Assembly (NCBI GenBank): GCA_029907255.1
Contig: JARYMF010000012.1
Coordinates: 1 to 64,000 of the forward strand
Length of the DNA: 64,000 nucleotides
From: Armatimonadota bacterium
GTDB lineage: Bacteria > Armatimonadota > UBA5829 > DTJY01
Reading direction: 5' to 3'
In this document: positions 1 through 64,000 of the stretch, one piece after another
Numbering within the stretch: the first letter of the stretch is position 1
Layout: each line of letters opens with the position of its first letter
Position numbers and translations under genes: made by a program
Notes under the pieces: generated by a model
What the model saw: only the letters and a program-made list of their open reading frames with translations
Told to the model about the DNA's origin: nothing
The model's database searches: none

Positions 1-942
1 ATGCTCCGTGCTGCAGTCGTAATAAGTGATTGTACCTGTAGGACAAGAAGTACCATAGCAGTCGCCTTGGTATCCATTCGTATGTATTGAAATATAAATA
101 TCCGTGCCGTCGTAGTCCGAAGCAAGCGGCCTGGAGCGGATGTCATCGTTAATCTCGGTAGCGCCGTCTCCAAGTGAGCACCCACTATAGCTTCCGTATA
201 CGCTACATGGATAGCCAACGTGCTGAAGCCAGTAACAAGCTGCCATCTGCCACCAAGGCTTGCCACTATACGAGCAAGTACCATAGTTCTTGTCTGTACA
301 ACGCACCATCTTTACGGTCATGCCATCCTGTGCCAAATAGGTCTGGATGTACTGGCAGATTTCAAGGTTGTGGAAATCTTCTTCGTTCAGCGGCGAGCAG
401 TATACAGGTCGCTGAGTGTACCAGCCACTGCCGTTCCAGAACCAACCGTGACCAGGCGATAGGGTGATGCTGTGGCCAGATAAGCTGTTGATACTAATGC
501 TGCTTCGGGGTTCGATAACGGGAGTTGGTGCTACCCACTCGGCGATTGGAATCCCGTCCGCAAGCACATTGACATTTGCATCGATTCCCCAGTTATACAA
601 AGTCCATTTCACCTGGTCGTGAATCGCCATAAGGGCTGCTTCCGAAACGCCATTGGCGACAAGGCGTTTGGAGAAATTCACCGTTGCTTGATCTCCCTCA
701 ATTCTTAAATCAAGCAACTTCGTGCCCTTTGGAATGGCGGAGGTGAGGCCTGCCGCAAATGGAGTTCCTGGGGGTGGCGCGGCTAGCTGGGACAATGCCG
801 AGTAGACATCTACGGCTTTCGGACAATTCACGACGTATATTTCGCCGAAGCCGTCTACGTAGGCAACTGGTCCTGCCAGGGCGCTTACTGCTGTGCAAAT
901 GCACGCCACTGTGACGAGGAGAAAAAGTGTTGAGGCTTTCAT
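1..942 (-). CDS. GerMN-domain N-acetylmuramoyl-L-alanine amidase (3' end outside window)
   Basis: Open from ATG at 942 to the window edge (314 codons, no stop), so the C-terminus is missing. A GGGAGGG ribosome site lies just upstream of the start. Residues 1-26 form a signal peptide (LFLLVTVACICTAVSALA). Residues about 30-145 resemble a GerMN domain (IPKGTKLLDLRIEGDQATVNF, continuing through ALMAIHDQVKWTLY). From about residue 170 comes an Amidase_3 zinc hydrolase domain: SPGHGWFWNG carries the first zinc histidine, and SIHTNGYQG near the break matches the conserved SIHxN strand of the family. The family cleaves the amide between MurNAc and the stem peptide outside the cytoplasmic membrane. 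Inference: an exported wall-remodelling enzyme. The GerMN-amidase pairing is known from cyanobacteria and Firmicutes-like lineages. The assignment of the catalytic domain is fairly secure; its exact role is unknown. Confidence 0.85.
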   Translation of the reverse strand, partial: MKASTLFLLVTVACICTAVSALAGPVAYVDGFGEIYVVNCPKAVDVYSALSQLAAPPPGTPFAAGLTSAIPKGTKLLDLRIEGDQATVNFSKRLVANGVSEAALMAIHDQVKWTLYNWGIDANVNVLADGIPIAEWVAPTPVIEPRSSISINSLSGHSITLSPGHGWFWNGSGWYTQRPVYCSPLNEEDFHNLEICQYIQTYLAQDGMTVKMVRCTDKNYGTCSYSGKPWWQMAACYWLQHVGYPCSVYGSYSGCSLGDGATEINDDIRSRPLASDYDGTDIYISIHTNGYQGDCYGTSCPTGTITYYDCSTEH

Positions 943-1088
943 TGCATCCCTCCCATGATGATTTTTGCTCGTGCTTTCTGCGATCGCTGGTGGCCATGGG
1001 ATTTTGGATGCGGTGGAAACGATCGACATAGCGCTTGCGAGCTTTACCGCAAGCAATTGTAATAAAAGCAAGCTTGTTTGTCAAGTTC

Positions 1089-3275
1089 TTAAAATAAAAT
1101 TTCAATCCATAAGCCATCCGCTGAGTTCGGGTATTTGATTAGGAGCGTCTTGCTTTTTGCATCCCAGATTGATTCAACTTGGTTTTGGCTGTATTCTCCT
1201 ACTTTAATTGACTTTGGCGAACGGGGGAGCGCTATGCGAGTTGCCGCAACGGTACCGGATGGCCCCTCGGAGTGGAAGCGTATGGAGTTCGGGGAGACTT
1301 TAACGCCAAGGACTTTTGATGCCGAGGCGATGATTTTAGGTTTTGTTAAATCAAGTTTCTGCAAATCAATCAGTAAAAGTCTCGCTCCTGGGTCAACTGT
1401 TACCTGACGAGTGATTTTCAAGTTTGCATCGAAAAGATTTACAAATAAGCCTGTCAACTTCCTTGGTGAGACTTTGAGTGTTTCTTCAAGGCCGGCGGCG
1501 ATTACATAGGGTCCACGGCGAAGAATTAGATAGTTCGTTTCAACCCAGGGCAGTTTCGCTTGAGTGAATGCCTGCTTTGCCATGCTTACGGTAAGCTCAG
1601 CGCCTTTCGCATCCTTGGTCAGCGATGCTGGGCTAATGCGCTTGTATATGAGCGAACCTTTGCCGATTTTGTATATCCCTTCGCCTGATTTCGCACTAAG
1701 CCCCAGCAGTTCGAAGAGGTGAATGCGAGGTGCAGGGTAATTCATGCCGTTAGTATTCCACCATTCCTTCACTGAATTATACGGGTCTGAGTCGTCGTCA
1801 ACAAAAACGAGCACGCCGCCGGCTTTTATCCAATTCGCTAAGTAGGTATGCAACTCAGGTGTTGGTGGCTTCATGCCTTCGTATGTTAGAAATAGCACTT
1901 TATAAGGCTTAAGATATCCTGGAAGGCCTATATTTTCGTACTGAACTGGGTGAACCAATGCCCCGCGTTTAAGCAGCGGCATAGCCAGCCCGAAAAACGA
2001 CCCCATGTGAGGGTCGCTTGGGTTTGGTTCGCCGCGCTGGAACATCATTGTGTCAGAAACAAGTATTCCGATGCCGGTTACGCCGCAACTCCATTCAATT
2101 TTGGGTTGATTCATGTCATTAAGGGCGTTCATAACTATTAGCAATTCTGTGGCGTAATCTGGAGGAATATTCTCCCGCTCGACTTCCTCCCCCGGTTTTC
2201 GCTCGGTAATATCTTTTACAGGATACTTGCCTAGGAATACCCTGTCGGGCCACGGCGCAACCTCATAGCGCCATACGTCTGGCCACATAAGCGATGCAAC
2301 TAACGTGCATTCCCAGTTGCGTTTGTAGTCTGCCCAGCTGTGCTCGGGATTGTCCTCGACTGGATCATTAAGAAAATACATCCGCCGCCCGGTAGAACGC
2401 ACGAGATTACTACACACCCCATATTCGAAGAAGGCATACTCGAATGTCCGTTCTTTGCCGACTCCCTGGTACACATTCCAACTCCTTGCAGTGCCTGTCC
2501 AGACTTGCGCAATATATCCATCGCAACCGTTCAAGAGCACAAGGCTTTGTTCAGGGCTGACGATACCCCAGTGGGCGTAATTTAACATACTGTGAGTAGG
2601 GACGTAGCACCGAATCCGCCGCCCGATTTGCTTGCCATATTCGATAACAAAGTCGAAAACTTGCTGGAGTGCTCGCCGATAGAGGCAATACATAAGTTTT
2701 GATGCCCTATATTGAGCATCTGGTGAAGTGTGCGGTGGAATCCAAGGCTCGCCATAATATGCCTCCCATTCGCGCTTGAAGCTCTCTGCATAGCCGCCAC
2801 GGACCCAAAATTCGGGCTCCTCGAGATAGATTGCTTCTGCTCCCGCATCTATTGCTTTTTTGACACCTAAACAGAGATACTTGCCGAAGGTTTCTGTTGG
2901 TGAAACGTAAGGAACATCTGGCCCATGGAGAATTGGATTGCCATATTTGTCCGTTTGTGCTTCATCTTCATGGCTTTTGCCATCCCAGCGGCCGTGGAAG
3001 TAGTCTTGATAACCTCCCCATGCGACACCGGTCATTAGGTGTACTCGATATCCCTGGTCGCGCCAACCTTTAATTCGCTCCGCCACGTTGCCGCCAAAGC
3101 CATAGACTATTGCGACATCGGATTTTAGGTCAACCTGTGGACTGAAGGGGCTGGCTATCTGAAAACTAGTTCGCTCAAGATATTGTTTTGGGTCGCGCAT
3201 CTTTTCACCACTCGCCTTGCTGGTTATTAAAACAAAAAACGTTAGTATGGCGGTAGTCCACCTAAAATGCTTCAT
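1089..3275 (-). CDS. Secreted glycosidase-like protein (TIM-barrel plus ThuA/trimerisation-like region), function unknown
   Basis: 728 residues with an N-terminal signal peptide (residues 1-23, ending SKASG). The N-terminal half has the look of a glycoside hydrolase (beta/alpha)8 barrel: alternating strands such as DVAIVYGFGG, YRVHLMTGVAWGG and AEAIYLEEPEFW, the last with an acidic pair where GH-A enzymes place their acid/base. The middle (about 385-500) resembles the glutamine-amidotransferase-like trimerisation domain of GH42 enzymes (YKVLFLTYEGMKPPTPELH, then GGVLVFVDDDSDPY). The C-terminus is beta-rich. It has no family-defining motif that I recognise, so substrate and activity are unassigned. 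No strong ribosome site precedes ATG 3275. It stands alone on the minus strand, divergent from the 3605 gene. Confidence 0.75.
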   Translation of the reverse strand: MKHFRWTTAILTFFVLITSKASGEKMRDPKQYLERTSFQIASPFSPQVDLKSDVAIVYGFGGNVAERIKGWRDQGYRVHLMTGVAWGGYQDYFHGRWDGKSHEDEAQTDKYGNPILHGPDVPYVSPTETFGKYLCLGVKKAIDAGAEAIYLEEPEFWVRGGYAESFKREWEAYYGEPWIPPHTSPDAQYRASKLMYCLYRRALQQVFDFVIEYGKQIGRRIRCYVPTHSMLNYAHWGIVSPEQSLVLLNGCDGYIAQVWTGTARSWNVYQGVGKERTFEYAFFEYGVCSNLVRSTGRRMYFLNDPVEDNPEHSWADYKRNWECTLVASLMWPDVWRYEVAPWPDRVFLGKYPVKDITERKPGEEVERENIPPDYATELLIVMNALNDMNQPKIEWSCGVTGIGILVSDTMMFQRGEPNPSDPHMGSFFGLAMPLLKRGALVHPVQYENIGLPGYLKPYKVLFLTYEGMKPPTPELHTYLANWIKAGGVLVFVDDDSDPYNSVKEWWNTNGMNYPAPRIHLFELLGLSAKSGEGIYKIGKGSLIYKRISPASLTKDAKGAELTVSMAKQAFTQAKLPWVETNYLILRRGPYVIAAGLEETLKVSPRKLTGLFVNLFDANLKITRQVTVDPGARLLLIDLQKLDLTKPKIIASASKVLGVKVSPNSIRFHSEGPSGTVAATRIALPRSPKSIKVGEYSQNQVESIWDAKSKTLLIKYPNSADGLWIEILF

Positions 3276-3409
3276 GCTATTTGAAACCCCGATTCAAATA
3301 TAATGTTATCTCTGCAAATTATGTTATTCGCAGGCGAACTATTAACCTGCAATTATTTTTAATAAGCAGTTTAGGCGTGCTTTAAATTGGGTAGTAAGAA
3401 ATTACATGC

Positions 3410-3438
3410 TTGACAAAATTAAAACCAAGCGTTATATT
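3410..3438 (+). promoter_or_regulatory. Sigma-70 promoter for the 3605 gene
   Basis: TTGACA (3410-3415), 17-bp spacer, TATATT (3433-3438). The predicted transcript starts near 3445 and leaves a leader of about 160 nt. Within it lies the inverted repeat TTTGGAA-CT-TTCCAAA (3503-3518), a possible operator or small hairpin. Two Shine-Dalgarno-like tracts follow, at 3526-3533 and 3586-3595; only the second is well placed for ATG 3605. The rest of the 3276-3604 gap is AT-rich and holds no gene that I can support. Confidence 0.7.
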
Positions 3439-3604
3439 TACTAATAATCTGCAGCTATTAATAATGAGCTAACTTAAGCAAAGCCCTACTAAGCACCTTA
3501 TATTTGGAACTTTCCAAAATAGTTTAAAGGAGGTGGTTGGTATTTTAGCGTTTTTTGGGCTAACGGCAGCTCAAATTATAGATTCAAAAAGGAGGTAGAC
3601 TGAG

Positions 3605-4981
3605 ATGAAGAGTTTTGTTATTGCTCTTTTACTGCTGGCTTCAGCGTTATCGGTATCATTGGCGCAAATCCCAGGAGCGATATGGACAACCGATGCTGAT
3701 TGCCTGGCAGTCAACCGCAACATCTTCTACGCAAAAACCGACGTATATCTGAACGGCGGACCATCATGCAAAGGTTGCTTAGGCTTGCCTGATGGGAATT
3801 ATTACTACCAAGTTACTGACCCATCAGGGTCGGTGTTGCTTAGCACTGCACCGTTGGAAGAGCGAGTAGTTGAAGTTGTTGGTGGACGGATTACTAGCTG
3901 CAAGCAGCTGTATCCATTTGATGACACCCCGAACCCTGGCGGGGAGTATAAAGTATGGGTGACGGCAGTTGCAGACTATGACCCGCTAGATCCTGCTGCA
4001 GTTTTTGGGTTCGTGCCGGCAAAGTCAAAAACCGACAACTTCAAAGTAAAGTGTAGTGAGGATGGCGGTGGTATTCAAAGCTTTTTCAGTTTGTCGGGCT
4101 ATAAATACTACGACCTTGATTTAGATGGAGAAAGAGATACCACCGAAGTAGGCATACCTTACTGGAAAATAGCCTTATATGAAAACTCGATTTCACCAGA
4201 AAACCTTGTGGGAATACAATGCACTTCCCCTGGTGGGGACGGTGTGCTACCTGGCTACTATTTATTCCCAAATTTAGCGCCTGGCACGTATATTGTAGTC
4301 GAGTTGATGCCTTTGGGTCCATGGCTGCAAACAGGTCCAAAGGAAAGCAGCATTGACCTAAACCCAGATCCTATGGTTACTGTCACTACCAGCAAATACA
4401 ATGATAACGGTATTGTTTACACCGTTGTTGTGGAAGAAGGTATTTCGAATCTTTACGCTGTCGAAAATATTGACTTCGGCAACATTTGTCTTGGCCCTGG
4501 TGGCGGGAAAACACTGGGCTTCTGGACAAATAAGAACGGCCAAGCGATACTCCAAAAGCCAGAGAATTGGAGTATAGTGACAGGGTCGGGCGCTCTGAGT
4601 TGCCCGGTTTTGGCAGGTCTTCCATATACAAGAGCTGAAGCGCCTTATCTTAATAGCCCAAGCGAAATTAAGCGCTTCCTAATAAATGCAAATGCCGTAG
4701 ACATGAGATACATGCTTGCTGCCCAGTGGCTCGCTATGGGGCTAAATGTTCTGGTGGGCGATGTTAATCCGGGCTCAATAATCTATATGGGCGATGGCAC
4801 GTTCAAGACAATTCTCGAAATCCTTGATGACGTTTGTACTAACGGTGCTTCGTGGGACCGAATGACGCAGGAGTATTTTAAGAACGCCCTGGATAAAGCA
4901 AACAATAATATGAACTTCGTCCAGCCCACACCCTGCCCGGTGGTTTATGACGACACACTCCCACCTTGCCCTGGGATGTAA
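3605..4981 (+). CDS. Secreted SdrD B-like surface protein
   Basis: 458 residues. ATG 3605 is preceded by AAAAAGGAGGT, and residues 1-20 are a classic signal peptide ending SLAQ. Residues about 35-150 form a beta-rich region with a CKGC pair and further cysteines. Residues about 165-290 contain an SdrD B-like fold (SGYKYYDLDLDGERDTTE, then IPYWKIALY and PGTYIVVELMP), typical of calcium-binding repeats in bacterial surface proteins. The C-terminal 170 residues (from GGGKTLGFWTNKNGQ) match no family I know, although a similar GFWTNKNG segment often follows SdrD-type domains in secreted proteins. There is no sortase or PEP-CTERM anchor, so it is probably released or held by partners. It is monocistronic, with its own strong promoter and a downstream hairpin. 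Confidence 0.75.
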   Translation: MKSFVIALLLLASALSVSLAQIPGAIWTTDADCLAVNRNIFYAKTDVYLNGGPSCKGCLGLPDGNYYYQVTDPSGSVLLSTAPLEERVVEVVGGRITSCKQLYPFDDTPNPGGEYKVWVTAVADYDPLDPAAVFGFVPAKSKTDNFKVKCSEDGGGIQSFFSLSGYKYYDLDLDGERDTTEVGIPYWKIALYENSISPENLVGIQCTSPGGDGVLPGYYLFPNLAPGTYIVVELMPLGPWLQTGPKESSIDLNPDPMVTVTTSKYNDNGIVYTVVVEEGISNLYAVENIDFGNICLGPGGGKTLGFWTNKNGQAILQKPENWSIVTGSGALSCPVLAGLPYTRAEAPYLNSPSEIKRFLINANAVDMRYMLAAQWLAMGLNVLVGDVNPGSIIYMGDGTFKTILEILDDVCTNGASWDRMTQEYFKNALDKANNNMNFVQPTPCPVVYDDTLPPCPGM

Positions 4982-4990
4982 TTCAACTCA

Positions 4991-5026
4991 CAGGTGCTGC
5001 GGTGAAATCAAAAGCCACAGCACCTG
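4991..5026 (+). terminator. Stem-loop after the SdrD-like gene
   Basis: CAGGTGCTG (4991-4999) pairs exactly with CAGCACCTG (5018-5026) around an 18-nt loop, ten bases after the stop codon. No U-run follows, so it may be a weak terminator or an mRNA 3'-end stabiliser between convergent genes. Confidence 0.5.
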
Positions 5027-5085
5027 CACCACATGAATAGAGGCGACCAAATAGCCGCTTTGAAACCCAAAGTCCATTTAGGTAT

Positions 5086-5811
5086 CTATAGCTTTATGTC
5101 CACAAGGCCGGTTACACTAGTTTGGGGTACCCGGCTTATGCGCTGAACCACATTCTCGCTGGAAACCGGCACTAAAACTTTTGCTCTTATTGCATTGCCG
5201 AACATGCCTTCCACTTGTGCAACGGCCGTGACTTTATCCAATTGGTCTCGTGAGCCGGTTACAAGCGCTCCTCCAACTCTGGTGCCGCTTCCAACGCTAA
5301 TTATTGGCACGACTTTCTGGCTGGTGGCTGTTGCGGGAGTCTCTGTTTCTCCTGCGAAAAGTGCTGATTTGAGATTGACCTCCCACTGCCGAGCTAGAAG
5401 GAATGGCGTTGTCTGGTTTATCCTGGCATGTGGCTGGTCTGCCGTAATTATAATCTCGGAATTTGCTAGAACGACATCCTGGCCATTTATGCGTCCGGTT
5501 GTATAGTCTTCAGGCTGAAGGTGTTTTGTTACAATGTTTTTCAATCTTTGTGCAACAATCTCGGCTCTGCGCGCCGGAGAAAACCCGCCAGCAGTCGTTC
5601 TGATTCTGAAGATAACTTGGCCATCAATTAATACTTCGCCCACTTGCTGGCCGCTTATGATGGCGCTTCTTGAAGTAATCTCGGGGTTGGAAGTCGCCTG
5701 GGCAAAAGCAGGTGACAATGTCGGTGTTTTGTCAAGTCTTGAGACGCCAATTAATGCGTATGCAGCTATAACAATTAAAGCCAATGTAGCAGTCAAAACT
5801 TTCCTTTTCAT
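5086..5811 (-). CDS. Exported protein of unknown function, long paralogue
   Basis: 241 residues with an N-terminal membrane/signal segment (VLTATLALIVIAAYALIGV). A middle domain (about 45-150; GQQVGEVLIDGQVIFRIRTT, then RRAEIVAQRLKNIV and a stretch on ADQPHARINQ) is followed by an 80-residue C-terminal domain starting KVVPIISVGSGTRVGG. That C-terminal domain recurs in the neighbouring gene at 5839-6273. An AAAGGAG ribosome site lies 12 nt before ATG 5811. The gene lies 27 bp downstream of its paralogue on the same strand, so the two are probably cotranscribed. I do not recognise the family. Export to the envelope is the only role the sequence supports. Confidence 0.75.
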   Translation of the reverse strand: MKRKVLTATLALIVIAAYALIGVSRLDKTPTLSPAFAQATSNPEITSRSAIISGQQVGEVLIDGQVIFRIRTTAGGFSPARRAEIVAQRLKNIVTKHLQPEDYTTGRINGQDVVLANSEIIITADQPHARINQTTPFLLARQWEVNLKSALFAGETETPATATSQKVVPIISVGSGTRVGGALVTGSRDQLDKVTAVAQVEGMFGNAIRAKVLVPVSSENVVQRISRVPQTSVTGLVDIKL

Positions 5812-5838
5812 TTTCTTCGGTTTCTCCTTTCACGGTTG

Positions 5839-6273
5839 TTAAATCTTGAAGTCGAGAATCGCCGAGACACCTACTCCTTCGATGCGGCGCATATTTCTTA
5901 ACGGGTTTGTCGTGTCCATTGGGAAAAGCAGCCTTGCGCGGGCATCTGATATTCTTGCCTCCGCCTGACCAACTCCCCTCACATCATCTACTTTATCGGT
6001 TGGACCGACAACTTGAGCGGCTCCAACATATGCGCCTGAGCCAACCGAAATTATTGGTACAACCTTCGTAGTGCCTTCCCATTCCACACCATTCTGGCTT
6101 GCAAGCTGATTAACAAATCTGTTTATGTCGTTGCCGAAAGTTCGGACAACATACGCAATGCCAAACAATTTGAGCGCACGCTCAACCAGAGACTGTCCTT
6201 GCACGGTTGGTAAGCAAATGCTAAATGCCACTACTACCGCCAAAGTAATACAGATAATTTTGTATACAACCAT
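5839..6273 (-). CDS. Exported protein of unknown function, short paralogue
   Basis: 144 residues: signal peptide (IICITLAVVVAFSICLPTVQG), a short linker region, then the C-terminal domain shared with the 5086-5811 product. The shared part reads KVVPIISVGSGAYVGAAQV here against KVVPIISVGSGTRVGGALV there, and both end in a D-[FI]-K-[IL] tail. It lacks the middle domain of the longer paralogue. GAGGTGGA precedes ATG 6273 at good spacing. It is first in the two-gene set and divergent from the glmU-like gene. Confidence 0.7.
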   Translation of the reverse strand: MVVYKIICITLAVVVAFSICLPTVQGQSLVERALKLFGIAYVVRTFGNDINRFVNQLASQNGVEWEGTTKVVPIISVGSGAYVGAAQVVGPTDKVDDVRGVGQAEARISDARARLLFPMDTTNPLRNMRRIEGVGVSAILDFKI

Positions 6274-6358
6274 CTTATTTCCACCTCGATATCGTTTGGT
6301 TTTTTGGCTTATACCCTTTAGCCTGATTCGCGAAACTGGCGGATTCGCTAAGGACAGC

Positions 6359-6388
6359 TTGTGAAAATCACGCCCAGATTGCTACAAT
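6359..6388 (+). promoter_or_regulatory. Promoter placing the transcript start at GTG 6395
   Basis: TTGTGA (6359-6364), 18-bp spacer, TACAAT (6383-6388). A start seven bases past the -10 falls at 6395, the first base of the GTG codon that opens the glmU-like frame, and no ribosome-binding site is visible. This suggests leaderless translation. Confidence 0.5.
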
Positions 6389-6394
6389 AGTGCG

Positions 6395-7135
6395 GTGTTT
6401 CAAAATATGATGGAATTTCAGGCGATAGTATTAGCGGCAGGTAGGGGCCGCAGAATGGGGTCGAAGGAGCCAAAAGTACTTGTATCTCTCCTTAGTCGGC
6501 CTCTAGTGTGTCACGTGCTCGATAGACTGGCAGAAGTTGGGATAGAGCATCCAATAATTGTTGTCGGCGTGGGAGCCGAGAAGGTTCGGCAAACTTTGGG
6601 CGATAATTACTTATATGCTTTTCAACAAGAGCAGCTTGGCTCGGGCCATGCCGTTCTCTGTGCTGCGGAGCTTGCGCGCGGCAAATCTCGCAATCTCCTG
6701 GTTATGTGTGGTGACAGCCCCTTGTTCAAAACCCAAACCATTCGTTCTCTTATGGAAGCCCACTTATTTGAGAAGCCAACTATTACATTGGTTTCTGCTG
6801 TACTGGATGATCCCAGAGGCTATGGGCGCATTATTAGGGATTCGAACGGCGAGATTATGGCAATAGTGGAAGAAGTAGACGCTACCGACGAAGAGAAGGC
6901 TGTCAAAGAAATCAATGGTGGGTGCTATGCCTTTAATGCAGAGTGGCTGTGGGATAATCTTAACCTAATGACGGAGAATGAAGCTGGTGAGAAATGCCTT
7001 ACTCAAATGGTTGATATTGCGATAAAGCAACACAGGCGGGTGATTTCCGTGTCCGCAGAACCCGAGGAAGTATTAGGCGTTAATACATATGATGATTTGG
7101 CTACTGCTGAGCGCATACTGGCTAGCCGAAGCTAA
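6395..7135 (+). CDS. UDP-N-acetylglucosamine pyrophosphorylase-like nucleotidyltransferase (GlmU N-terminal domain only)
   Basis: 246 residues. The signature FQAIVLAAGRGRRMGSKEPK is the GT-A nucleotidyltransferase loop of GlmU. QLGSGHAVLCA binds uracil/UTP in the family, and MCGDSPL carries the metal-binding aspartate. GYGRIIRD and IVEEVDATDEEKAVKEINGG are also GlmU-like. The left-handed beta-helix acetyltransferase half (residues about 250-450 in GlmU) is absent, so the protein can make a UDP-sugar at most and cannot acetylate GlcN-1-P. Either a separate acetyltransferase exists or the substrate is another hexosamine phosphate. The family start would be near MEFQAIV (ATG 6410); GTG 6395 is given because a predicted transcript start coincides with it. 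The gene is single, between divergent and convergent neighbours. Confidence 0.85.
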   Translation: MFQNMMEFQAIVLAAGRGRRMGSKEPKVLVSLLSRPLVCHVLDRLAEVGIEHPIIVVGVGAEKVRQTLGDNYLYAFQQEQLGSGHAVLCAAELARGKSRNLLVMCGDSPLFKTQTIRSLMEAHLFEKPTITLVSAVLDDPRGYGRIIRDSNGEIMAIVEEVDATDEEKAVKEINGGCYAFNAEWLWDNLNLMTENEAGEKCLTQMVDIAIKQHRRVISVSAEPEEVLGVNTYDDLATAERILASRS

Positions 7136-7169
7136 CCCTACGTTTACTGCTGCAAAGTACTAGGCAAAC

Positions 7170-7883
7170 TTACAGTCCATCATCTACTCTGCCGAGAGCT
7201 TGTCTAATACGAACTGCACTTCGTGAGGTTGAGATTATAAACTTTATAATTTCGCCATACATCTTCAGCCTTGCCCAAGTGCCGTGAATTCTCCCCAGCT
7301 TTTCTTCTTTCATCGGATGCGTCATTCCTGGGAGTGGAACGAATACTGTTACGAGGCCCTTTTGCGAAGCATATCTCCCCAACGCAATCTCAGCGCCAAA
7401 GCGTGCTTGTTCTAAACCAGGAACGGAGAGAACGTGCTTGCTGTAAATCGCTCGCTGGCCTGAGATAAAGGGCGCTAGGCTCTGAGCCCAGTCAGTACGC
7501 CACCTGCCGCCTTTGAAGATGCCAATGCTCATATCTGCCCTGCCTTCTAATACTGGTTGCAAAAGTGCCTCCGCAAGGTTAGGAGTTAGGCCAATTAAAT
7601 CGGCATCGAAAAATGCGACGACATCTGCGCTAGCGCACTTAACGCCGGCGACCAAGGCAGCGCCTTTGCCAAGATTGCGAGGCAAGCGAATGGCAGTAAC
7701 TCCAGGATAGCTAGCTGCTACCTCATAGGTTCTGTCCGTGGAGCCATCACTTACTACTACTATGTCATCTAATTTGCTACATTGCCGGAGTGCGTCGAGT
7801 ACGGCTCCTATCCGGTGCTCTTCATTGTACGCTGGGACAATAGCGGCGACTCTCAAGTTATTCTCCTTCTTGTGCTCCATCAT
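7170..7883 (-). CDS. Family 2 glycosyltransferase (DPM1/glucosyl-3-phosphoglycerate synthase-like)
   Basis: 237 residues. The GT-A fold is clear: RVAAIVPAYNEEHRIGAV at the nucleotide-binding N-terminus, DDIVVVSDGSTDRT, RNLGKGAALVAGV, and the DxD-type motif FFDADLIGL. It transfers a sugar from a nucleotide-sugar donor; the acceptor cannot be read from sequence. There is no membrane segment, so it is cytosolic. Two starts compete: ATG 7883, which has TACAAT eight bases upstream, and TTG 7856, which has AAGGAG six bases upstream and leaves an N-terminus of typical family length. It lies 17 bp after the M48 protease gene and is probably its operon partner. Confidence 0.8.
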   Translation of the reverse strand: MMEHKKENNLRVAAIVPAYNEEHRIGAVLDALRQCSKLDDIVVVSDGSTDRTYEVAASYPGVTAIRLPRNLGKGAALVAGVKCASADVVAFFDADLIGLTPNLAEALLQPVLEGRADMSIGIFKGGRWRTDWAQSLAPFISGQRAIYSKHVLSVPGLEQARFGAEIALGRYASQKGLVTVFVPLPGMTHPMKEEKLGRIHGTWARLKMYGEIIKFIISTSRSAVRIRQALGRVDDGL

Positions 7884-7900
7884 ACTTGGAAATTGTAATG

Positions 7901-8641
7901 CTACTCAGCCCCACCGGCGCGCAAAGCATCGTAATATTCTTGAGCCCGCTTGATGCGCTCTGAGGTTACTGGGTGCGTCCTAAATATTTGTTCGAACCGC
8001 GAGGGTTGGTCCTTCTGTTTCTGGAGAAGGGAATTAAAGAAATTGATTAGCCCTTGTGGGTCATACTTTTGGCAGCGGTACATATACTTAATACCAAGCT
8101 TATCTGCCTCAAATTCTTGCTTCCTGCTCCATCGGAGAAATTGAAGATTTGCGAAAAGAGTTGCTATTTCTTTTGTTTGACCCTTTGTTAGTGTGCCGAT
8201 TAATAGTTGCGCTTGTATTTCCCTGCCCAACATTTGAGCATGGTGTCTTGCAGCTATATGCCCGATTTCGTGTGCGATAACGCCGGCAAGTTGGTCGGGT
8301 TTTCCTTGGGTCTCATCTATTAGGCCCTTGTATATATAGACCCATCCTCCAGGGAGCGAAATAGCATTCACGTCCTTTATGTCAAGGATTTTGAACGTGT
8401 AAGTAAGGTCGGGCCTGTCTGAACAACGCTGTGCTAGATCTTGGCCAATTTGGTTTATCAATGCATTTAGGGCAGGGTCTTTGTCCACTGGATATCTGCT
8501 CTCTATTTGTTGGGATGCTTCTTGGCCAATTTCTATCTCTTGACTTTTGCTGACTAGCGACTCAGGTTTACACCCGCAAACAAACAGGCTAACGATCGCT
8601 ATAATAAAAAGCACGAAAAGCATGCGTTTGAGGTTTGTCAC
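7901..8641 (-). CDS. M48 family zinc metalloprotease, putative lipoprotein
   Basis: 246 residues from GTG 8641, chosen because AAAGGAGG lies nine bases upstream and the codon overlaps the upstream stop as GTGA. An in-frame start at 8695 would lie inside that gene. A hydrophobic stretch (MLFVLFIIAIVSLFVCGC) ends in a plausible lipobox cysteine, Cys24. The catalytic motif HEIGH is at about 124-128 (VIAHEIGHIAARHHAQ), and the third zinc ligand lies in QEFEADKLG near residue 178. This is the YfgC/BepA-LoiP type of periplasmic M48 protease, involved in outer-membrane protein quality control in known cases. Overlap with the coiled-coil gene suggests coupled translation. Confidence 0.85.
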   Translation of the reverse strand: MTNLKRMLFVLFIIAIVSLFVCGCKPESLVSKSQEIEIGQEASQQIESRYPVDKDPALNALINQIGQDLAQRCSDRPDLTYTFKILDIKDVNAISLPGGWVYIYKGLIDETQGKPDQLAGVIAHEIGHIAARHHAQMLGREIQAQLLIGTLTKGQTKEIATLFANLQFLRWSRKQEFEADKLGIKYMYRCQKYDPQGLINFFNSLLQKQKDQPSRFEQIFRTHPVTSERIKRAQEYYDALRAGGAE

Positions 8642-9090
8642 TTTGTTCGGCCTCCTTTGCTGTCGTTTGCGGGCAGCCTCGATTGGTTGCTCCAAATCTT
8701 TTCTAAGGCACTGCTAGTCTGGTCAAGCTTTTTCCGAAGGTCTTCAAGCATCGTCCAGCTAGGTTTTTCAGTAAAACGAGGTAGCCGGTCTAGCTTCTGC
8801 AGGCTCTTTTGCAATTCGACCTTTGCAGTCTTAAAGTTGCCTTTTGAAATTAACTTTGTTGCCTGCTCAATGTGTTTACGGGCTTCTTCTACTAGCGCAA
8901 AATCTGTAGACTGAGTGCCAGCAGTTTGCTTAACCGCCTTAAGCTGGGCAACCTTGATTTGCAGAGCCAAAACTTGCGTTTTCAACGCCGATACCTGCCA
9001 CGCATTGTATATAGATAAGGCAATGGCGACCGTAGCCAGGCTCATGAGAAACAGGCTGGACATACAGCCGCGATATCGGCTACCTCCCAT
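8638..9090 (-). CDS. Small membrane-anchored coiled-coil protein, unknown function
   Basis: 150 residues. One transmembrane segment (residues about 10-27, SLFLMSLATVAIALSIYNAW) leads into heptad-like helix (VSALKTQVLALQIKVAQLKAV). A helical tail follows, with a TPR-like stretch HIEQATKLISKGNFKTAKVE. ATG 9090 has ACGGAGG seven bases upstream. It overlaps the M48 gene by four bases (GTGA) and lies 100 bp after the M16 gene. The topology predicts a periplasmic helical domain. It may scaffold or regulate the neighbouring proteases, but only the gene coupling supports that. Confidence 0.65.
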   Translation of the reverse strand: MGGSRYRGCMSSLFLMSLATVAIALSIYNAWQVSALKTQVLALQIKVAQLKAVKQTAGTQSTDFALVEEARKHIEQATKLISKGNFKTAKVELQKSLQKLDRLPRFTEKPSWTMLEDLRKKLDQTSSALEKIWSNQSRLPANDSKGGRTK

Positions 9091-9190
9091 TCATGGCCTC
9101 CGTCATTCGTATACCCCTGCTCTTTATGTGCAAAACCTAGAGCAATTGCCTGTCATTATACCAACAAGGTGATGTTGGTGCAACTGGTTG

Positions 9191-12049
9191 CTACCTTGAA
9201 TTCCTACTTCCTGTAGCTTCTGAGTAAGGCCCAGCTATTACCAGAGTGTATCTGTCAGGATGGAGATATTTCTTTGCCATTGCGTTAACTTGTTCGAGAG
9301 TGACCGACCTGTATAGTTTCTGGTAGTTTTGGATATAATCCATTCCCAGACCAAAGAACTCTGCTGCCCATAGGATATTCGCAATTGAGGAGTTCTTTTC
9401 TAGTCGTACAGGAAAAACGCCGGTGATATAGTCAATTGCTGTTTGAACTTCTTCTTTTTTTGCGCCGTTACTCCGCATGAGGGTCATTTGCTCAATAAGG
9501 ACCTTGATTGCTTTTTCGACATTCTTGGGATTTGTTCCCAGTTTGGCATACCATGGCCCTGCTCCAAGGTTTGCTTCGAAGGTGCTGTAGACGTCGTACA
9601 CGAGTCCCATTTTGTCACGAATCTCATCACCAAGTCTGCTGCCAAGAGCACCGCCGCCTCCTAGCACAAAGTTCATTACCATTGCGGCATAAAAATCTGG
9701 GTCGGTACGTTTTAGCCCCCCTGCATAGCCAAGTATCACATCTACTTGTGATTTGTCTGGCATAGGAATTATTTTCTTTTCTATCTTTGTCTGTAAGGGC
9801 ACGTCCGGAATCACTGGCCGCTCTCCAGAGGCGTCGGTATTCCAATCGCTGAAATAGGCCTTGATTTTTTCAATGGCTTGCTTCGCGTCAACGTCGCCGA
9901 CTACAACCAAAATCATCCCTTTTGGGCCATAGCGAGACTTGTAGAAACTTACAATGTCTTCGCGCTCAATTGCAGATGTATTTGCTAGTTCTTCCTCGAT
10001 TGTTAGTGCATGATATGGGTGGTCGGCAGGGAAGATTGTGCCTTTGAACGTGCGAAAGGCAAGGGCTTCTGGACTATCTTCCTCTTGCTTAATTGATGAA
10101 AGCCGACGCGCCTTTACTTTCTCGAATTCGTTTGTTGGAAACGTTGGGTTTCTCAGCACATCGGAAAGTAGGTCAAGAAGTTTGTCGAAGTATTTTGAGA
10201 GTGCATAACCTGTGAAGTTTGCCGATTCGGTAGATGCATTGGCATCCAGGCTCATACCCACAAAATCTTTCTCTTTCGCAATTTGGTCTGCACTTCGTCG
10301 AGTTGTGCCTTTCATCAGCATTTCTGCTGTCATTTCAGCCAATCCATGCTTGCCTGGTGGATCAAAAGCACTTCCTGCGTTAAGACTGCCCTGTATGCCG
10401 ACTGTTGGATTGCTTCGGTTCTCATGGACAATAATTACTATGCCATTATCCAAAACGACTCTTGTAGGCTTGATGGAGGGCAGTGTCGGCTTAACTTTCG
10501 CAATTTTAGCCTTACTTGGTGGTTGATTCGGCGATGACAATTTGATAAAGCTAGCATTGGGGATAGTTTTCTTTTTGAAAGAAGGTTGAACGAAATTGGC
10601 TTGCCATTTATTTGATTTCAAAATGGGATGGATGAAGACAGAATCAGTGCCATCATAAGATGTTGCCTTATTTTCTGCAGGTCGGTATGCCGCATATTTG
10701 AACTTGAGCGGCAGAGGTTGGCCTCCGACTGCTGCAGGGTGTTTTCCTTCGGGTATAAAAGTGACAACCGTTCTGTTTTTCTCGGTGAAGTATTTCTTGG
10801 CGACCCGCTGGATGTCGTCTTTGGTTACCCTTCGCACATTTTCAAGATACCGTTCCACAAAGCGCCAAGAAAATATGGTTTCGAAATACCCAAGCTGGCG
10901 TGCCTGATTTGTGACGCTGTCATTGGTATAGACAAAGCTAGCCTCAAGCTGGTTGAGTGCTTTCTGAAGTTCTTCATCGCTTATGGGTTCTGTCTTAAGC
11001 CGTTCTATTTCTGCTATGAGGGACGCCTCAACATCCGATATCTTTACTCCATCTTTTGCGGTTGCGCCTAGGATGAAAAGATTTGGGTCTTTGCTAATTG
11101 ATGCGCTCGCCCATGCTGATGTTGCAAGTTGCCTGTCAACGAGGGCTTTGTACAATCGGCTGCTCGTCCCACTGCCTAGAATAATCTCTATTACGTCAAG
11201 TGGATAGATATCCGGGTTGCCAATTGCAGGGGTATGGAATCCGATTACTATGCGTGGAACAGCACCGGCCTTTCGGACGACCGCACGCCTTTCGCCGATT
11301 TGTTGTTCTTCTTTTGCTGTAACCTCCGGCGGTTTTGGGCCTGCGGGAATCTTGCCGAAGTACTTCCTAACCATTTCAATCGCTTTATTAGTCTCAAAAT
11401 CTCCAACTATTACGATAGTTGCGTTATTTGGCTGATAGTAGGTTCTATAGTATTTGTAAAGGTCAGCGCGAGTAATGCTCTCAATATCATGTCTGCGACC
11501 TATTACTGGCCATAGATAAGGATGCGAACGGAAAGCTAGCGAATAAAGTTCGTTGTAGACCAGACTCTCTGGATCGTTTTCATCTCCTTCGAGCTCAGAA
11601 CGAACGACAATCCGCTCTGCTTCAAGTTCTTTGGGGTCAATTAGACTATTTACCATGCGGTCGGCTTCTATTCGCATGGCTAGCTCTAGTTTTTCGCTGG
11701 AGAGAGTCTCCCAGTAGAAGGTGAAATCTCGCCAGGTAGCTGCGTTGCTTATTCCACCGTTTTTGCGAATCAGGGCGTCAATCTCACCCTTCTTAAAGGT
11801 TTTTGTGCCTTTGAACTGCATGTGTTCAAGAAGGTGTGATAGCCCTGTCTTGCCGAGCTGTTCGTTTCGCGATCCAACCTTGTACCACACCATGAAGCTT
11901 ACGACGGGCGCGGCGTGGACCTCTTTTGTGATGACTTTCAAGCCGTTTGGGAGGATAGTCTCGCGAACCTGTGTTGCAAACGCAGGTATACATGTAAGCA
12001 AAGTTGCAAGTATCAGGATTGGGATAATTCTAGCGGCTCTTGCTTTCAA
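9191..12049 (-). CDS. Exported two-repeat M16 (insulinase/pitrilysin-family) zinc protease
   Basis: 952 residues, beginning at TTG 12049 with AGGAGG at proper spacing. The signal peptide (IIPILILATLLTCIPAFA) directs it to the periplasm. The first half has the inverted zinc motif H72-LL-E75-H76 in GLSHLLEHMQFKGT, and E152 in VVRSELEG as the third ligand. The second half repeats the fold (from about residue 500, RVVLDNGIVIIVHENRSNP), but its motif reads HGLAEMTAEML, so it lacks the zinc site. That is the usual active-plus-inactive pairing of clamp-like M16 proteases. Substrates are probably peptides or misfolded fragments in the envelope. It heads a leftward group with the coiled-coil protein, M48 protease and GT2 enzyme. 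Confidence 0.9.
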   Translation of the reverse strand: MKARAARIIPILILATLLTCIPAFATQVRETILPNGLKVITKEVHAAPVVSFMVWYKVGSRNEQLGKTGLSHLLEHMQFKGTKTFKKGEIDALIRKNGGISNAATWRDFTFYWETLSSEKLELAMRIEADRMVNSLIDPKELEAERIVVRSELEGDENDPESLVYNELYSLAFRSHPYLWPVIGRRHDIESITRADLYKYYRTYYQPNNATIVIVGDFETNKAIEMVRKYFGKIPAGPKPPEVTAKEEQQIGERRAVVRKAGAVPRIVIGFHTPAIGNPDIYPLDVIEIILGSGTSSRLYKALVDRQLATSAWASASISKDPNLFILGATAKDGVKISDVEASLIAEIERLKTEPISDEELQKALNQLEASFVYTNDSVTNQARQLGYFETIFSWRFVERYLENVRRVTKDDIQRVAKKYFTEKNRTVVTFIPEGKHPAAVGGQPLPLKFKYAAYRPAENKATSYDGTDSVFIHPILKSNKWQANFVQPSFKKKTIPNASFIKLSSPNQPPSKAKIAKVKPTLPSIKPTRVVLDNGIVIIVHENRSNPTVGIQGSLNAGSAFDPPGKHGLAEMTAEMLMKGTTRRSADQIAKEKDFVGMSLDANASTESANFTGYALSKYFDKLLDLLSDVLRNPTFPTNEFEKVKARRLSSIKQEEDSPEALAFRTFKGTIFPADHPYHALTIEEELANTSAIEREDIVSFYKSRYGPKGMILVVVGDVDAKQAIEKIKAYFSDWNTDASGERPVIPDVPLQTKIEKKIIPMPDKSQVDVILGYAGGLKRTDPDFYAAMVMNFVLGGGGALGSRLGDEIRDKMGLVYDVYSTFEANLGAGPWYAKLGTNPKNVEKAIKVLIEQMTLMRSNGAKKEEVQTAIDYITGVFPVRLEKNSSIANILWAAEFFGLGMDYIQNYQKLYRSVTLEQVNAMAKKYLHPDRYTLVIAGPYSEATGSRNSR

Positions 12050-12084
12050 AGATATTTCCTCCTGTGAGCGAACTCTGGGGTGAT

Positions 12085-12090
12085 ATTATA
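12085..12090 (-). promoter_or_regulatory. Extended -10 promoter element for the M16 gene
   Basis: On the minus strand the element reads TGTTATAAT (TGn plus TATAAT). It lies immediately after the U-run of the upstream terminator, so the spacer is the terminator arm. The -35 (TGATTA at 17 bp) is poor. Confidence 0.45.
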
Positions 12091-12092
12091 AC

Positions 12093-12129
12093 AAAAAAAG
12101 CCCACTCTAATCATTGGGAGTGGGCTTTT
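12093..12129 (-). terminator. Rho-independent terminator of the Rad52/ERF-like gene
   Basis: GCCCACTC (12100-12107) pairs with GAGTGGGC (12118-12125). Read leftward the stem is followed by seven U residues; read rightward it has four. It lies 18 bp past the stop of the 12148-12684 gene. Confidence 0.8.
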
Positions 12130-12147
12130 CGTTGGGTATGAATTGTC

Positions 12148-12684
12148 TTATTTTGACGTTGCCGCTTCTCGCTGACAGGCTGGGCACATTGGGCGGCCAA
12201 ATACTTTTGTGCTATAGGTAGCTTGTCCTTTTGTTATTTCTCGACCGCACCCCTCTGTTGTGCAATAGAATTGTTCCGGCTCTTTTCCTGTTGAGCCGCT
12301 CTTAGCTCCTGCTAGGAGTGGTTCACCGATTGGAAGAGGTGAATCAACTATCCGCTGACCTTCGTCGAGCTCAGGCGCAAACTGCGTCCCAAAGCCGCAT
12401 ACAGCGAGCGCGCGTCCTATGGAGCCCGTCTCGGCCTTCTCGACGTAGTCCGAGAATCCGTTTGAGGTTTCCATTTTTGTGCCTTTTGCCATCAGGCGTC
12501 CTTCGGCGTTATAAACGAGAGCCTCGAAGATTGCATAACCTTTGTCAACGTCAATCGCAACTGGCCTGGTTTCAATTCCCCAATCAGGATGTTCTTGGCG
12601 GAACCAAACCAACCTTGAAGCTACCGGCAAGTATTCTTTGCCACCTTGTACTTTGATTAAATGTTTCTTTACGTCAAATGCCAT
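12148..12684 (-). CDS. Rad52/ERF-like single-strand annealing-type protein with C-terminal zinc ribbon
   Basis: 178 residues from ATG 12684 (AAAGGT upstream; the longer GTG 12708 frame has no ribosome site). The core has features of Rad52-superfamily recombination mediators: LVWFRQEHPDWGIETR, then GYAIFEALVYNAEGRLMAKGT, and the conserved block YVEKAETGSIGRALAVCGFG typical of ERF/DdrA-like proteins. The C-terminus adds a putative zinc ribbon with CTTEGC and CPAC pairs. By family knowledge such proteins bind and anneal single-stranded DNA. No phage genes surround it, so this is probably a chromosomal repair protein, as DdrA is in Deinococcus. It is a single gene with its own promoter and terminator. 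Confidence 0.7.
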   Translation of the reverse strand: MAFDVKKHLIKVQGGKEYLPVASRLVWFRQEHPDWGIETRPVAIDVDKGYAIFEALVYNAEGRLMAKGTKMETSNGFSDYVEKAETGSIGRALAVCGFGTQFAPELDEGQRIVDSPLPIGEPLLAGAKSGSTGKEPEQFYCTTEGCGREITKGQATYSTKVFGRPMCPACQREAATSK

Positions 12685-12763
12685 CTCTACACTTACCTTT
12701 CTAACCACTTACACAAGCTTAAAATGCGAAATGATGCTAAAGAATCTATTGCTGATACCAATA

Positions 12764-12792
12764 ATTATAGAGGTTTTGTGACTTTTATGCAA
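12764..12792 (-). promoter_or_regulatory. Promoter for the Rad52/ERF-like gene
   Basis: On the minus strand TTGCAT (12792-12787), 17-bp spacer, TATAAT (12769-12764). The transcript would start about 75 bases before the ATG. It lies in the 343-bp gap 12685-13027, which also holds the divergent yabE-type promoter and its leader. Confidence 0.65.
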
Positions 12793-12863
12793 CAGCAACA
12801 AATGTTAATAATTGACAACGAAGTGCAAGTAATATCTATAGTAGCATGCATTCTTACCCTTGG

Positions 12864-12892
12864 TTGACACCCTTACCCAAGCATGTTAGAAT
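12864..12892 (+). promoter_or_regulatory. Promoter for the YabE-type gene
   Basis: TTGACA (12864-12869), 17-bp spacer, TAGAAT (12887-12892). Predicted start near 12899, giving a leader of about 128 nt. Confidence 0.7.
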
Positions 12893-13005
12893 ATGACGCC
12901 TTGTAGGTAGCTCATTGAGGAAGCTTTGTAAAACTCAGGGTGGGTGTGCTAAAAGTTGCTTGATGGGGCCTGGGATGTTTCACATTTGCGCAAAATTGGG
13001 TAATT

Positions 13006-13018
13006 CCTCCGCCGGAGG
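13006..13018 (+). promoter_or_regulatory. Ribosome-site hairpin before the YabE-type gene
   Basis: CCTCC (13006-13010), a GCC loop, and GGAGG (13014-13018) form a hairpin that hides the only Shine-Dalgarno sequence of ATG 13028. Something upstream in the 128-nt leader, or a bound ligand or protein, may open it. No known riboswitch core (c-di-AMP or c-di-GMP) was recognised. Confidence 0.5.
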
Positions 13019-13027
13019 GACGGATAA

Positions 13028-13879
13028 ATGCAATTTCTTGGCCTAAGAGGTTCAAGCTTGTATTTCCTTAGCGAATCAAAATTCGCGCGAAAGGTTTTTC
13101 CGTGCATTGCCGCTGTCGCATTAATCTTTGCGATGGGCGTAACTGCGTCTACTCAAAGTGCAAGGCAATCTGTTTTGGTTTCGATTACATGCGATGGCCA
13201 GACTTGGGAATATGTCTCCTGCCAGGGAACGGTAGGAGGGATTCTCAGGGAAGCTGGCGTTGGGCTTGGCAAAAAGGACCTTGTCATACCTAGCCTTAGT
13301 ACGCCGGCAAAACATAGAATGGCAATCCGGGTCATTCGAGTCGAGGAAAAAATTGTTGTTCAGCGTGAGCCTATTCCTTATAAGACTGTAACGAAATTCA
13401 ATCCTCACTCGCGCCTTGACCGCGTCGTACTTCAGAAGGGCGTCGCCGGAGTGAAAGAGGTAACCTACAAGGTTACTTACAAGAACGGAAAAAAAGTTTC
13501 AAGCGAAGTTATTGGTGCGAAGGTTCTTCAAAAGCCACGTAGCGAAGTTGTTTCCATATCAAGGGGCACTTTGCTTGCATCACGTGGCGGGTTCGTCAGA
13601 TGCCTTCGCATGCGCGCTACTGCCTATGCACCATACGTATGCGGTGGCAGCAAAAGCGGGCGTACAGCATGTGGTATGAAAGCCGGAAAAGGTATTGTTG
13701 CGGTTGACCCGCGTGTGATTCGGTTGGGCACCAAGCTGTATGTCGAAGGGTATGGATATTGTGTAGCTGGGGATGTCGGCGGCGCGATAAAAGGCAATCG
13801 CATTGATCTTGGCTTCAATACGTATCGAGAAGCTATTAGATTTGGTAGTCGGTGGGTTACCGTTTACGTTCTAGAATAG
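13028..13879 (+). CDS. YabE/Rpf-like exported protein: DUF348, G5 and 3D domains
   Basis: 283 residues. A signal-anchor (FPCIAAVALIFAMGVTAST) is followed by a DUF348 ubiquitin-like region (SVLVSITCDGQTWEYVSCQG, then VGGILREAGVGLGKKD), a G5 domain (about 115-175, RVIRVEEKIVVQREPIPYKT) and a C-terminal 3D domain. The 3D domain shows the aspartates that name it: VAVDPRVIRLGTKLYVEGYG, AGDVGGAIKG, RIDLGF. This matches Bacillus YabE and relatives, wall-associated enzymes thought to act as MltA-like lytic transglycosylases. The gene lies 71 bp before ksgA, the same order as in Bacillus (yabE-rnmV-ksgA) but without rnmV. Its ribosome site is sequestered in a hairpin. Confidence 0.85.
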   Translation: MQFLGLRGSSLYFLSESKFARKVFPCIAAVALIFAMGVTASTQSARQSVLVSITCDGQTWEYVSCQGTVGGILREAGVGLGKKDLVIPSLSTPAKHRMAIRVIRVEEKIVVQREPIPYKTVTKFNPHSRLDRVVLQKGVAGVKEVTYKVTYKNGKKVSSEVIGAKVLQKPRSEVVSISRGTLLASRGGFVRCLRMRATAYAPYVCGGSKSGRTACGMKAGKGIVAVDPRVIRLGTKLYVEGYGYCVAGDVGGAIKGNRIDLGFNTYREAIRFGSRWVTVYVLE

Positions 13880-13950
13880 CCACTAGGTTTACTTTCAACT
13901 GCAAATCGGAAGCAGGAACTTTACAAAGATTATGAGCCACCGACTGATAT

Positions 13951-14838
13951 GTGCTTTTATCTGCCATGCGCTCAATTGAATTGACGTCCCCAACCAAACT
14001 AAATGAGCTTTTTCGCCAACATGGCTTCTCCCCCAAGAAGCGATTTGGTCAGAATTTCCTCGTTGACTGGAATATCCTAAATAAGATTTTGGATGCCGCC
14101 GACGTTCGAGAGGGCGACCACGTTCTCGAGATTGGCGCAGGTGCCGGCACGGTTACGCTTGCCATGGCGGAGCGAGGCGCGAGAGTAGTGGCCGTGGAAA
14201 TCGACGGCACTCTGCTTGACATTCTTTCAGAATTATTTGCTGACCACTCAAACGTTAGAATCATTCATGCTGACATTCTCAGCCTCAGCCTGCCTCAATT
14301 TCTTTCCAGCCAATTTGGGTCGGCAAAAGTGAAGGTCATTGGCAATTTGCCCTACTATATCACGAGCCCAATTATAACCGAGCTCCTCCTGGCGCGTTCA
14401 CAGATCGAACTAATCGTGCTTATGATCCAAAAAGAAGTTGCCGACCGCCTGAAAGCCTCTCCAGGTACAAAAGATTACGGTTCGATGAGTGTTTTTGTGC
14501 AGTATTATTCGGAAATTGAGGTCATTGCTTATGCATCGAAGACCGTTTTCTTTCCTCGACCGGATGTATCGAGCGCGATAGTCCGACTGACGCCTCGCAG
14601 TGTCCCGCCAGTCAAGGTTCCAAGCGATGAGTCTTTTTTCGCGGTTGTGCACTGTGCATTTGGACAGCGGCGAAAAACATTGCTCAACAGCTTGTCCGAC
14701 TGCCAGGCTCTCGGGCTCTCAAAAGACCAAGTCTTGCAAGTGCTTCAAAAGGCGGGTATTGATTTTTCCCGCCGCCCTGAAACCCTTTCCCTTGAAGAGT
14801 TTGCCCAAATAGCCTCAGCCTATTCTAGCTTGGAATAA
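13951..14838 (+). CDS. rsmA: 16S rRNA (adenine1518-N6/adenine1519-N6)-dimethyltransferase KsgA
   Basis: 295 residues, normal family length. Conserved motifs: KKRFGQNFLVD near the N-terminus, the SAM-binding loop VLEIGAGAGTVTLAMAERG, VVAVEID, and the catalytic GNLPYYITSP. C-terminal blocks FGQRRKTLLNSL and RPETLSLEEFAQIA follow. It dimethylates two adjacent adenines in the 3' hairpin of 16S rRNA during small-subunit assembly. Starts at GTG 13951 or ATG 13966 are possible; neither has a clear ribosome site. It lies between the YabE-type gene and ispE, an order shared with Bacillus-type genomes. Confidence 0.95.
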   Translation: MLLSAMRSIELTSPTKLNELFRQHGFSPKKRFGQNFLVDWNILNKILDAADVREGDHVLEIGAGAGTVTLAMAERGARVVAVEIDGTLLDILSELFADHSNVRIIHADILSLSLPQFLSSQFGSAKVKVIGNLPYYITSPIITELLLARSQIELIVLMIQKEVADRLKASPGTKDYGSMSVFVQYYSEIEVIAYASKTVFFPRPDVSSAIVRLTPRSVPPVKVPSDESFFAVVHCAFGQRRKTLLNSLSDCQALGLSKDQVLQVLQKAGIDFSRRPETLSLEEFAQIASAYSSLE

Positions 14839-14873
14839 GGGGAAACCAAAATGGAGTAAATGCCCTGGTTAGG

Positions 14874-14902
14874 TTGACAAGAGGCATATGCATACGTATA
14901 CT
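14874..14902 (+). promoter_or_regulatory. Consensus promoter overlapping the ispE start
   Basis: TTGACA (14874-14879), 17-bp spacer, TATACT (14897-14902). The ATG at 14888 lies inside the spacer, while the predicted transcript start (about 14909) is the first base of an in-frame GTG. A leaderless ispE mRNA is likely from this promoter. Confidence 0.6.
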
Positions 14903-15844
14903 GAACGAGTGAATTCTAATAGCTATACAGCCATCATTCATTCGTATGCTAAGGTAAACTTGACGCTCGATGTGCTTGACTTGATGCCCAATGGCTTCCA
15001 CGCAATTGAAAGCATAATGCAGACTATCGCCCTGCACGACACGATTCGGCTTTCGCTGGTTGAGCCTCCTGGGGTCCGTGTGGTTTGTGATTTGCCAGAT
15101 ATCCCGACCAACGAGCGGAATTTAGCATACCGGGCAGCCGTGCTTTTTCTAGAAAACGTGGGCTTAAAGCTGGGAATCGAAATTCAACTTAAGAAGCGGA
15201 TTCCGCCTGAGGCAGGTCTTGGAGGAGGGAGCAGCAATGCCGCCTCCGTACTTAGAGGTTTGAATCACCTTGTTGCAAGCTCAGAGCTAAAGGTTAGCAA
15301 GGATGGAGTCCTAAGTCTTGAAGCTATGATTGACCTTGCGGCAAGAATTGGCTCAGACGTGCCTTTTTTCTTAGTTGGCGGAACAGCGTTTGTTCGCGGC
15401 AGAGGTGAGGATGTCGAGCCACTGCCGGACATCCGGCGCTGGTGGATGGTCATTGTGAAGCCGCCATTTGGAATTTCTACTGCCTGGGCGTATAAGCGCT
15501 TGGATGAGATGCGTGAGGAATGTGGATGGCGGGTACATAAGGAACAAGGTACAGCTTCTGCACGTATGTTGGATTGTATTCGGAAAAATTGCGATGAGCT
15601 TCCCAGCCTGTTGAGCAATGATCTTGAGGCCCCTGCTCAAGAACGTCATCAGGAGATAGCCACCATCAAAAGTGCTTTAATAAAAGAAGGCGCAAAAGGG
15701 GCGCTTATGTGCGGAAGTGGTTCGGCTGTGTTTGGCCTTTTTGAAGATGAAGACTCAGCTCAGCAAGCCGTAAAAAATCTTAATTTTGGCTTTGGGAGAG
15801 TATTCAAAACGCATACGATTAGTAGAAAAGAAGCGCAGGTTTAA
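14888..15844 (+). CDS. ispE: 4-diphosphocytidyl-2-C-methyl-D-erythritol kinase
   Basis: 318 residues. GHMP-kinase motifs are all present: SYAKVNLTLDVLDLMPNGFH at the N-terminus, the ATP loop IPPEAGLGGGSSNAASVLRG, SDVPFFLVGGTAFVRGRGE, and the C-terminal GALMCGSGSAVFGLFED. It phosphorylates CDP-methylerythritol at the 2-hydroxyl in the MEP isoprenoid pathway. ATG 14888 is the longest start, but its upstream AGAGG is only three bases away and a promoter overlaps it. GTG 14909 would shorten the protein by seven residues and still precede the first conserved strand. It is followed by a nucleotidyltransferase gene and dxs, another MEP-pathway gene. Confidence 0.93.
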   Translation: MHTYTERVNSNSYTAIIHSYAKVNLTLDVLDLMPNGFHAIESIMQTIALHDTIRLSLVEPPGVRVVCDLPDIPTNERNLAYRAAVLFLENVGLKLGIEIQLKKRIPPEAGLGGGSSNAASVLRGLNHLVASSELKVSKDGVLSLEAMIDLAARIGSDVPFFLVGGTAFVRGRGEDVEPLPDIRRWWMVIVKPPFGISTAWAYKRLDEMREECGWRVHKEQGTASARMLDCIRKNCDELPSLLSNDLEAPAQERHQEIATIKSALIKEGAKGALMCGSGSAVFGLFEDEDSAQQAVKNLNFGFGRVFKTHTISRKEAQV

Positions 15845-15907
15845 TTTTTGAGCAAACTTAGCTTTTTTTAGTTTAATGTCGCCCAGAATCCTTATAAGGA
15901 AGGTACT

Positions 15908-16705
15908 ATGGCTAGCAAGAATGAAAGCTGTTCATTACCCGCATTTATAATAGCAGGTGCGCCTGCCGAGCCGGAATTCGAGCGGAGGTATGGAGTGAAG
16001 TACCGATGCGAAGTACCAATCGCCGGCAGGGCAATGCTTCTCCGTGTATTGGATGCGTTATCAGCATCGCCTAGGGTCAAGGGTATATACATAATTGGAC
16101 ATGCCGAGTCAATCGAAGGAGCTTGCATCCTAAAGCCTCGCGGCAGTTTCATAGATAACTTGCTAGTTGCAGTGGAAGCAGAGCCCGAAGCTAAGCGCCT
16201 TTTAATTGTCACGTCGGACATTCCGATGCTAACGTCGGCTGCGGTTACTAATTTCATCGAACTTTGTGGCGACATGAGCGCAGATTTCTACTACCCTATA
16301 ATCTCCAAAGAAGTGAATGAACATCGCCTGCCAGGCATTCATAGGACTTATGCCAGGCTTGCCGAGGGTATGTTTACTGGCGGAAATATGGTAATCATTA
16401 ATCCTCAAATGGTGCTACAAAATGCAGGAATCATCGGGGAGATACTTTTGGCTCGAAAGCATCCCATGAAAATTGCACGGCTTATTGGACTTGGGACTCT
16501 CTTCCGCGCTGCATTGGCACAAAAGGTTTGGCCTGGAGCTTTAAGCATTGCGCGGCTGGAGCATGTAGCCGGTCGCATTCTTAAGGGCAAAGTAAAAGCT
16601 GTGCCCGTCGAATTCCCTGAGATTGGCGCCGACGTAGATTCGCCAGAGCAGGCGGAAACAATCGAAAGGTTGATTAAGCAGAAGCAGGAAGGTGAACGCA
16701 GATAG
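15908..16705 (+). CDS. MobA/NTP_transf_3-like nucleotidyltransferase of unknown substrate
   Basis: 265 residues; AAGGAAGGT precedes ATG 15908. The fold appears to be a GT-A nucleotidyltransferase: PAFIIAGAPAEPEFERRYGV replaces the usual AAGxGxRM loop, EVPIAGRAMLLRVLDALSAS follows, and LLIVTSDIPML holds the metal-site aspartate. The C-terminus (KAVPVEFPEIGADVDSPEQ) is like that of MobA-type proteins, where a GxDVDxPED-like sequence is common. The glycine-rich loop is unusual, and neither IspD nor CofC signatures are present. It lies between ispE and dxs and overlaps the apparent dxs start by four bases. Inference from position only: a role linked to isoprenoid precursors or a neighbouring cofactor. 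Confidence 0.7.
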   Translation: MASKNESCSLPAFIIAGAPAEPEFERRYGVKYRCEVPIAGRAMLLRVLDALSASPRVKGIYIIGHAESIEGACILKPRGSFIDNLLVAVEAEPEAKRLLIVTSDIPMLTSAAVTNFIELCGDMSADFYYPIISKEVNEHRLPGIHRTYARLAEGMFTGGNMVIINPQMVLQNAGIIGEILLARKHPMKIARLIGLGTLFRAALAQKVWPGALSIARLEHVAGRILKGKVKAVPVEFPEIGADVDSPEQAETIERLIKQKQEGERR

Positions 16706-18621
16706 GAAAGATTCTTGAGAAGATAACTAAGCCAGCGGACCTAAAAGGTCTTTCGGCAGAGCAACTGAACACCCTTGCCGCGGAGATTCGAGAGGAAATA
16801 ATTAACGGCGTGGCAAAAAACGGTGGTCATCTCGCTTCGAATCTTGGAGTGGTTGAGCTAGCCACCGCTTTATATGCATGCTACGATTTGCCGAAAGACA
16901 TTGTTATATGGGACGTAGGACATCAGTGCTACCCCCATAAGCTTCTTACTGGCAGGTATCACCACTTCAAGACGCTTCGGCAGTTCGGCGGCATAAGTGG
17001 TTTTCCAAAGCGGAGCGAAAGCCCATATGACTTCTTTGGAACCGGTCATGCTAGCACGTCTATATCAGCTGCCCTTGGATTTGCAAAAGCACGCGATCTA
17101 AAGGGCACAAAAGAGCATGTGGTTGCAGTAATTGGCGATGGTGCGCTCACCGGTGGGCTTGCCTGGGAGGCACTAAATAATGCTGGCCAACTCAAGACGA
17201 GCCTAACGATTGTCCTCAATGACAATGAAATGTCTATTTCAAAAAGCGTGGGCGCGTTTGCAACTCATCTTAGCAAGCTACGCATGCTTCCGCTCTATAG
17301 GAAGATGGAGCATAGGGCGAAGGAAGTCATCGAAAGCTTGCCGGTAGGCGGTAAAACGATATCTCGAACTGCTGAGGGCATCCTTCATGGTGTGACACAC
17401 CTGATTGGGGCACAAGCTGGTATTATATTCGAAGAGCTTGGTTTTACATATCTTGGTCCAATAGACGGCCACGACATTAGCCTGCTTCTTGATGTTTTTT
17501 ACCATGTTAAGCAGATTGATGGGCCTGTGATAGTCCACGTCCTAACTACCAAAGGCAAAGGGTATGAACATGCTGAAAATAATGCACGAATGTTCCATGG
17601 AATCGCGCCATTCCAAGTGAAAGACGGCAAAGTCGAGCAAACATCAAGGTCGCTTACTTATACTGAGGCATTTGCCAATGCCTTGGTTGACCTTGCTGAG
17701 AAAGACGAGCGGATAGTTGCCGTGACGGCGGCGATGCCCGACGGCACAGGGCTAAGCAAATTTGCTGAGAAGTTCCCTGCGCGGTTTTACGATGTCGGCA
17801 TTGCCGAGCAGCATGCTGTAACATTTGCAGCTGGGCTTGCGGCTGCTGGGCTAAGACCAGTTGTTGCGGTGTATTCAACTTTTCTTCAGCGTGCGTATGA
17901 TCAAATTGTCCACGACGTATGCCTTCAAAAGCTCCCCGTTGTTTTTGCTATAGACCGTGCGGGACTAGTTGGCGACGACGGCCCAACGCATCATGGTGCT
18001 TTCGATCTCTCATATCTCCGCCATATCCCCAATCTCGTTTTGGCGGCGCCAGCTGATGTCGCAGAGCTTCGTGATATGCTTGCACTTGCTTTCTCTTATG
18101 ATGTGCCGTTTGCAATTAGATATCCGAGAGGTTCGGCGATAGATATTACTGCATACAGGTCTTCAGAACCCAGCGTTTCGATGGGCATGGCGGAATTGCT
18201 TGCCGAAGGAGATGATGTTTGTATAATTGCTGTTGGTCCAATTGTGGCATCGGCTCTGAGAGCTAGGGAGATCCTTCAAGAGTCGGGGGTTTCGGCGGCG
18301 GTGGTGAATGCTAGGTTCGTGAAGCCACTTGACTCCAAACTAATTCTCAGCCTTGTGTCCCAATGCCGACGATTGGTGCTTGTTGAGGAGAATGCAGTTC
18401 AGGGTGGCTTTGGCAGCGCAGTTCTTGAATTGCTTGCCGCCTCGGGAATAGGCGATGTGGATGTCAGGCAAATTGGCCTTCCGGATGAGTTTGCCGCTCA
18501 CGGTGCAACTTCAATGCTTTACGAGCTTTATGGTTTGGATGCCGAGCATATCGCGGCAGTTGCACTTGAGTTAGTAACGAGAAAGTCTAGCGGTCTTGAA
18601 ATTAAAGAGATAAGAGGTTGA
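16702..18621 (+). CDS. dxs: 1-deoxy-D-xylulose-5-phosphate synthase, apparent ATA start
   Basis: 639 residues if begun at ATA 16702. Thiamine-diphosphate motifs are clear (GDGALTGGLAWEALNNAG), as are GGHLASNLGVVELATAL, GTGHASTS at the substrate pocket, DVGIAEQHAVTFAAGLAAAG and the transketolase C-domain (VEENAVQGGFGSAVLE). It condenses pyruvate and glyceraldehyde-3-phosphate, the first step of the MEP pathway. The first ATG/GTG/TTG in frame is GTG 16810, which would drop 36 residues including the conserved KILEKITKPADLKGLSAEQL segment. Upstream of that, the frame is open to a TGA at 16693. A strong AGGAAGGTGA ribosome site ends six bases before ATA 16702, which overlaps the upstream stop as ATAG. 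See findings. Confidence 0.92.
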   Translation: MGKILEKITKPADLKGLSAEQLNTLAAEIREEIINGVAKNGGHLASNLGVVELATALYACYDLPKDIVIWDVGHQCYPHKLLTGRYHHFKTLRQFGGISGFPKRSESPYDFFGTGHASTSISAALGFAKARDLKGTKEHVVAVIGDGALTGGLAWEALNNAGQLKTSLTIVLNDNEMSISKSVGAFATHLSKLRMLPLYRKMEHRAKEVIESLPVGGKTISRTAEGILHGVTHLIGAQAGIIFEELGFTYLGPIDGHDISLLLDVFYHVKQIDGPVIVHVLTTKGKGYEHAENNARMFHGIAPFQVKDGKVEQTSRSLTYTEAFANALVDLAEKDERIVAVTAAMPDGTGLSKFAEKFPARFYDVGIAEQHAVTFAAGLAAAGLRPVVAVYSTFLQRAYDQIVHDVCLQKLPVVFAIDRAGLVGDDGPTHHGAFDLSYLRHIPNLVLAAPADVAELRDMLALAFSYDVPFAIRYPRGSAIDITAYRSSEPSVSMGMAELLAEGDDVCIIAVGPIVASALRAREILQESGVSAAVVNARFVKPLDSKLILSLVSQCRRLVLVEENAVQGGFGSAVLELLAASGIGDVDVRQIGLPDEFAAHGATSMLYELYGLDAEHIAAVALELVTRKSSGLEIKEIRG

Positions 18622-18630
18622 ATATAACTA

Positions 18631-19668
18631 TCATATATTATCAGGCCGAATATCAAACAGCATATTCTCAAGTGCTAATTGAGCAGTGACATTTCCAGCC
18701 AAGTATCGCCGTGTGTCCATTATTGACTTAATTGCCGCTTGAAGCCGCTCTCTTGTATAGAGAACCACCTGCTCTTTCAAATCATCCACCATGTCAATAT
18801 TGCAAACTGGCGCGTCGTTTCCCCGAATCTTAAGCGAAAGAAGGTCAGAATACCAGGAAAGGATGTAGTCCAGCAGTCTGTGGAGCCTTCCAATTCGCGT
18901 GCGTTCGTCGGTATCCGACTGTGTTCCTTCGGCCATCTTGCGAATTGTCTCGGCGGTCTTGAATGCTAGTACTGGTGGCGAGGTGGGCCAATTGCGGATG
19001 AGTCCTAGCACAGCAGCTCGGTCCTCAAGCATCGCAGGGTCGGATGCCATGCGTATTGCTCGACCGATGGCGCCTTGTGAGCATGCAGCGATTAGCTTTA
19101 CTTTTTCCTCGGGAAGGTCGAAATTTCTTTTTAACATCGCTTCGACCTCAGACGTCGAAGCTCGCATAAACCTTATTGTTCTGCACCTCGACCGGATGGT
19201 TGGAAGGAGAAGGGTGGGGTTGCAGGATAGCAGAATGAGGACGGCATAGGAGGGTGGTTCCTCTAGGATTTTAAGAATTGCATTTTCAGAGCTGGGGTTC
19301 AGGGTGTCTGCTTGTTCGATAATTACAACAGACCAACGGCCTCCAAGAGGTGCGAATTGAAGGCTCTTGATCATCTCTCGCATTTGGTCAATCTTTGTCT
19401 GGTCGCCTTCTGGGGTGATGATTCGGACATCGGAGTGTGTGCCGGCTTCTATCCGCCTGCAAGATATACATGTGCCGCACGCATCCTCGTTATTTTCGAA
19501 GGTTTTGTTGACGCAGTTTAGCGCAGATGCAAATGCAAGAGCGGTTGCCATCTTGCCGGTATTTGCTGGACCTACGAAAAGATAGGCATGTGCAACTTCG
19601 CCGCGTCGAAGCGAGAATTTAAGTGCACGAATGGCACCTTCTTGACCTTCAATGTCAGAAAACCTCAT
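18631..19668 (-). CDS. holB: DNA polymerase III delta-prime subunit
   Basis: 345 residues. The AAA+ clamp-loader fold is recognisable: FSDIEGQEGAIRALKFSLRR, Walker-A-like VGPANTGKM (Met where Thr/Ser is usual, so nucleotide binding may be lost, as in other delta-prime subunits), a zinc module built from ACGTCISC and an upstream Cys, and SENAILKILEEPP (sensor-like helix). The sequence PTIRSRCRTIRF completes the family pattern. It is part of the clamp loader that places the beta clamp on primed DNA. It starts one base after the darA stop, and its stop is nine bases from that of convergent dxs. The order tmk-darA-holB is conserved in Firmicutes. Confidence 0.9.
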   Translation of the reverse strand: MRFSDIEGQEGAIRALKFSLRRGEVAHAYLFVGPANTGKMATALAFASALNCVNKTFENNEDACGTCISCRRIEAGTHSDVRIITPEGDQTKIDQMREMIKSLQFAPLGGRWSVVIIEQADTLNPSSENAILKILEEPPSYAVLILLSCNPTLLLPTIRSRCRTIRFMRASTSEVEAMLKRNFDLPEEKVKLIAACSQGAIGRAIRMASDPAMLEDRAAVLGLIRNWPTSPPVLAFKTAETIRKMAEGTQSDTDERTRIGRLHRLLDYILSWYSDLLSLKIRGNDAPVCNIDMVDDLKEQVVLYTRERLQAAIKSIMDTRRYLAGNVTAQLALENMLFDIRPDNI

Positions 19669-19669
19669 G

Positions 19670-19999
19670 TCAGAACCGTTCGAAGCGTTCTACATCCACA
19701 ACAAAGACGACTGCGCCGCCGACAAGCACTTTTACAGGGCTTGGCATAAATACGCCTACCGGACCGGCATCTGGTGGGATGAAATTTGCATATTGCTCGC
19801 GGGTTTTGCAGCTATCTCGGATTACGCCAAGCAACTCTTCCAGCCGCTTTTCCTCGACGCCTATGAGAAAAGTGACGTTACCATCGCGAAGAAAACCACC
19901 AGTGCTTGCCAGCTTTGTAAACTTAAAGTTTGAGCGGAGGAGAGCCTCCGAAATCCTTGCTTTGTCTCTGTCGTGGATGACTGTGATGACTAGTTTCAT
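19670..19999 (-). CDS. darA: Cyclic-di-AMP receptor DarA/PstA (DUF970)
   Basis: 109 residues from ATG 19999, chosen for the GGGAGG site six bases upstream; a longer frame to 20083 would lie inside tmk. The PII-like fold of the family is evident: MKLVITVIHDRDKARISEAL, FKFTKLASTGGFLRDGNVTF, then a loop and KVLVGGAVVFVVDVERFERF. The KLASTGGFL block forms the c-di-AMP pocket in characterised homologues. It is thought to report c-di-AMP level; its downstream partner is unknown even in Bacillus. It implies that c-di-AMP signalling exists in this organism. It lies between tmk and holB with 19-bp and 1-bp gaps. Confidence 0.92.
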   Translation of the reverse strand: MKLVITVIHDRDKARISEALLRSNFKFTKLASTGGFLRDGNVTFLIGVEEKRLEELLGVIRDSCKTREQYANFIPPDAGPVGVFMPSPVKVLVGGAVVFVVDVERFERF

Positions 20000-20018
20000 T
20001 TTGGCCTCCCACAAGGTA

Positions 20019-20639
20019 TTATATTGGCAATCCGAGCTTTTCCGCAACATGGCGTAAGATTTCCTGGTGGACTGTCTTGACATCGCGGGATGAATCTATG
20101 ACGACAATTCTGTTGGGGTTTAGCCTTGCCTCTTCCAGAAAGCCGGCGCGAACTCGCTGATGATATTCAATGGACTTGCGCTCGATTCTATTCCACCTGC
20201 GCTGGCGTCGGAGGCCTGTCTCAACATCAATATCGAGGAGCAAAGTGAGGTGCGGCATCAAACCGTTTGTTGCAAAGTGATTTAGTTGACGAATAAGCTC
20301 TAAGTCGAAGCCACTGCCGTAGCCTTGGTATGCGGTTGTTGAGTCAATATACCTGGCGCATATGATGGTAACGCCAGCCTCAAGGCTCGGGCGGATTACT
20401 CTTTCCGTATGTTGGGCACGTGCGGCTAGATAAAGGAAAAGCTCGGTTCTATCGGTTATCTCATCGTCTGCTCCTTGGAGGAGAATGTTCCTAATTTTTT
20501 CGCTGATTGGGTCGCCGCCAGGCTCTCGCGTTAGCTTTACTTTGATTCCATGTTTTATTAGGGCATCGGCAAGCATTTCGGCCTGCGTCGACTTGCCGGA
20601 TCCTTCTGGCCCTTCCAAAGTTATGAAATAAGCATCCAC
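20019..20639 (-). CDS. tmk: Thymidylate kinase with altered DR motif
   Basis: 206 residues from GTG 20639, with TGGAG upstream. The P-loop LEGPEGSGKSTQAE, TREPGG and TAYQGYGSGFDLELI are typical. LRRQRRWNRIERKSIEYHQRV is the lid and following helix. It phosphorylates dTMP to dTDP. The usual DRYxDS motif reads ARYIDSTTAYQG: the aspartate that normally precedes the arginine is alanine (GCC), a single-base difference from Asp. It is first in tmk-darA-holB, with a TATAAT (20679-20674, minus) 35 bases upstream and a weak -35. Confidence 0.93.
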   Translation of the reverse strand: MDAYFITLEGPEGSGKSTQAEMLADALIKHGIKVKLTREPGGDPISEKIRNILLQGADDEITDRTELFLYLAARAQHTERVIRPSLEAGVTIICARYIDSTTAYQGYGSGFDLELIRQLNHFATNGLMPHLTLLLDIDVETGLRRQRRWNRIERKSIEYHQRVRAGFLEEARLNPNRIVVIDSSRDVKTVHQEILRHVAEKLGLPI

Positions 20640-20673
20640 ATATGTCTCCAGGCAATGTTTTTTTTCTTAAATA

Positions 20674-20679
20674 ATTATA
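20674..20679 (-). promoter_or_regulatory. Putative -10 for the tmk-darA-holB operon
   Basis: TATAAT on the minus strand, 35 bases before GTG 20639. The -35 at 17 bp reads TTCAGG, which is weak. Confidence 0.35.
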
Positions 20680-20783
20680 AATGAAAGCGGCTTAATCCTG
20701 AAATTTTCAAAAGCATTTGCCTAAGCCATACACTTTTTACTCTTAGATCTTGGTTGTTTGTGGGGGGACACTGAGAAATTATG

Positions 20784-22313
20784 TTATGGTCTCATGATTC
20801 TTACGCGACGAAATGGCTCGGTTCCAACGCTTTCTGAGATGAGTTTATTTTCTGCGGCAAGTTGATGTTGTAGCCGCCTGATGTAACTGCTTTGCGGCAT
20901 TAGTTCCGCCATTTCCTCGCCCGCCAGAACCCGTTCTATTGCTTCCTCTGCCTCACGGAGCGCAAGCTCTTCGTTTTCAAATTCCGAAACCTTGAATATC
21001 GTCTTGAGAACCGTTGCTATTTGGGTGTACGTGTTGCTTTTGACGATATATGTAGGAATTTCGCGTTCAGTAGCATCTTTCAATTTAGCGGGTTCTTTCC
21101 TAGCATGTGCTTTGAGGGTAATGATTACATCTGCCTCTCGCCAATCTTTGGTGATGTATGCAGGGACTTTAAGTTCTCGAATTGCTCGTTCGAGCCTATT
21201 CCTACTTACACCATAGGGGAAAATTCGAACTGTCTGGGGTAGGGGTTTGGCTTGAGGAATTGGCGGCACCAGTGTGCCTACCTCTTCGGGAGCTCGCACA
21301 TCGAGGTCGGCTTCTTGGACAACCTCAACTTCGCCCTCAGGGTTTCTGATGCGGATTTCAGGGCGAGGAGGTGTGCCACGCAGTAGCTTATCCACAACCT
21401 TCGCCACGTCGTGGTGAATGGCTAGCTTGTCAACTTCCATGATTTCTATGACTATGTCGAATGTCGGTGGTGCTTTTCGCTCTAGCACCGTTTTTTGTGT
21501 GCCTCTCCGCTTTGCCTCCTCGTCGCTAAGGGTTACTGCTTGGATGCCTCCGACAAGGTCGGAAAGAGTGGGGTTCATCAGTAGGTTTTCGAGCGAGTTG
21601 CCGTGGGCAGTTGCAATGAGCTGTACCCCTCGCTCAGCAATTGTTCGCGCTGCAAATGCTTCAGCTTCCGTGCCAATTTCGTCAATAACTATGACCTCAG
21701 GCATGTGATTTTCAACTGCTTCAATCATGACCGCATGTTGGAGCTCGGGTGACATAACTTGCATGCGGCGAGCATGTCCAATGGCTGGATGTGGTATATC
21801 TCCGTCGCCAGCTATTTCATTTGAGGTATCCACGACGACGACGCGCTTTTTAAACTCGTCGCTTAAGACGCGGGCAACTTCGCGTAGCTTGGTAGTTTTT
21901 CCGACGCCTGGGCGACCTAGCAAGAGGATGCTCTTACCGCTCTCCACGACGTCGCGAATTATGTCTATGGTGCCATATACAGCACGGCCAATTCGGCATG
22001 TAAGGCCGACTATTTTTCCTTGGCGGTTGCGTATGGCGGAAATGCGGTGTAAAGTGCGCTCGATTCCAGCTCTATTGTCTTTTCCAAATGCTCCGACCCG
22101 GGAGACTACGTAGTCAATATCCTCAGAAGTAACTTCTATATCGCAAAGCTCCAGTACCCTAAGTGGAAACCGGGCTTCGGCAGGCCTGCCGAGGTCAAGA
22201 ACAATCTCCAACAGCTCGTCCAGGTCTGGTTGGTCCTGAAGGCAAGCACGAATGTGCGTCGGCAGGACATCGAGTAGCTGATCGAGGTTGTCAGTTATTT
22301 GCTCCTGGCGCAT
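20784..22313 (-). CDS. SpoIIIAA-like AAA ATPase with C-terminal R3H domain (Ycf45 family)
   Basis: 509 residues from ATG 22313 (GAAAGGA six bases upstream; an in-frame ATG at 22328 lies before that site). An N-terminal helical region ([20 protein letters not shown]) leads to a RecA/AAA core: Walker [19 protein letters not shown], the switch [18 protein letters not shown], Walker [15 protein letters not shown] and [15 protein letters not shown]. The last 90 residues include an R3H single-stranded nucleic-acid domain ([20 protein letters not shown], with R-x3-H). This is the Ycf45/SpoIIIAA-like family widespread in cyanobacteria and plastids. Its function is not established; nucleic-acid binding with ATP hydrolysis is implied. 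It is transcribed alone. Confidence 0.88.
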
Positions 22314-22461
22314 GCGCGTCCTTTCCATTGTAGATGTCTAATGACCAAAGGGGGTGCGCATCCCAAAAATTCCTTACCCAATATGCGCCGTTTACACAAC
22401 TATGTTCTGCAAACTCTACGAAATTCCTGCTGAATTTCATAGTACATCAGCAATAATAGCA

Positions 22462-22493
22462 AGAGAGCGAACCTATTCTAAAGTCCGCTCTCT
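22462..22493 (-). terminator. Stem-loop after the first pseudopilin gene
   Basis: AGAGAGCG (22462-22469) pairs with CGCTCTCT (22486-22493) around 16 nt, 34 bases past the stop of the 22527-23240 gene. Read leftward it is followed by an AU-rich stretch rather than a clean U-run. Confidence 0.45.
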
Positions 22494-22526
22494 ATGTCTT
22501 ACTTTATTCGCCACTTGAAAGTTGCA

Positions 22527-23240
22527 TTAATTATTGGCTGGTTTGGGCCCTGACATGCGGCACCATACATTTCCAACGTAGCCGAGTTCGTCAACGTTGT
22601 TATCCTTTAAAAGATAACGCTCATTTGTCATTGCGCTTACGTGGCCGTCAATCCAGAGCACGTTGTTCAGGCCGTTGTGCCGTCCTGGCGGTGCTATGTA
22701 GTTCAAGGGCGGGTTTGGTGTGGCGGCGAAGAATGTACCCTTCTGTCCGCCAGGCCAACATGTTTCGGCTATTCGCACTGTCTGTGCGGGATAGCGTACC
22801 TTGCTTAATGGTACGACTCGAGCATCGCTTCCATCGAGTTTGTACCAGCCACCGCAGTAGACGTTCATGCCATATGACCGCTCCGCAGACCAGGAGGCTA
22901 CTTCGTCCGCTTCAAAGCTTGGGCATCTGTAGATTTTTCCCAAGTTCGTGCCTGTCATCCTACCCCCTTCGATTTGTTTTAGATAGGGGTCAAGCAATTG
23001 CGGCCAGTGTGCTCCTGCCCAGTCGAAAGGTGCGCCCCATGGAACGAGGACGTCATCCCAGTCAGACTGGTACATTTCGGCGGCTACGCCGAGCTGCTTT
23101 AGGTTGTTGGCACAAGTTGTCTGCATTGCCCTTTCTCGGGCTTTCGCGAACACAGGGAATAATATTGCCGCGAGAATGATAATAATTGCTATGACCACAA
23201 GCAACTCGATGAGTGTAAAGCCTTTCTTTCCACTCGCCAT
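22527..23240 (-). CDS. DUF1559 (H-X9-DG) type II pseudopilin-like protein
   Basis: 237 residues. The prepilin leader MASGKKG is followed by [20 protein letters not shown], with cleavage expected before Phe and Glu at mature position 5. A globular domain then ends in the H-X9-DG motif ([14 protein letters not shown]). Prepilin peptidase would process it for assembly into type II secretion or type IV pilus-like fibres. It is closely related to the 23503-24207 product throughout: both carry [20 protein letters not shown] and [11 protein letters not shown], and both end in PKPANN. A GAAGGAGGGA site precedes the start. No pilus assembly genes are in the window. Confidence 0.88.
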
Positions 23241-23341
23241 TTCCGATCTCCCTCCTTCTTTTTAAGAGTCATTTATTAGAAGGTAACCTAATTTGTAAGG
23301 CTTGTTCAGCCCTCTGCTTTCAAATGCTATCTTCTACTTTA

Positions 23342-23370
23342 ATTTTACTACAAAGCTTCTCTTTAAGCAA
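23342..23370 (-). promoter_or_regulatory. Promoter for the 22527-23240 pseudopilin gene
   Basis: On the minus strand TTGCTT (23370-23365), 17 bp, TAAAAT (23347-23342), about 100 bases before the ATG. Confidence 0.45.
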
Positions 23371-23436
23371 GCTTTTTTTTGCAATCTATGGCGATTGGGA
23401 CGCCAGTAATTGATTTTTCAAGTTCAAAGGTCTAAG

Positions 23437-23470
23437 AAAAAGGCGGGCCGTACCCGGTGCCCGCCTTTTT
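23437..23470 (-). terminator. Bidirectional terminator after the second pseudopilin gene
   Basis: GGCGGGC (23442-23448) pairs with GCCCGCC (23459-23465), flanked by five A and five T residues, 33 bases past the stop of the 23503-24207 gene. It separates the two near-duplicate pseudopilin genes. Confidence 0.85.
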
Positions 23471-23502
23471 CTTAAATTATTGCCAAGTTTACGTTCATTC
23501 CA

Positions 23503-24207
23503 TTAATTATTGGCCGGCTTCGGACCTTCTAACCTGCACCATACGTTTGGCCCACCTGGTCCTGTGCCGTTATCCCTCAGCATGTAGCGCTCATTTGTCA
23601 TTGCACTTACATGACCGTCTATCCAAAGCACATTATTTAGGCCGTTGTGCCTACCCGGGGGAGCAACGCCATCCGTTCGAGTGGGGTATGGTGCGAAGAA
23701 GGTTCCCTTCTGAGCCGCTCCCCACCATGTCTCGGCTATGCGGACAGTCTGCGCCGGATAGTGTACCTTTGAAAGCGGAACAACTACAGCGGTTTTCGGG
23801 TCGCTCATCCATCCACCGCAGAAGGGGTTCATGCCATATGAGCGTTCCGCAGACCAGGATGCTACTTCATCCTCCACTGCGCTTGGGCACTTAAATACTT
23901 TGCCCAATTTGCCTTCTGTATCCATTGTGTCGCCCATTATCTGCTTTAGATATGGGTTTAGCAGTGTGGGCCACATGCCTTGCCCCCACTGGAATGGAGC
24001 GCCGTAAGGAACGAGGACGTCATCCCAGTCAGACTGGTACATTTCGGCGGCTACGCCGAGCTGCTTTAGATTGTTGGCACAAGTTGTCTGCATTGCCCTC
24101 TCTCGAGCTTTCGCGAACACAGGGAATAGGATTGCCGCAAGAATGATAATAATGGCAATTACGACCAGCAGCTCAATTAGGGTAAAACCCTTCTGTTTAC
24201 CAACCAT
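23503..24207 (-). CDS. DUF1559 (H-X9-DG) pseudopilin-like protein, duplicate of its neighbour
   Basis: 234 residues from ATG 24207, which has GGGAGGGA upstream (an in-frame ATG at 24222 lies before this site). Leader MVGKQKG, then [20 protein letters not shown] and the same globular fold as the 22527 gene. The motif [14 protein letters not shown] and the terminal PKPANN are identical. Differences cluster in the middle (residues about 65-165). DNA identity is also visible over long stretches, which points to a tandem duplication. A strong terminator follows. Its upstream gap from the third pseudopilin is about 95 bp and holds a long hairpin, so it may be cotranscribed at a lower level. Confidence 0.88.
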
Positions 24208-24252
24208 TTTATTCCCTCCCATCTGTCCCCGTATTGTCTTGGGACTATTGGA

Positions 24253-24290
24253 GAGCAGGGAATGGGTTGGGCTTGAACCATGCCCTGCTC
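24253..24290 (-). terminator. Long hairpin between pseudopilin genes
   Basis: GAGCAGGG (24253-24260) pairs with CCCTGCTC (24283-24290); ATGG/CCAT extend the stem inside a one-by-one mismatch. It has no U-run, so it may stabilise mRNA ends or attenuate transcription into the downstream gene. Confidence 0.5.
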
Positions 24291-24302
24291 CCTAAAAATT
24301 AA

Positions 24303-25139
24303 TTACAATCTATCCCACAGCCTGTTATCTGGGGCTTTTCCTTGTTCGCGGTTTCTTGGGTCCTGGCTTCTATTGCCATACCAAAGACCTGCAGCAACAA
24401 GTTCTTGGGTGTCGCGCGTTGAGGTGTGCCCATCACACCAGGCGACATTGGTTTTGTTATTGTGCCTTGGCCTCACGTACTGATTCGCAGAAATTTGCGA
24501 TCCCTTAGTATTAGTCGAGTCAGGGTTTGGTGGGACCGGGTCAACGAAGCCGTAGGGCGGAAATGCCCATACCGTTGCGTTCTCCACTAGCAGGATTGTC
24601 TCAGATGGGTTCACTATCCGTCCCAATCTGGCGGCTCCCCAGTTGAACTTGTAGCTTCCTGCATATGGGTTGGTTTTGGTATCACCAAACTTATACGGCA
24701 AACCAAGGAACAGGAAGTTATATCCGTAGCTAGCTTGGTCAGGTTGTCCTCTGCGAAGATAAACCTTCCAAACTTTGCTTGCATCGGGGCATACAAAACA
24801 ACCCCTCAGTACGCCGTCTACTACCTCTCCCGATTTTACATAGGGATCAATCCGAGATACCCAGGTCCGAGAAAGGAAAACAGGATCTGCGCCTACTAAG
24901 GTATAATCCCCATTGTACCTATCCCTAGGTATCTCTGTGCAAGGGAAGCGTTCGTCGTAGTCCGATGTATACATCTGGAACGCTTTGGCAAGCTGGTTCA
25001 AGTTGGACAAACACTGGCTTGATCGTGCCTTAGCCCTTGCTGATAAAAACACGGGGAAGAGAATCGCGGCCAAAATAGCAATGATTGCTATGACCACAAG
25101 CAACTCAATTAGGGTGAATCCTTTCTTTCGGTTTTTCAT
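24303..25139 (-). CDS. DUF1559 (H-X9-DG) pseudopilin-like protein, third copy
   Basis: 278 residues from ATG 25139, with GGAGG five bases upstream (an in-frame GTG at 25145 overlaps that site). The leader MKNRKKG precedes [20 protein letters not shown], then [20 protein letters not shown]. The H-X9-DG motif reads [14 protein letters not shown]. The globular part is longer and clearly diverged from the other two copies. It has its own consensus promoter and an unusual structured leader of about 220 nt. Probable envelope fibre or secretion subunit; whether the three copies form one apparatus is not known. Confidence 0.87.
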
Positions 25140-25145
25140 TTTCAC

Positions 25146-25366
25146 CTCCTCCTCCTAAATCAGTTGATAATGCGGCGGGTGCTTAGAGCAAATGTTATAC
25201 TCCTCACCACCCTTGGAGCGCGACTAGTACAATTGCTAGTTTTTGCTCCTACTTCCTCTGACGATGTAACCACATCGCAGAGTTCCATAGGATGGTGATG
25301 ATCTCTTCAGGAGCAAGAGCATGCTAATGTATACGTTTTCATTAGCTCCCAGCGCAATTTCCCCTT
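25146..25366 (-). ncRNA. Structured leader RNA upstream of the third pseudopilin gene
   Basis: The transcript from the promoter at 25401-25373 has about 220 untranslated bases with several exact stems. GCTAATG/CATTAGC is at 25346-25323. A closing stem TTGCTCCT/AGGAGCAA is at 25316-25309 with 25250-25243. Inside it are CTCTG-CGATGT with a GGTT loop (25282-25256, one bulged base) and a small CCAT/ATGG hairpin. ACTAG/CTAGT is at 25240-25223. Together they resemble a three-way junction flanked by hairpins. No known riboswitch consensus was recognised. Confidence 0.5.
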
Positions 25367-25372
25367 TCTCGT

Positions 25373-25401
25373 AGTCTACCAAATGTTTTTTAGTTTGTCA
25401 A
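25373..25401 (-). promoter_or_regulatory. Promoter for the third pseudopilin gene
   Basis: Minus strand TTGACA (25401-25396), 17-bp spacer, TAGACT (25378-25373). The predicted start is near 25366, leaving the long leader. The remainder of the 25140-25451 gap shows nothing else. Confidence 0.7.
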
Positions 25402-25451
25402 GGAAATTTTTGCCTGATTAGAAACTACTTATAATCTCGTCGCAAGTTATT

Positions 25452-26189
25452 CTACGTACCAACCAAATTGTATATAATCAACGCACTTCCTACAATAGCC
25501 GCCGTTTCTGCTCGCAGAATTCTTGGCCCAAGCGACACCGTGGTCGCTCCATTTCTTTTTGCGATATCAATTTCTTCTGTTGTGAAGCTCCCCTCCGGAC
25601 CTATGAAAAAGGCAACTTCATTTACTTTTTCTATGTTTCGAACCGCGGCCCACAGGGTTACTTCTTTTTCTTGCTCCCATGCAATAAATCTTCTGCCTTG
25701 GTTTTTTACCCGAATTATTGCATTCTCAAACGAAAATGGACCCTCCACGCTTGGCACGCGGGTTCTGCCTGATTGCTCGGCGGCTTCTCTGACGATTGCG
25801 CGCCACCGTTCAAGTTTTGTGTTCTGTTTGTCTTCGCTTATTCGGCGCACTGAGCGCTGGGCTTGCACAATCAGGAATTCTGATACGCCAATCTCTGTGC
25901 ACTTTTGCAGTGCAATGTCCATTTTCTCGCCTTTTAAAAGGCTCAAGCCAAGCGTTAGGCGAATGCTTGGTTCGGTTTTCGGTATTCGGCTTTCAAGGAT
26001 CTCAACTAAAACGCGGTCTTTTTCTATTTTCTGAATTCGCGCAACGAACTCCCTGCCGGAACCGTCGAACAGGGCAATAAGGTCTCCAACTCTTAGACGT
26101 AGGACATTGCGTATCTGCCTGTGCTGGCCCCCACTTAGCCAAGCTTGGTTATCAAAAAACTGCTGAGTCGGTACATAGAACCGATGCAT
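25452..26189 (-). CDS. rsmE: 16S rRNA (uracil1498-N3)-methyltransferase
   Basis: 245 residues. The N-terminal PUA-like region (HRQIRNVLRLRVGDLIALFDG) and C-terminal SPOUT knot are complete. The knot motifs are FIGPEGSFTTEEI and SLGPRILRAETAAIVGSAL; the latter is diagnostic of RsmE. The central LTLGLSLLKGEKMDIALQKC and AAEQSGRTRVP also match. It methylates U1498 of 16S rRNA. No prmA or dnaJ lies upstream, as is common elsewhere. It stands alone on the minus strand after a 225-bp spacer. Confidence 0.95.
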   Translation of the reverse strand: MHRFYVPTQQFFDNQAWLSGGQHRQIRNVLRLRVGDLIALFDGSGREFVARIQKIEKDRVLVEILESRIPKTEPSIRLTLGLSLLKGEKMDIALQKCTEIGVSEFLIVQAQRSVRRISEDKQNTKLERWRAIVREAAEQSGRTRVPSVEGPFSFENAIIRVKNQGRRFIAWEQEKEVTLWAAVRNIEKVNEVAFFIGPEGSFTTEEIDIAKRNGATTVSLGPRILRAETAAIVGSALIIYNLVGT

Positions 26190-26415
26190 GTCCAGTCTCG
26201 TGAAGACCTATTTAGGCGCACGCGCTCGTTTGTTGCTTCCTTTGGCTGGTGGTTTTACGAGAGATGCTTATTTGTGTAATCGTTTACACCACCTAGGGCA
26301 CTTTTCGACACCTCCCAAGGAATATCCTTCATCCTGCGGCGGGTTGAAAAAATTTTTTTTCGCTTTTTTAGATTCTCCCCACCGGCCAGCGGTTGGTGTT
26401 TATTCTAGCTCTAAG

Positions 26416-26790
26416 TTAAGCAGCTTTCTCTATTTCTAGCACGTCAAGAATGGCAAGGACGTCAGCCATACTGAAAGGTTTTATTAGACAGGCAAACGCC
26501 CCTAATTTCATTGCTCTATCGACCAGCAAATCGCGGGGGTAAGCGGTAATGATTACGACTGGCGTAGTAGGGTGAGTTTCTCTGATGCGCTCGAGGGTTT
26601 GCGCGCCATCCGTGGCAGGCATTCTCAAGTCTAGGAAAATTACGTCAATTTGTTTCTTTTTAAGGAGTTCCAGGGCTGTTTCAGCATTCTGGGCTCCAAA
26701 AGTCTGATACTCATTGCGTTCGAGAGCCTCTGTGAGCAGGCTTAATACCTGAGGTTCGTCGTCAACAATGAGAATGCTCGGTTTTGCCAT
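26416..26790 (-). CDS. Single-domain response regulator (CheY-like receiver)
   Basis: 124 residues, a receiver domain only. Acidic pair D10-D11 (ILIVDDEP), phospho-acceptor D54 (VIFLDLRMPATDG), switch threonine in PVVIITAYP and lysine in CLIKPF are all present, so it can be phosphorylated. It has no output domain. No histidine kinase is adjacent; the CBS-GGDEF gene lies 138 bp upstream on the same strand, so a link to diguanylate signalling is possible but unproven. Confidence 0.92.
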   Translation of the reverse strand: MAKPSILIVDDEPQVLSLLTEALERNEYQTFGAQNAETALELLKKKQIDVIFLDLRMPATDGAQTLERIRETHPTTPVVIITAYPRDLLVDRAMKLGAFACLIKPFSMADVLAILDVLEIEKAA

Positions 26791-26928
26791 GCGCGTTTCC
26801 CCTTATCTGAGGTGTGATGTCTTAGGCGTATGGCCTCAGCTTAACACTGCACCCACATCGGTAATTATCGGCTAAAAACTCCTCAAACAAGAGGTTATAG
26901 CAACTAATTATCAGATTTTAGTTTAATT

Positions 26929-28266
26929 TCAAGAATTTTGCTTGAGGCCGAGAAAACCTATTTGTCTGTTGACCGCATCTAGCAAGGCGGCTGCAGCTGC
27001 TCGGTAGGCGTCTTGCTTTACTATGGAGCTGCCAGACACCTTAATTTCCGCTTGCGGGGTGATAATAAGCGCTGTTACCAGCACTATGTCGTCATTAATG
27101 CCGTTCTCAATTAGGTTAATGCTGTCAACAACCACGCCATATCCTGCTGGGAGGAACTTGCAAACAGCTCCTGCGGTGGCGTCGGAAACTAGGCGCAATG
27201 CATTTCTTCCGAGCGCAAATCCGCTACATGAATGTCCTTGCACAACCTCTCCTTGGGCAAGTTGAACTTCTGCGGTTGCGAGTGACCCACCCTCCCAGGA
27301 GAAGTTTAGTGCACGTATTCTTAACCTAGAGCGTGACAAATCGATTGCAGGAATTTCGGCGGCTGGCGGCGTCGGCGCAGATTCGGGCTCAGCAGTCGCA
27401 GGTGGCTCGGCAATTGTTTTTTCACCGTTGAGCGAGGCTACTCCCAATTGCTTGCTTTTTGCTGCTGTACATGCTTTGCTGGCGAGGTTAATCAGATTAT
27501 CAAGCGTCGCCTCATAGTGAACGTCTTCTCTTTCTTTTGTTCGCTTGCCTCCATGAACTCCTATCGAACCTGTAACAGGTTCCGGAAGGTCGCCCGGAGG
27601 GGTCTCGCGCAGCTTTTTCTCTAAACTATCGGCGAGTTCTCTTGCTTCTTTGCTATTTCGAAGGGTGACTATTACGAACTCGTCGCCCGCGTAACGGCAT
27701 AGGAAGTCGGTGCCCTCATCCGTGCCGGACGAAAGGATTTCAGCCACATGGCGAAGAACTTTGTCGCCAGTTATGTGGCCGTATTTCTTGTTGAAGTCGC
27801 CGAACTTGTCTAGGTCTATGAAAATGACAGTTATCTCCTGCCCTCGCTTCAGGGCGGCAATTCCCCAATCACGCATTGCATCAGACCTGGGCAGTTTGGT
27901 GATTGGGTCGAATGATTTTCCTAATTCGGGCAGAAGGTCGCCGCGCGTCACAATGCCAACTAGCCGGCTTTCCTCCATCACGAGTAGCCGATTTGCCCCA
28001 ACTTTTGCCATCAAGTCGGCAGCGTCGGCAACTGTCATGTCGGGAGGAACTGGCACGTATTCCTTATCCATAATATGTTGAACGGGCACATCTTCGTCTT
28101 TGCCAAGCAGGTCTTGATAGTCAACAATTCCAAGAACAACGCCGTTGTCGACTACAGGCATGCCCCCGATGTTGTGACCTTTCATTAGCATTATTGCAGT
28201 CTTTATTTTGTTTGAAGGGACAAGTTGGATGACATTGGTTGTCATGACGTCGCGTACTGTCTTCAT
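26929..28266 (-). CDS. CBS-pair diguanylate cyclase (GGDEF) with C-terminal unknown domain
   Basis: 445 residues. Two CBS motifs (residues about 8-55 and 65-112: NIGGMPVVDNGVVLGIVDYQ and NRLLVMEESRLVGIVTRGD) probably sense an adenine nucleotide. A GGDEF domain spans about 118-270; its active loop reads RYAGDEF, a variant seen in active enzymes, and FIDLDKFGDFNKKYGH is canonical. A proline-rich linker leads to about 125 residues (SRLRIRALNFSWEGGSLATA, then GYGVVVDSINLIENG) of an alpha/beta domain that I do not recognise, ending in a helix DAYRAAAAALLDAVNRQIG. No membrane segment is seen, so it is cytosolic. It may couple energy or nucleotide status to c-di-GMP. Confidence 0.88.
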   Translation of the reverse strand: MKTVRDVMTTNVIQLVPSNKIKTAIMLMKGHNIGGMPVVDNGVVLGIVDYQDLLGKDEDVPVQHIMDKEYVPVPPDMTVADAADLMAKVGANRLLVMEESRLVGIVTRGDLLPELGKSFDPITKLPRSDAMRDWGIAALKRGQEITVIFIDLDKFGDFNKKYGHITGDKVLRHVAEILSSGTDEGTDFLCRYAGDEFVIVTLRNSKEARELADSLEKKLRETPPGDLPEPVTGSIGVHGGKRTKEREDVHYEATLDNLINLASKACTAAKSKQLGVASLNGEKTIAEPPATAEPESAPTPPAAEIPAIDLSRSRLRIRALNFSWEGGSLATAEVQLAQGEVVQGHSCSGFALGRNALRLVSDATAGAVCKFLPAGYGVVVDSINLIENGINDDIVLVTALIITPQAEIKVSGSSIVKQDAYRAAAAALLDAVNRQIGFLGLKQNS

Positions 28267-28424
28267 ATTGGCTGGAGCTTACCTTTCCGAAATTGAACTT
28301 CTGGGGAACCCCAAATGCAGTATATCATGCAGGACAGGAAATGTGTACTCGTATAAATACTTGAAAGTAGGTTTCAACTGCGGATGGGGTAAACTTTAAA
28401 ATAAAACGCTTGGAGGCGGACCTT

Positions 28425-29162
28425 ATGGAAATCCTGGAATGTCAAGGTACTAATGAGTTTATTCGCGGGCGTGAGGAGTTCCTTGCTTTTCTAAAGGATT
28501 GGATGGACCGCTTGCCTGAGGCGCGGATGAAGGATATAGTTGAGGCGGCTGGCGGGGCTGAAAATGTCGCGATTGTGTGTGTTGACGTAATTGTTGGTTT
28601 TTGCGGAAAAGGCAGGCTAGCCAGCCCCAGAGTTGCGACTATCGTTGAGCCTATTGTTGAGCTTTTCAAACTCGCATATTCGCATGGCATAACGAATTTT
28701 GTGCTGCCGCAAGACCAACACCCAATTGATTCGCCGGAATTTGAGGCGTATGGACCTCATTCGATTGTAGGGACGGAAGAGGCCGAGACAATGCCCCAAC
28801 TTAAGGCGCTTCCATTTTCCGACCTTTTTGTCGTCCTTCCAAAGCAGAGCATAAATGCGGCGATTGACACGGAATTTCCCAATTGGCTTGAGAGGCATAA
28901 TAATATTAAGCGTTTCATTGTAGTTGGTGACGTCACCGATATATGCATATATCAAATTGCAACCCATTTGAGGGCGAGAGCTAATCAGTTTAAAATGGAC
29001 TACGAAGTCATTGTTCCGGAAGACTGTGTGGATACTTGGGACACACCAGTAACAGTTGCAAAAGAAATGGGCATAATGCCTCATGATGCGGATCTTTTGC
29101 ATGCTGTATTTCTATATCACATGGCTCTCAATGCTATACAGGTCGTGCGGAGAATAACATAA
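28425..29162 (+). CDS. Isochorismatase-family cysteine hydrolase
   Basis: 245 residues from ATG 28425, with GGAGG eight bases upstream (the in-frame TTG at 28410 overlaps that site). The catalytic triad is visible: Asp in IVCVDVIVGFCGKG, Lys in FVVLPKQSINA and nucleophilic Cys in IVVGDVTDICIYQIATHLRA. The family includes nicotinamidases, isochorismatases and carbamoylsarcosine hydrolases. The N-terminal 45 residues before the first strand are longer than in nicotinamidase. It lies 13 bp before the LigD phosphoesterase gene, so the two are cotranscribed. Nicotinamide deamidation for NAD salvage is a reasonable guess, not shown. Confidence 0.85.
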   Translation: MEILECQGTNEFIRGREEFLAFLKDWMDRLPEARMKDIVEAAGGAENVAIVCVDVIVGFCGKGRLASPRVATIVEPIVELFKLAYSHGITNFVLPQDQHPIDSPEFEAYGPHSIVGTEEAETMPQLKALPFSDLFVVLPKQSINAAIDTEFPNWLERHNNIKRFIVVGDVTDICIYQIATHLRARANQFKMDYEVIVPEDCVDTWDTPVTVAKEMGIMPHDADLLHAVFLYHMALNAIQVVRRIT

Positions 29163-29175
29163 AGGATGATAAATA

Positions 29176-29538
29176 ATGAGCCGATTTGTTGTTCAAGAAC
29201 ACCATGCTTCACATTTGCATTGGGACTTCAGGTTGGAGATGGACGGAGTGCTCAAGAGCTGGGCAGTTCCTAAGGGGCCTCCGGAATCACCTGGGATCCG
29301 GCGGTTGGCGGTCCAGGTGGATGATCATCCGCTGGACTATATAGATTTTGAGGGTGAGATAGCAGAGGGCGAATATGGTGCTGGAACGGTAACTATTTGG
29401 GACCGCGGCTACTTTGAACTAAAAGAGCGCAGTAAGGATAAGATTGTTTTTGACTTGCATGGAGAGCGCTTGAAGGGAGGATATGCGCTAATACACATGC
29501 GAGGCAACCAATGGATTATGCTCAAACGCAAAGATTAG
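29176..29538 (+). CDS. Stand-alone LigD 3'-phosphoesterase domain protein
   Basis: 120 residues, a complete phosphoesterase domain. EHHASHLHWDFRLEMDGVLKSW holds the metal-binding histidines and Asp, SWAVPKGPPESPG is diagnostic, and DHPLDYIDFEGEIAEGEYG and GYALIHMRGNQWIMLKRK complete the family pattern. In LigD the domain removes 3'-phosphates and 3'-ribonucleotides from DNA ends during non-homologous end joining. Here there is no ligase or polymerase domain, and no ku gene in the window. GGATGA lies before ATG 29176. A role in DNA-end cleaning is the likely function. Confidence 0.92.
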   Translation: MSRFVVQEHHASHLHWDFRLEMDGVLKSWAVPKGPPESPGIRRLAVQVDDHPLDYIDFEGEIAEGEYGAGTVTIWDRGYFELKERSKDKIVFDLHGERLKGGYALIHMRGNQWIMLKRKD

Positions 29539-29857
29539 GGATGTGCACAAGACGAAGCGGAGAGTTGCTTTCGGCGGAAGATGAGTGTGCAATTTTTTAG
29601 CTTTCTATTAATTATCTTCTATCAGTGGCTAGCATTTAGATGCCGATATGTGAAAGATTTAGGCAGTTTTACATCAGCATTTAAGATTAACCTTAAATCA
29701 AAGGCGAACCCCTGCTGGTCTTTCTGCGACTAATCAATAATTTATATTAGGTTTTGTCACCCCTCTGATAGCCGTTGCGGATGAACATTTTTACAAGGCA
29801 AGAATTTTGCTTTCGGATACCGTTTAAACCTGTTATACTTAAGTAGGGGGAAGTAAG
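29539..29857. other. 319-bp intergenic spacer
   Basis: AT-rich spacer without a gene that I can support. It holds a small inverted repeat TTAAG-ATTAAC-CTTAA around 29680 and TATACT at 29834-29839, a plausible -10 without a good -35, for the gene at 29858. Confidence 0.5.
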
Positions 29858-31384
29858 ATGAAGGCTTCGGGTACATCGTTTGCCCAGAGATTGCTATGGT
29901 TAGGCCCGTTTGTTGTCGCTGTTGCCCTGGGAATTTTGGTTTATCTCCGGGCTGTGAACGGGCCATTCATCTGGGATGATGAAGTTTTGGTCCAGCAGCT
30001 TGACATGCATACAGGCGAAGGTTGGTGGCAAATATTCACAACTGGGTTCTTAATTGACCCTTCAGGTGGAAAAGCTGCTTTCTACCGCCCAATAATAGTT
30101 GCCTCTCTGCTTTTTGACCGTGCACTGTGGGGTGATAATACTCTTGGCTATCATCTTACGAATCTATTCTTCCATGCAATTACAATTCTATTTGTTGGAG
30201 TTTTGACCTGGCAGATTCTTCGCAGTCGCATTGCCGCAATTGCGTCTGCGTTCTTGTTCGCTGTTCATCCAATCCACGCTGATTCTGTATGTTGGATTTC
30301 TGGCCGTACCGATGTGATATGCGCAGCATTCCTTATCCCTGGGATATGCGCATATATGGAGTATTATCGCAGTAAGCGTCGGGTTTTTCTGGTGCTTTCA
30401 CTTGTGCTTATTCTTCTTGCGTTAATGTCGAAGGAACTTGCGGTCCTGTCGCCAGTTTTAATAGCTCTTTCGGCGTGGGCATCAGGGGTTAGAGATTATC
30501 GGAAGTTGCTTAAAGATGCCATACCGTACGTGGTACTTGCAGTTGTCTTCCTGGGTGCGCGGCATTTTGTTTTGAAAGAAGCAATGGCTCCATCGGTTCT
30601 TGTGCCGCCGAAAGCGCGTGCGGCAATAATAGGCTTTTCATTATTTGCACATTTGCAGATGCTTTTGCTACCTTGGACCGCAAAGCTTGGCTACGGATAC
30701 TTGCCGAACCAAATCATCAACAATACTAGCCTATTGCGCGGTGCCTTTGTATGCGCACTTGCGTTTTGTTTTTGGTCAATCAGTCTCACTATGCCCATAC
30801 TATTCTTTGGCATGGCATGGTTCTTGGTGACAATTGGCTTGATATCTGGTATTACTGGGCCATATCTAGCAGGTTTGGTAGCGCAAAGATTGCTATATAT
30901 CCCTTCTTTTGGGTTAGCTATCGTCTTTGGGTGGCTAATCGCCAAGGCAGTGGAAAGCGGTAAATATGTGCGCTATGCAGGCTTGGCTTTGGCTCTTGGT
31001 GTAATAGTTGCCTTTTCGTTCTTAAGCGTCAAACAGTCGGTTTTATATACTGACGATGTCATATTTTGGCAGCGATTTATTAAAGATGTTCCTCTCAACC
31101 CCGCCGCATATTACAACCTTGGAGTCGCATATGTGTCGAACGGCGAGCCAGAAAGGGCGATTTCTTATCTCCGAAAGGCAATCAAGCTTGCCCCAAGCAT
31201 TGCAATGAACTATTATGCAATGGGACAAGCTCTGAGTCAGTTAAATAGGGTGGATGAGGCAATTTCATATTTTGAGAAGGCGGCACACCTGGACCCAAAT
31301 AACGAGATAATCCAACAAGGGCTAATGGAAATCTATGAGAGAAAACGTGCTGAAATTGGGTTGCCAGGCCAACCTCATCAATAA
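29858..31384 (+). CDS. Polytopic TMTC-like glycosyltransferase-type protein with C-terminal TPRs
   Basis: 508 residues; GGGGGA precedes ATG 29858. About ten transmembrane helices cover residues 10-385. The first periplasmic loop carries FIWDDEVLVQQ and later FYRPIIVAS, the WDD and YRP signatures of TMTC-type proteins and GT-C mannosyltransferases. AVHPIHADSVCWISGRTDVI is a further family hallmark. Residues about 410-495 contain two TPRs (PAAYYNLGVAYVSNGEPERA and AMNYYAMGQALSQLNRVDEA). In eukaryotes TMTCs transfer mannose to proteins from a lipid carrier; bacterial members are untested. Its 3' end overlaps the convergent gene by seven bases. Confidence 0.8.
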   Translation: MKASGTSFAQRLLWLGPFVVAVALGILVYLRAVNGPFIWDDEVLVQQLDMHTGEGWWQIFTTGFLIDPSGGKAAFYRPIIVASLLFDRALWGDNTLGYHLTNLFFHAITILFVGVLTWQILRSRIAAIASAFLFAVHPIHADSVCWISGRTDVICAAFLIPGICAYMEYYRSKRRVFLVLSLVLILLALMSKELAVLSPVLIALSAWASGVRDYRKLLKDAIPYVVLAVVFLGARHFVLKEAMAPSVLVPPKARAAIIGFSLFAHLQMLLLPWTAKLGYGYLPNQIINNTSLLRGAFVCALAFCFWSISLTMPILFFGMAWFLVTIGLISGITGPYLAGLVAQRLLYIPSFGLAIVFGWLIAKAVESGKYVRYAGLALALGVIVAFSFLSVKQSVLYTDDVIFWQRFIKDVPLNPAAYYNLGVAYVSNGEPERAISYLRKAIKLAPSIAMNYYAMGQALSQLNRVDEAISYFEKAAHLDPNNEIIQQGLMEIYERKRAEIGLPGQPHQ

Positions 31385-32913
31385 AGATTAATTGGTACCC
31401 CCACTTCGGGAACTTTAACTTGGCATTTTCCTTTAAGGGAATCGTTAAATATCGAAAGGTTTTTCTCTTCGGTGTGGATGGGTATGACAATCTCCGGTTG
31501 GATTTCTTCTATCAATTTTAGTATATCAGCACCGTTTGCATGTCCGGAAACATGAAATGGGTTGCCCTGGTCGTCGTCTGTGCCACCGAGAAATACCATA
31601 TCGTATTTTTCCAACCAGGCTTTTAGCCTTTCTTGGTCAATTTTCATTTCTTCATTAAAAGCCTCGCACGACGAATATATCCATATTGAACCAGCGATGG
31701 GCTTAATCAAGGCTAGTTCGTTTACGTCAAAGAATCTGAAGCAGCAAATGAACTTATCTTGGTTCTTTCTGACGTCTTTTGGTTCAATAAGCTTATGTTT
31801 ATATTCATCTTTAATTGATTTTTTCCAATTGGTTGTAGTCGCCTCAAACTCAGAATAGATTACGATGTTGTCGTCATCAAGCGATGGAATGTTAGAATCT
31901 ACAAGCCTCATTGCCCTTATGAGGTAAGCGTCTTTCGTTAATATTGCCAATTTTCTGTCGGTTTCTTTGGCAATTTTTAGGAAAGCGTTTAGCCTTTCTA
32001 CGTTTCTTGAATTAAAGTCAGCAACCACTAAACCTTCCGCCTTTTTTACCTCTTGAAGAGCATTATTATAGACATCTTCTTCGGTTCGCTTAGTGTTAGA
32101 GTTGATGCGTGTTCCTTCGATTATTAGCGCGCGGGGCTTGAGTTTTTTTACCTTATCTGCAAAATCCCATGTACAATGGCAAGCTGTTCCGTGGCATCGC
32201 AAATCGCCTGTGTAAACCAACCATCCTTCACTTGTTTCTACTGCCCAAGCTGATGCTCCATAAATTGAATGGTCTACGGAAAAACGGTAGATATTCAAGT
32301 CTCCGCACTTTGAAGATTTTATGATAGGCTTCGGTTTATGTGCCTTTCTAGACGATGGGGTTGAGTTCCAGAATTCTATTAAGTTTTCATTAGGCTCTTC
32401 ATCAGTAAGGCAGTAGGGTCGCGAAACGGTTGGTTGGTCTCTAGCAACTTCGAGTTCGCCGGTAGGTTTTTCCCTGCGTTCGGAGATATATGAACACTCG
32501 TTTCCCATGCCAATATCTTGGCACGCTTTTGCGAGTGCTAGGGTCATGGCGGAGCAGTAAATTGGGATGTTACCCTTTACATAGTGAATACTGCCAAGAT
32601 GATCTAGGTGGCCGTGTGATATAAGAATGCCGTGCGTTTCTCCGATATCGTGGATTTCTACACCTTCCCAGGGATTGGCAATGCTGGATTCTAAGTCCTC
32701 ACGGTAAAGGTTGCTGATGGGAGGAATTAGCCCCATCTGGATTGGTTCATAAAGGCCTAGGCAAGTTTTTGGCTGTAAGTATTCTTCATAAAACTTGCCC
32801 ATGTGGGAAACGTTGAGGCCAAAGTCGAACCAGAGCCCCGTATTTTTGTCTTTGAGGAAAATCTTATTGCCGCCGATGCACCCAACACCGTCGAAGCATG
32901 TGATGGTCGCCAT
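31378..32913 (-). CDS. Metallo-beta-lactamase/beta-CASP-type hydrolase (RNase J-like fold)
   Basis: 511 residues from ATG 32913, with GGAGG eight bases upstream; a frame to 33012 would overlap the GAF gene. Motif II SHGHLDHLGS is intact, and GWLVYTGDLRCHG supplies the later metal aspartate. The C-terminus ends FHVSGHANGADILKLIEEIQ and PEIVIPIHTEE, which correspond to the beta-CASP histidines. Unlike RNase J, it lacks a recognisable C-terminal RNase J domain, and the first strand reads CFDGVGCIGGNKIFLKD. Candidate activity: RNA or DNA hydrolysis. Substrate unknown. It lies 88 bp downstream of the membrane GAF gene. Confidence 0.8.
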   Translation of the reverse strand: MATITCFDGVGCIGGNKIFLKDKNTGLWFDFGLNVSHMGKFYEEYLQPKTCLGLYEPIQMGLIPPISNLYREDLESSIANPWEGVEIHDIGETHGILISHGHLDHLGSIHYVKGNIPIYCSAMTLALAKACQDIGMGNECSYISERREKPTGELEVARDQPTVSRPYCLTDEEPNENLIEFWNSTPSSRKAHKPKPIIKSSKCGDLNIYRFSVDHSIYGASAWAVETSEGWLVYTGDLRCHGTACHCTWDFADKVKKLKPRALIIEGTRINSNTKRTEEDVYNNALQEVKKAEGLVVADFNSRNVERLNAFLKIAKETDRKLAILTKDAYLIRAMRLVDSNIPSLDDDNIVIYSEFEATTTNWKKSIKDEYKHKLIEPKDVRKNQDKFICCFRFFDVNELALIKPIAGSIWIYSSCEAFNEEMKIDQERLKAWLEKYDMVFLGGTDDDQGNPFHVSGHANGADILKLIEEIQPEIVIPIHTEEKNLSIFNDSLKGKCQVKVPEVGVPINLY

Positions 32914-33001
32914 GTTTGTTGCCTCCGAAGGTAGCATCCTCATGCTATAACTTCGGCAACAATTCAAGAAGTTCCTTTTATTGGTTGCAATAATGCTAAG
33001 T

Positions 33002-34585
33002 CTAAGATGCAAATCGAATCTTTGGGGAAGAGGCTGGATTGAAAGCAGAGGAGAGGTCGGCAGCTAGAGACTTTTCATATAGCTGAGCATTTGCGATTGC
33101 CACTGCAGCTGCGGATGCAACCGTCTGGAAAAGACGCATTTTTTCGTCATTCAAAGGGACATGTTTGTTGAAAAATAAATTCAATACACCTAGGGCGACA
33201 TCTTGATATACCAGCGGCACTGATACGGCATAACCGCTGCTTGCGGCTAGAACCCTCCAAGGGATAAACTCAACATCTGCGAAAACATCATCTACAACGA
33301 CTATGCGCTTTTCTCTGAACGCTTTTGCTGTATGGCCGGAATAAAATCCTGGCCTGCCACTTCCCTCTACGTTCTGCGGCTTCCTAGGGTTTAGGGGCAT
33401 TTCAGGCAAACCATATGTCGCATAGGTGGTGAGAGTTGTTCCTTCTTCGTTAGCAAGCATGACCGAAGCATATGTGGCAGAAAGCATTCTAGCCATGTCG
33501 GAAACCATCGCTAGCAATACTACGCGAAGGTCGAGTGTATTTGATAAGCTTGATGACATGTAGTGGACGGCTTCTAGATGTGAAATCCTGGCGTGTGCGT
33601 CTGAGTATGACGCACCAAACTCTTTTGCCATATAAATGACCAGAAGGAAGAAGCCGCAGAGCCTAAACAAATGTGCTAGCCACCACATAATGCTGTAATC
33701 CAGCCCAGATGCGGCATCAGCCATTTGTGAGAGTGCTATGAATGAGCCAAAGACCATGAGCGAACGAGTAAAACTGTCTTCTCGCTTTGCATAAGCATTT
33801 GCGCCCACATATAGTGCGGCGAATGTGGCAGTCACTAGAAGTGCATCGTGGAGGCTTTTATTCGCTAACTGTTCTTTGAAGTTTTGCCAAATGCCGCCCA
33901 GCCCAAATGGCAAATTTTCCTGCAACTTTAAGTTGCATCTAGCAAGTATGGGTAGACAGACTGCGAGGCATATGGAAAGTGATAAGCTGGCAATTATAGG
34001 TCTCTTGCCCATCCGGCGCACGGTTTCGAGCTCTTCCACCTTTTCGTCCCTTGCTGCAGCTGCAAGAAGAATGGCGCAGGCAATTTGCCAACCTATACAG
34101 TAATAGTTCACAACTCTTTCGATGATTGAACAGGAGATTGGATTAATTAAGCTTGCTATTCCATGTACAATAAGCGCTATGCCGGCGCCGCTAAAAGCAA
34201 TTGTAGCCAAAAGGGCTCTGCGCTCACCATTTACATAGTAGTGAATCCACATACAGTAAATGAGGCCAAGGTCAAGAAGCCCCGCATAACCTTCTGTGAG
34301 CGCATGTACCCCTGGGTTAGAGTATATCCATCCAAACAGGGGCAAGTCCCGAATTGCCCAAATCAGCGCGCCTAACGCAGCCGAACATAGAATCATCCTG
34401 ACGGCGTATCGTTTTGCAGGCTGTGTCTGCTGAATTAATATGTCTTGCTCGGCTTCTATTTCGGGAGCTTTCTCAATTTCAGGTGACAATACTTCCAATC
34501 TTGTGTCACCCTTCTTTGTAATGTGTGATGGTTTCCAACCAATTTGATTATCGGTGATTGTGCACTGCCTACTTAGGATATGCAC
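33002..34585 (-). CDS. Membrane GAF-domain sensor without an output domain
   Basis: 527 residues. About eight or nine transmembrane helices (residues 60-315, e.g. YAVRMILCSAALGALIWAI and LFRLCGFFLLVIYMAKEFG) form an N-terminal sensor region of the MASE type. A helical linker (HARISHLEAVHYMSSSLSNT) leads to a GAF domain (about 350-500; VLLAMVSDMARMLSATYASV, then VSVPLVYQDVALGVLNLFF). Normally a kinase, cyclase or phosphatase domain follows, but here only 25 residues remain. GTG 34585 has no ribosome site; TTG 34498, preceded by AAGGGTGA, is an alternative. It may signal through a partner, possibly the downstream hydrolase. Confidence 0.8.
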   Translation of the reverse strand: MHILSRQCTITDNQIGWKPSHITKKGDTRLEVLSPEIEKAPEIEAEQDILIQQTQPAKRYAVRMILCSAALGALIWAIRDLPLFGWIYSNPGVHALTEGYAGLLDLGLIYCMWIHYYVNGERRALLATIAFSGAGIALIVHGIASLINPISCSIIERVVNYYCIGWQIACAILLAAAARDEKVEELETVRRMGKRPIIASLSLSICLAVCLPILARCNLKLQENLPFGLGGIWQNFKEQLANKSLHDALLVTATFAALYVGANAYAKREDSFTRSLMVFGSFIALSQMADAASGLDYSIMWWLAHLFRLCGFFLLVIYMAKEFGASYSDAHARISHLEAVHYMSSSLSNTLDLRVVLLAMVSDMARMLSATYASVMLANEEGTTLTTYATYGLPEMPLNPRKPQNVEGSGRPGFYSGHTAKAFREKRIVVVDDVFADVEFIPWRVLAASSGYAVSVPLVYQDVALGVLNLFFNKHVPLNDEKMRLFQTVASAAAVAIANAQLYEKSLAADLSSAFNPASSPKIRFAS

Positions 34586-34642
34586 CCATTAAAAAGTATC
34601 AATGGGTGGGTATTTTGTGGTGGGGTAAAGCTAATTAACAAA

Positions 34643-34668
34643 TGAACCCCACCGCATGGTGGGGTTCA
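34643..34668 (-). terminator. Perfect 11-bp hairpin after the 34697 gene
   Basis: TGAACCCCACC (34643-34653) and GGTGGGGTTCA (34658-34668) with a four-base loop. Read leftward it is followed by TTTGTTAATT, giving a plausible terminator of the 34697-35347 gene ahead of the GAF gene. Confidence 0.7.
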
Positions 34669-34696
34669 TACATCTAGCGAAAGTTTTTAATTAAGC

Positions 34697-35347
34697 TTAA
34701 GGCATGCCTGGTAGGAGTGGAGGGAGCGAGATGTCACCGATTCCCATACCTGGAAGGTAATGGCGCGCTACATCCATCGCTTCTTCTACGCCAGCTGTCG
34801 TTTTTTCGAAAGTGCCCTCGGGAACCTGTCCGCTGATTTCCGCCACCAGCTGGTTCATAAAGGCTGATACATCGGGAGGCTTATTTCGCTCAATTTGGTC
34901 AAGCATGGCTTCGTAATCCATCGCATAGCAGGTAAATAGTGTATTCCAACCAGCTTTTGTGCGCTTTTCATTTTTGTATACTGCTGGCAGGTGAACAGTC
35001 ATTATCCTGCCATCCATGGATTTGTACTTAAACCGAAGTATTTCAGTCGCACTGCCATCCCAGTTTTTAATTTTTACGACCTTTATACCTGAGGACACGA
35101 CCTGTTTTAAGCCATAGACTGGTTCCGTTGGAGTCGGAGGAGGCACCGAAGCTATGGATCCTGGTTGCGCACTGGGATCACCTGGTGCACCAGTAACGCT
35201 GCTCTGAGCCTGGCTTGGTGGTGGTAGCTCAGCGGGCGGGTTTTGTGCGCTAATCTCCTGCTGCCAGTAAATGAAAACTCCCAATCCTGAGAGGAGAAGG
35301 CACAATGGGATTAACCAAAAGTAGTGCTTTTTGATTATGAGCGACAT
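34697..35347 (-). CDS. Membrane-anchored protein with Pro-rich linker, unknown function
   Basis: 216 residues from ATG 35347 (GGGAGG seven bases upstream). One N-terminal transmembrane segment (FWLIPLCLLLSGLGVFIYW), then a disordered stretch rich in Pro, Ser and Ala (about 45-80). A domain of about 100 residues follows (VVSSGIKVVKIKNWDGSATE, then RFKYKSMDGRIMTVHLPAVY), and a Gly/Pro/Leu-rich tail ending LPPLLPGMP. I do not recognise the domain. Topology predicts an extracytoplasmic location. It is a single gene with its own terminator. Confidence 0.65.
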   Translation of the reverse strand: MSLIIKKHYFWLIPLCLLLSGLGVFIYWQQEISAQNPPAELPPPSQAQSSVTGAPGDPSAQPGSIASVPPPTPTEPVYGLKQVVSSGIKVVKIKNWDGSATEILRFKYKSMDGRIMTVHLPAVYKNEKRTKAGWNTLFTCYAMDYEAMLDQIERNKPPDVSAFMNQLVAEISGQVPEGTFEKTTAGVEEAMDVARHYLPGMGIGDISLPPLLPGMP

Positions 35348-35508
35348 CTGCGTACCTCCCACAGTGAGCACCTTGGGAAAATTGCATGCGTATGATTGCG
35401 AAGGTCACATAATTAATCCTTAGGCGCTTGTGTATGGTTAACTTATTGTATATCATAACATCCCTGTTTGTCAAGCGTCCAAGAACTGGAGTGAGAACAG
35501 GTTCTGTG

Positions 35509-36945
35509 CTAGGAGGTATCAGGGATTCCAGGTTCGGTTAGGACATCCGGTTTTAGGAGCCGGTCGAGTTCCTCAGGGGTAAGGAGGCCATTTTCAATGA
35601 TGACCTCGCGGATGGATTTCCCTGTAAGAAGCGCTTCTTGGGCTACCATTGAGGCAGCTTGGTAGCCAATTTTTGGGCTCAATGCGGTTGCCAGCCCCAA
35701 GCTATTCTCTGCAAAAGTGCGGCAACGCTCCTCGTTTGCTACCATTCCGCGGAGGGCTTTTTCCGTAAATACCGAAACAGCGTTCCTTAGAATTATCAAA
35801 GATTCGAATAGGTTGCGTGCTATGACTGGTGTCATTGTGTTGAGGTCGAGGCGGCCGCTTCTCGCCGCATGAGCAATGACCGAGTCGTTGCCTATCACTT
35901 GGCAGCATACCATTTCAAGCACTTCAGCCATCGATGGGTTGACCTTTCCTGGAATGATTGAGGAACCTGCCTGAGCGACAGGCAGGTCTATTTCGGCAAA
36001 GCCTGTCATTGGTCCTGAATACATGAGGATTATGTCGCCTGCTATTTTCATTAAAGCAACTGCGGTATCTCGGACGGCTCCCGAAATATCGAGAAAATCA
36101 TTTGCACTCTGGGTAACTTCGACCCAGCTTTCTGGTGGGCGAAGGTCTTCCATTTCGGTATATTCTTTTAGTTCATCCAGGGCTATAACTCTATATGCAA
36201 TTGTGGAGTTGATTCCTGTGCCAACGGCAGTCGCTCCGATATTGAGTTCCTTTAGGCTCTCCATAGCTATGTGAACATGGCGAGAGACCTTTCCGATGGT
36301 AACCGCGTATGCGGCTAGCTCTTGGCCGAGGCGTATTGGCACAGCGTCGCGAAGATGCGTGCGTGCCGACTTTAGCACATGGTCGAATTCATCTGCTTTG
36401 CTCCAAAGAACGTCTTCAAGCTCTGAAAGCGATTCCAAAAGTCGGTTGCCTAATTTTAAAGCAGTAATGCGCATAGCAGTTGGAAAGACGTCATTGGACG
36501 ATTGTGACATATTAACATGGTCATTGGGATTGATTACATCATAGCTTCCTTTTGGGAGGTTAAGCAATTCGAGGGCACGGTTTGCAATCACTTCATTCAT
36601 ATTCATGTTAAGCGAGGTGCCAGCCCCGGCTTGGAACACGTCTACAACAATTTGGTCGTGCCATTTGCCATGGATTATTTCGTCGGCGGCATCACGGATT
36701 GCTAAGCCAATGTCTTCGTTTAAACGGCCAATTCGCATGTTTGCTACTGCCGCGGCTTTTTTTACCATTGCCAAAGCCGCGATGAACTCGGGGATAGCTT
36801 TCTGTCCGCTTATTGGGAAGTTTTCAAGAGCGCGAACCGTATGAATCCCGTATAAAGCATCTGCCGGAACTTCTTTTTCCCCAAGCCAGTCGCGCTCGAT
36901 GCGGCTGTCAGGGTTTCTTTCTTTCTCGTTCTTATTCTTGCTCAT
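35509..36945 (-). CDS. aspA: Aspartate ammonia-lyase (fumarase/aspartase superfamily)
   Basis: 478 residues. WLGEKEVPADALYGIHTVRALENFPISG marks aspartase, and GAGTSLNMNMNEVIANRA, NPNDHVNMSQSSNDVFPTAM and TVGTGINS-like GATAVGTGINST follow. The catalytic loop is GSSIIPGKVNPSMAEV (usually GSSIMPGKVNP; Met to Ile). It converts aspartate to fumarate and ammonia. Fumarase C is the alternative, but the N-terminal ALYGIHTVRALENF and overall pattern favour AspA. The gene lies 24 bp after the triple-BON gene on the same strand, so they are probably cotranscribed, although no functional link is obvious. Confidence 0.9.
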   Translation of the reverse strand: MSKNKNEKERNPDSRIERDWLGEKEVPADALYGIHTVRALENFPISGQKAIPEFIAALAMVKKAAAVANMRIGRLNEDIGLAIRDAADEIIHGKWHDQIVVDVFQAGAGTSLNMNMNEVIANRALELLNLPKGSYDVINPNDHVNMSQSSNDVFPTAMRITALKLGNRLLESLSELEDVLWSKADEFDHVLKSARTHLRDAVPIRLGQELAAYAVTIGKVSRHVHIAMESLKELNIGATAVGTGINSTIAYRVIALDELKEYTEMEDLRPPESWVEVTQSANDFLDISGAVRDTAVALMKIAGDIILMYSGPMTGFAEIDLPVAQAGSSIIPGKVNPSMAEVLEMVCCQVIGNDSVIAHAARSGRLDLNTMTPVIARNLFESLIILRNAVSVFTEKALRGMVANEERCRTFAENSLGLATALSPKIGYQAASMVAQEALLTGKSIREVIIENGLLTPEELDRLLKPDVLTEPGIPDTS

Positions 36946-36969
36946 AATTTCATTCTCCCGCTAGTCAAG

Positions 36970-37689
36970 CTATCTAACAAAAAGGAGATTTTGGACGTCA
37001 ACAACACCAGGAGTGAATCTGGCGATTGCTTCTGCTTGCTCAACCTGCGTAAAACTATCTACAATCCCGTTGAGGGTAACTATGCCATTTTTGACCGAAA
37101 TATCTATCTTTTGGTTTGCAACAAACGCATTTTTTCTAAAGCGATCTTGCACATCGGCTAATATTTCCGCGTCTGTTCGAAAAATCTTCGGGCGCACTAC
37201 AATTTCATTCTTTACGTCTATAACGCCAGCAACCAAGCTGGCAGCCAATCCAGCAATTTGTTTTGAGTAGCTGTTGTTGAGGGTGCCGGTAAGTGTAACG
37301 ACTCCGTTCTCCACACGAACTTTTATTGCGGAGATTTCGTCCTTGCTGAGGTTGCCTTGGAGTGCTGTGCGGATTTCTCTAAGAATTTGATTGTCAGTTT
37401 GCTTCTGCAAAGGCACAACGGTTATCTGATCAACTATTTGCTCAACTCCAATTGTCCTCTTTGCAAAATTGAGTATGCTTTGTTTGGTTTGGAGTTCGGC
37501 AACCTTGCCAGTGATTGTGACAACTCCGTTTTGAACGTTAACTGTAATGTCATCAAGGGGCCTTAGTTGGGGCTTTATTCGACTGAGAATCTTCTCTTTA
37601 ATTTGTGTATCGGTTATATTCTGAGCTTGAGCGCCCCCTGCAAGCATGCATATCAGCAGAATTATCAAAATTGTATGCGGAAATTTCAT
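36970..37689 (-). CDS. Exported triple-BON-domain protein
   Basis: 239 residues: a signal peptide (TILIILLICMLAGGAQA) and three BON domains at about 26-95, 98-168 and 172-239. Each carries the central pattern NGVVT[IL][TN]G (VQNGVVTITGKVAE, VENGVVTLTGTLNN, VKNGIVTLNGIVDS) and closes with a GV.[DQ][IV]xN-like strand. BON proteins bind membrane or phospholipid surfaces in the periplasm (OsmY, DolP), often after osmotic or envelope stress. It is first in the pair with aspA. Confidence 0.87.
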   Translation of the reverse strand: MKFPHTILIILLICMLAGGAQAQNITDTQIKEKILSRIKPQLRPLDDITVNVQNGVVTITGKVAELQTKQSILNFAKRTIGVEQIVDQITVVPLQKQTDNQILREIRTALQGNLSKDEISAIKVRVENGVVTLTGTLNNSYSKQIAGLAASLVAGVIDVKNEIVVRPKIFRTDAEILADVQDRFRKNAFVANQKIDISVKNGIVTLNGIVDSFTQVEQAEAIARFTPGVVDVQNLLFVR

Positions 37690-37800
37690 TGGTTCAATTC
37701 TAAAAATGAACTAGTGCTTTATTCATATACCCTGGCGAATAAAGAGCAAAACTAAAAGCACAAGTGCATGTGAATGTTCTTATTGGGGGCGTTGCAGCGT

Positions 37801-40800
37801 TTAGTCGTATACGACAATGTCGGATTGAACTCGCGGACGAAGAAGACGGTAGATATCCGAACCTGATTTCCAACATGAACTTATGCCAGTAACCACCACA
37901 TACTTGCCTACCTCAGGAGTTGAAAGACCACTGCGCAACACGCGGATGCCTGGATAGCCAGACGCATCCATTATTCCCGAGCCGTCATCTATGTAAAAAT
38001 AAGAATAAGATGGGTTGGAATAGGTTACTCGTCCCGTCGTGCAAACGAGGAGGCCTATGTTGCATGTCTGAGGAGAAGGTTTGCCTATCTTGTCACACAC
38101 TCCCCGCTGGCCTGCACCAGTTATTGGGTCATAGTTCCAATCGCCGCCGCCTAGGTCGCGGTTTGAAAGCAAGAGGGGTTCAACTGTGCCGGTATTATCG
38201 GGGGGCGGCGATTGTTCGGCTGTTATTGCTTCTATATACCTTTCGCCATTTGAGTTTGTCTTCATTGTGCCGACGACATTAACCCGCATTCCAGTTTGGA
38301 GTCCATGATATGGCTTTGAAACGGCAATTCCACATCGGCGGTCGTCAGCTTCGATATAGAAAAGGCTGGACCATGAGGCAGAGATAATTGCCCTATCGAT
38401 GGCAACTATTTCATCATTTGGCAAGCTCTTTGCGGTTTCGATTCCAATTCTGGGAAGCATGGTGAATCTAATCGCTTGATTGTTCGAGAGCAGTGTACTG
38501 CCATTATAGGAATACTTGCATGCCATGTTTCCGGATGAGTTTTCGATTCCAATTGTCGCACTTCGTCCTGCTCCGCAATTAGTATCGTCAGGCTGGACCT
38601 CGAGATACTGGAAGACTATGTCGTTCAAGTTCTCATATAGAACAACTTGGAATGTGAACGGCTTTGAGGGTGTGGAGTAGTGGGGTACGCCAACCCAGCT
38701 TATTACAAATCGGCGGTTGGGCGAAGTGCCTTCAGTGCCAACCTTCACACTGCCAGCGGCAGATGGGTCTAAATCATCCCAATAGGGGTAAAGTACTGCA
38801 TTTGGTGCGGCCGGGTTAGGTATATCCGTGTTCGAAAACGCATCAAGGCCATTGTTTAGGAACCCTATCATACCGTTTGCTGCCACATAAAGTTGAGTGT
38901 ATGCTGTGCCGTAAAAGGTGAAAGTAAACGGTATTGTCAGGGCTGGGGTAACGCCGTCATCGGAAAGAGTATATGTTGTATGGTTAGTTGGGTCTATCCA
39001 ATTTATTGGTATGGTTTCCATGCGGTAGTTCTTTGCTATTTCGAGTTTTACGTTTCGGGTTCCGCCACCATCGCCATTAGTTGTGTTTGTAAATGTCACC
39101 GTATCATTGTAAATCCCAACCGGCAGGGTTGCCGCCTCTGCCCCGATGGATACAATCACGTCCTCGCTTGCCCCGGGCTCGAGATTACCGGAAGTTTTGG
39201 AAAGGGTAATCCATGACGCTGTCTTGGTGGCATTCCAATCCAGGCTTGAATAGCCGATGTTGGTTAGGGTGTAGGTAATGCTGGAAGGGTAAAATGGTCC
39301 ACCAGGTTCTCCTATTGATTCGAAAGCGGTGTCTGGGCTTACCCGTAGGCTGCCATCTCGCACAGTTAGAATGATATTTCGAGTGGTGCTACCTACGCCA
39401 TTGGTTGTGTTTAGGAAAGTAATCGTATCGGAGTATACGCCGGCGGGTAAGCTGTTTGCATTTAAGTTAACCGAAGCCACAACGTTCGTACTTTCGGCAG
39501 GTTCAAGAGTGCCATTTTCGCTGGATAAACTAACCCAAGGCTGGGTCTTGCTTGCGCTCCAATTGATGGTTAAGTTGCTGTTGTTTGTTAGAGTGTAGGT
39601 GTGGCTTGGCGGGTTAAATGGCCCACCAACCGGTCCATATGAGAACGTTTCTGAAGTTGGCGTGACCGACAAGCCGATTGCATCTGTTGTAAAGGCTTTT
39701 AAGCAGACGTTCGCATTGGAAACGTAATTAGTGATGTCATTCCATGATGTTCCATCGCTGCTAACATAACTCTCGCCGCTGTTTGCTGTTGCAGCGCTCG
39801 AGTATCCTGGGAATGGGTGTTCGTATGGAATCGGCCAGTTGTACTCGGGTGTCGTTAGCTTTACTACAACCGAGAATTTTTCACCAATCGTAAGTTGAAC
39901 CGGCGAATCCAAGGAGATTGTTTGGTACCCGGCGTTCGCTAGACTGCCAACCTTGCTTGCGACAGGGCCACTTGGGTTGATTGGTCCGGATGTTGGGTTG
40001 AGGTAGATATATATTTCGTAGCTGGAGTTTGGCGAAGCAGCATAAAAACTAACGGCCGCGAGATAATCGCTAGTGGCTGCAGTGAAGACATTAGCAAACC
40101 AGCCAGTTGTGTTGCCGTAACCAAGGCTTGATACCCAGCCGAGGGGGTCATATTGATAGACTTGTTTGAAGTTAGTTGTTGGCTCTGCAGAGCGGAAGAG
40201 AGCATTATCGGTGCCAATGCAAGTGTCGTAATATGAAATATAAAGGTATCCGTTCGAACCCCAGCTTGTGCCCCAACTATTTTTGATGATGAAGGCGCCA
40301 TTACCGGGAGGGGTGATGTAGAAGTTGCTTGCTGGATAGTTGTCATCCCATCCCACAATGCACACCGCATGGTTGCTTACTCCCATGCCGTTGAAATAGT
40401 ATGCGCAGGTCGAGGAATTATAATAGTAGGAGCTCCAATAGAAGGTTGTATATACCGCTCCATAGGTCATTACAGCCTGCTTAATGTTGTCATTGTCGAG
40501 TGGTCCCGCCCTGTCTGGAATAAAATCAACTGCTTGGACATGTTTTCGAATTGCAAGCCCTGTTGGTGATGTGCAGCTTGAGGCGTTATAGATATCGTCT
40601 CCTTCGATGATTGGGCCATTCCAGCGCGCAAGATATGCTGTTGACATCCAATGATTGCCGCCTGCACAGCATGTTGGGTCAAAGCCATGTTGGTTCTTTA
40701 AGTTATTCTCTGAAAAATCCCATGTTTCATTAGGAAGGAGGCAAGACTCCATTGAGCCATAAGTTGCGAACGCCCAGCAGCTTCCGCAGGAACCTTGGTC

Positions 40801-41118
40801 TCTTATTGGGGTAACCTTCCCGAGATTTCGCAGGTCAAATGACGATGGGAATCCTACTAGAGTGCGAGCGGTTGAGATGCGTTCTCCTTTAGAGTGTGAA
40901 AGGTCGAGTGGCGGTGGTATAAGGCCTGTTGCGATGCTTTGGTTGGCTTCGGAACTCACCAGAGCGGTCTCTTGAAAATATCTCAGGAACGCAGGATTAG
41001 GCGGGGCAGTCGTGGGGATGCTTTCTGTTTGCGAGCTGGCAGGGGCTACGGCGTTCAAACAAAGCAAAATTAAGGAAAGAAAAACTGCCCTTTGTATTCG
41101 AGGAACTTTAAGCCTCAT
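37801..41118 (-). CDS. Very large exported C1A (papain-like) cysteine protease with lectin-like and BACON-like domains
   Basis: 1105 residues. A signal peptide (AVFLSLILLCLNAVAPASS) and propeptide-like segment precede a papain domain: Gln108/Cys114 in RDQGSCGSCWAFATYGSM, His250 in GVSNHAVCIVGWDDN and Asn280 in FIIKNSWGTSWG. A lectin-like domain (about 310-475) follows, then two repeats of about 105 residues (from SVTPTSETFSYGPVGGPF and RVSPDTAFESIGEPGGPF) like BACON modules. Next is a beta domain (LYVAANGMIGFLNNG) seen in secreted proteases, and a C-terminal OB-like region (IVAIDRAIISASWSSLFYIE). It probably degrades extracellular protein, with the modules binding glycans or protein. It has its own consensus promoter. 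Confidence 0.88.
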   Translation of the reverse strand: MRLKVPRIQRAVFLSLILLCLNAVAPASSQTESIPTTAPPNPAFLRYFQETALVSSEANQSIATGLIPPPLDLSHSKGERISTARTLVGFPSSFDLRNLGKVTPIRDQGSCGSCWAFATYGSMESCLLPNETWDFSENNLKNQHGFDPTCCAGGNHWMSTAYLARWNGPIIEGDDIYNASSCTSPTGLAIRKHVQAVDFIPDRAGPLDNDNIKQAVMTYGAVYTTFYWSSYYYNSSTCAYYFNGMGVSNHAVCIVGWDDNYPASNFYITPPGNGAFIIKNSWGTSWGSNGYLYISYYDTCIGTDNALFRSAEPTTNFKQVYQYDPLGWVSSLGYGNTTGWFANVFTAATSDYLAAVSFYAASPNSSYEIYIYLNPTSGPINPSGPVASKVGSLANAGYQTISLDSPVQLTIGEKFSVVVKLTTPEYNWPIPYEHPFPGYSSAATANSGESYVSSDGTSWNDITNYVSNANVCLKAFTTDAIGLSVTPTSETFSYGPVGGPFNPPSHTYTLTNNSNLTINWSASKTQPWVSLSSENGTLEPAESTNVVASVNLNANSLPAGVYSDTITFLNTTNGVGSTTRNIILTVRDGSLRVSPDTAFESIGEPGGPFYPSSITYTLTNIGYSSLDWNATKTASWITLSKTSGNLEPGASEDVIVSIGAEAATLPVGIYNDTVTFTNTTNGDGGGTRNVKLEIAKNYRMETIPINWIDPTNHTTYTLSDDGVTPALTIPFTFTFYGTAYTQLYVAANGMIGFLNNGLDAFSNTDIPNPAAPNAVLYPYWDDLDPSAAGSVKVGTEGTSPNRRFVISWVGVPHYSTPSKPFTFQVVLYENLNDIVFQYLEVQPDDTNCGAGRSATIGIENSSGNMACKYSYNGSTLLSNNQAIRFTMLPRIGIETAKSLPNDEIVAIDRAIISASWSSLFYIEADDRRCGIAVSKPYHGLQTGMRVNVVGTMKTNSNGERYIEAITAEQSPPPDNTGTVEPLLLSNRDLGGGDWNYDPITGAGQRGVCDKIGKPSPQTCNIGLLVCTTGRVTYSNPSYSYFYIDDGSGIMDASGYPGIRVLRSGLSTPEVGKYVVVTGISSCWKSGSDIYRLLRPRVQSDIVVYD

Positions 41119-41153
41119 TTGGGCCTCCTCTTCATTCTTACCCTAACCTATCT

Positions 41154-41182
41154 AGTTTATATCGCTACTGCCTTTTTGTCAA
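41154..41182 (-). promoter_or_regulatory. Promoter for the C1A protease gene
   Basis: Minus strand TTGACA (41182-41177), 17-bp spacer, TAAACT (41159-41154), 36 bases before the ATG, which has AGGAGG in the leader. Confidence 0.7.
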
Positions 41183-41295
41183 GTAAGCAATCAGAAAACT
41201 AGTATAAATATTTGGGTATTTATGCTCTAAAGTTTTTCCTGCGCATTGCCAGAATGAAGGTTGAGCGATTTCTCGTTCGTTGAAAGGGGATCCTG

Positions 41296-41940
41296 GTGAA
41301 CATTTTACTGCGCAGGATATTTGCCGCTTTTGTATTTGCCGGCATGCTCATCGTCTTGCTTACCTTAACGGCACACGCCCAGGGTTGGAATTCTGCGGTT
41401 ACAAGTGGCCTTACGTCAGTAACTTGGAAATTTGCTGAAGGTGAATATACATGGACTCTTTTTAATAACTCCTCCCTCCCTGGAGATGCTTGTCGTGAGT
41501 ACGATGTTTTGATTTGGGAATTAATTCCTTTTCAGGTGGAGGAACCACTTTCTTGGGTGGCTCCTGAAGGCTGGACATGGAGCGGCAACAAATTTAAAAT
41601 CGCAGACTCAAGCAAGAAATACTTTACACCATGTGCAATAGGGCCAGGGCAATCTGCTGTCTTTAGATATAAACCAAAGCCCAACGGTAAGCTAATCAAC
41701 AGTAATGGTCCGCAGCCAGTTGGCTTGGCATTCGTTACCCATGTTGCAGCGGTTGTTTCTGGGTCGGGAGCGCTTGACGGCAGTCGCCCTTGGATTCCGA
41801 AGTTCACTCAGCATGGCTCAACATGGTTTGATGAATCGAATATGGCGGCAGTTCCTGAACCAGCAGGCTTGGGAATTCTCGCCTTTTATGTTGGGGCTTT
41901 TACTTTATATTCTTTATATTGGAGGAATCGCTTAGGATAG
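41296..41940 (+). CDS. PEP-CTERM surface protein
   Basis: 214 residues from GTG 41296 (AAAGGGGA upstream). A signal peptide (IFAAFVFAGMLIVLLTLTAHA) is followed by about 155 residues of beta-rich mature protein (SVTWKFAEGEYTWTLFNNSS). The C-terminus is the tripartite PEP-CTERM signal: AVPEPAGLG, a hydrophobic helix (ILAFYVGAFTLYSLYW) and a basic tail RNRLG. Known PEP-CTERM proteins are cut and anchored by exosortase (EpsH family) and are linked to exopolysaccharide production. No exosortase gene is in the window. The mature part matches no family I know. Confidence 0.8.
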   Translation: MNILLRRIFAAFVFAGMLIVLLTLTAHAQGWNSAVTSGLTSVTWKFAEGEYTWTLFNNSSLPGDACREYDVLIWELIPFQVEEPLSWVAPEGWTWSGNKFKIADSSKKYFTPCAIGPGQSAVFRYKPKPNGKLINSNGPQPVGLAFVTHVAAVVSGSGALDGSRPWIPKFTQHGSTWFDESNMAAVPEPAGLGILAFYVGAFTLYSLYWRNRLG

Positions 41941-41957
41941 GCAATAGCCGCCAGCCA

Positions 41958-44039
41958 TCATTCAATTTTGTGTTCTCCTGCCCAAATGCGCACATACTCA
42001 ATTAGCCCGCTATATGGAATTGATTTCGAGTAGCTGCCGACCAAGCTTCCTGTATCCATACCGATTTGTAGACCTTCGTGCGGTTTGGCAGGAAGAAGTC
42101 CCGCATTCCCCGTGGATGCAACTAGCTTGCCGTCTACGTACAGCTCGATGCCATGTTTTCTAATGGCTGCCGTGAGGCGTACCCAGTCGTTGCCTATTGG
42201 GTTGTTCCCTGCAATTTCCGTTAAGGTTTCCTCTGACCTCAATGCAAATCGAGGGATGCCGCCATCGAGATAGAGGGAGTAGCCAAAACTTGCGCCTCCC
42301 TGAGCAATGACGACGCCTTCCTTGCCTTTGATGAGCGCTTCAATTGTCCATGGCGTCATGCAAGGATTGAGGGCGGGTGAACTTGAAACGTCAATATAAT
42401 CCCCTTTTTCAAGCTTGAGGACTTTTCTGCCGCCTTCTTCTACAAATTGTCCGCCGTGTAGAATGCCCTTGTTTCCATGCCCAGACACATCAGTCGCATC
42501 GCCGCGAGCAAAGTCAAAGGAAAGCACAAGCCCCTCGATTACCTTAGCTTCTTCTATGGGCCCCACTGGCGGCGCTCCCAACTGTTTACCTTCTGGATAT
42601 TCTGTTTCCTTCTTTAATCGCTCAAGCTCAGCACGCATTTCCTGTAGTTTCTCCAGATGTGCCGAATCTAGAGCAAGGTTGCGAACCTGAGTCGGGTCAT
42701 TTCGAAGGTCATATAGCTCCTCAATATCGTTCATATCGGGATAAGAACAGTATGTCCAATCTTTTGAACGAACTCCTAGCATTAAGGGTATTCCTGCTGC
42801 CCATTCTTCTCGGAAATATTCGTATAGGAATGACTCGCGCCACTCACTTTTCTTGCCTTTTAGGATTGGTAGGATTGAACGCCCCTGCATTGTTTTGGGA
42901 ATGTCTACTCCTGCTATATCAAGGAGTGTTGGAGCAAGGTCTATGTTAAGAAACATTTCTTTTCTCTTGCTTCCAGGTTTTATTATCTCTGGGTAGCGCA
43001 TAAGAAGTGGGATGCGAATTGATTCTTCATATATCAATCGCTTGTCTCCCAAGCCATGCTCGCCCATGAAGAAGCCATTGTCGCTTGCAAAGACAATAAC
43101 GGTGTTATCAAGCTGACCAGTCTTCTCAAGGGTATCAAGTACTCGTCCCACGCTTTCATCAATAGCTAGTATCGTTCTGTAGTAATCTAGCCGCCTTGGC
43201 TCGCGAGGGTTCCATTCACCCCGTTCGACCTTTTGGGGGGCGGGCTCTTTCAGGCTTGCAATCCACCGCTCTCGCCTGACTCCGAACGTAAACGCTCGCC
43301 GCATCCACTCGGGTTTGTCCTCGAACGTGTCCTTGTAGCTTGCGGGTTCTGGAATCTCGGCGTTGGGGAATGCGTCTTTGTGCCTGGGCGCAGGGGTAAA
43401 TGGACTATGAACTGCTTTGTGTGCAAGTATCATGCAGAAGGGCTTGCTCCTCTTGCGTTTTAGCCAATTGACGGCGTAGTTGGTTAGTAAGTCGGTCATA
43501 TAACCTTCTGCTTGAAACTCATGTCCGTTTTCGTTAAGGTTTGGGTTTTCGTATATGCCCTGAGCCTTAAAGCTGAGCCAATAGTCGAAACCTGGTCGGG
43601 GGTCAGCCTTCGGTTCCATATGCCACTTGCCAATGTATGCTGTTTCATAGCCGGCTTTTTGAAGGAGAAGAGGGAACGTTGGACATGAGGGGTCTGGGTC
43701 ATTAGCTTCATTATTCACAACGCCATGCCTATGGGCATAGGTGCCAGTTAAAAATGAGGCGCGGCTTGGCGAGCACAGCGCAGTGGTTACGAATGCGTTT
43801 TCAAAGTGAGCGCCTTCACGAGCGATGCGGTCGAGGTTTGGCGTCTTTAGAAATGATGGCCGGCCCATGAAGCCCATGGCGTCGTATCGCTGGTCATCGG
43901 TTAATATAAATAGGATGTTTGGTCGCTTTTCCCCGAATGCAGGTCTTGATAATGAGAGCCCTGTTGTAAGTGTTCCGATGGCCGCGGCTCCTTTTACGAC
44001 GAACTCTCGTCTAGTCATTTTGCATGATTGTTTGCCCAT
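41958..44039 (-). CDS. Secreted arylsulfatase with C-terminal LamG-like domain
   Basis: 693 residues; GGAGG lies eight bases upstream. A Tat-type signal (TRREFVVKGAAAIGTLTTG) suggests export in folded form. Metal-site aspartates lie in NILFILTDDQRYDAMG, and the sulfatase signature CSPSRASFLTG begins at Cys89, the residue converted to formylglycine. Later family motifs are GKWHMEPK, VFASDNGFFMGEHGLGDKR and LRNDPTQVRNLA. Residues about 500-690 form a concanavalin/LamG-like domain (LVLSFDFARGDATDVSGHGN, and ELYVDGKLVASTG). It removes sulfate esters, probably from a sulfated glycan. It follows the LacI gene by 28 bp in the leftward GH-LacI-sulfatase operon. An activating enzyme is not seen here. 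Confidence 0.92.
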   Translation of the reverse strand: MGKQSCKMTRREFVVKGAAAIGTLTTGLSLSRPAFGEKRPNILFILTDDQRYDAMGFMGRPSFLKTPNLDRIAREGAHFENAFVTTALCSPSRASFLTGTYAHRHGVVNNEANDPDPSCPTFPLLLQKAGYETAYIGKWHMEPKADPRPGFDYWLSFKAQGIYENPNLNENGHEFQAEGYMTDLLTNYAVNWLKRKRSKPFCMILAHKAVHSPFTPAPRHKDAFPNAEIPEPASYKDTFEDKPEWMRRAFTFGVRRERWIASLKEPAPQKVERGEWNPREPRRLDYYRTILAIDESVGRVLDTLEKTGQLDNTVIVFASDNGFFMGEHGLGDKRLIYEESIRIPLLMRYPEIIKPGSKRKEMFLNIDLAPTLLDIAGVDIPKTMQGRSILPILKGKKSEWRESFLYEYFREEWAAGIPLMLGVRSKDWTYCSYPDMNDIEELYDLRNDPTQVRNLALDSAHLEKLQEMRAELERLKKETEYPEGKQLGAPPVGPIEEAKVIEGLVLSFDFARGDATDVSGHGNKGILHGGQFVEEGGRKVLKLEKGDYIDVSSSPALNPCMTPWTIEALIKGKEGVVIAQGGASFGYSLYLDGGIPRFALRSEETLTEIAGNNPIGNDWVRLTAAIRKHGIELYVDGKLVASTGNAGLLPAKPHEGLQIGMDTGSLVGSYSKSIPYSGLIEYVRIWAGEHKIE

Positions 44040-44067
44040 TATTGATTCCTCCTTTTTATTCAGACGC

Positions 44068-45099
44068 CTATGGAGCGGGACCGGTTGATTCTCGGATAAT
44101 CAGTTCGCCGGGGATGTATATATTCGCTCTTTTGGCGTTTGGGTTGTTTCGCAGCCGCACAATCTCATTTACTGCACTTTCTGCGACCAAATCCGCAGAA
44201 AGGCCAACGGTGGTGAGGGAGGGGTGCCAGTACTCACCTTCATCAAACGCTCCGTAACCGGCGAATGAGATATCGCGTGGACATTGCATGCCCATGAACT
44301 GGGCGCAAGCCATGGCGCCAAGTGCCATAGGGTCGTTTATGCAAATTACGGCGGTGAAATTCAGCTGGCGGGTAATAAGTTCTTGAAAACCCTGAAAGCC
44401 GCCGTCAAAGCCAAACCCTTCAACATTCTGCATGAGGCTGGGGTCAATATCAATTCCTGCCTCACGAAGCGCCCGTTCATAGCCGGCGTATTTCTGCATG
44501 GTGGTCTTTATGCGAGAGATTGTGTCCCCGATAAAAGCTATGCGCTGGTGTCCTAGTTCGATTAAGTGCCGCGTTAAGGTGTAGCCGGCGTGTTCGCGGT
44601 CTGCAGCGACGCTTTCGATGTTTCCTTGGGCGCCCGGAAGAAGATCAATCACGGGCAACCCCTCGTTGGCAAGCTGGGCTAGCGTGCTCTTTTCGACTGC
44701 TGGCGAATCCCACAGGACTAATAATCCTTCGTGGTTGCTAATCATGCTGTGATTCAAAAATGACTCTGCCTCGGAATCGTTTTTAACTATATTTACAGTA
44801 AGCTGAAGCCCTCGCATTGTTGCTGAGCGGCTGAGCGCCATTGCTGTCTGCGAATGTGACTTAGCCATTTGCCAAGTAACAATTAGCAAAAGAATAGTAT
44901 CGGTATGTCCGCGCTTGAGGGCTCGGCCTACTGGATTAAACTTATACCCTAATTCCTCCGCTGCAGCCCATACTCTGAGCTTTGTTTCTTTACTTATCCT
45001 CGAGGCGTGTTTACTGCCAGCGAGAACATATGACACTGTGGCGTGTGAAACCCCTGCTCTCCTGGCAACATCTTTAATTGTCGGTTGTGTTTTTGACAT
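44068..45099 (-). CDS. LacI-family transcriptional regulator of the saccharide locus
   Basis: 343 residues. The N-terminal helix-turn-helix (TIKDVARRAGVSHATVSYVL) and hinge helix (LGYKFNPVGRALKRG) precede a periplasmic-binding-like sensor domain (ILLLIVTWQMAKSHSQTAMA, then VICINDPMALGAMACAQFMG). It is expected to bind a sugar and control nearby transcription. It lies 48 bp after the GH gene and 28 bp before the sulfatase gene. Matching 16-bp imperfect palindromes with central CG, the style of LacI-family operators, lie in the divergent promoter region at 48181-48196 and 48285-48300. ATG 45099 has no clear ribosome site. Confidence 0.93.
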   Translation of the reverse strand: MSKTQPTIKDVARRAGVSHATVSYVLAGSKHASRISKETKLRVWAAAEELGYKFNPVGRALKRGHTDTILLLIVTWQMAKSHSQTAMALSRSATMRGLQLTVNIVKNDSEAESFLNHSMISNHEGLLVLWDSPAVEKSTLAQLANEGLPVIDLLPGAQGNIESVAADREHAGYTLTRHLIELGHQRIAFIGDTISRIKTTMQKYAGYERALREAGIDIDPSLMQNVEGFGFDGGFQGFQELITRQLNFTAVICINDPMALGAMACAQFMGMQCPRDISFAGYGAFDEGEYWHPSLTTVGLSADLVAESAVNEIVRLRNNPNAKRANIYIPGELIIRESTGPAP

Positions 45100-45147
45100 A
45101 GTTTTTGATTGAGTTTAAGAAAACTGAGTATTTATTTTCTACATATC

Positions 45148-48099
45148 TTATTGCCCAACTTCCGCTAGTACAGGCGTTACTGGTTTTAGTGTTCGCACCT
45201 TTGCCTGCCCACCGAGGGAAAGGAGATCTCGAGCCTGCAGAATTCTGGGGGACATTGGCTTATCCTCGGTAGTTTGTCTGCCTGATGAAACTATTCTTAC
45301 GTCCACCGGTTTCTCTAGAAGGTTCACCATGTTTATGACCGTTCGACTGCCGATTTTGGCAGGGAGCCATTCCACTCCCCATACCGGTTGGTTGGTTGAT
45401 GCATCTACAACGCGAATCTCGGGCAGTAAGTTCATATTATCAAGCAGTGAGAGCAGTTTGGGCCAGAGTTCTTTATCTGTGCTTGCATCGAGAGGAATAA
45501 TCACCGCCTGCTTAGAAAGCTGGGCGACTTCGTTATCGGGAAAGTCGTTTCCCCATGGGTCTTTAGATGGTGGGTTACCGAAGATGACGCATTGGCTGGA
45601 GGGCGGCAATTTAAGGAGGCTTTTAAAGGATGCCTCTGGCAGGTGGGTTGCATTTGGAAGCATGATGATTTGGTAATCACTTCCCTTGCCGGCAGCAAGT
45701 TGCTTTTCTGAAATGAAGTCAATCTTTATGCCGCAGAAGTTCAAGGCTGTGTAAGCTCTGGACATTGCATCTAGATATTGCTGGTTTCGGGCGATAGAAG
45801 TATTTGACCACAAAATCGCCACCGGCGCCTTAACGTTCTGCAGAGCCGTAACCTCAGCTGCAAAACGGTTTAGGTCTAGGCATGTGCGCCCGACGGCCTC
45901 TGCGCACCCCGGTCGGTCCATCACATTGCCATAGAAGTCCGAACCTTTATCATATGTCTTTTCCCATACCCAAATAGTGGTTGCTCCCTGGCCGTGGATT
46001 GCTCCTTGCCAAAGCGCTGTGCGGAAGTTCTCTGGCTTGATGTAATAATTCGAGCGGTCTGGGCTGATGTGGTTTTCTGAATTGAATATCGGCTTCTTGT
46101 TTAGTGAGCGCTGTAGGTCATAGCCGATATTCATTGAGCCCCAGGCGATTGTCTCGCCGCTTGGGAACGCGTAGTTGTCATTGCCGTTAATTTGTGAAAG
46201 TTCGCCAAAAAGCTCTGGGTCAACGCCCCATGCGATTGTGTACCTCGAAAGGAGTGCCGAGTCCATGATTTTTGCGTGCACAGGAACCTTTGGAGCCATT
46301 TCATGAATAACATCTGCTTTCCATTTGTGCCAGTTTGCAAAGCGCTCTTGGTTGAACACGACATAATCGTAGAATTGCGGCGCGTCATACTGGTCATTCG
46401 CAGGGATTGGCACTTCAGAAAAGCTTGAAAATTGGGTCTTGTACCGTGCGTTCAGCGTTGCAATGTCGCCATGTACTTTGGCAAGATATTCTGCCCACAT
46501 GGCTGGTGTGTTATCGCAGCCGGCGGCACGGTCGAAAATAGGCTCATTTGAGAGACAAAAGCTGTGGAGAGCCGGTTTGTCTTTGAATAGAGGGACAACC
46601 GTTCGAAGAAACTTCTCTATTATTTGTTTTGCTTCGGGTGCATCCACACAGTATCCAAAGAATCCACCGCCGCCTTTCATTAAATGTGGCCATTTCTGGT
46701 ATGCCCAACCTGGGAAGTAGTGCGGCGAGAGGAGAATATTTACCATCACATTGTTCTTTGCCGCTTGGTCAAGAACATTCACAATATCTTGCGCAGGCTT
46801 GAGATTGACCTCATTTTCCGAGGGGAAAACAGCGCTAGGACCAATCTCAATTTGAATGATGTTCACGCCGTAGCCTGGCCAACGAGGCATATCTGTCCTC
46901 ACTTGGCCAAAGTGCCCATAGCCGCAGAAAAAGACTGGACCTCGGCTCTTCTTGCCACTTGAATCTTGCCTATCGCCAATAAAGCTCAAGCCCTTTATCT
47001 CAACCTTACTCGTGCGATATCTAACAGCGTTTGGTGCAAGTTTTGGATTTTTGAGATATGCCTGCATCTCCGCCATGGCATTGTCGAGTGAGCGATTAAA
47101 ATCGCCAACAGCCCAATTAGCCCGCGTTATCTCGCCCTTCTGTAAATCCATCCGTGCCAGCGGCAGGAATTGCTCAACCATGGTTCGCGTTACACGCGGA
47201 TAATCGAGGGGGATTCCTTTCATCTTGCACTTTTTATAGAGTGCATCGAAATCTTTGAGTTTAGCTTCAACCTTGTCCAAATCGGCAGAAATTGCCGAAC
47301 CGAGTTTCTCAATCTTTTTTGTTCCGGCAACAACCTTGCCTTTTTCATCCGAAATGGTTATGGTGCATTCGAGTTGTCTAACTGGTGCCTTGCCGCTGTT
47401 CCACTCCCATTCGAAAGAGTTTTCGCCCGGCTTTACTTGGGCGCTCTTTTTGAAAATGATTTCGCTCCCAGCGCGAATTGTAGCTTCGACGGTTGCTGTG
47501 CTTTTCCGTGTAGAATTGAGAAAGATAGCGACTGAGGCGGGAGCGTTGTCACCAATAACCGTGCCTGGCGCTAGAAACCAACCATTTATGCCTTTCGTTT
47601 CTAGTGGGGAACCGATGGGTTTGAGTGAAATGTCATCAATCGCTAGTTCATCGCATAAATTGACTACGTTGATACCAATGTTTAGGCTATTTTGGTCATT
47701 CTTTGTTCGAAACCTTGTGGATATTTTTTGCCAATCATAGCTACCAGTTGGGATGTTAAGGGTGTAAGAGTTCCAATCGGTGAAATGTATTGCGGATGAA
47801 ACATTTTTTCCCCGAACCCATACGCTCAATTCATACTCAGTTGCTGGCAATACGCCGATAACCTGGAATAATCTGCCATAGACCTCAGGTTCGAGAGGGC
47901 TCTCATTATGGAAGACAATGCATTGCCTGCCTGAGTAAGGATTTTCCTTGCTTACAGCATATGTGCATTTGGCTCTGGAATACCATCCCCAACCTGCACT
48001 GCCTTCTTCGAATCCAGGATTGGCTATAACGGGTATTACACCTGCCGCGGCTAGCCTGGCGAGTGCTAGACAAGACAAAATTACTGTTAGAATTCGCAT
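45148..48099 (-). CDS. Secreted GH-A clan glycoside hydrolase (GH42-like) with N-terminal CBM-like domain
   Basis: 983 residues from ATG 48099 (GGAGG six bases upstream; a longer frame to 48210 would run through the promoter). A signal peptide ends at about 20 (ALARLAAAG). Residues 22-163 form a carbohydrate-binding jelly-roll (VIANPGFEEGSAGWGWY, then ELAIDDISLKP). The barrel (about 370-770) has acid/base E519 in FCLSNEPIFD and nucleophile E675 in KPIFNSENHISP, as in GH42 and related GH-A enzymes. A glutamine-amidotransferase-like trimerisation domain follows (QIIMLPNATHLPEASFKSLL). Beta-galactosidase-type activity is possible; the substrate is not determined. It is first in the operon with LacI and sulfatase. 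Confidence 0.87.
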   Translation of the reverse strand: MRILTVILSCLALARLAAAGVIPVIANPGFEEGSAGWGWYSRAKCTYAVSKENPYSGRQCIVFHNESPLEPEVYGRLFQVIGVLPATEYELSVWVRGKNVSSAIHFTDWNSYTLNIPTGSYDWQKISTRFRTKNDQNSLNIGINVVNLCDELAIDDISLKPIGSPLETKGINGWFLAPGTVIGDNAPASVAIFLNSTRKSTATVEATIRAGSEIIFKKSAQVKPGENSFEWEWNSGKAPVRQLECTITISDEKGKVVAGTKKIEKLGSAISADLDKVEAKLKDFDALYKKCKMKGIPLDYPRVTRTMVEQFLPLARMDLQKGEITRANWAVGDFNRSLDNAMAEMQAYLKNPKLAPNAVRYRTSKVEIKGLSFIGDRQDSSGKKSRGPVFFCGYGHFGQVRTDMPRWPGYGVNIIQIEIGPSAVFPSENEVNLKPAQDIVNVLDQAAKNNVMVNILLSPHYFPGWAYQKWPHLMKGGGGFFGYCVDAPEAKQIIEKFLRTVVPLFKDKPALHSFCLSNEPIFDRAAGCDNTPAMWAEYLAKVHGDIATLNARYKTQFSSFSEVPIPANDQYDAPQFYDYVVFNQERFANWHKWKADVIHEMAPKVPVHAKIMDSALLSRYTIAWGVDPELFGELSQINGNDNYAFPSGETIAWGSMNIGYDLQRSLNKKPIFNSENHISPDRSNYYIKPENFRTALWQGAIHGQGATTIWVWEKTYDKGSDFYGNVMDRPGCAEAVGRTCLDLNRFAAEVTALQNVKAPVAILWSNTSIARNQQYLDAMSRAYTALNFCGIKIDFISEKQLAAGKGSDYQIIMLPNATHLPEASFKSLLKLPPSSQCVIFGNPPSKDPWGNDFPDNEVAQLSKQAVIIPLDASTDKELWPKLLSLLDNMNLLPEIRVVDASTNQPVWGVEWLPAKIGSRTVINMVNLLEKPVDVRIVSSGRQTTEDKPMSPRILQARDLLSLGGQAKVRTLKPVTPVLAEVGQ

Positions 48100-48180
48100 T
48101 TTTAACCTCCTTGATTGGCAATGCACGAAAAGACGAATGCCGGAAAAGTAAAAGCCCAAACTAGCATAACCTAGAGGTAT

Positions 48181-48196
48181 GGTGATTCGTGTAACC
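48181..48196 (-). promoter_or_regulatory. Putative LacI operator 1
   Basis: On the minus strand GGTTACACGAATCACC, an imperfect palindrome about a central CG, overlapping the expected start of the leftward GH transcript just after its -10 (48203-48198). The core TGGTTACACG recurs in operator 2. Confidence 0.6.
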
Positions 48197-48197
48197 A

Positions 48198-48226
48198 ACA
48201 ATACTCCCACTCGGTAAACTTGTCAA
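48198..48226 (-). promoter_or_regulatory. Promoter for the GH-LacI-sulfatase operon
   Basis: Minus strand TTGACA (48226-48221), 17-bp spacer, TATTGT (48203-48198). The start falls within operator 1, about 90 bases before ATG 48099. Confidence 0.7.
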
Positions 48227-48240
48227 GCGTCTACAGATAC

Positions 48241-48270
48241 TTGACAACTCTCCAACCTCACGGCTAGAAT
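48241..48270 (+). promoter_or_regulatory. Promoter for the rightward GH gene
   Basis: TTGACA (48241-48246), 18-bp spacer, TAGAAT (48265-48270). Predicted start about 48277, eight bases before operator 2. Its -35 lies 14 bp from that of the leftward promoter. Confidence 0.7.
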
Positions 48271-48284
48271 GGGGATGAACGGCT

Positions 48285-48300
48285 GGTTACACGTTAAACT
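48285..48300 (+). promoter_or_regulatory. Putative LacI operator 2
   Basis: GGTTACACGTTAAACT, preceded by T, an imperfect palindrome about a central CG just downstream of the rightward transcript start. It shares the ten bases TGGTTACACG with operator 1, each read along its own transcript. Confidence 0.6.
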
Positions 48301-48330
48301 ATTTACATCATACTTCGCGGAGTAAACCAA

Positions 48331-51162
48331 ATGAGCTTGCTCAACCGCATCATTTGGGCTACCACAGTCTTTGTCATATTGATTATGGAGCCCTCTGCTT
48401 TGGCTATACAGTCAATAGTGATTAGAAACAATCATGACCTGCCATACAAGGGGCCAGTTACCTTCCTTACGGATTCCGCAGATGGATATTTTGAGGCCAA
48501 AAATGGCATTGCAGAGGTAGCAAAGGGAAGGGCTTATGTGCTTATTGATATGCCCGGGCATTCGCAACTGCGCTTAACGCGAAAAGGAGATGGCCACCAA
48601 AAAGATAGTCTCCTTTTCCAAAGCATCCTCTCCGTGGAGCCGACGGCAAGCGGCCTTAGGCTTCTCTGCCGCGGCGTGGAGATAGGGCGCGTTGAGCTCG
48701 GGTTAGTGGTCGTGCCTGGCACGGAAGCCGGCACGGCCCACGCAGTGTCTTGCTTTGAACCGTTAAACTTCGAATTCAGGGGCAAACGATTGATAACTGG
48801 TAAGTGCCAGAACTCCGGCTATGACATCGAAATTTCGGTCATGCCATGCGCCGCTGGATTCATTGATTTTGATGCAAAACTTACTAGGGTGGAGGGCAAC
48901 TCGGAGAAGGCGTATGTTGCCCTTGTGAGGCGAGTTACAACACCCGGAATCGAGCACTTGAGAATGCGCTGGTGTGGGAAAGTTATCGAGGGTTCGGATG
49001 AACCAACCAAATACCACAGGAACTTCACAATGACCCATGGCGCCGATTGGTGCTCTTGGAAGGCGGGTGGTTTCCACTTTGCAGTAGTAAATGGCTTTGC
49101 GGCGGGATTGACCGCTGAGGAGAAACCGGGTCGCTGGATTGCCGTCAACAGCTACTACATCCGTGAGGCAGTCCGAAAAGATGGCGACAGCGTGTATTTG
49201 GTTTCCCAAATTGCTGGGCCAAGTCCCGAACAAGAGCGCACACGTTCACAGTTGCCAACTTCCTATGTTCCTCCCATAAAAGGTGAGCCAGTTCAACTGC
49301 GGTGGCGGCTGGTAATTGCTGAAAAGCCTAAGGTTGGGTGGGAGGATAGCCAACTATTTGTATATTCGGGTTTTCAGCGCGTGGTTGATTTGGGCGATAC
49401 TGTAATAGTTGACCTGGGTGTTCCATTTGTTGAGTTTGGAACAAGTTATTTCCCTTATTCGACTATGTGCGAGAACTTTGACTATTATCGAGTGTCTGGT
49501 CTTGACCGCGAAGGCTGGTGGCCCTTCTCGCCGAAGCTATGGAAAAAATGGCGGGATTTAACTCCTCAAATGAAGACCGACCTTCGAATCATTCGCTCGA
49601 TGGGTTTTGATTGGGTGCGCCTGCACCACTTGGAGCTTCTCGGCGAGATGGATAGAAAAGATGCACTAGCGTTTCTTGATTTCTACATGAGTGAGTGCCG
49701 CATGCTTGGGCTCAAAGTGTTGGTAGACACAGCAGGCTCGCCGGAATGGATGCAAACCATTGTCCGTCGGTATGGTGATGTTGTGAAGCGGGTTGAGTTG
49801 GAAAACGAAATTCTAATCCCAGGGATAAAACCAGGTGATGGAGAACGCTGGACTGCTCAGTACAATGCAATCAAGAAAGTTTCCCCTGATACGCAGGTTT
49901 TTCTCAGCGGCAACTGCAATGTTGGGATGTTTGATCGTCTCTTGCGGCTGGGAGTGCCTTTCGACCGCGCAGGATATCATTTCTACCAACACGGTCCAGA
50001 ATGGGACATCGCAACTTCGTCTATTGCACTTGCCATGGCAGGCTATGCCCGAACCATCTGCCGCGAGCCAACGCTTGGTGAGTTCAATTGGAAGATATTG
50101 ACCCGCTGGACTCCCGAAGCCCGAGCAAGGGAGTTTGCAAAGATATACGGCGGAATGCTCAAACCGAGAGCGATACCCGAATTTATGCAGTTCCACTGGC
50201 AGGAAACGCTGAGCGTGAATCCACGGCTTACTCGACAAGGCATTCGCCATTATGAGACAATCCATCTCGACCGCCGACCAAAACCAGAAGCGGTGGAGCT
50301 AATGGGGCTTATGCGGCGGTATGCACGGCCCGATTCTCCAATTCGCATGTTTCCAATAACAATTGGAGAGACAGTATTTAGGGACGGCAGAGCCACGGCT
50401 AATTTTACTATCGAGAACAAGACTAGTAGGACAATCTCGTTGAGGCTTTCGGCAGTTGCTTTCGGTGGTGTAAAATCGCGGCTGCTTACAGGGTCACAAG
50501 TTACCATTAAACCTGGTGGAAAGGCGGAGGGAAGTATCGAAATCTTGCTGATGCCCGGCGCGCAAGTCGGCACCTATCATCACTTCCTCAAGGTTGACTA
50601 CCCAGGAGGTAGTGCTTACGGCTGGGGAATTGCCTCTAATCAAGGGATGCCCAAGTTCAGCGACCCTATTTTGCCCGACCTCGTGGAGTATCCCCAGGGA
50701 CCTGGTGTTGTTAAGCAATTTGATTATGCCCATCCCATAACTGTTGCATTTGGCAAGGATTCGCCAGCGCAGGAATTGGAAATGGCTTACCAAATCTTCA
50801 ATACTCTCCAATCTGCGACAGGCAGATTACTCTACTTGTGCAGTGTTGAGGATTTGCCTAAAGAGCGGATAGCGAACGATAATCTAATTTTAGTTGGCAC
50901 TCCGAAAACAAACATATTGATAGGCAATCTATCACAAAGCATTCCTAAAGACAAAGGAGTGGTCATACTTCATAATGCTAGCAATGGCCGCCAGTGGCTA
51001 ATTCTTACAGGCGAGTCAAAGGAATCTGTTGCGGCGGCTGCGACTGATTTCACCTTGAGGTATTGGGTGAACGCAAAGGATTCCGTTATTAGGATAGCTG
51101 GCATGGAAAAAGGTGCCGCCCTGGGAAACCGCGCTAAGCCTGGGGAAGTTAATATGCCTTAA
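48331..51162 (+). CDS. Large secreted GH-A-like glycoside hydrolase, unassigned family
   Basis: 943 residues with a signal peptide (IIWATTVFVILIMEPSALA). Residues about 30-340 are beta-rich and look like a galactose-mutarotase-type supersandwich. A TIM barrel (about 370-660) follows, with YYRVSGLDREGWWPFSP and LRIIRSMGFDWVRLHHLELL. The pair E493 in VELENEILIPG and E584 in EPTLGEFNWKI sits where GH-A acid/base and nucleophile fall. The C-terminal 270 residues contain an NEW-type beta domain and a small alpha/beta domain (DNLILVGTPKTNILIGNLSQ). Substrate unknown. It is divergent from the GH42-like gene and appears under the same operator. Confidence 0.8.
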   Translation: MSLLNRIIWATTVFVILIMEPSALAIQSIVIRNNHDLPYKGPVTFLTDSADGYFEAKNGIAEVAKGRAYVLIDMPGHSQLRLTRKGDGHQKDSLLFQSILSVEPTASGLRLLCRGVEIGRVELGLVVVPGTEAGTAHAVSCFEPLNFEFRGKRLITGKCQNSGYDIEISVMPCAAGFIDFDAKLTRVEGNSEKAYVALVRRVTTPGIEHLRMRWCGKVIEGSDEPTKYHRNFTMTHGADWCSWKAGGFHFAVVNGFAAGLTAEEKPGRWIAVNSYYIREAVRKDGDSVYLVSQIAGPSPEQERTRSQLPTSYVPPIKGEPVQLRWRLVIAEKPKVGWEDSQLFVYSGFQRVVDLGDTVIVDLGVPFVEFGTSYFPYSTMCENFDYYRVSGLDREGWWPFSPKLWKKWRDLTPQMKTDLRIIRSMGFDWVRLHHLELLGEMDRKDALAFLDFYMSECRMLGLKVLVDTAGSPEWMQTIVRRYGDVVKRVELENEILIPGIKPGDGERWTAQYNAIKKVSPDTQVFLSGNCNVGMFDRLLRLGVPFDRAGYHFYQHGPEWDIATSSIALAMAGYARTICREPTLGEFNWKILTRWTPEARAREFAKIYGGMLKPRAIPEFMQFHWQETLSVNPRLTRQGIRHYETIHLDRRPKPEAVELMGLMRRYARPDSPIRMFPITIGETVFRDGRATANFTIENKTSRTISLRLSAVAFGGVKSRLLTGSQVTIKPGGKAEGSIEILLMPGAQVGTYHHFLKVDYPGGSAYGWGIASNQGMPKFSDPILPDLVEYPQGPGVVKQFDYAHPITVAFGKDSPAQELEMAYQIFNTLQSATGRLLYLCSVEDLPKERIANDNLILVGTPKTNILIGNLSQSIPKDKGVVILHNASNGRQWLILTGESKESVAAAATDFTLRYWVNAKDSVIRIAGMEKGAALGNRAKPGEVNMP

Positions 51163-51233
51163 AAAATTAGCGTTGGCTTTTTCGAAATTAGAATAGCCTT
51201 CCGCAACTTTTCCAAAAAAGTAAGGAGCAACAG

Positions 51234-52271
51234 ATGAGAAAAGACCAATTCGAGCAATTGAAGGCGATTGTGCAAGGAGCAAAGATCAAGCCTCCAGTAG
51301 CATTATTAGTTGACAGCCCTTGGATTCCGCCGTTTGTGGGAATAGAGGCAATGGAATACTTCACCGAACCTGATAAATGGCTGGAGGCGAACCTGCACGT
51401 TGTCGAGCGCTTCCCTGATGTGATATTTATACCAGGCTTTTGGGTGGAATACGGAATGGCGATTGAGCCCTCTGCGCACGGGTGCAAAGTATCATGGTGG
51501 AAGGATTCTCCACCTTCGGTTTCGCCTGTGCTCTCCGACATCTCTGAGGTCAGCCGGCTAACAGTGCCATCGCCGCAAAATGACGGACTAATGCCGTTTG
51601 TGCTGCATCTTCAGCGGCGTGCTCAAGAACAAATTGCCCCAATGGGGTATTCAATTCGCATAGTCTCTGCACGAGGTCCGCTCGCACTTGCAACATTCAT
51701 TCGGGGGATTACCGAGTTCCTGATAGACATAAAAATTGAACCTGAGAACTCGCATCGTTTGCTCGATATTTGCACTGAAACCGTAATCCGCTGGTTGGAT
51801 GCCCAAGCAAAGAACTTGCCCGATGTTGAGGCAATTTTTGTTCTTGATGACATAGTAGGTCTTTTATCACCAGCTGACTACGAAGAGTTCGCCCACCCAT
51901 ATCTTAAGCGAATATTTGATGCTTTTAATGGCATGCTCAAACTCTATCACAATGATGCGAATATTGAGCCATTTGCCGAGCGCCTGGCAGAAACGGGATT
52001 CGATATCTTGAATTTCAGCCATCTAATAGACGCTGGCGAACTCTATCGGCGGATTGGAGACAAGGTAGTCCTAATGGGAAATGTTCCGCCTCTTCAGGTG
52101 ATGGCAGAGGGGACGCCGGAGCAGGTGAGAGAAAGCGCCAAGCGAGCGCTTGATGGGACTGGGGGGCGCATAATACTCTCCGCTGGCGGCGGCACGAATC
52201 CCGGCACATCAGCTGAGAATATAGATGCTCTTGTCCAAGCGGCGCGGGAGTGGTCAGAAAGCCATGGCTAG
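51234..52271 (+). CDS. Uroporphyrinogen decarboxylase-family (MtaA/CmuA-like) protein
   Basis: 345 residues; AAGGAG precedes ATG 51234. The URO-D fold is seen in ISEVSRLTVPSPQND, RIVSARGPLALATFIRG, YEEFAHPYLKRIFDAF, LKLYHNDANIEPFAERLAET and VVLMGNVPPLQVMAEGTPEQ, with GRIILSAGGGTNPGTSAEN at the end. Heme-type HemE has FxGxPxT and RQAGR motifs, which are absent. The sequence instead resembles cobamide-dependent methyltransferase relatives, with LYHNDAN at the position of their zinc/substrate histidine. Such genes often sit near glycosidase genes in Planctomycetes-like and Armatimonadota-like genomes, and removal of O-methyl groups has been proposed. It lies 71 bp after the GH gene and is probably cotranscribed. 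Confidence 0.8.
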   Translation: MRKDQFEQLKAIVQGAKIKPPVALLVDSPWIPPFVGIEAMEYFTEPDKWLEANLHVVERFPDVIFIPGFWVEYGMAIEPSAHGCKVSWWKDSPPSVSPVLSDISEVSRLTVPSPQNDGLMPFVLHLQRRAQEQIAPMGYSIRIVSARGPLALATFIRGITEFLIDIKIEPENSHRLLDICTETVIRWLDAQAKNLPDVEAIFVLDDIVGLLSPADYEEFAHPYLKRIFDAFNGMLKLYHNDANIEPFAERLAETGFDILNFSHLIDAGELYRRIGDKVVLMGNVPPLQVMAEGTPEQVRESAKRALDGTGGRIILSAGGGTNPGTSAENIDALVQAAREWSESHG

Positions 52272-52279
52272 TTTTGCCG

Positions 52280-53326
52280 CTAGTTGCTTGATGCGTGCCT
52301 TGGATATCTCTTTCCGAGGAATTTCATCCCTGCAAGAACGATTACAATAGCTTGGATAACCGTGACTATCTCCTTTGGCGTTTCGGTGATTAGCTGCATA
52401 CTTACCGCGCCATTTCTCAGCGCACCGAAGAGGAGTGCTGAAAGCGCTGTTCCGACGGCAGTGTTATTACCGAGAAGAGCGACAGCGATGCTGTCGAAAC
52501 CATATCCGGGGGAGAATTGGTCATAGAACCGATGGTGTACCCCTAGAACTTCGACTGCGCCTGCGAGTCCTGCTAGCCCGCCGCTAAATAACATAGCAAG
52601 CACAATCATCCCTGGCACATTTATGCCGGATGCTCGGGCGGCGTCCTGGTTAGTGCCTACCACCTTTAGTTCATAGCCGACTACCGTGCGATTCATTAGG
52701 AATGCAAAGCCGATAACGCCAAGAACTGCTATAAGAATTCCCCAATGTGCGCCTCCGAGGCTACCTAAAAAAGCGGTTGGCTGAATTTCGGGCGTCTGCG
52801 GCGCCATTGAGTTGGGGTCTTGAAATTGGTTGGTTACAAGGTAGTGAGTTAGGAAAAAGGCTATGTAGTTAAGCATGATTGTAGTGATGACCTCATGCAC
52901 ACCGCGTTTTGCCTTTAGCAAGCCAGGCAGGAAGCCCCAAAGTGCACCGCCAAAGATTCCCGCAATGAGGCATAAGGGGGTATGCAAAGGCGCTGGCAGT
53001 TTTAGAGTGTAGCCAGCCAACGCTGCCGCAAGCCCGCCGATTAGGAGCTGACCCTCTACGCCAATGTTGAAAATCCCCGCACGGAGACCTAGTGCTACCG
53101 CCAGCCCAGCAAGCGTAAGTGGGATTGCCTTGACAATGGTTTCGCAGACTGCCGGAACACTTCCAAATGCGCCCGAGAACATTGCGCCAAATGCGGCAAA
53201 GGGATTTTCTCCTGATGCTAGGATAACTATCGCACCAATCCCAAATGCAATTCCCAGCGTTGCCAATGGATTGCCAGCCGCATGCAAGAAAGGCGACAAC
53301 CTGTTAATTATGGGGGCGCTCTTCAT
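52280..53326 (-). CDS. ABC transporter permease, BPD_transp_2 family (nucleoside/sugar type)
   Basis: 348 residues with nine or ten membrane helices. Landmarks are LAGLAVALGLRAGIFNIGVEGQLLIGG, typical of YufP/NupP-type permeases of the Bmp/simple-sugar class, then NYIAFFLTHYLV and GYGFDSIAVALLGNNTAVGT. In the family, two different permeases pair with a double ATPase and a lipoprotein binding protein to import nucleosides or sugars. It overlaps the ATPase gene by four bases (ATGA). The second permease is not adjacent: its usual place is taken by the convergent UroD-like gene. Confidence 0.9.
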   Translation of the reverse strand: MKSAPIINRLSPFLHAAGNPLATLGIAFGIGAIVILASGENPFAAFGAMFSGAFGSVPAVCETIVKAIPLTLAGLAVALGLRAGIFNIGVEGQLLIGGLAAALAGYTLKLPAPLHTPLCLIAGIFGGALWGFLPGLLKAKRGVHEVITTIMLNYIAFFLTHYLVTNQFQDPNSMAPQTPEIQPTAFLGSLGGAHWGILIAVLGVIGFAFLMNRTVVGYELKVVGTNQDAARASGINVPGMIVLAMLFSGGLAGLAGAVEVLGVHHRFYDQFSPGYGFDSIAVALLGNNTAVGTALSALLFGALRNGAVSMQLITETPKEIVTVIQAIVIVLAGMKFLGKRYPRHASSN

Positions 53327-54879
53327 GCTCCACCTTGGCTTTCTTCCTTTGACGAAGATGGCAAAATGCCTTCTCCAAGCATCAGTGCTCCCACGTTCTG
53401 GGGGGTTGCCTCTTCTCCTTTTAAGATGCCAGCAATTCGACCTTGGAACATCACCATTACTCTATCGCTAAGGCTTAGTATTTCATCCAAATCGTAGGAT
53501 ATCAACAAAATTCCTGCTCCTTGGTTGCATGCTTCAATTAAGCGCATTCGCACCTCTGCCGATGCGCTTACGTCCAAGCCGCACGTTGGCTGGCTTGCAA
53601 TCAGCAGTCTAGGCTCGCGCTCAAGCGCTCGGCCAAACACGAGCTTTTGCTGATTTCCTCCTGAGAGCTGTCCGGCAGCCATTTCAGGACCAATTGCCCT
53701 TATATTGAGGTTCTCGATTAAGCGCGATGCATGCTCCCGACAAGCCCTTATATTAAGAATGCCAGCCTTCGCAATTGGTTCCTCCCAGTGTGAGCCAAGT
53801 ATTGCATTATCTATTATGCGATTCTCAAGCAGGAGAGCAAAGCGGCGGTCCTCAGGTATGTAAGCAATTCTTAATTTAAGACGCTGGCGGACCGACATAC
53901 CGATGATTTCCCGACCATCAAGCTTGATGCTTCCTAACCCTTTGCGAAGTCCAATAAGCGCCTCCGCCAGCTCCCGCTGACCGTTGCCGTCAATCCCTGC
54001 GACGCCCAGTATTTCGCCAGGGTAAAGTTCGAAGCTTACCCCATTAACTGCGGGTACGCCGGATTCCCCAATTACTCTCAAGTTGCTTACTTTTAAGATG
54101 GGTTCGCTTGTTAAATCTACTGTTTTTGCAACCTGCCTCGGTATTTCAAAATTGCCCTCACTGCCGACCATCAGTCGAGTAAGTTCTTCAGCAGTCGTTG
54201 AGGTGGTTTCAAGGCAGGCGACGGATTTACCATGTCGAAGAACCGTCACCCTGTCGGAATAACCCAGCACCTCTCGGAGCTTGTGGCTGATAAGGATGAT
54301 GCACATGCCGTCTTCAACCAATCGCCTGAGCATGGCAAACAGGCTTTCCACTTCCTGTGGTGCAAGCACGCTTGTTGGCTCATCGAGGATTAGTATTCGC
54401 GCTTGCCGATAGAGGGCTTTGAGTATTTCCACTTTTTGTTGGGATGAGACAGACAAGTCGGCTACTCGGGCGTGAAGGTCAACATAGAGTCCAAACTGCT
54501 CGCATATCTCGCGAAGCCGTTTTTCTGCTGAACGATAGTCGGTTTGGAGCAAGTGGGTTGGCTCGCAACCTAGAATGATATTTTCCAGCGCTGTGAAAGC
54601 CTGCACGAGCATAAAGCGCTGGTGAACCATGCCGATTTTTAGACTAATGGCATCGCGCGGGCTTTGTATTCTAACTGGCTTGCCGAAGACACGTATCTCT
54701 CCGTGGTCAGGAGTCAGCATGCCATAAAGGATGTTCATGAGGGTCGTCTTGCCGGCTCCATTCTCGCCGATAAGCGCATGCAATTCTCCCTGATAAGCAG
54801 TAAAATCAACCTTATCGTTTGCAATGACGCTGGGGAAACGCTTTGTTATCGCTCGCATCTCGACGGCAGGTGAACCCAT
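53323..54879 (-). CDS. Double-ATPase ABC transporter subunit (sugar/nucleoside importer)
   Basis: 518 residues from ATG 54879; a longer frame to 54990 lacks family similarity in its extra 37 residues. The N-terminal ATPase has Walker A LIGENGAGKTTLMNILYG, a signature DLSVSSQQKVEILKAL (Ser where Gly is usual) and Walker B ILILDEPTSVL. The C-terminal half has a degenerate Walker A (GVAGIDGNGQRELAEALIG) but a good signature QLSGGNQQKLVFGRAL and IASQPTCGLDVSA. This asymmetric pattern is usual for MglA/YufO-type subunits. It powers the membrane permease encoded immediately downstream. No binding protein gene is adjacent. Confidence 0.92.
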   Translation of the reverse strand: MGSPAVEMRAITKRFPSVIANDKVDFTAYQGELHALIGENGAGKTTLMNILYGMLTPDHGEIRVFGKPVRIQSPRDAISLKIGMVHQRFMLVQAFTALENIILGCEPTHLLQTDYRSAEKRLREICEQFGLYVDLHARVADLSVSSQQKVEILKALYRQARILILDEPTSVLAPQEVESLFAMLRRLVEDGMCIILISHKLREVLGYSDRVTVLRHGKSVACLETTSTTAEELTRLMVGSEGNFEIPRQVAKTVDLTSEPILKVSNLRVIGESGVPAVNGVSFELYPGEILGVAGIDGNGQRELAEALIGLRKGLGSIKLDGREIIGMSVRQRLKLRIAYIPEDRRFALLLENRIIDNAILGSHWEEPIAKAGILNIRACREHASRLIENLNIRAIGPEMAAGQLSGGNQQKLVFGRALEREPRLLIASQPTCGLDVSASAEVRMRLIEACNQGAGILLISYDLDEILSLSDRVMVMFQGRIAGILKGEEATPQNVGALMLGEGILPSSSKEESQGGA

Positions 54880-55085
54880 GCTACCTATTGTCCCCTCTGG
54901 CTGGCGGTGAAAATCAACTTGATTCGCCAGTGCTTCAGCATTGGTGAAAAGGTAAACTGTAAATATCCTGGGTAGAGTTTGAATGCCCAACCCCGATAAC
55001 TTTGGAGAATATAAAATTGCAAAACCTTATTTGGCTTTAAAACCATTAAACCATATCAATTCGGCATTCGAACTGTCAAATTAGG

Positions 55086-55091
55086 TATAAT
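55086..55091 (+). promoter_or_regulatory. Putative -10 for the CCA-transferase gene
   Basis: TATAAT at 55086-55091, about 40 bases before ATG 55130; no convincing -35. The start codon also lacks a ribosome site. Confidence 0.4.
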
Positions 55092-55129
55092 AAGAAACAA
55101 ACGTTAAGAACATAAAGTAGCTGCAAACC

Positions 55130-56497
55130 ATGAACCCTGCCATTGAGACAATTAGGGAAATCACGAAAGGGACGCCTTATGAGGGAAAGTTATTTCTAGT
55201 GGGCGGCTGTGTGCGCGATGAGATTATGGGCTTGCCACCTACAGAGGATGTTGATATTGTCCTTGAAGGCAGCGCCCTCGAACTTGCAAAGTTTCTATAC
55301 GAGAAGGGAGTAGCCGACCACCGCCCTGTAACTTACCCGCGTTTTGGGACGGCAATGGTGACAATCAAAGGTCATACGGTGGAGCTTGTCAGCGCAAGGA
55401 AAGAGGTTTATACTCCGGAGAGTCGCAAGCCTGAGGTCGAATTTGCTGGGCTTTATGAAGATGTCCTGCGCCGCGATTTTTCCATAAATACCCTTCTAAA
55501 AAATCTGCACACTGGCGAGATTCTTGATTTAACCGGGCGGGGAAAAGCAGATATCGAAGCGAAAATAATTCGCACGCCAACCGACCCCGATGTTACCTTC
55601 TTTGACGACCCACTTAGGATGCTTAGGGCAGTTAGGTTTGCAGTCAGATTAGGATTTGAGATAGACCCGCAAACTTGGGAGGCAATTACGAGAAATGCAC
55701 CCAGATTGGCAATCATCAGCGCCGAACGCATTCGTGACGAATTTGTGAAAATTCTTTTAAGCGACAACCCGGTGCGTGGCATTCGAATGCTTAAGCAAGC
55801 TGGTCTCCTCAAGGAGTTTGCTTGGGAGCTTCTCGAAATGCAAGGCGTTACCCAGGGCGGCCGTCATGTCTATGACGTATGGGAGCATACCCTTCATGCA
55901 TTGGAGTCACTGCCGCGCCAAGCCGATCTTATCTTGCGGCTCGCTGTTCTCTTTCATGACGCAGGAAAACCTCGGACAAAAACGGTAGACAGCGAGGGGC
56001 ATATACATTTTTACGGCCATGAAGTTAAGAGCGCTGAGATTGCCAGTCGAGTGCTAAATCGCCTAAAGTTTCCAAAGAGCGAAATCTCGCGCGTAGTTCG
56101 TTTAGTCGAATTACATATGAGGGTCGGCGAATACCGAAGTGAGTGGAAAGACTCGGCAGTCAAAAGGCTTATGCGCGAGGCTGGTGACGATATATCTGAT
56201 CTCATTGCGCTTTGCAAGGCAGATAGAAAAGGTTATGGGCCGCATGCCTCGACTGAGGAATTAGAAGAGCTAGAACAAAGGATAGAAAAAATTATATTGA
56301 AAATTCCGATTCACAAGATTGAAAGTCCGTTAAATGGCTGGGAAATCATGGAAATACTCAACATTCCACCTGGCCCGAAGTTGAGGCAAGTGAAGCAGTT
56401 CCTTCTAGAGGAAGTCCTCGAAGGCCGTCTTTCTCCCGGCGATAAGGAAACAGCAAAGAAGTTGGTTCGAGAGAAGTTCGCTGCCGGTGCAACTTGA
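55130..56497 (+). CDS. cca: tRNA nucleotidyltransferase/poly(A) polymerase family protein with HD domain
   Basis: 455 residues. The class II polymerase-beta head has LVGGCVRDEIMGLPPTEDVDIV, with the two catalytic aspartates in EDVDIV, and RRDFSINTLL. The neck has RMLRAVRFAVRLGFEID. An HD hydrolase domain (about 240-350; ILRLAVLFHDAGKPRTK) follows, and the tail ends in LNGWEIMEILNIPPGPKLRQV. It adds or repairs the CCA end of tRNAs; the HD domain is thought to remove 2',3'-cyclic phosphates. The length fits HD-bearing family members. It is a housekeeping gene embedded in the carbohydrate region. Confidence 0.93.
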   Translation: MNPAIETIREITKGTPYEGKLFLVGGCVRDEIMGLPPTEDVDIVLEGSALELAKFLYEKGVADHRPVTYPRFGTAMVTIKGHTVELVSARKEVYTPESRKPEVEFAGLYEDVLRRDFSINTLLKNLHTGEILDLTGRGKADIEAKIIRTPTDPDVTFFDDPLRMLRAVRFAVRLGFEIDPQTWEAITRNAPRLAIISAERIRDEFVKILLSDNPVRGIRMLKQAGLLKEFAWELLEMQGVTQGGRHVYDVWEHTLHALESLPRQADLILRLAVLFHDAGKPRTKTVDSEGHIHFYGHEVKSAEIASRVLNRLKFPKSEISRVVRLVELHMRVGEYRSEWKDSAVKRLMREAGDDISDLIALCKADRKGYGPHASTEELEELEQRIEKIILKIPIHKIESPLNGWEIMEILNIPPGPKLRQVKQFLLEEVLEGRLSPGDKETAKKLVREKFAAGAT

Positions 56498-56552
56498 CAC
56501 CTCAATTCGCAAGCCCTAAACTGGTAGCCAATTATCCTGAGAGGCAGGAACA

Positions 56553-58496
56553 GTGGATATGCTTTATTTTCTCCTGTGCGCGATAATCCTTCTGACAGCG
56601 GAAATATCCCATGCCGCCGTCCCGCCGCCATATGAGCCGGTTAAGGCTACTGCGGCAGAAATAAGATGCCTTGGCAGAATAATCAGGCTTGGGCCTATGT
56701 TGTTGCCAGCCCAGATAAAATCGGCTGGTGAAGACCTGCTTGCCAACCCCATAACCCTCGTTGTAGACCCAATATCAGCACTTGATGGGCTTGCTGGCAA
56801 GGGCAGGGTGGTCGCTAACAATGGCGACTCGGCAGTTTTGGAATGGGAGGGAGAATCGCAGGCATTCGGTATTAAGGTACGCATGACGGCTGATTGCGAT
56901 GGCTTTTGTTGGTATAACATCACTCTTGTACCAAAGCAACCGACGAGGCTGTCTTCTCTAGCGCTGTCTATTCCTCGGCGTGAGGAGACAGCGAAATATG
57001 TGCATACTGCGAATTTTACTTGGGGGCAGGGTATATCGCAAGGGTTGGCAGAGCTTGGCGGAAACTGGCGTGGAGGTTTCATGCCTTATGTCTGGATTGG
57101 CGATGAAGAAAGAGGACTGGCGTGGTGTTGTGAGTCTGACGAGGGTTGGAACCTAAAAGATGCAAAAAGCACGCTTTCCATAGCAAGCTTAGAATCCGCA
57201 GTGCTTTTTAAAGCCGCCTTGCTAGACCACCCTGAGAACATCAGCTTGCCAATAAATATAAGGTTCGGAATACAAGCAACTCCCGTAAAGCCGGTCTCGT
57301 TTGATTGGCGAGCAAAGGTGCGCATATTCCATGGCATCACCTATGATTGGGTTGCCCCAGGAAGGGACGGCAGGATGCCTCTAGACCTGCTTCAAAGGGC
57401 TGGCGTTAAGACTGTAATTTACCACGACATGTGGCCCACGTATTATGGCCAGCTTGTTCCCAGTTCGCCGGAATTGTTCCGCAAGCTGGTTGATGAGTGC
57501 CATAAGCGAGGAATCAGGTTCCTTGTATATGTTGGCTATGGATTGGCTCGAAATGCGCCAGAAATGCAGGGCCATCATGATGAGTGGTCCATCTTACCGC
57601 TTATACCTTGGGTTCCCAGCTATAAACCCGAATTTCGCGCTTTCGATGCTTGCTGTCCGAGGAGCGGCTGGGCTTCCTGGCTTGTTAAAGGGATTGATGA
57701 GCTTTTCTCAACCTTTGATTTAGACGGCATTTACTTTGACGGCACAAGCGAAGCATTTCGGTGCCAGAATGAAAAGCACGGTTGTGGCTGGCGCGACGCT
57801 GATGGCAATCTTCATGCTACCTATGCAATTCTTGCTGCTCGGAGCCTTATGCGGCAAATCGCTGAGGTTGTGCGTAAGCACAATCCCAATGCAATTCTCG
57901 ACGTCCACATGTCTGACAACCTAACGATTCCGACGCTTTCATTCTGTGATAGCTATTGGGATGGTGAGCAATTCGAGGTTTATAAGGCTGATGATAAGAT
58001 TGAGATACCGCTGGACCAATTCCGAACGGAGTTCATGGGATATGCGCATGGCTTGGATGCGCAATTTCTCTGCTATGAAAGCCGCCCGTTCTCATTTGAC
58101 GAAGCAATTGCAATTGCTTGGTTGCATGGAGTGGAGGTTCGTCCGATAAACAAAAACCAATTACGGAAGGTTGTGCCTATTTGGGGGGCACTTGACCGGT
58201 TTGGTGCTCCATCGGCTAAGTGGCTGCCATATTGGAAAGGGTCTGGTGTATTTTGCTCGGATTCGTCCGTTAGGGCTAGTGCATTTGCAAAAGATGGCAG
58301 GGCGCTAATATTCGTAAGTCATCTAAAGCGCGAACCGCTTTCCACTACCTTAGTAGTAGACCCTAAAATTCTCGGGCTCCCCTCGGAGAAGCTTTCGGCC
58401 ACCAACGCCATTACTGGCAAACCACTTGACATTGAGGGGTTCTCAATTCCGCTTGTATTTGAAGGGATGGATTGGAAGCTTATTGAAGTAAAGTAG
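56553..58496 (+). CDS. Secreted DUF6067/GH123-like hydrolase
   Basis: 647 residues from GTG 56553 (ATG 56559 is an alternative). A signal peptide (LYFLLCAIILLTAEISHA) precedes a beta-sandwich (about 25-250) that includes GDEERGLAWCCESDEGWNL, a hallmark of DUF6067. A barrel domain then runs from about 255 to 560 (VKTVIYHDMWPTYYGQLVP, DLDGIYFDGTSEAFRC, NPNAILDVHMSDNLT). YFDGTSE supplies an Asp and Glu near the expected catalytic position. DUF6067 is related to GH123; substrate unknown. A C-terminal beta domain closes the protein. It lies 55 bp after cca and is convergent with the DUF6785 gene. Confidence 0.78.
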   Translation: MDMLYFLLCAIILLTAEISHAAVPPPYEPVKATAAEIRCLGRIIRLGPMLLPAQIKSAGEDLLANPITLVVDPISALDGLAGKGRVVANNGDSAVLEWEGESQAFGIKVRMTADCDGFCWYNITLVPKQPTRLSSLALSIPRREETAKYVHTANFTWGQGISQGLAELGGNWRGGFMPYVWIGDEERGLAWCCESDEGWNLKDAKSTLSIASLESAVLFKAALLDHPENISLPINIRFGIQATPVKPVSFDWRAKVRIFHGITYDWVAPGRDGRMPLDLLQRAGVKTVIYHDMWPTYYGQLVPSSPELFRKLVDECHKRGIRFLVYVGYGLARNAPEMQGHHDEWSILPLIPWVPSYKPEFRAFDACCPRSGWASWLVKGIDELFSTFDLDGIYFDGTSEAFRCQNEKHGCGWRDADGNLHATYAILAARSLMRQIAEVVRKHNPNAILDVHMSDNLTIPTLSFCDSYWDGEQFEVYKADDKIEIPLDQFRTEFMGYAHGLDAQFLCYESRPFSFDEAIAIAWLHGVEVRPINKNQLRKVVPIWGALDRFGAPSAKWLPYWKGSGVFCSDSSVRASAFAKDGRALIFVSHLKREPLSTTLVVDPKILGLPSEKLSATNAITGKPLDIEGFSIPLVFEGMDWKLIEVK

Positions 58497-58519
58497 CCTT
58501 AATTATGGGTTAGATGCGT

Positions 58520-60487
58520 CTATCTATATTTCCCTGGCCAAAAATCATAGGTTGGAATCCCGAGCATTATGCCTAAAATGGTCCACAGGCTGCCGATAGT
58601 AATCTCGCCTAGTATTAAGCCAAAGAAGAATGGGAGCGCCTTTCGATACATCTTTAGTCCGCCGAATTTCAATGTAATAAATTTGGCTGTACTTCCGATT
58701 AGAAGCGGCATCCAGAGCTGTGCGACTCCCCAACTCGGTGCAAGGGCATAAGCAAGCGGATGTAAAGGGAACGCCAAAAACCGCATCCTCAGCCATCCAA
58801 GGCACATTGAGACGATGAATCCTACCCCAACGAAAGCCATAGCGACCTTGTTTGGCGGGGTAGGTTGTTTTAGCCAGCGCTCAAGTGGTCCAAAGACATA
58901 GCGGCCGTGCTCCAAGACATAAATATCCATGTTTGCCGTAGCTCCACCATTGCGAAATATAGTATGAAGGAGCTGCCAAAATCCCAGCGGCATTGCAACT
59001 ATACCTGCGATGACTATAGCGTAGAATATACTGCGGGCTGCTGTATTTGTGCGCTCAGATAGCTTAAATGCCTCGGCTTGATGCGGTGCAGGATGGCTGG
59101 CATAGCTTATGTTGAACCAGGAGAACGTAGAGAATCCGACGAGCGTTTGCGTTGGTATATTCTCCGTTCCCAAAGCAGTTGTAAGTACATAATGGGGTCC
59201 CATTGGATTCATATCAGGTACAGGAAACCCCAGTTCTGACCTTATGCGGCTGATGATTATGCAGAAAACGAAATAGAGTAAGAAGAAGATTACAATCGCC
59301 CATGCGGCCATCCCCGTAAAATAGGCAAAGATTCCCAGAAAGACAAAGCCGCTAATTGCCCCCAGTATTGCTGTTCTATAACTAATTGCCTCATTGGACT
59401 CATCAATCTCTTTCGTGCCTCGAAAAGCAGTGCGGAATACACTTCTCAGATAGCTTCGGCTAGCCCACATGCTCATGATGAGAAAGCCTAAGTAAGCCCC
59501 ATATGCCTGGCTGTTTAGAAAGGGATATGCTTGGTCCAAACCACCTGCCGCCACTCTCAGCTCATGTAAGCCGATGACTCGACTTCCGACTAGTTCGAGC
59601 TTGCCAATCCAATAGAAGAACCAGCAGGAAAATGAGAGCTCAAGCGGCATAAGAAACGCCAGCCCGATAGCCCAGAAGTAGAAGCCCATTGGGATATAAC
59701 CCATCGCATTCCATGGAGGGTCGGTAATATACTTGCCGATGTCTACGCGTGTTATTCTTATGTGTGGAACGGATGGATAGAGATAGTTCAAGCCCGCGAG
59801 GAGGGTTAGCGTACCTGAGAAAGCAAATCCAATCCACATATGCTTGCTTTTAAAAAGGGAGTAGGACTCGTCGGTCATCTCCAATGGAAGCTGAATGATT
59901 GGAAAAGTGAGCTTCTCTGCCTCGACCCATTGCTTCCGAAGGATGCAGTTAATGCAAAGCATGGTGAAGATAAGAACCGCTGTAAAAATTGACCACCAAA
60001 ATATGGGCACCAACCATGGAACAAAATTAGTTGGGTCATAAAGCGAGGAGTTGCCGTAATAAAAATTTCTTAGGCTTTCCTGGTCGTTTACAAAAAGCCA
60101 TTTTGGGAGTCGAGGCACTATCAGTTCGCCCCACTTATTCTCAGGCGTTTGGAAAAATGATGCATATCCCATGGCTGAAACGAGGATTGACATCATGCAG
60201 TGCGAACAAACGCCGCTTGTAATGGAAATTACTATATAGATTGTAAGCAGTTCCATTCGTGATAGGGCGATGTTGTGCCACCGGCGCTTGATTAGCATAT
60301 TGACAACAGTAAGTACTAGGAGAGTGAAGATGCAGTTGTAGAACGGTGCCGCGTAGGTGGGGTATGAAGTGCGTACCGCCTCGAGTTGTACCACCCAGTA
60401 GTCGTTGATGGCGGCGAGAACAAGCGCAAGAGCGATTGACCTTTTAGTTACTCCTCGATTCGGCCGATTTGTTGGTGGTATGTCCAT
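58520..60487 (-). CDS. DUF6785-family polytopic membrane protein
   Basis: 655 residues from ATG 60487, with no clear ribosome site. About fourteen or more transmembrane helices run across the protein (e.g. FYNCIFTLLVLTVVNMLIKR, LGAISGFVFLGIFAYFTGMA, FFFGLILGEITIGSLWTILG). Conserved landmarks of the family are SRMELLTIYIVISITSGVCS near residue 80, the EAEKLTFPIIQLPLEMT loop, PFLNSQAYGAYLGFLIM and RSELGFPVPDMNPMGPHYVL. It resembles oligopeptide-transporter-like carriers distantly, but no function has been established for the family. It is convergent with the DUF6067-type gene and next to another secreted protein, suggesting a solute carrier for the locus. Confidence 0.8.
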   Translation of the reverse strand: MDIPPTNRPNRGVTKRSIALALVLAAINDYWVVQLEAVRTSYPTYAAPFYNCIFTLLVLTVVNMLIKRRWHNIALSRMELLTIYIVISITSGVCSHCMMSILVSAMGYASFFQTPENKWGELIVPRLPKWLFVNDQESLRNFYYGNSSLYDPTNFVPWLVPIFWWSIFTAVLIFTMLCINCILRKQWVEAEKLTFPIIQLPLEMTDESYSLFKSKHMWIGFAFSGTLTLLAGLNYLYPSVPHIRITRVDIGKYITDPPWNAMGYIPMGFYFWAIGLAFLMPLELSFSCWFFYWIGKLELVGSRVIGLHELRVAAGGLDQAYPFLNSQAYGAYLGFLIMSMWASRSYLRSVFRTAFRGTKEIDESNEAISYRTAILGAISGFVFLGIFAYFTGMAAWAIVIFFLLYFVFCIIISRIRSELGFPVPDMNPMGPHYVLTTALGTENIPTQTLVGFSTFSWFNISYASHPAPHQAEAFKLSERTNTAARSIFYAIVIAGIVAMPLGFWQLLHTIFRNGGATANMDIYVLEHGRYVFGPLERWLKQPTPPNKVAMAFVGVGFIVSMCLGWLRMRFLAFPLHPLAYALAPSWGVAQLWMPLLIGSTAKFITLKFGGLKMYRKALPFFFGLILGEITIGSLWTILGIMLGIPTYDFWPGKYR

Positions 60488-60613
60488 GGTCAAGGAGTAT
60501 GATATGGAGAATTGTAGAGATTGTAAAGATGCATAAGGTATTTAGTGAAACGAATAACAGTGCCAAAGCAAGTTTGGGCTTAGTGTCCTATCATGCGGGT
60601 TCTCGGCGAAGTT

Positions 60614-60622
60614 TGCTATAAT
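60614..60622 (+). promoter_or_regulatory. Extended -10 promoter for the 60686 gene
   Basis: TGCTATAAT (TGn plus TATAAT at 60617-60622). The start near 60629 supports ATG 60686 over the longer frame beginning at 60593. Confidence 0.6.
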
Positions 60623-60685
60623 CTAACAAAGTGTGTATTGGTTTTATTCAGAAACTTAGATAAAAAGTACTTTGAAGGTGTGCCA

Positions 60686-61750
60686 ATGTTATCTTGCAAT
60701 TTTGTCATTTTTGTTGCAATGCTTATGCTTTTTGCCGGAACAATAGCGCAGGTGGATGGGTCTGCGCCGAGAAAACTTGCAAAACCGGTCGAGGACGGGT
60801 TTTGGCTTAGGCCGTCAAAGGAATGCCCAGCTGAACCAATTATCGGACATAAGGATGGCCTCCGAATAAGTATTCATCCTATCCATAATGGTCCAAGGGG
60901 ATTAATCCGAATCCATGTGCCGTATGTTAACCCTGGCGAGCATTCGATAGTCAATTTCATCGCCATCGAGCCCATTGTAGGCGGTAAACGTGGGTTCTCA
61001 GAGCTTGAACGAAGCAAATTGGACAATCAGCAGGGCCTTCGGATGTGGTTCTCCGACTCACAAGATGCATCCGAAAAGCTCTCGTGGGAAGCACCACAAG
61101 GTGAAATTAGCCACATAATAGTGGGTGGCAAGCGGATAGAGACTTTATCGGTTTATCTCCATGTCGAGAAATTTGAAAATGGAGCGCATCCATACTTGAA
61201 AGTAATTTTTCGCGAAGACCGCCCAAATGAAGTCGGCTTTCAAGTCTACGCCCACAAAGACAGCGCACAAATGGAGTCATGTATCCTCACAGCAACAATG
61301 GGTAATTACACCAGATGTCGACTGCTTTGGCTGAAGGATGAGGTTGTGGATAGTCGAGATATTTGGAAGGATTACCAGGGCAGTGACTTTGTGTATACAG
61401 ATGATTTCCCAGAGGAGCGAATAAGGCGCGAAAAGGACGGTACGCTGATAGTGGCGATTACTCCAAACGAAACCAACCTTGCTGTTCCAGTACCCGCTGG
61501 CGGCTGGTATTACGGCGGCAAGGCCGCCACCCAATACTGGCGTAAGTATCCTAGCTCATCGAAAACAACTGGAGTCAGGGTTCGTGTGAACGGCAGAGCG
61601 ATGTATTACGGTACGAATACCCTCATACCAGGCGGCGTGGCTTTCGAAAACTTCGAGCTTATCGAAGCTTTCAAGCCAGGGAACGAGCTTTGGTTCGGAG
61701 TAACGCTGAGAACCCCTAAGGAAATGGGTTGGGAAATCAAGAATCGCTAG
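60686..61750 (+). CDS. Secreted beta-rich protein of unknown function
   Basis: 354 residues from ATG 60686 (GAAGGTG upstream; the predicted promoter excludes the frame to 60593). A signal peptide (FVIFVAMLMLFAGTIAQ) is followed by beta-rich sequence with no family that I recognise. Segments include KDGLRISIHPIHNGPRGLIR, EPIVGGKRGFSELERSKLDN, NYTRCRLLWLKDEVVDSRDI, and a C-terminal block GGKAATQYWRKYPSSSKTTG. The GFSELE/NQQGLR region recurs in uncharacterised proteins near DUF6785 genes, as far as I recall, but I cannot test this. It probably works outside the cell with the adjacent transporter-like and hydrolase proteins. Confidence 0.7.
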   Translation: MLSCNFVIFVAMLMLFAGTIAQVDGSAPRKLAKPVEDGFWLRPSKECPAEPIIGHKDGLRISIHPIHNGPRGLIRIHVPYVNPGEHSIVNFIAIEPIVGGKRGFSELERSKLDNQQGLRMWFSDSQDASEKLSWEAPQGEISHIIVGGKRIETLSVYLHVEKFENGAHPYLKVIFREDRPNEVGFQVYAHKDSAQMESCILTATMGNYTRCRLLWLKDEVVDSRDIWKDYQGSDFVYTDDFPEERIRREKDGTLIVAITPNETNLAVPVPAGGWYYGGKAATQYWRKYPSSSKTTGVRVRVNGRAMYYGTNTLIPGGVAFENFELIEAFKPGNELWFGVTLRTPKEMGWEIKNR

Positions 61751-61818
61751 CGGCTGACTGCAGACGTATTTCCATGGTTGGCTTTAATACGCTTGATGCT
61801 CCAAGCATAAAACTTTGC

Positions 61819-61847
61819 TTGTGTTTGTGCCAATTTTTAGATATAAT
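61819..61847 (+). promoter_or_regulatory. Promoter for the ECF sigma operon
   Basis: TTGTGT (61819-61824), 17-bp spacer, TATAAT (61842-61847). Predicted start near 61854, about 70 bases before ATG 61925. Confidence 0.6.
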
Positions 61848-61924
61848 AAAAATGCTACATTTGCCAATTGGCGAGGAACCTTTTGCTGGCGATTACCGTA
61901 TAAGTGAACGGTGAAGGAGAAAAC

Positions 61925-62497
61925 ATGGTCGAGCTGAGCGAAGCAGCTGCTGTGGCATTTCGCGCCGAAGATAGGAAGGCGTTTGACGAGCTTGTGCACA
62001 AATACCACAAGCAGGCATATAATATCGCCTACCGAATGACCGGAAATCATGCCGATGCGGAAGACCTAACGCAGGACACATTCCTTAAGGCATATCGGTT
62101 TTTTGAAAGATACAATCGCGAAATGCCATTTGATAATTGGCTCTATCGTATTATGTCCAATATCTTTGTGGACTGGCTGCGTCGCCGCCCAAAAGCACAG
62201 TTCCGATCGCTCGATGAGCCTGTGAGGCAGGAAGAAGGAGAAACTGCGCTAGAGATACCCGACACTGCGGAAGGTCCGGAGTCTCTGGCTCTTTCTAGCG
62301 AGCTGGATGCCGAACTTCAAAAGGCTCTTAACCAGATTCCTGAGGATTTCAGGCTCACCGTTATTCTTTCCGATATCGAGGGTCTTTCTTATGAAGAGAT
62401 AAGCGAAGTTATGGGCTGTTCGATTGGAACTGTTCGATCCCGACTTCATCGGGGTAGAAAACTTCTGAGGAACAAGCTTAAAGCTTACCTCGACTGA
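61925..62497 (+). CDS. ECF-type RNA polymerase sigma factor (SigW/RpoE-like)
   Basis: 190 residues from ATG 61925, with AAGGAG five bases upstream (an in-frame GTG at 61904 precedes that site). Region 2 has AYNIAYRMTGNHADAEDLTQ and DTFLKAYRFFERYN, and region 4 has IPEDFRLTVILSDIEGLSYE, then EVMGCSIGTVRSRLHRGRK. The linker (about 85-125) lacks region 3, as in all ECF factors. It directs polymerase to envelope-stress or similar promoters. It is followed within 20 bp by a zinc-finger anti-sigma gene and then an HtrA protease gene. Confidence 0.95.
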   Translation: MVELSEAAAVAFRAEDRKAFDELVHKYHKQAYNIAYRMTGNHADAEDLTQDTFLKAYRFFERYNREMPFDNWLYRIMSNIFVDWLRRRPKAQFRSLDEPVRQEEGETALEIPDTAEGPESLALSSELDAELQKALNQIPEDFRLTVILSDIEGLSYEEISEVMGCSIGTVRSRLHRGRKLLRNKLKAYLD

Positions 62498-62517
62498 GGT
62501 CTCGAGGAGGGAAATAT

Positions 62518-63081
62518 ATGAATTGCCACAAGGTTCAAAGTCTGGTTTCGGCATATGTAGACGGCGAGCTGAGCGGTCATGAGATGCTCGCAATTAGACA
62601 GCATCTTGCCGACTGCCGAGAATGCACCGCCGAATATGAGTCTTTGCTCAGCTTGAAGAGAATGTATGGAAGGCTTCAACCAAAGTACCCTCGGGCAGAC
62701 CTCGCAACGAAAATATGCAGTGAACTTGACCGACTCTATCAGCCAACGCACGAGCGGTGGGTGGGCTTATTGAAAAGGTATTTGCATCCTTTCCCGGCGC
62801 GAGTGCGATTCGCCGCCGCAGGGCTGGCAATCCTAGCCGCATTGCTGATGATGCGCATCAGCGCCCCCATGTCGCCATATACATCATCGCCTGAATTCGT
62901 CCTTTCAGCTCAGGCGATGGCAGACTCCGATATAGGCAAGACCACCATCCCCATCCCGACCACGGCAGTTGGCAAGCGCGTTCTCCCAATCCATGAAGTA
63001 GAAGGAGACCCCCTCTCACTTTTGACTGCAACTTATACGTCTGGGGCCAGCTCTGTGAAGACCGTCAGCTTTAGTTATTGA
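62518..63081 (+). CDS. Membrane-anchored zinc-finger anti-sigma factor (zf-HC2/RsgI-RskA type)
   Basis: 187 residues. The N-terminal zf-HC2 module (NCHKVQSLVSAYVDGELSGHE, then IRQHLADCRECTAEY) supplies the HxxxCxxC zinc triad with the first cysteine or histidine. One transmembrane segment (RFAAAGLAILAALLMMRI, about 100-118) puts the last 70 residues outside the cytoplasm. It should hold the adjacent sigma factor until a stress signal removes it. GGAGG precedes ATG 62518. Its periplasmic tail is short and Ser/Thr-rich. Confidence 0.9.
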   Translation: MNCHKVQSLVSAYVDGELSGHEMLAIRQHLADCRECTAEYESLLSLKRMYGRLQPKYPRADLATKICSELDRLYQPTHERWVGLLKRYLHPFPARVRFAAAGLAILAALLMMRISAPMSPYTSSPEFVLSAQAMADSDIGKTTIPIPTTAVGKRVLPIHEVEGDPLSLLTATYTSGASSVKTVSFSY

Positions 63082-63155
63082 GAGCGGCTATCACGAAAGT
63101 GCGCTAAAACCAATCTGAAGATAGATACGTCTAATATTACGTGAGAAATCAACCT

Positions 63156-63185
63156 GCCGCCGCGCTTTCTAAATGACGCGGCGGC
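63156..63185 (+). terminator. All-GC hairpin between anti-sigma and htrA genes
   Basis: GCCGCCGCG (63156-63164) pairs with CGCGGCGGC (63177-63185) around 12 nt. No U-run follows, so it may be a partial terminator or processing site that sets HtrA level relative to sigma/anti-sigma. Confidence 0.5.
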
Positions 63186-63222
63186 GCGCATGTCAGTCAA
63201 CGTATGGAGGTGTTGAGAATAG

Positions 63223-64000
63223 ATGGACGGGTCGAAATATATCCTATCGAAGCCGGCTAGCTTATTGGTCGTGATTGCACTCAGCATCGCTCTCGGTGCA
63301 TCGCTAGCGATGAACTTTAGTGGGCAAAACACCGCCTATGCAGTTGACCAGCAGACGGCAAAGATAGCGCAACGTGCCGCACTTAAGCAAATGCAGGAAG
63401 GATTCATCTCGATTGCCGATGAGATTCTTCCCTCGGTGGTTAGCATTACAAGCATACGAACTGTTTCTACGCGACAGACGTTCCCTTGGTTCGATGACGA
63501 ATTCTTCAAAAACCTCCCATTTGAGATACCGAAGCCTGAGATTCCCGAGAAGCGGCGGATGGAAAGCTATGGTTCGGGCGTCATTGTCCGAAGCGACGGC
63601 TACATCCTAACTAACGACCACGTTGTCGGCGGCGCAGAAAAAGTTAAGGTTCACCTAAAAGATGGCAGGCAGTTCGAAGGCAAAGTCACCCGTGATCCTC
63701 AAAGCGATTTAGCAATTATTAAAATTGATGCTAAGAACCTTCCCGCAGCCAGACTCGGCGATTCCTCCAAAGTAAAGCCTGGGTCTTGGGTAATCGCAGT
63801 AGGAAGCCCATTTGGACTTGAGCAGACAATCACCATAGGCGTAGTCAGCGCGGTGGGCAGACAGGAGATAGCAGGTGACGGCCAGGAAAGTCGGTTTTAT
63901 CCGAACTTAATCCAAACCGACGCCTCTATCAACCCTGGAAACAGCGGCGGCCCATTGGTTAACGTGGACGGCGAGGTAATCGGCATAAACACGCTGATAC
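63223..64000 (+). CDS. HtrA/DegP-type serine protease (C-terminus outside window)
   Basis: 259 codons are present and open at the window edge. An N-terminal signal-anchor (ASLLVVIALSIALGASLAMN) precedes a trypsin-like domain. Histidine lies in GYILTNDHVVGGA, aspartate in DPQSDLAIIKID, and the serine motif in TDASINPGNSGGPLVN, so the triad is complete. The PDZ domain would follow and is not seen. ATG 63223 has GGAGG 12 bases upstream. With the sigma and anti-sigma genes it forms a sigmaE-like envelope stress module: the protease degrades misfolded exported proteins. Confidence 0.93.
   Translation, partial: MDGSKYILSKPASLLVVIALSIALGASLAMNFSGQNTAYAVDQQTAKIAQRAALKQMQEGFISIADEILPSVVSITSIRTVSTRQTFPWFDDEFFKNLPFEIPKPEIPEKRRMESYGSGVIVRSDGYILTNDHVVGGAEKVKVHLKDGRQFEGKVTRDPQSDLAIIKIDAKNLPAARLGDSSKVKPGSWVIAVGSPFGLEQTITIGVVSAVGRQEIAGDGQESRFYPNLIQTDASINPGNSGGPLVNVDGEVIGINTLI

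Follow-up and report, generated by a model that had tools for sequence, protein, structure and literature searches.

A predicted LacI-family operator at two divergent promoters of a carbohydrate-degradation locus in Armatimonadota

Regulators of the LacI family act on local sugar-utilization targets, and more than one binding site is common in the divergent intergenic regions they control (Ravcheev et al. 2014, PMC4052901). The part of that survey considered here describes an even palindrome with a central CG as the operator form of 1173 of 1303 regulators, reports peaks of intersite distance at 13, 22 and 32 bp, and lists ExuR, KdgR, UxaR and UxuR as LacI-family hexuronate regulators (its Table 1). 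We analyzed a 64,000-nucleotide stretch of an Armatimonadota genome (the window), in which a divergent intergenic region separates two operons (Table 1). The locus resembles these local regulators in its CG-centered even palindromes, its divergon layout and its local sugar targets; unlike the distances of the survey's peaks, its intersite distance is longer, at 104 bp. Neither the operator word predicted here, GGTTACACGTGTAACC, nor this orthologous group was found in that part of the survey, and literature searches on LacI regulation in Armatimonadota returned nothing relevant. The layout is that of a textbook LacI-family divergon; the operator word, the regulator group and the regulon appear to be new predictions, seemingly undescribed in the literature searched. 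Our analysis suggests that the region is very probably a divergon under the LacI-family protein of the leftward operon, which would bind GGTTACACGTGTAACC, with both operons derepressed by a sugar.

Table 1. Predicted features of the divergent locus (window coordinates)
Feature	Coordinates	Strand	Basis
Divergent intergenic region	48100-48330		
Leftward promoter, TTGACA-17-TATTGT	48198-48226	-	Direct reading and consensus scan
Rightward promoter, TTGACA-18-TAGAAT	48241-48270	+	Direct reading and consensus scan
Predicted operator OL, GGTTACACGAATCACC on the minus strand (forward GGTGATTCGTGTAACC)	48181-48196	-	Matrices from relatives
Predicted operator OR, GGTTACACGTTAAACT	48285-48300	+	Matrices from relatives
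Leftward gene 1, exported GH42-like protein with CBM4_9 domain, 983 aa	45148-48099	-	Pfam
Leftward gene 2, LacI-family repressor, 343 aa, helix VSHATVSYVL	44068-45099	-	Pfam
Leftward gene 3, sulfatase (PF00884, SGSH_C and Laminin_G_3; CSPSR motif)	41958-44039	-	Pfam
Rightward gene 1, exported 943-aa protein (P0003)	48331-51162	+	Orthologues in G001, G003, G004, G007 and G019
UroD-like protein (PF01208)	51234-52271	+	Pfam

The original prediction had placed two exported glycosidases, a sulfatase, the repressor itself and a UroD-like protein under common control. Pfam matches bore this out for the GH42-like/CBM4_9, LacI, sulfatase and UroD-like proteins; the second supposed glycosidase, P0003, is without a family match. 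The lacI gene begins 48 bp past the GH42-like gene and the sulfatase gene 28 bp past lacI, and no terminator-like site lies between these three genes on the minus strand, so co-transcription is likely. GGAGGTT precedes the ATG of the GH42-like gene; a longer open reading frame starting at 48210 was rejected as the gene start because it begins upstream of the expected transcript start. P0003 has no Pfam or NCBIfam match, and a profile search of PDB structures found no relative. A structure prediction from a two-row alignment reached a pLDDT of 40.6, too low to use, and the locus context would suggest a glycosidase. The corresponding exported family of 943-986 aa, likewise lacking Pfam, NCBIfam and PDB relatives, occurs in Armatimonadota and in one Verrucomicrobiota MAG (L133:10058-13018). 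The best NCBIfam matches of the UroD-like protein were MtaA/CmuA-type methyltransferases, all below cut-off. Next to the locus, a minus-strand gene (37801-41118) encodes an exported C1 protease of the papain type that carries Lectin_like and BACON-like repeats.

Direct reading and a consensus scan placed both promoters, both copies of the 10-mer TGGTTACACG and the weak CG-centered 16-bp dyads where they had originally been claimed. The leftward promoter has its −35 box at 48226-48221 and its −10 box at 48203-48198, and TGGTTACACG (48197-48188) abuts the −10 box with no gap. On the rightward side (−35 box at 48241-48246, −10 box at 48265-48270), TGGTTACACG lies 13 bases past the −10 box (48284-48293). 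The two −35 boxes are 14 bases apart. A sigma-70-like consensus scan of 41200-52500 ranked the rightward promoter top (11/12), with the leftward promoter within the next three matches (10/12). With the transcript start assumed 7 bases past the −10 box, OL spans about −5 to +11 of the leftward promoter and OR about +9 to +24 of the rightward one. Each dyad has one perfect and one degenerate half of GGTTACACGTGTAACC, with only 5/8 complementary pairs, so symmetry within the window alone is weak evidence; these two sites are the least symmetric of the operator set.

The genome-wide scan found TGGTTACACG to be rare: the 3.23-Mb genome contains it exactly three times, twice in the divergent region and once within a coding sequence. 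Matches with one mismatch were fewer than for a reversed-pattern control (69 vs 213), and the 16-mer with up to three mismatches was not enriched (7 vs 14 in the control). In a search through 64 kb, a 10-mer appearing twice within one intergenic region would be only mildly unlikely. What makes the sites significant is the comparison with relatives; the window alone would not suffice.

We compared the window genome (G000; 3,232,393 bases) with G001 of the same genus, G003 and G004 of the same family (completeness 99% and 97%), and G007 and G019 of other families of the same class. The whole locus region is 97% identical between G000 and G001; this is too similar, and site conservation between these two was discarded as evidence. 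Orthologues of both the 943-aa and the GH42-like protein are present in all five relatives. LacI orthologues were found in G001 (97% identical to the window protein), G019 (57%) and G007 (55%), and none in G003 or G004, where the nearest LacI is at most 32% identical and the LacI proteins inspected are of the STATVSR type. A genome-collection scan with the window LacI alone gave no match; the aligned LacI set gave 11 loci. Matrix scoring covered the window and selected locus stretches; at the scale of whole genomes, the searches used patterns alone.

Between promoter and start of the 943-aa orthologue, G019 carries an exact TGGTTACACG and G007 carries AGGTTACACGAGCAACC. In G007, two divergent promoters also carry the twin sites GGTTACTCGTGTAAGC and AGTGACACGTGTAACT, and a further exported protein is preceded by GGTTACTCGTGTAACT. 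These sites are stronger than those of the window and combine to the consensus palindrome GGTTACACGTGTAACC; their position relative to the −10 box is similar across G000, G019 and G007. A symmetry-only search of G007 for CG-centered palindromes returned two intergenic sites with shared sequence. When the 64-kb window was scored with a matrix of these two alone, the highest values fell at 48182 (15.1) and 48286 (14.4), ahead of 11.95 for the next position; in the G019 stretch, the two divergent-region sites likewise took the top two ranks. A fuller matrix of seven sites, none from G000 or G001, placed OR first and OL second in the window (18.1 and 16.5 vs next 10.7). First-order random sequence totaling 9.6 Mb contained two scores of at least 16.5, and in none of 1000 trials did a matrix with permuted arms place its two best scores in the region. 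Knowledge of the G000 word guided the recognition of most G007 and G019 sites, a circularity that the two-palindrome matrix largely avoids.

Upstream of the same genes in G003 and G004, matrix scoring found no sites despite the retained GH orthologues (best score ≤4.4 vs 16.5-21.0 in G000, G007 and G019). In G004 both divergent consensus promoters persist with no site on either, so the promoters do not need the word. G003 and G004 are more closely related to G000 than are G007 and G019, so site presence follows the LacI gene, not descent. This comparative analysis establishes the presence of the predicted sites, their position and their dependence on LacI. The sites recur at the G019 and G007 promoters, are gone where LacI is gone, and vary with the recognition helix, as expected of the LacI-family repressor that had been proposed for both promoters.

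The helix VSHATVSY occurs in all four genomes with GTTACACG. Verrucomicrobiota LacI homologues (51-54% identical) with the helix VSLSTVSY or VSPSTVSY have adjacent GTTAAACG-type palindromes; a LacI tree places these proteins in a supported clade and joins it to the SHATVSY proteins, separate from the other paralogues. GTTAAACGTTTAAC-like, GTTAAACGTT(T/A) palindromes lie just downstream of the Verrucomicrobiota lacI, before the next gene (L133:5772, L134:11126 and L137:11133), and at a fourth locus (L135) the best GTTAAACGTTTAAC-like match is ~3.3 kb before lacI. These data support an operator word that would change with the recognition helix of the LacI homologue. Several more distant LacI paralogues of the class have CG-centered palindromes of their own in the divergent region beside the gene: GTAATACGTCTTAC (L067:1675), TTAATACGTATTAC (L074:7047), GTGATACGTTTCAC (L068:8546), GTTGGACGTCCAAC (L069:1419) and CTGAAACGTTTCAG (L072:6986).

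The window LacI matches PF00356 (61.4 bits, cut-off 27) and PF13377 (99.5 bits), and thus has a helix-turn-helix and a periplasmic-binding-protein-like ligand domain. Its nearest solved relative over the whole length is PurR of Escherichia coli (1jft and others; phmmer, 135 bits). As in PurR, there is no tetramerization tail, and the helix-turn-helix and hinge leucine align (the L of ALK with the SLK hinge); in PurR and LacI structures this leucine inserts into the operator at its central CpG step. The window protein differs from PurR in its recognition residues (H,A for T,T), its operator word and its sugar rather than purine context. We infer that the repressor binds CG-centered GGTTACACGTGTAACC, most likely as a PurR-like dimer, and sterically represses both starts, and that a sugar relieves this. 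Sitting on the start region of each promoter, it would block polymerase binding or early elongation, so that the exported carbohydrate-degrading genes stay off until sugar appears. The substrate of the exported enzymes would then yield an intracellular sugar that acts on the C-terminal domain of the repressor and derepresses both operons. The repressor had also been expected to control its own gene. A site does lie upstream of the lacI operon in G000 and G001, and none lies upstream of lacI in G019 or G007, where the gene stands apart; autoregulation is thus plausible in this genus only.

Pattern searches of 25 genomes (~83 Mb) with GGTTACWCGNNNAAC returned 13 matches, six of them at LacI-linked loci or at uronate genes of the carriers (one each in G000, G001 and G019, three in G007). 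OR is the sole intergenic match in G000. Of these three G007 matches, two belong to the LacI cluster and the third precedes a KDPG aldolase-KDG kinase operon (C34); a seventh match, also in G007, lies ahead of a GH2 gene, and the remainder are scattered singles. A shift control with one extra base between the half-sites, GGTTACWCGNNNNAAC, gave six matches in the 25 genomes and none in LacI loci. MFS permeases adjoin site-bearing genes in G007 and G019. The G007 sites before the KDPG aldolase-KDG kinase operon and the GH2 gene make a hexuronate-type inducer the best guess, and we tentatively suggest, with low certainty, that the inducer may derive from such a sugar. Compared by target genes only, the system is like ExuR, KdgR, UxaR and UxuR in that the G007 orthologue apparently controls the KDPG aldolase-KDG kinase operon; it is unlike them in that the G000 targets are exported enzymes and a sulfatase, and neither pattern nor matrix finds a site at the KDPG aldolase-KDG kinase pair of G000 (L166).

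The other G000 matches to the 16-mer (up to three mismatches) all lie within coding genes except one at G000:C8:106905-106920 (L123:2406). This site, AGTTACACGTATAACT, forms an extended palindrome, with the gene of a DUF6263-like exported protein starting 40 bp downstream; it is conserved in G001 and also occurs at L124:2534 and at G007:C57:28953, near a contig end. The same repressor could act there, as at a third target, or the site could belong to another factor. A parS-like sequence, GTTTCACGTGAAAC, that scored well on the operator matrix was set aside as a false positive with recognizable parS sequence. It lies inside a ParB-like gene (G000:C9:87311-87324; L127:1812), and most related genomes searched have one copy.

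Could the repeated word be chance, or promoter-linked sequence without a regulator? The 5/8 symmetry of the window sites would allow it, and it would not be very improbable for one of the intergenic regions in 64 kb to contain the same 10-mer twice. Against this, matrices from other families of the class rank the two sites first and second of 64,000 positions, and the same promoters stand in G004 without the word, which leaves this explanation extremely improbable. It is very unlikely that the sites are real operators of a different regulator, either a LacI paralogue or an unrelated factor. Such a regulator would fit the position of lacI outside the operon of the site-bearing genes in G019 and G007, and G000 does encode a second LacI (G000:C2). 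That protein has the helix STATVSR, however, and is conserved in G003 and G004, where the sites are missing; the sites instead track the SHATVSY protein, in four genomes with it and two without.

A single repressor might also bind both sites and loop the DNA between them for cooperative repression, as had originally been suggested. The protein argues otherwise: it ends 4 residues beyond the LacI-core match, whereas 1lbg, aligned to 329/360, continues for 31 residues that include the ~30-residue tetramerization tail of LacI, and alignment to 1lbg found no C-terminal leucine-heptad tail in the window protein. Its nearest solved relatives are PurR chains. The centers of OL and OR, 104 bp apart (~9.9 helical turns), are in phase, with the same spacing in G001, but 142 bp (13.5 turns) separate the twin sites of G007. 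Each site, placed at a transcript start, would also be able to repress alone. We therefore consider looping unlikely and unnecessary, and favor steric repression at both starts by the LacI-family protein of the leftward operon.

The UroD/MtaA-like gene follows P0003 in G000, G003, G004 and G019 and lies beside lacI in G023 and G026. One speculative reading, which we regard as improbable, is that the LacI clade common to Armatimonadota and Verrucomicrobiota represents a regulator group, not yet described, that serves the use of acidic sulfated polysaccharides; the UroD/MtaA-like and 943-aa proteins would then form a new enzymatic step in that pathway, e.g., methylated or carboxylated sugar processing. 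Hardly any transcription factors of these phyla have been studied, and the predicted divergon would supply a specific operator and regulon for one of their LacI groups. It would also provide a natural helix-to-operator series for the LacI recognition code (VSHATVSY with GTTACACG, VSLSTVSY with GTTAAACG), and may tie exported enzymes of unknown substrate to hexuronate-type catabolism.
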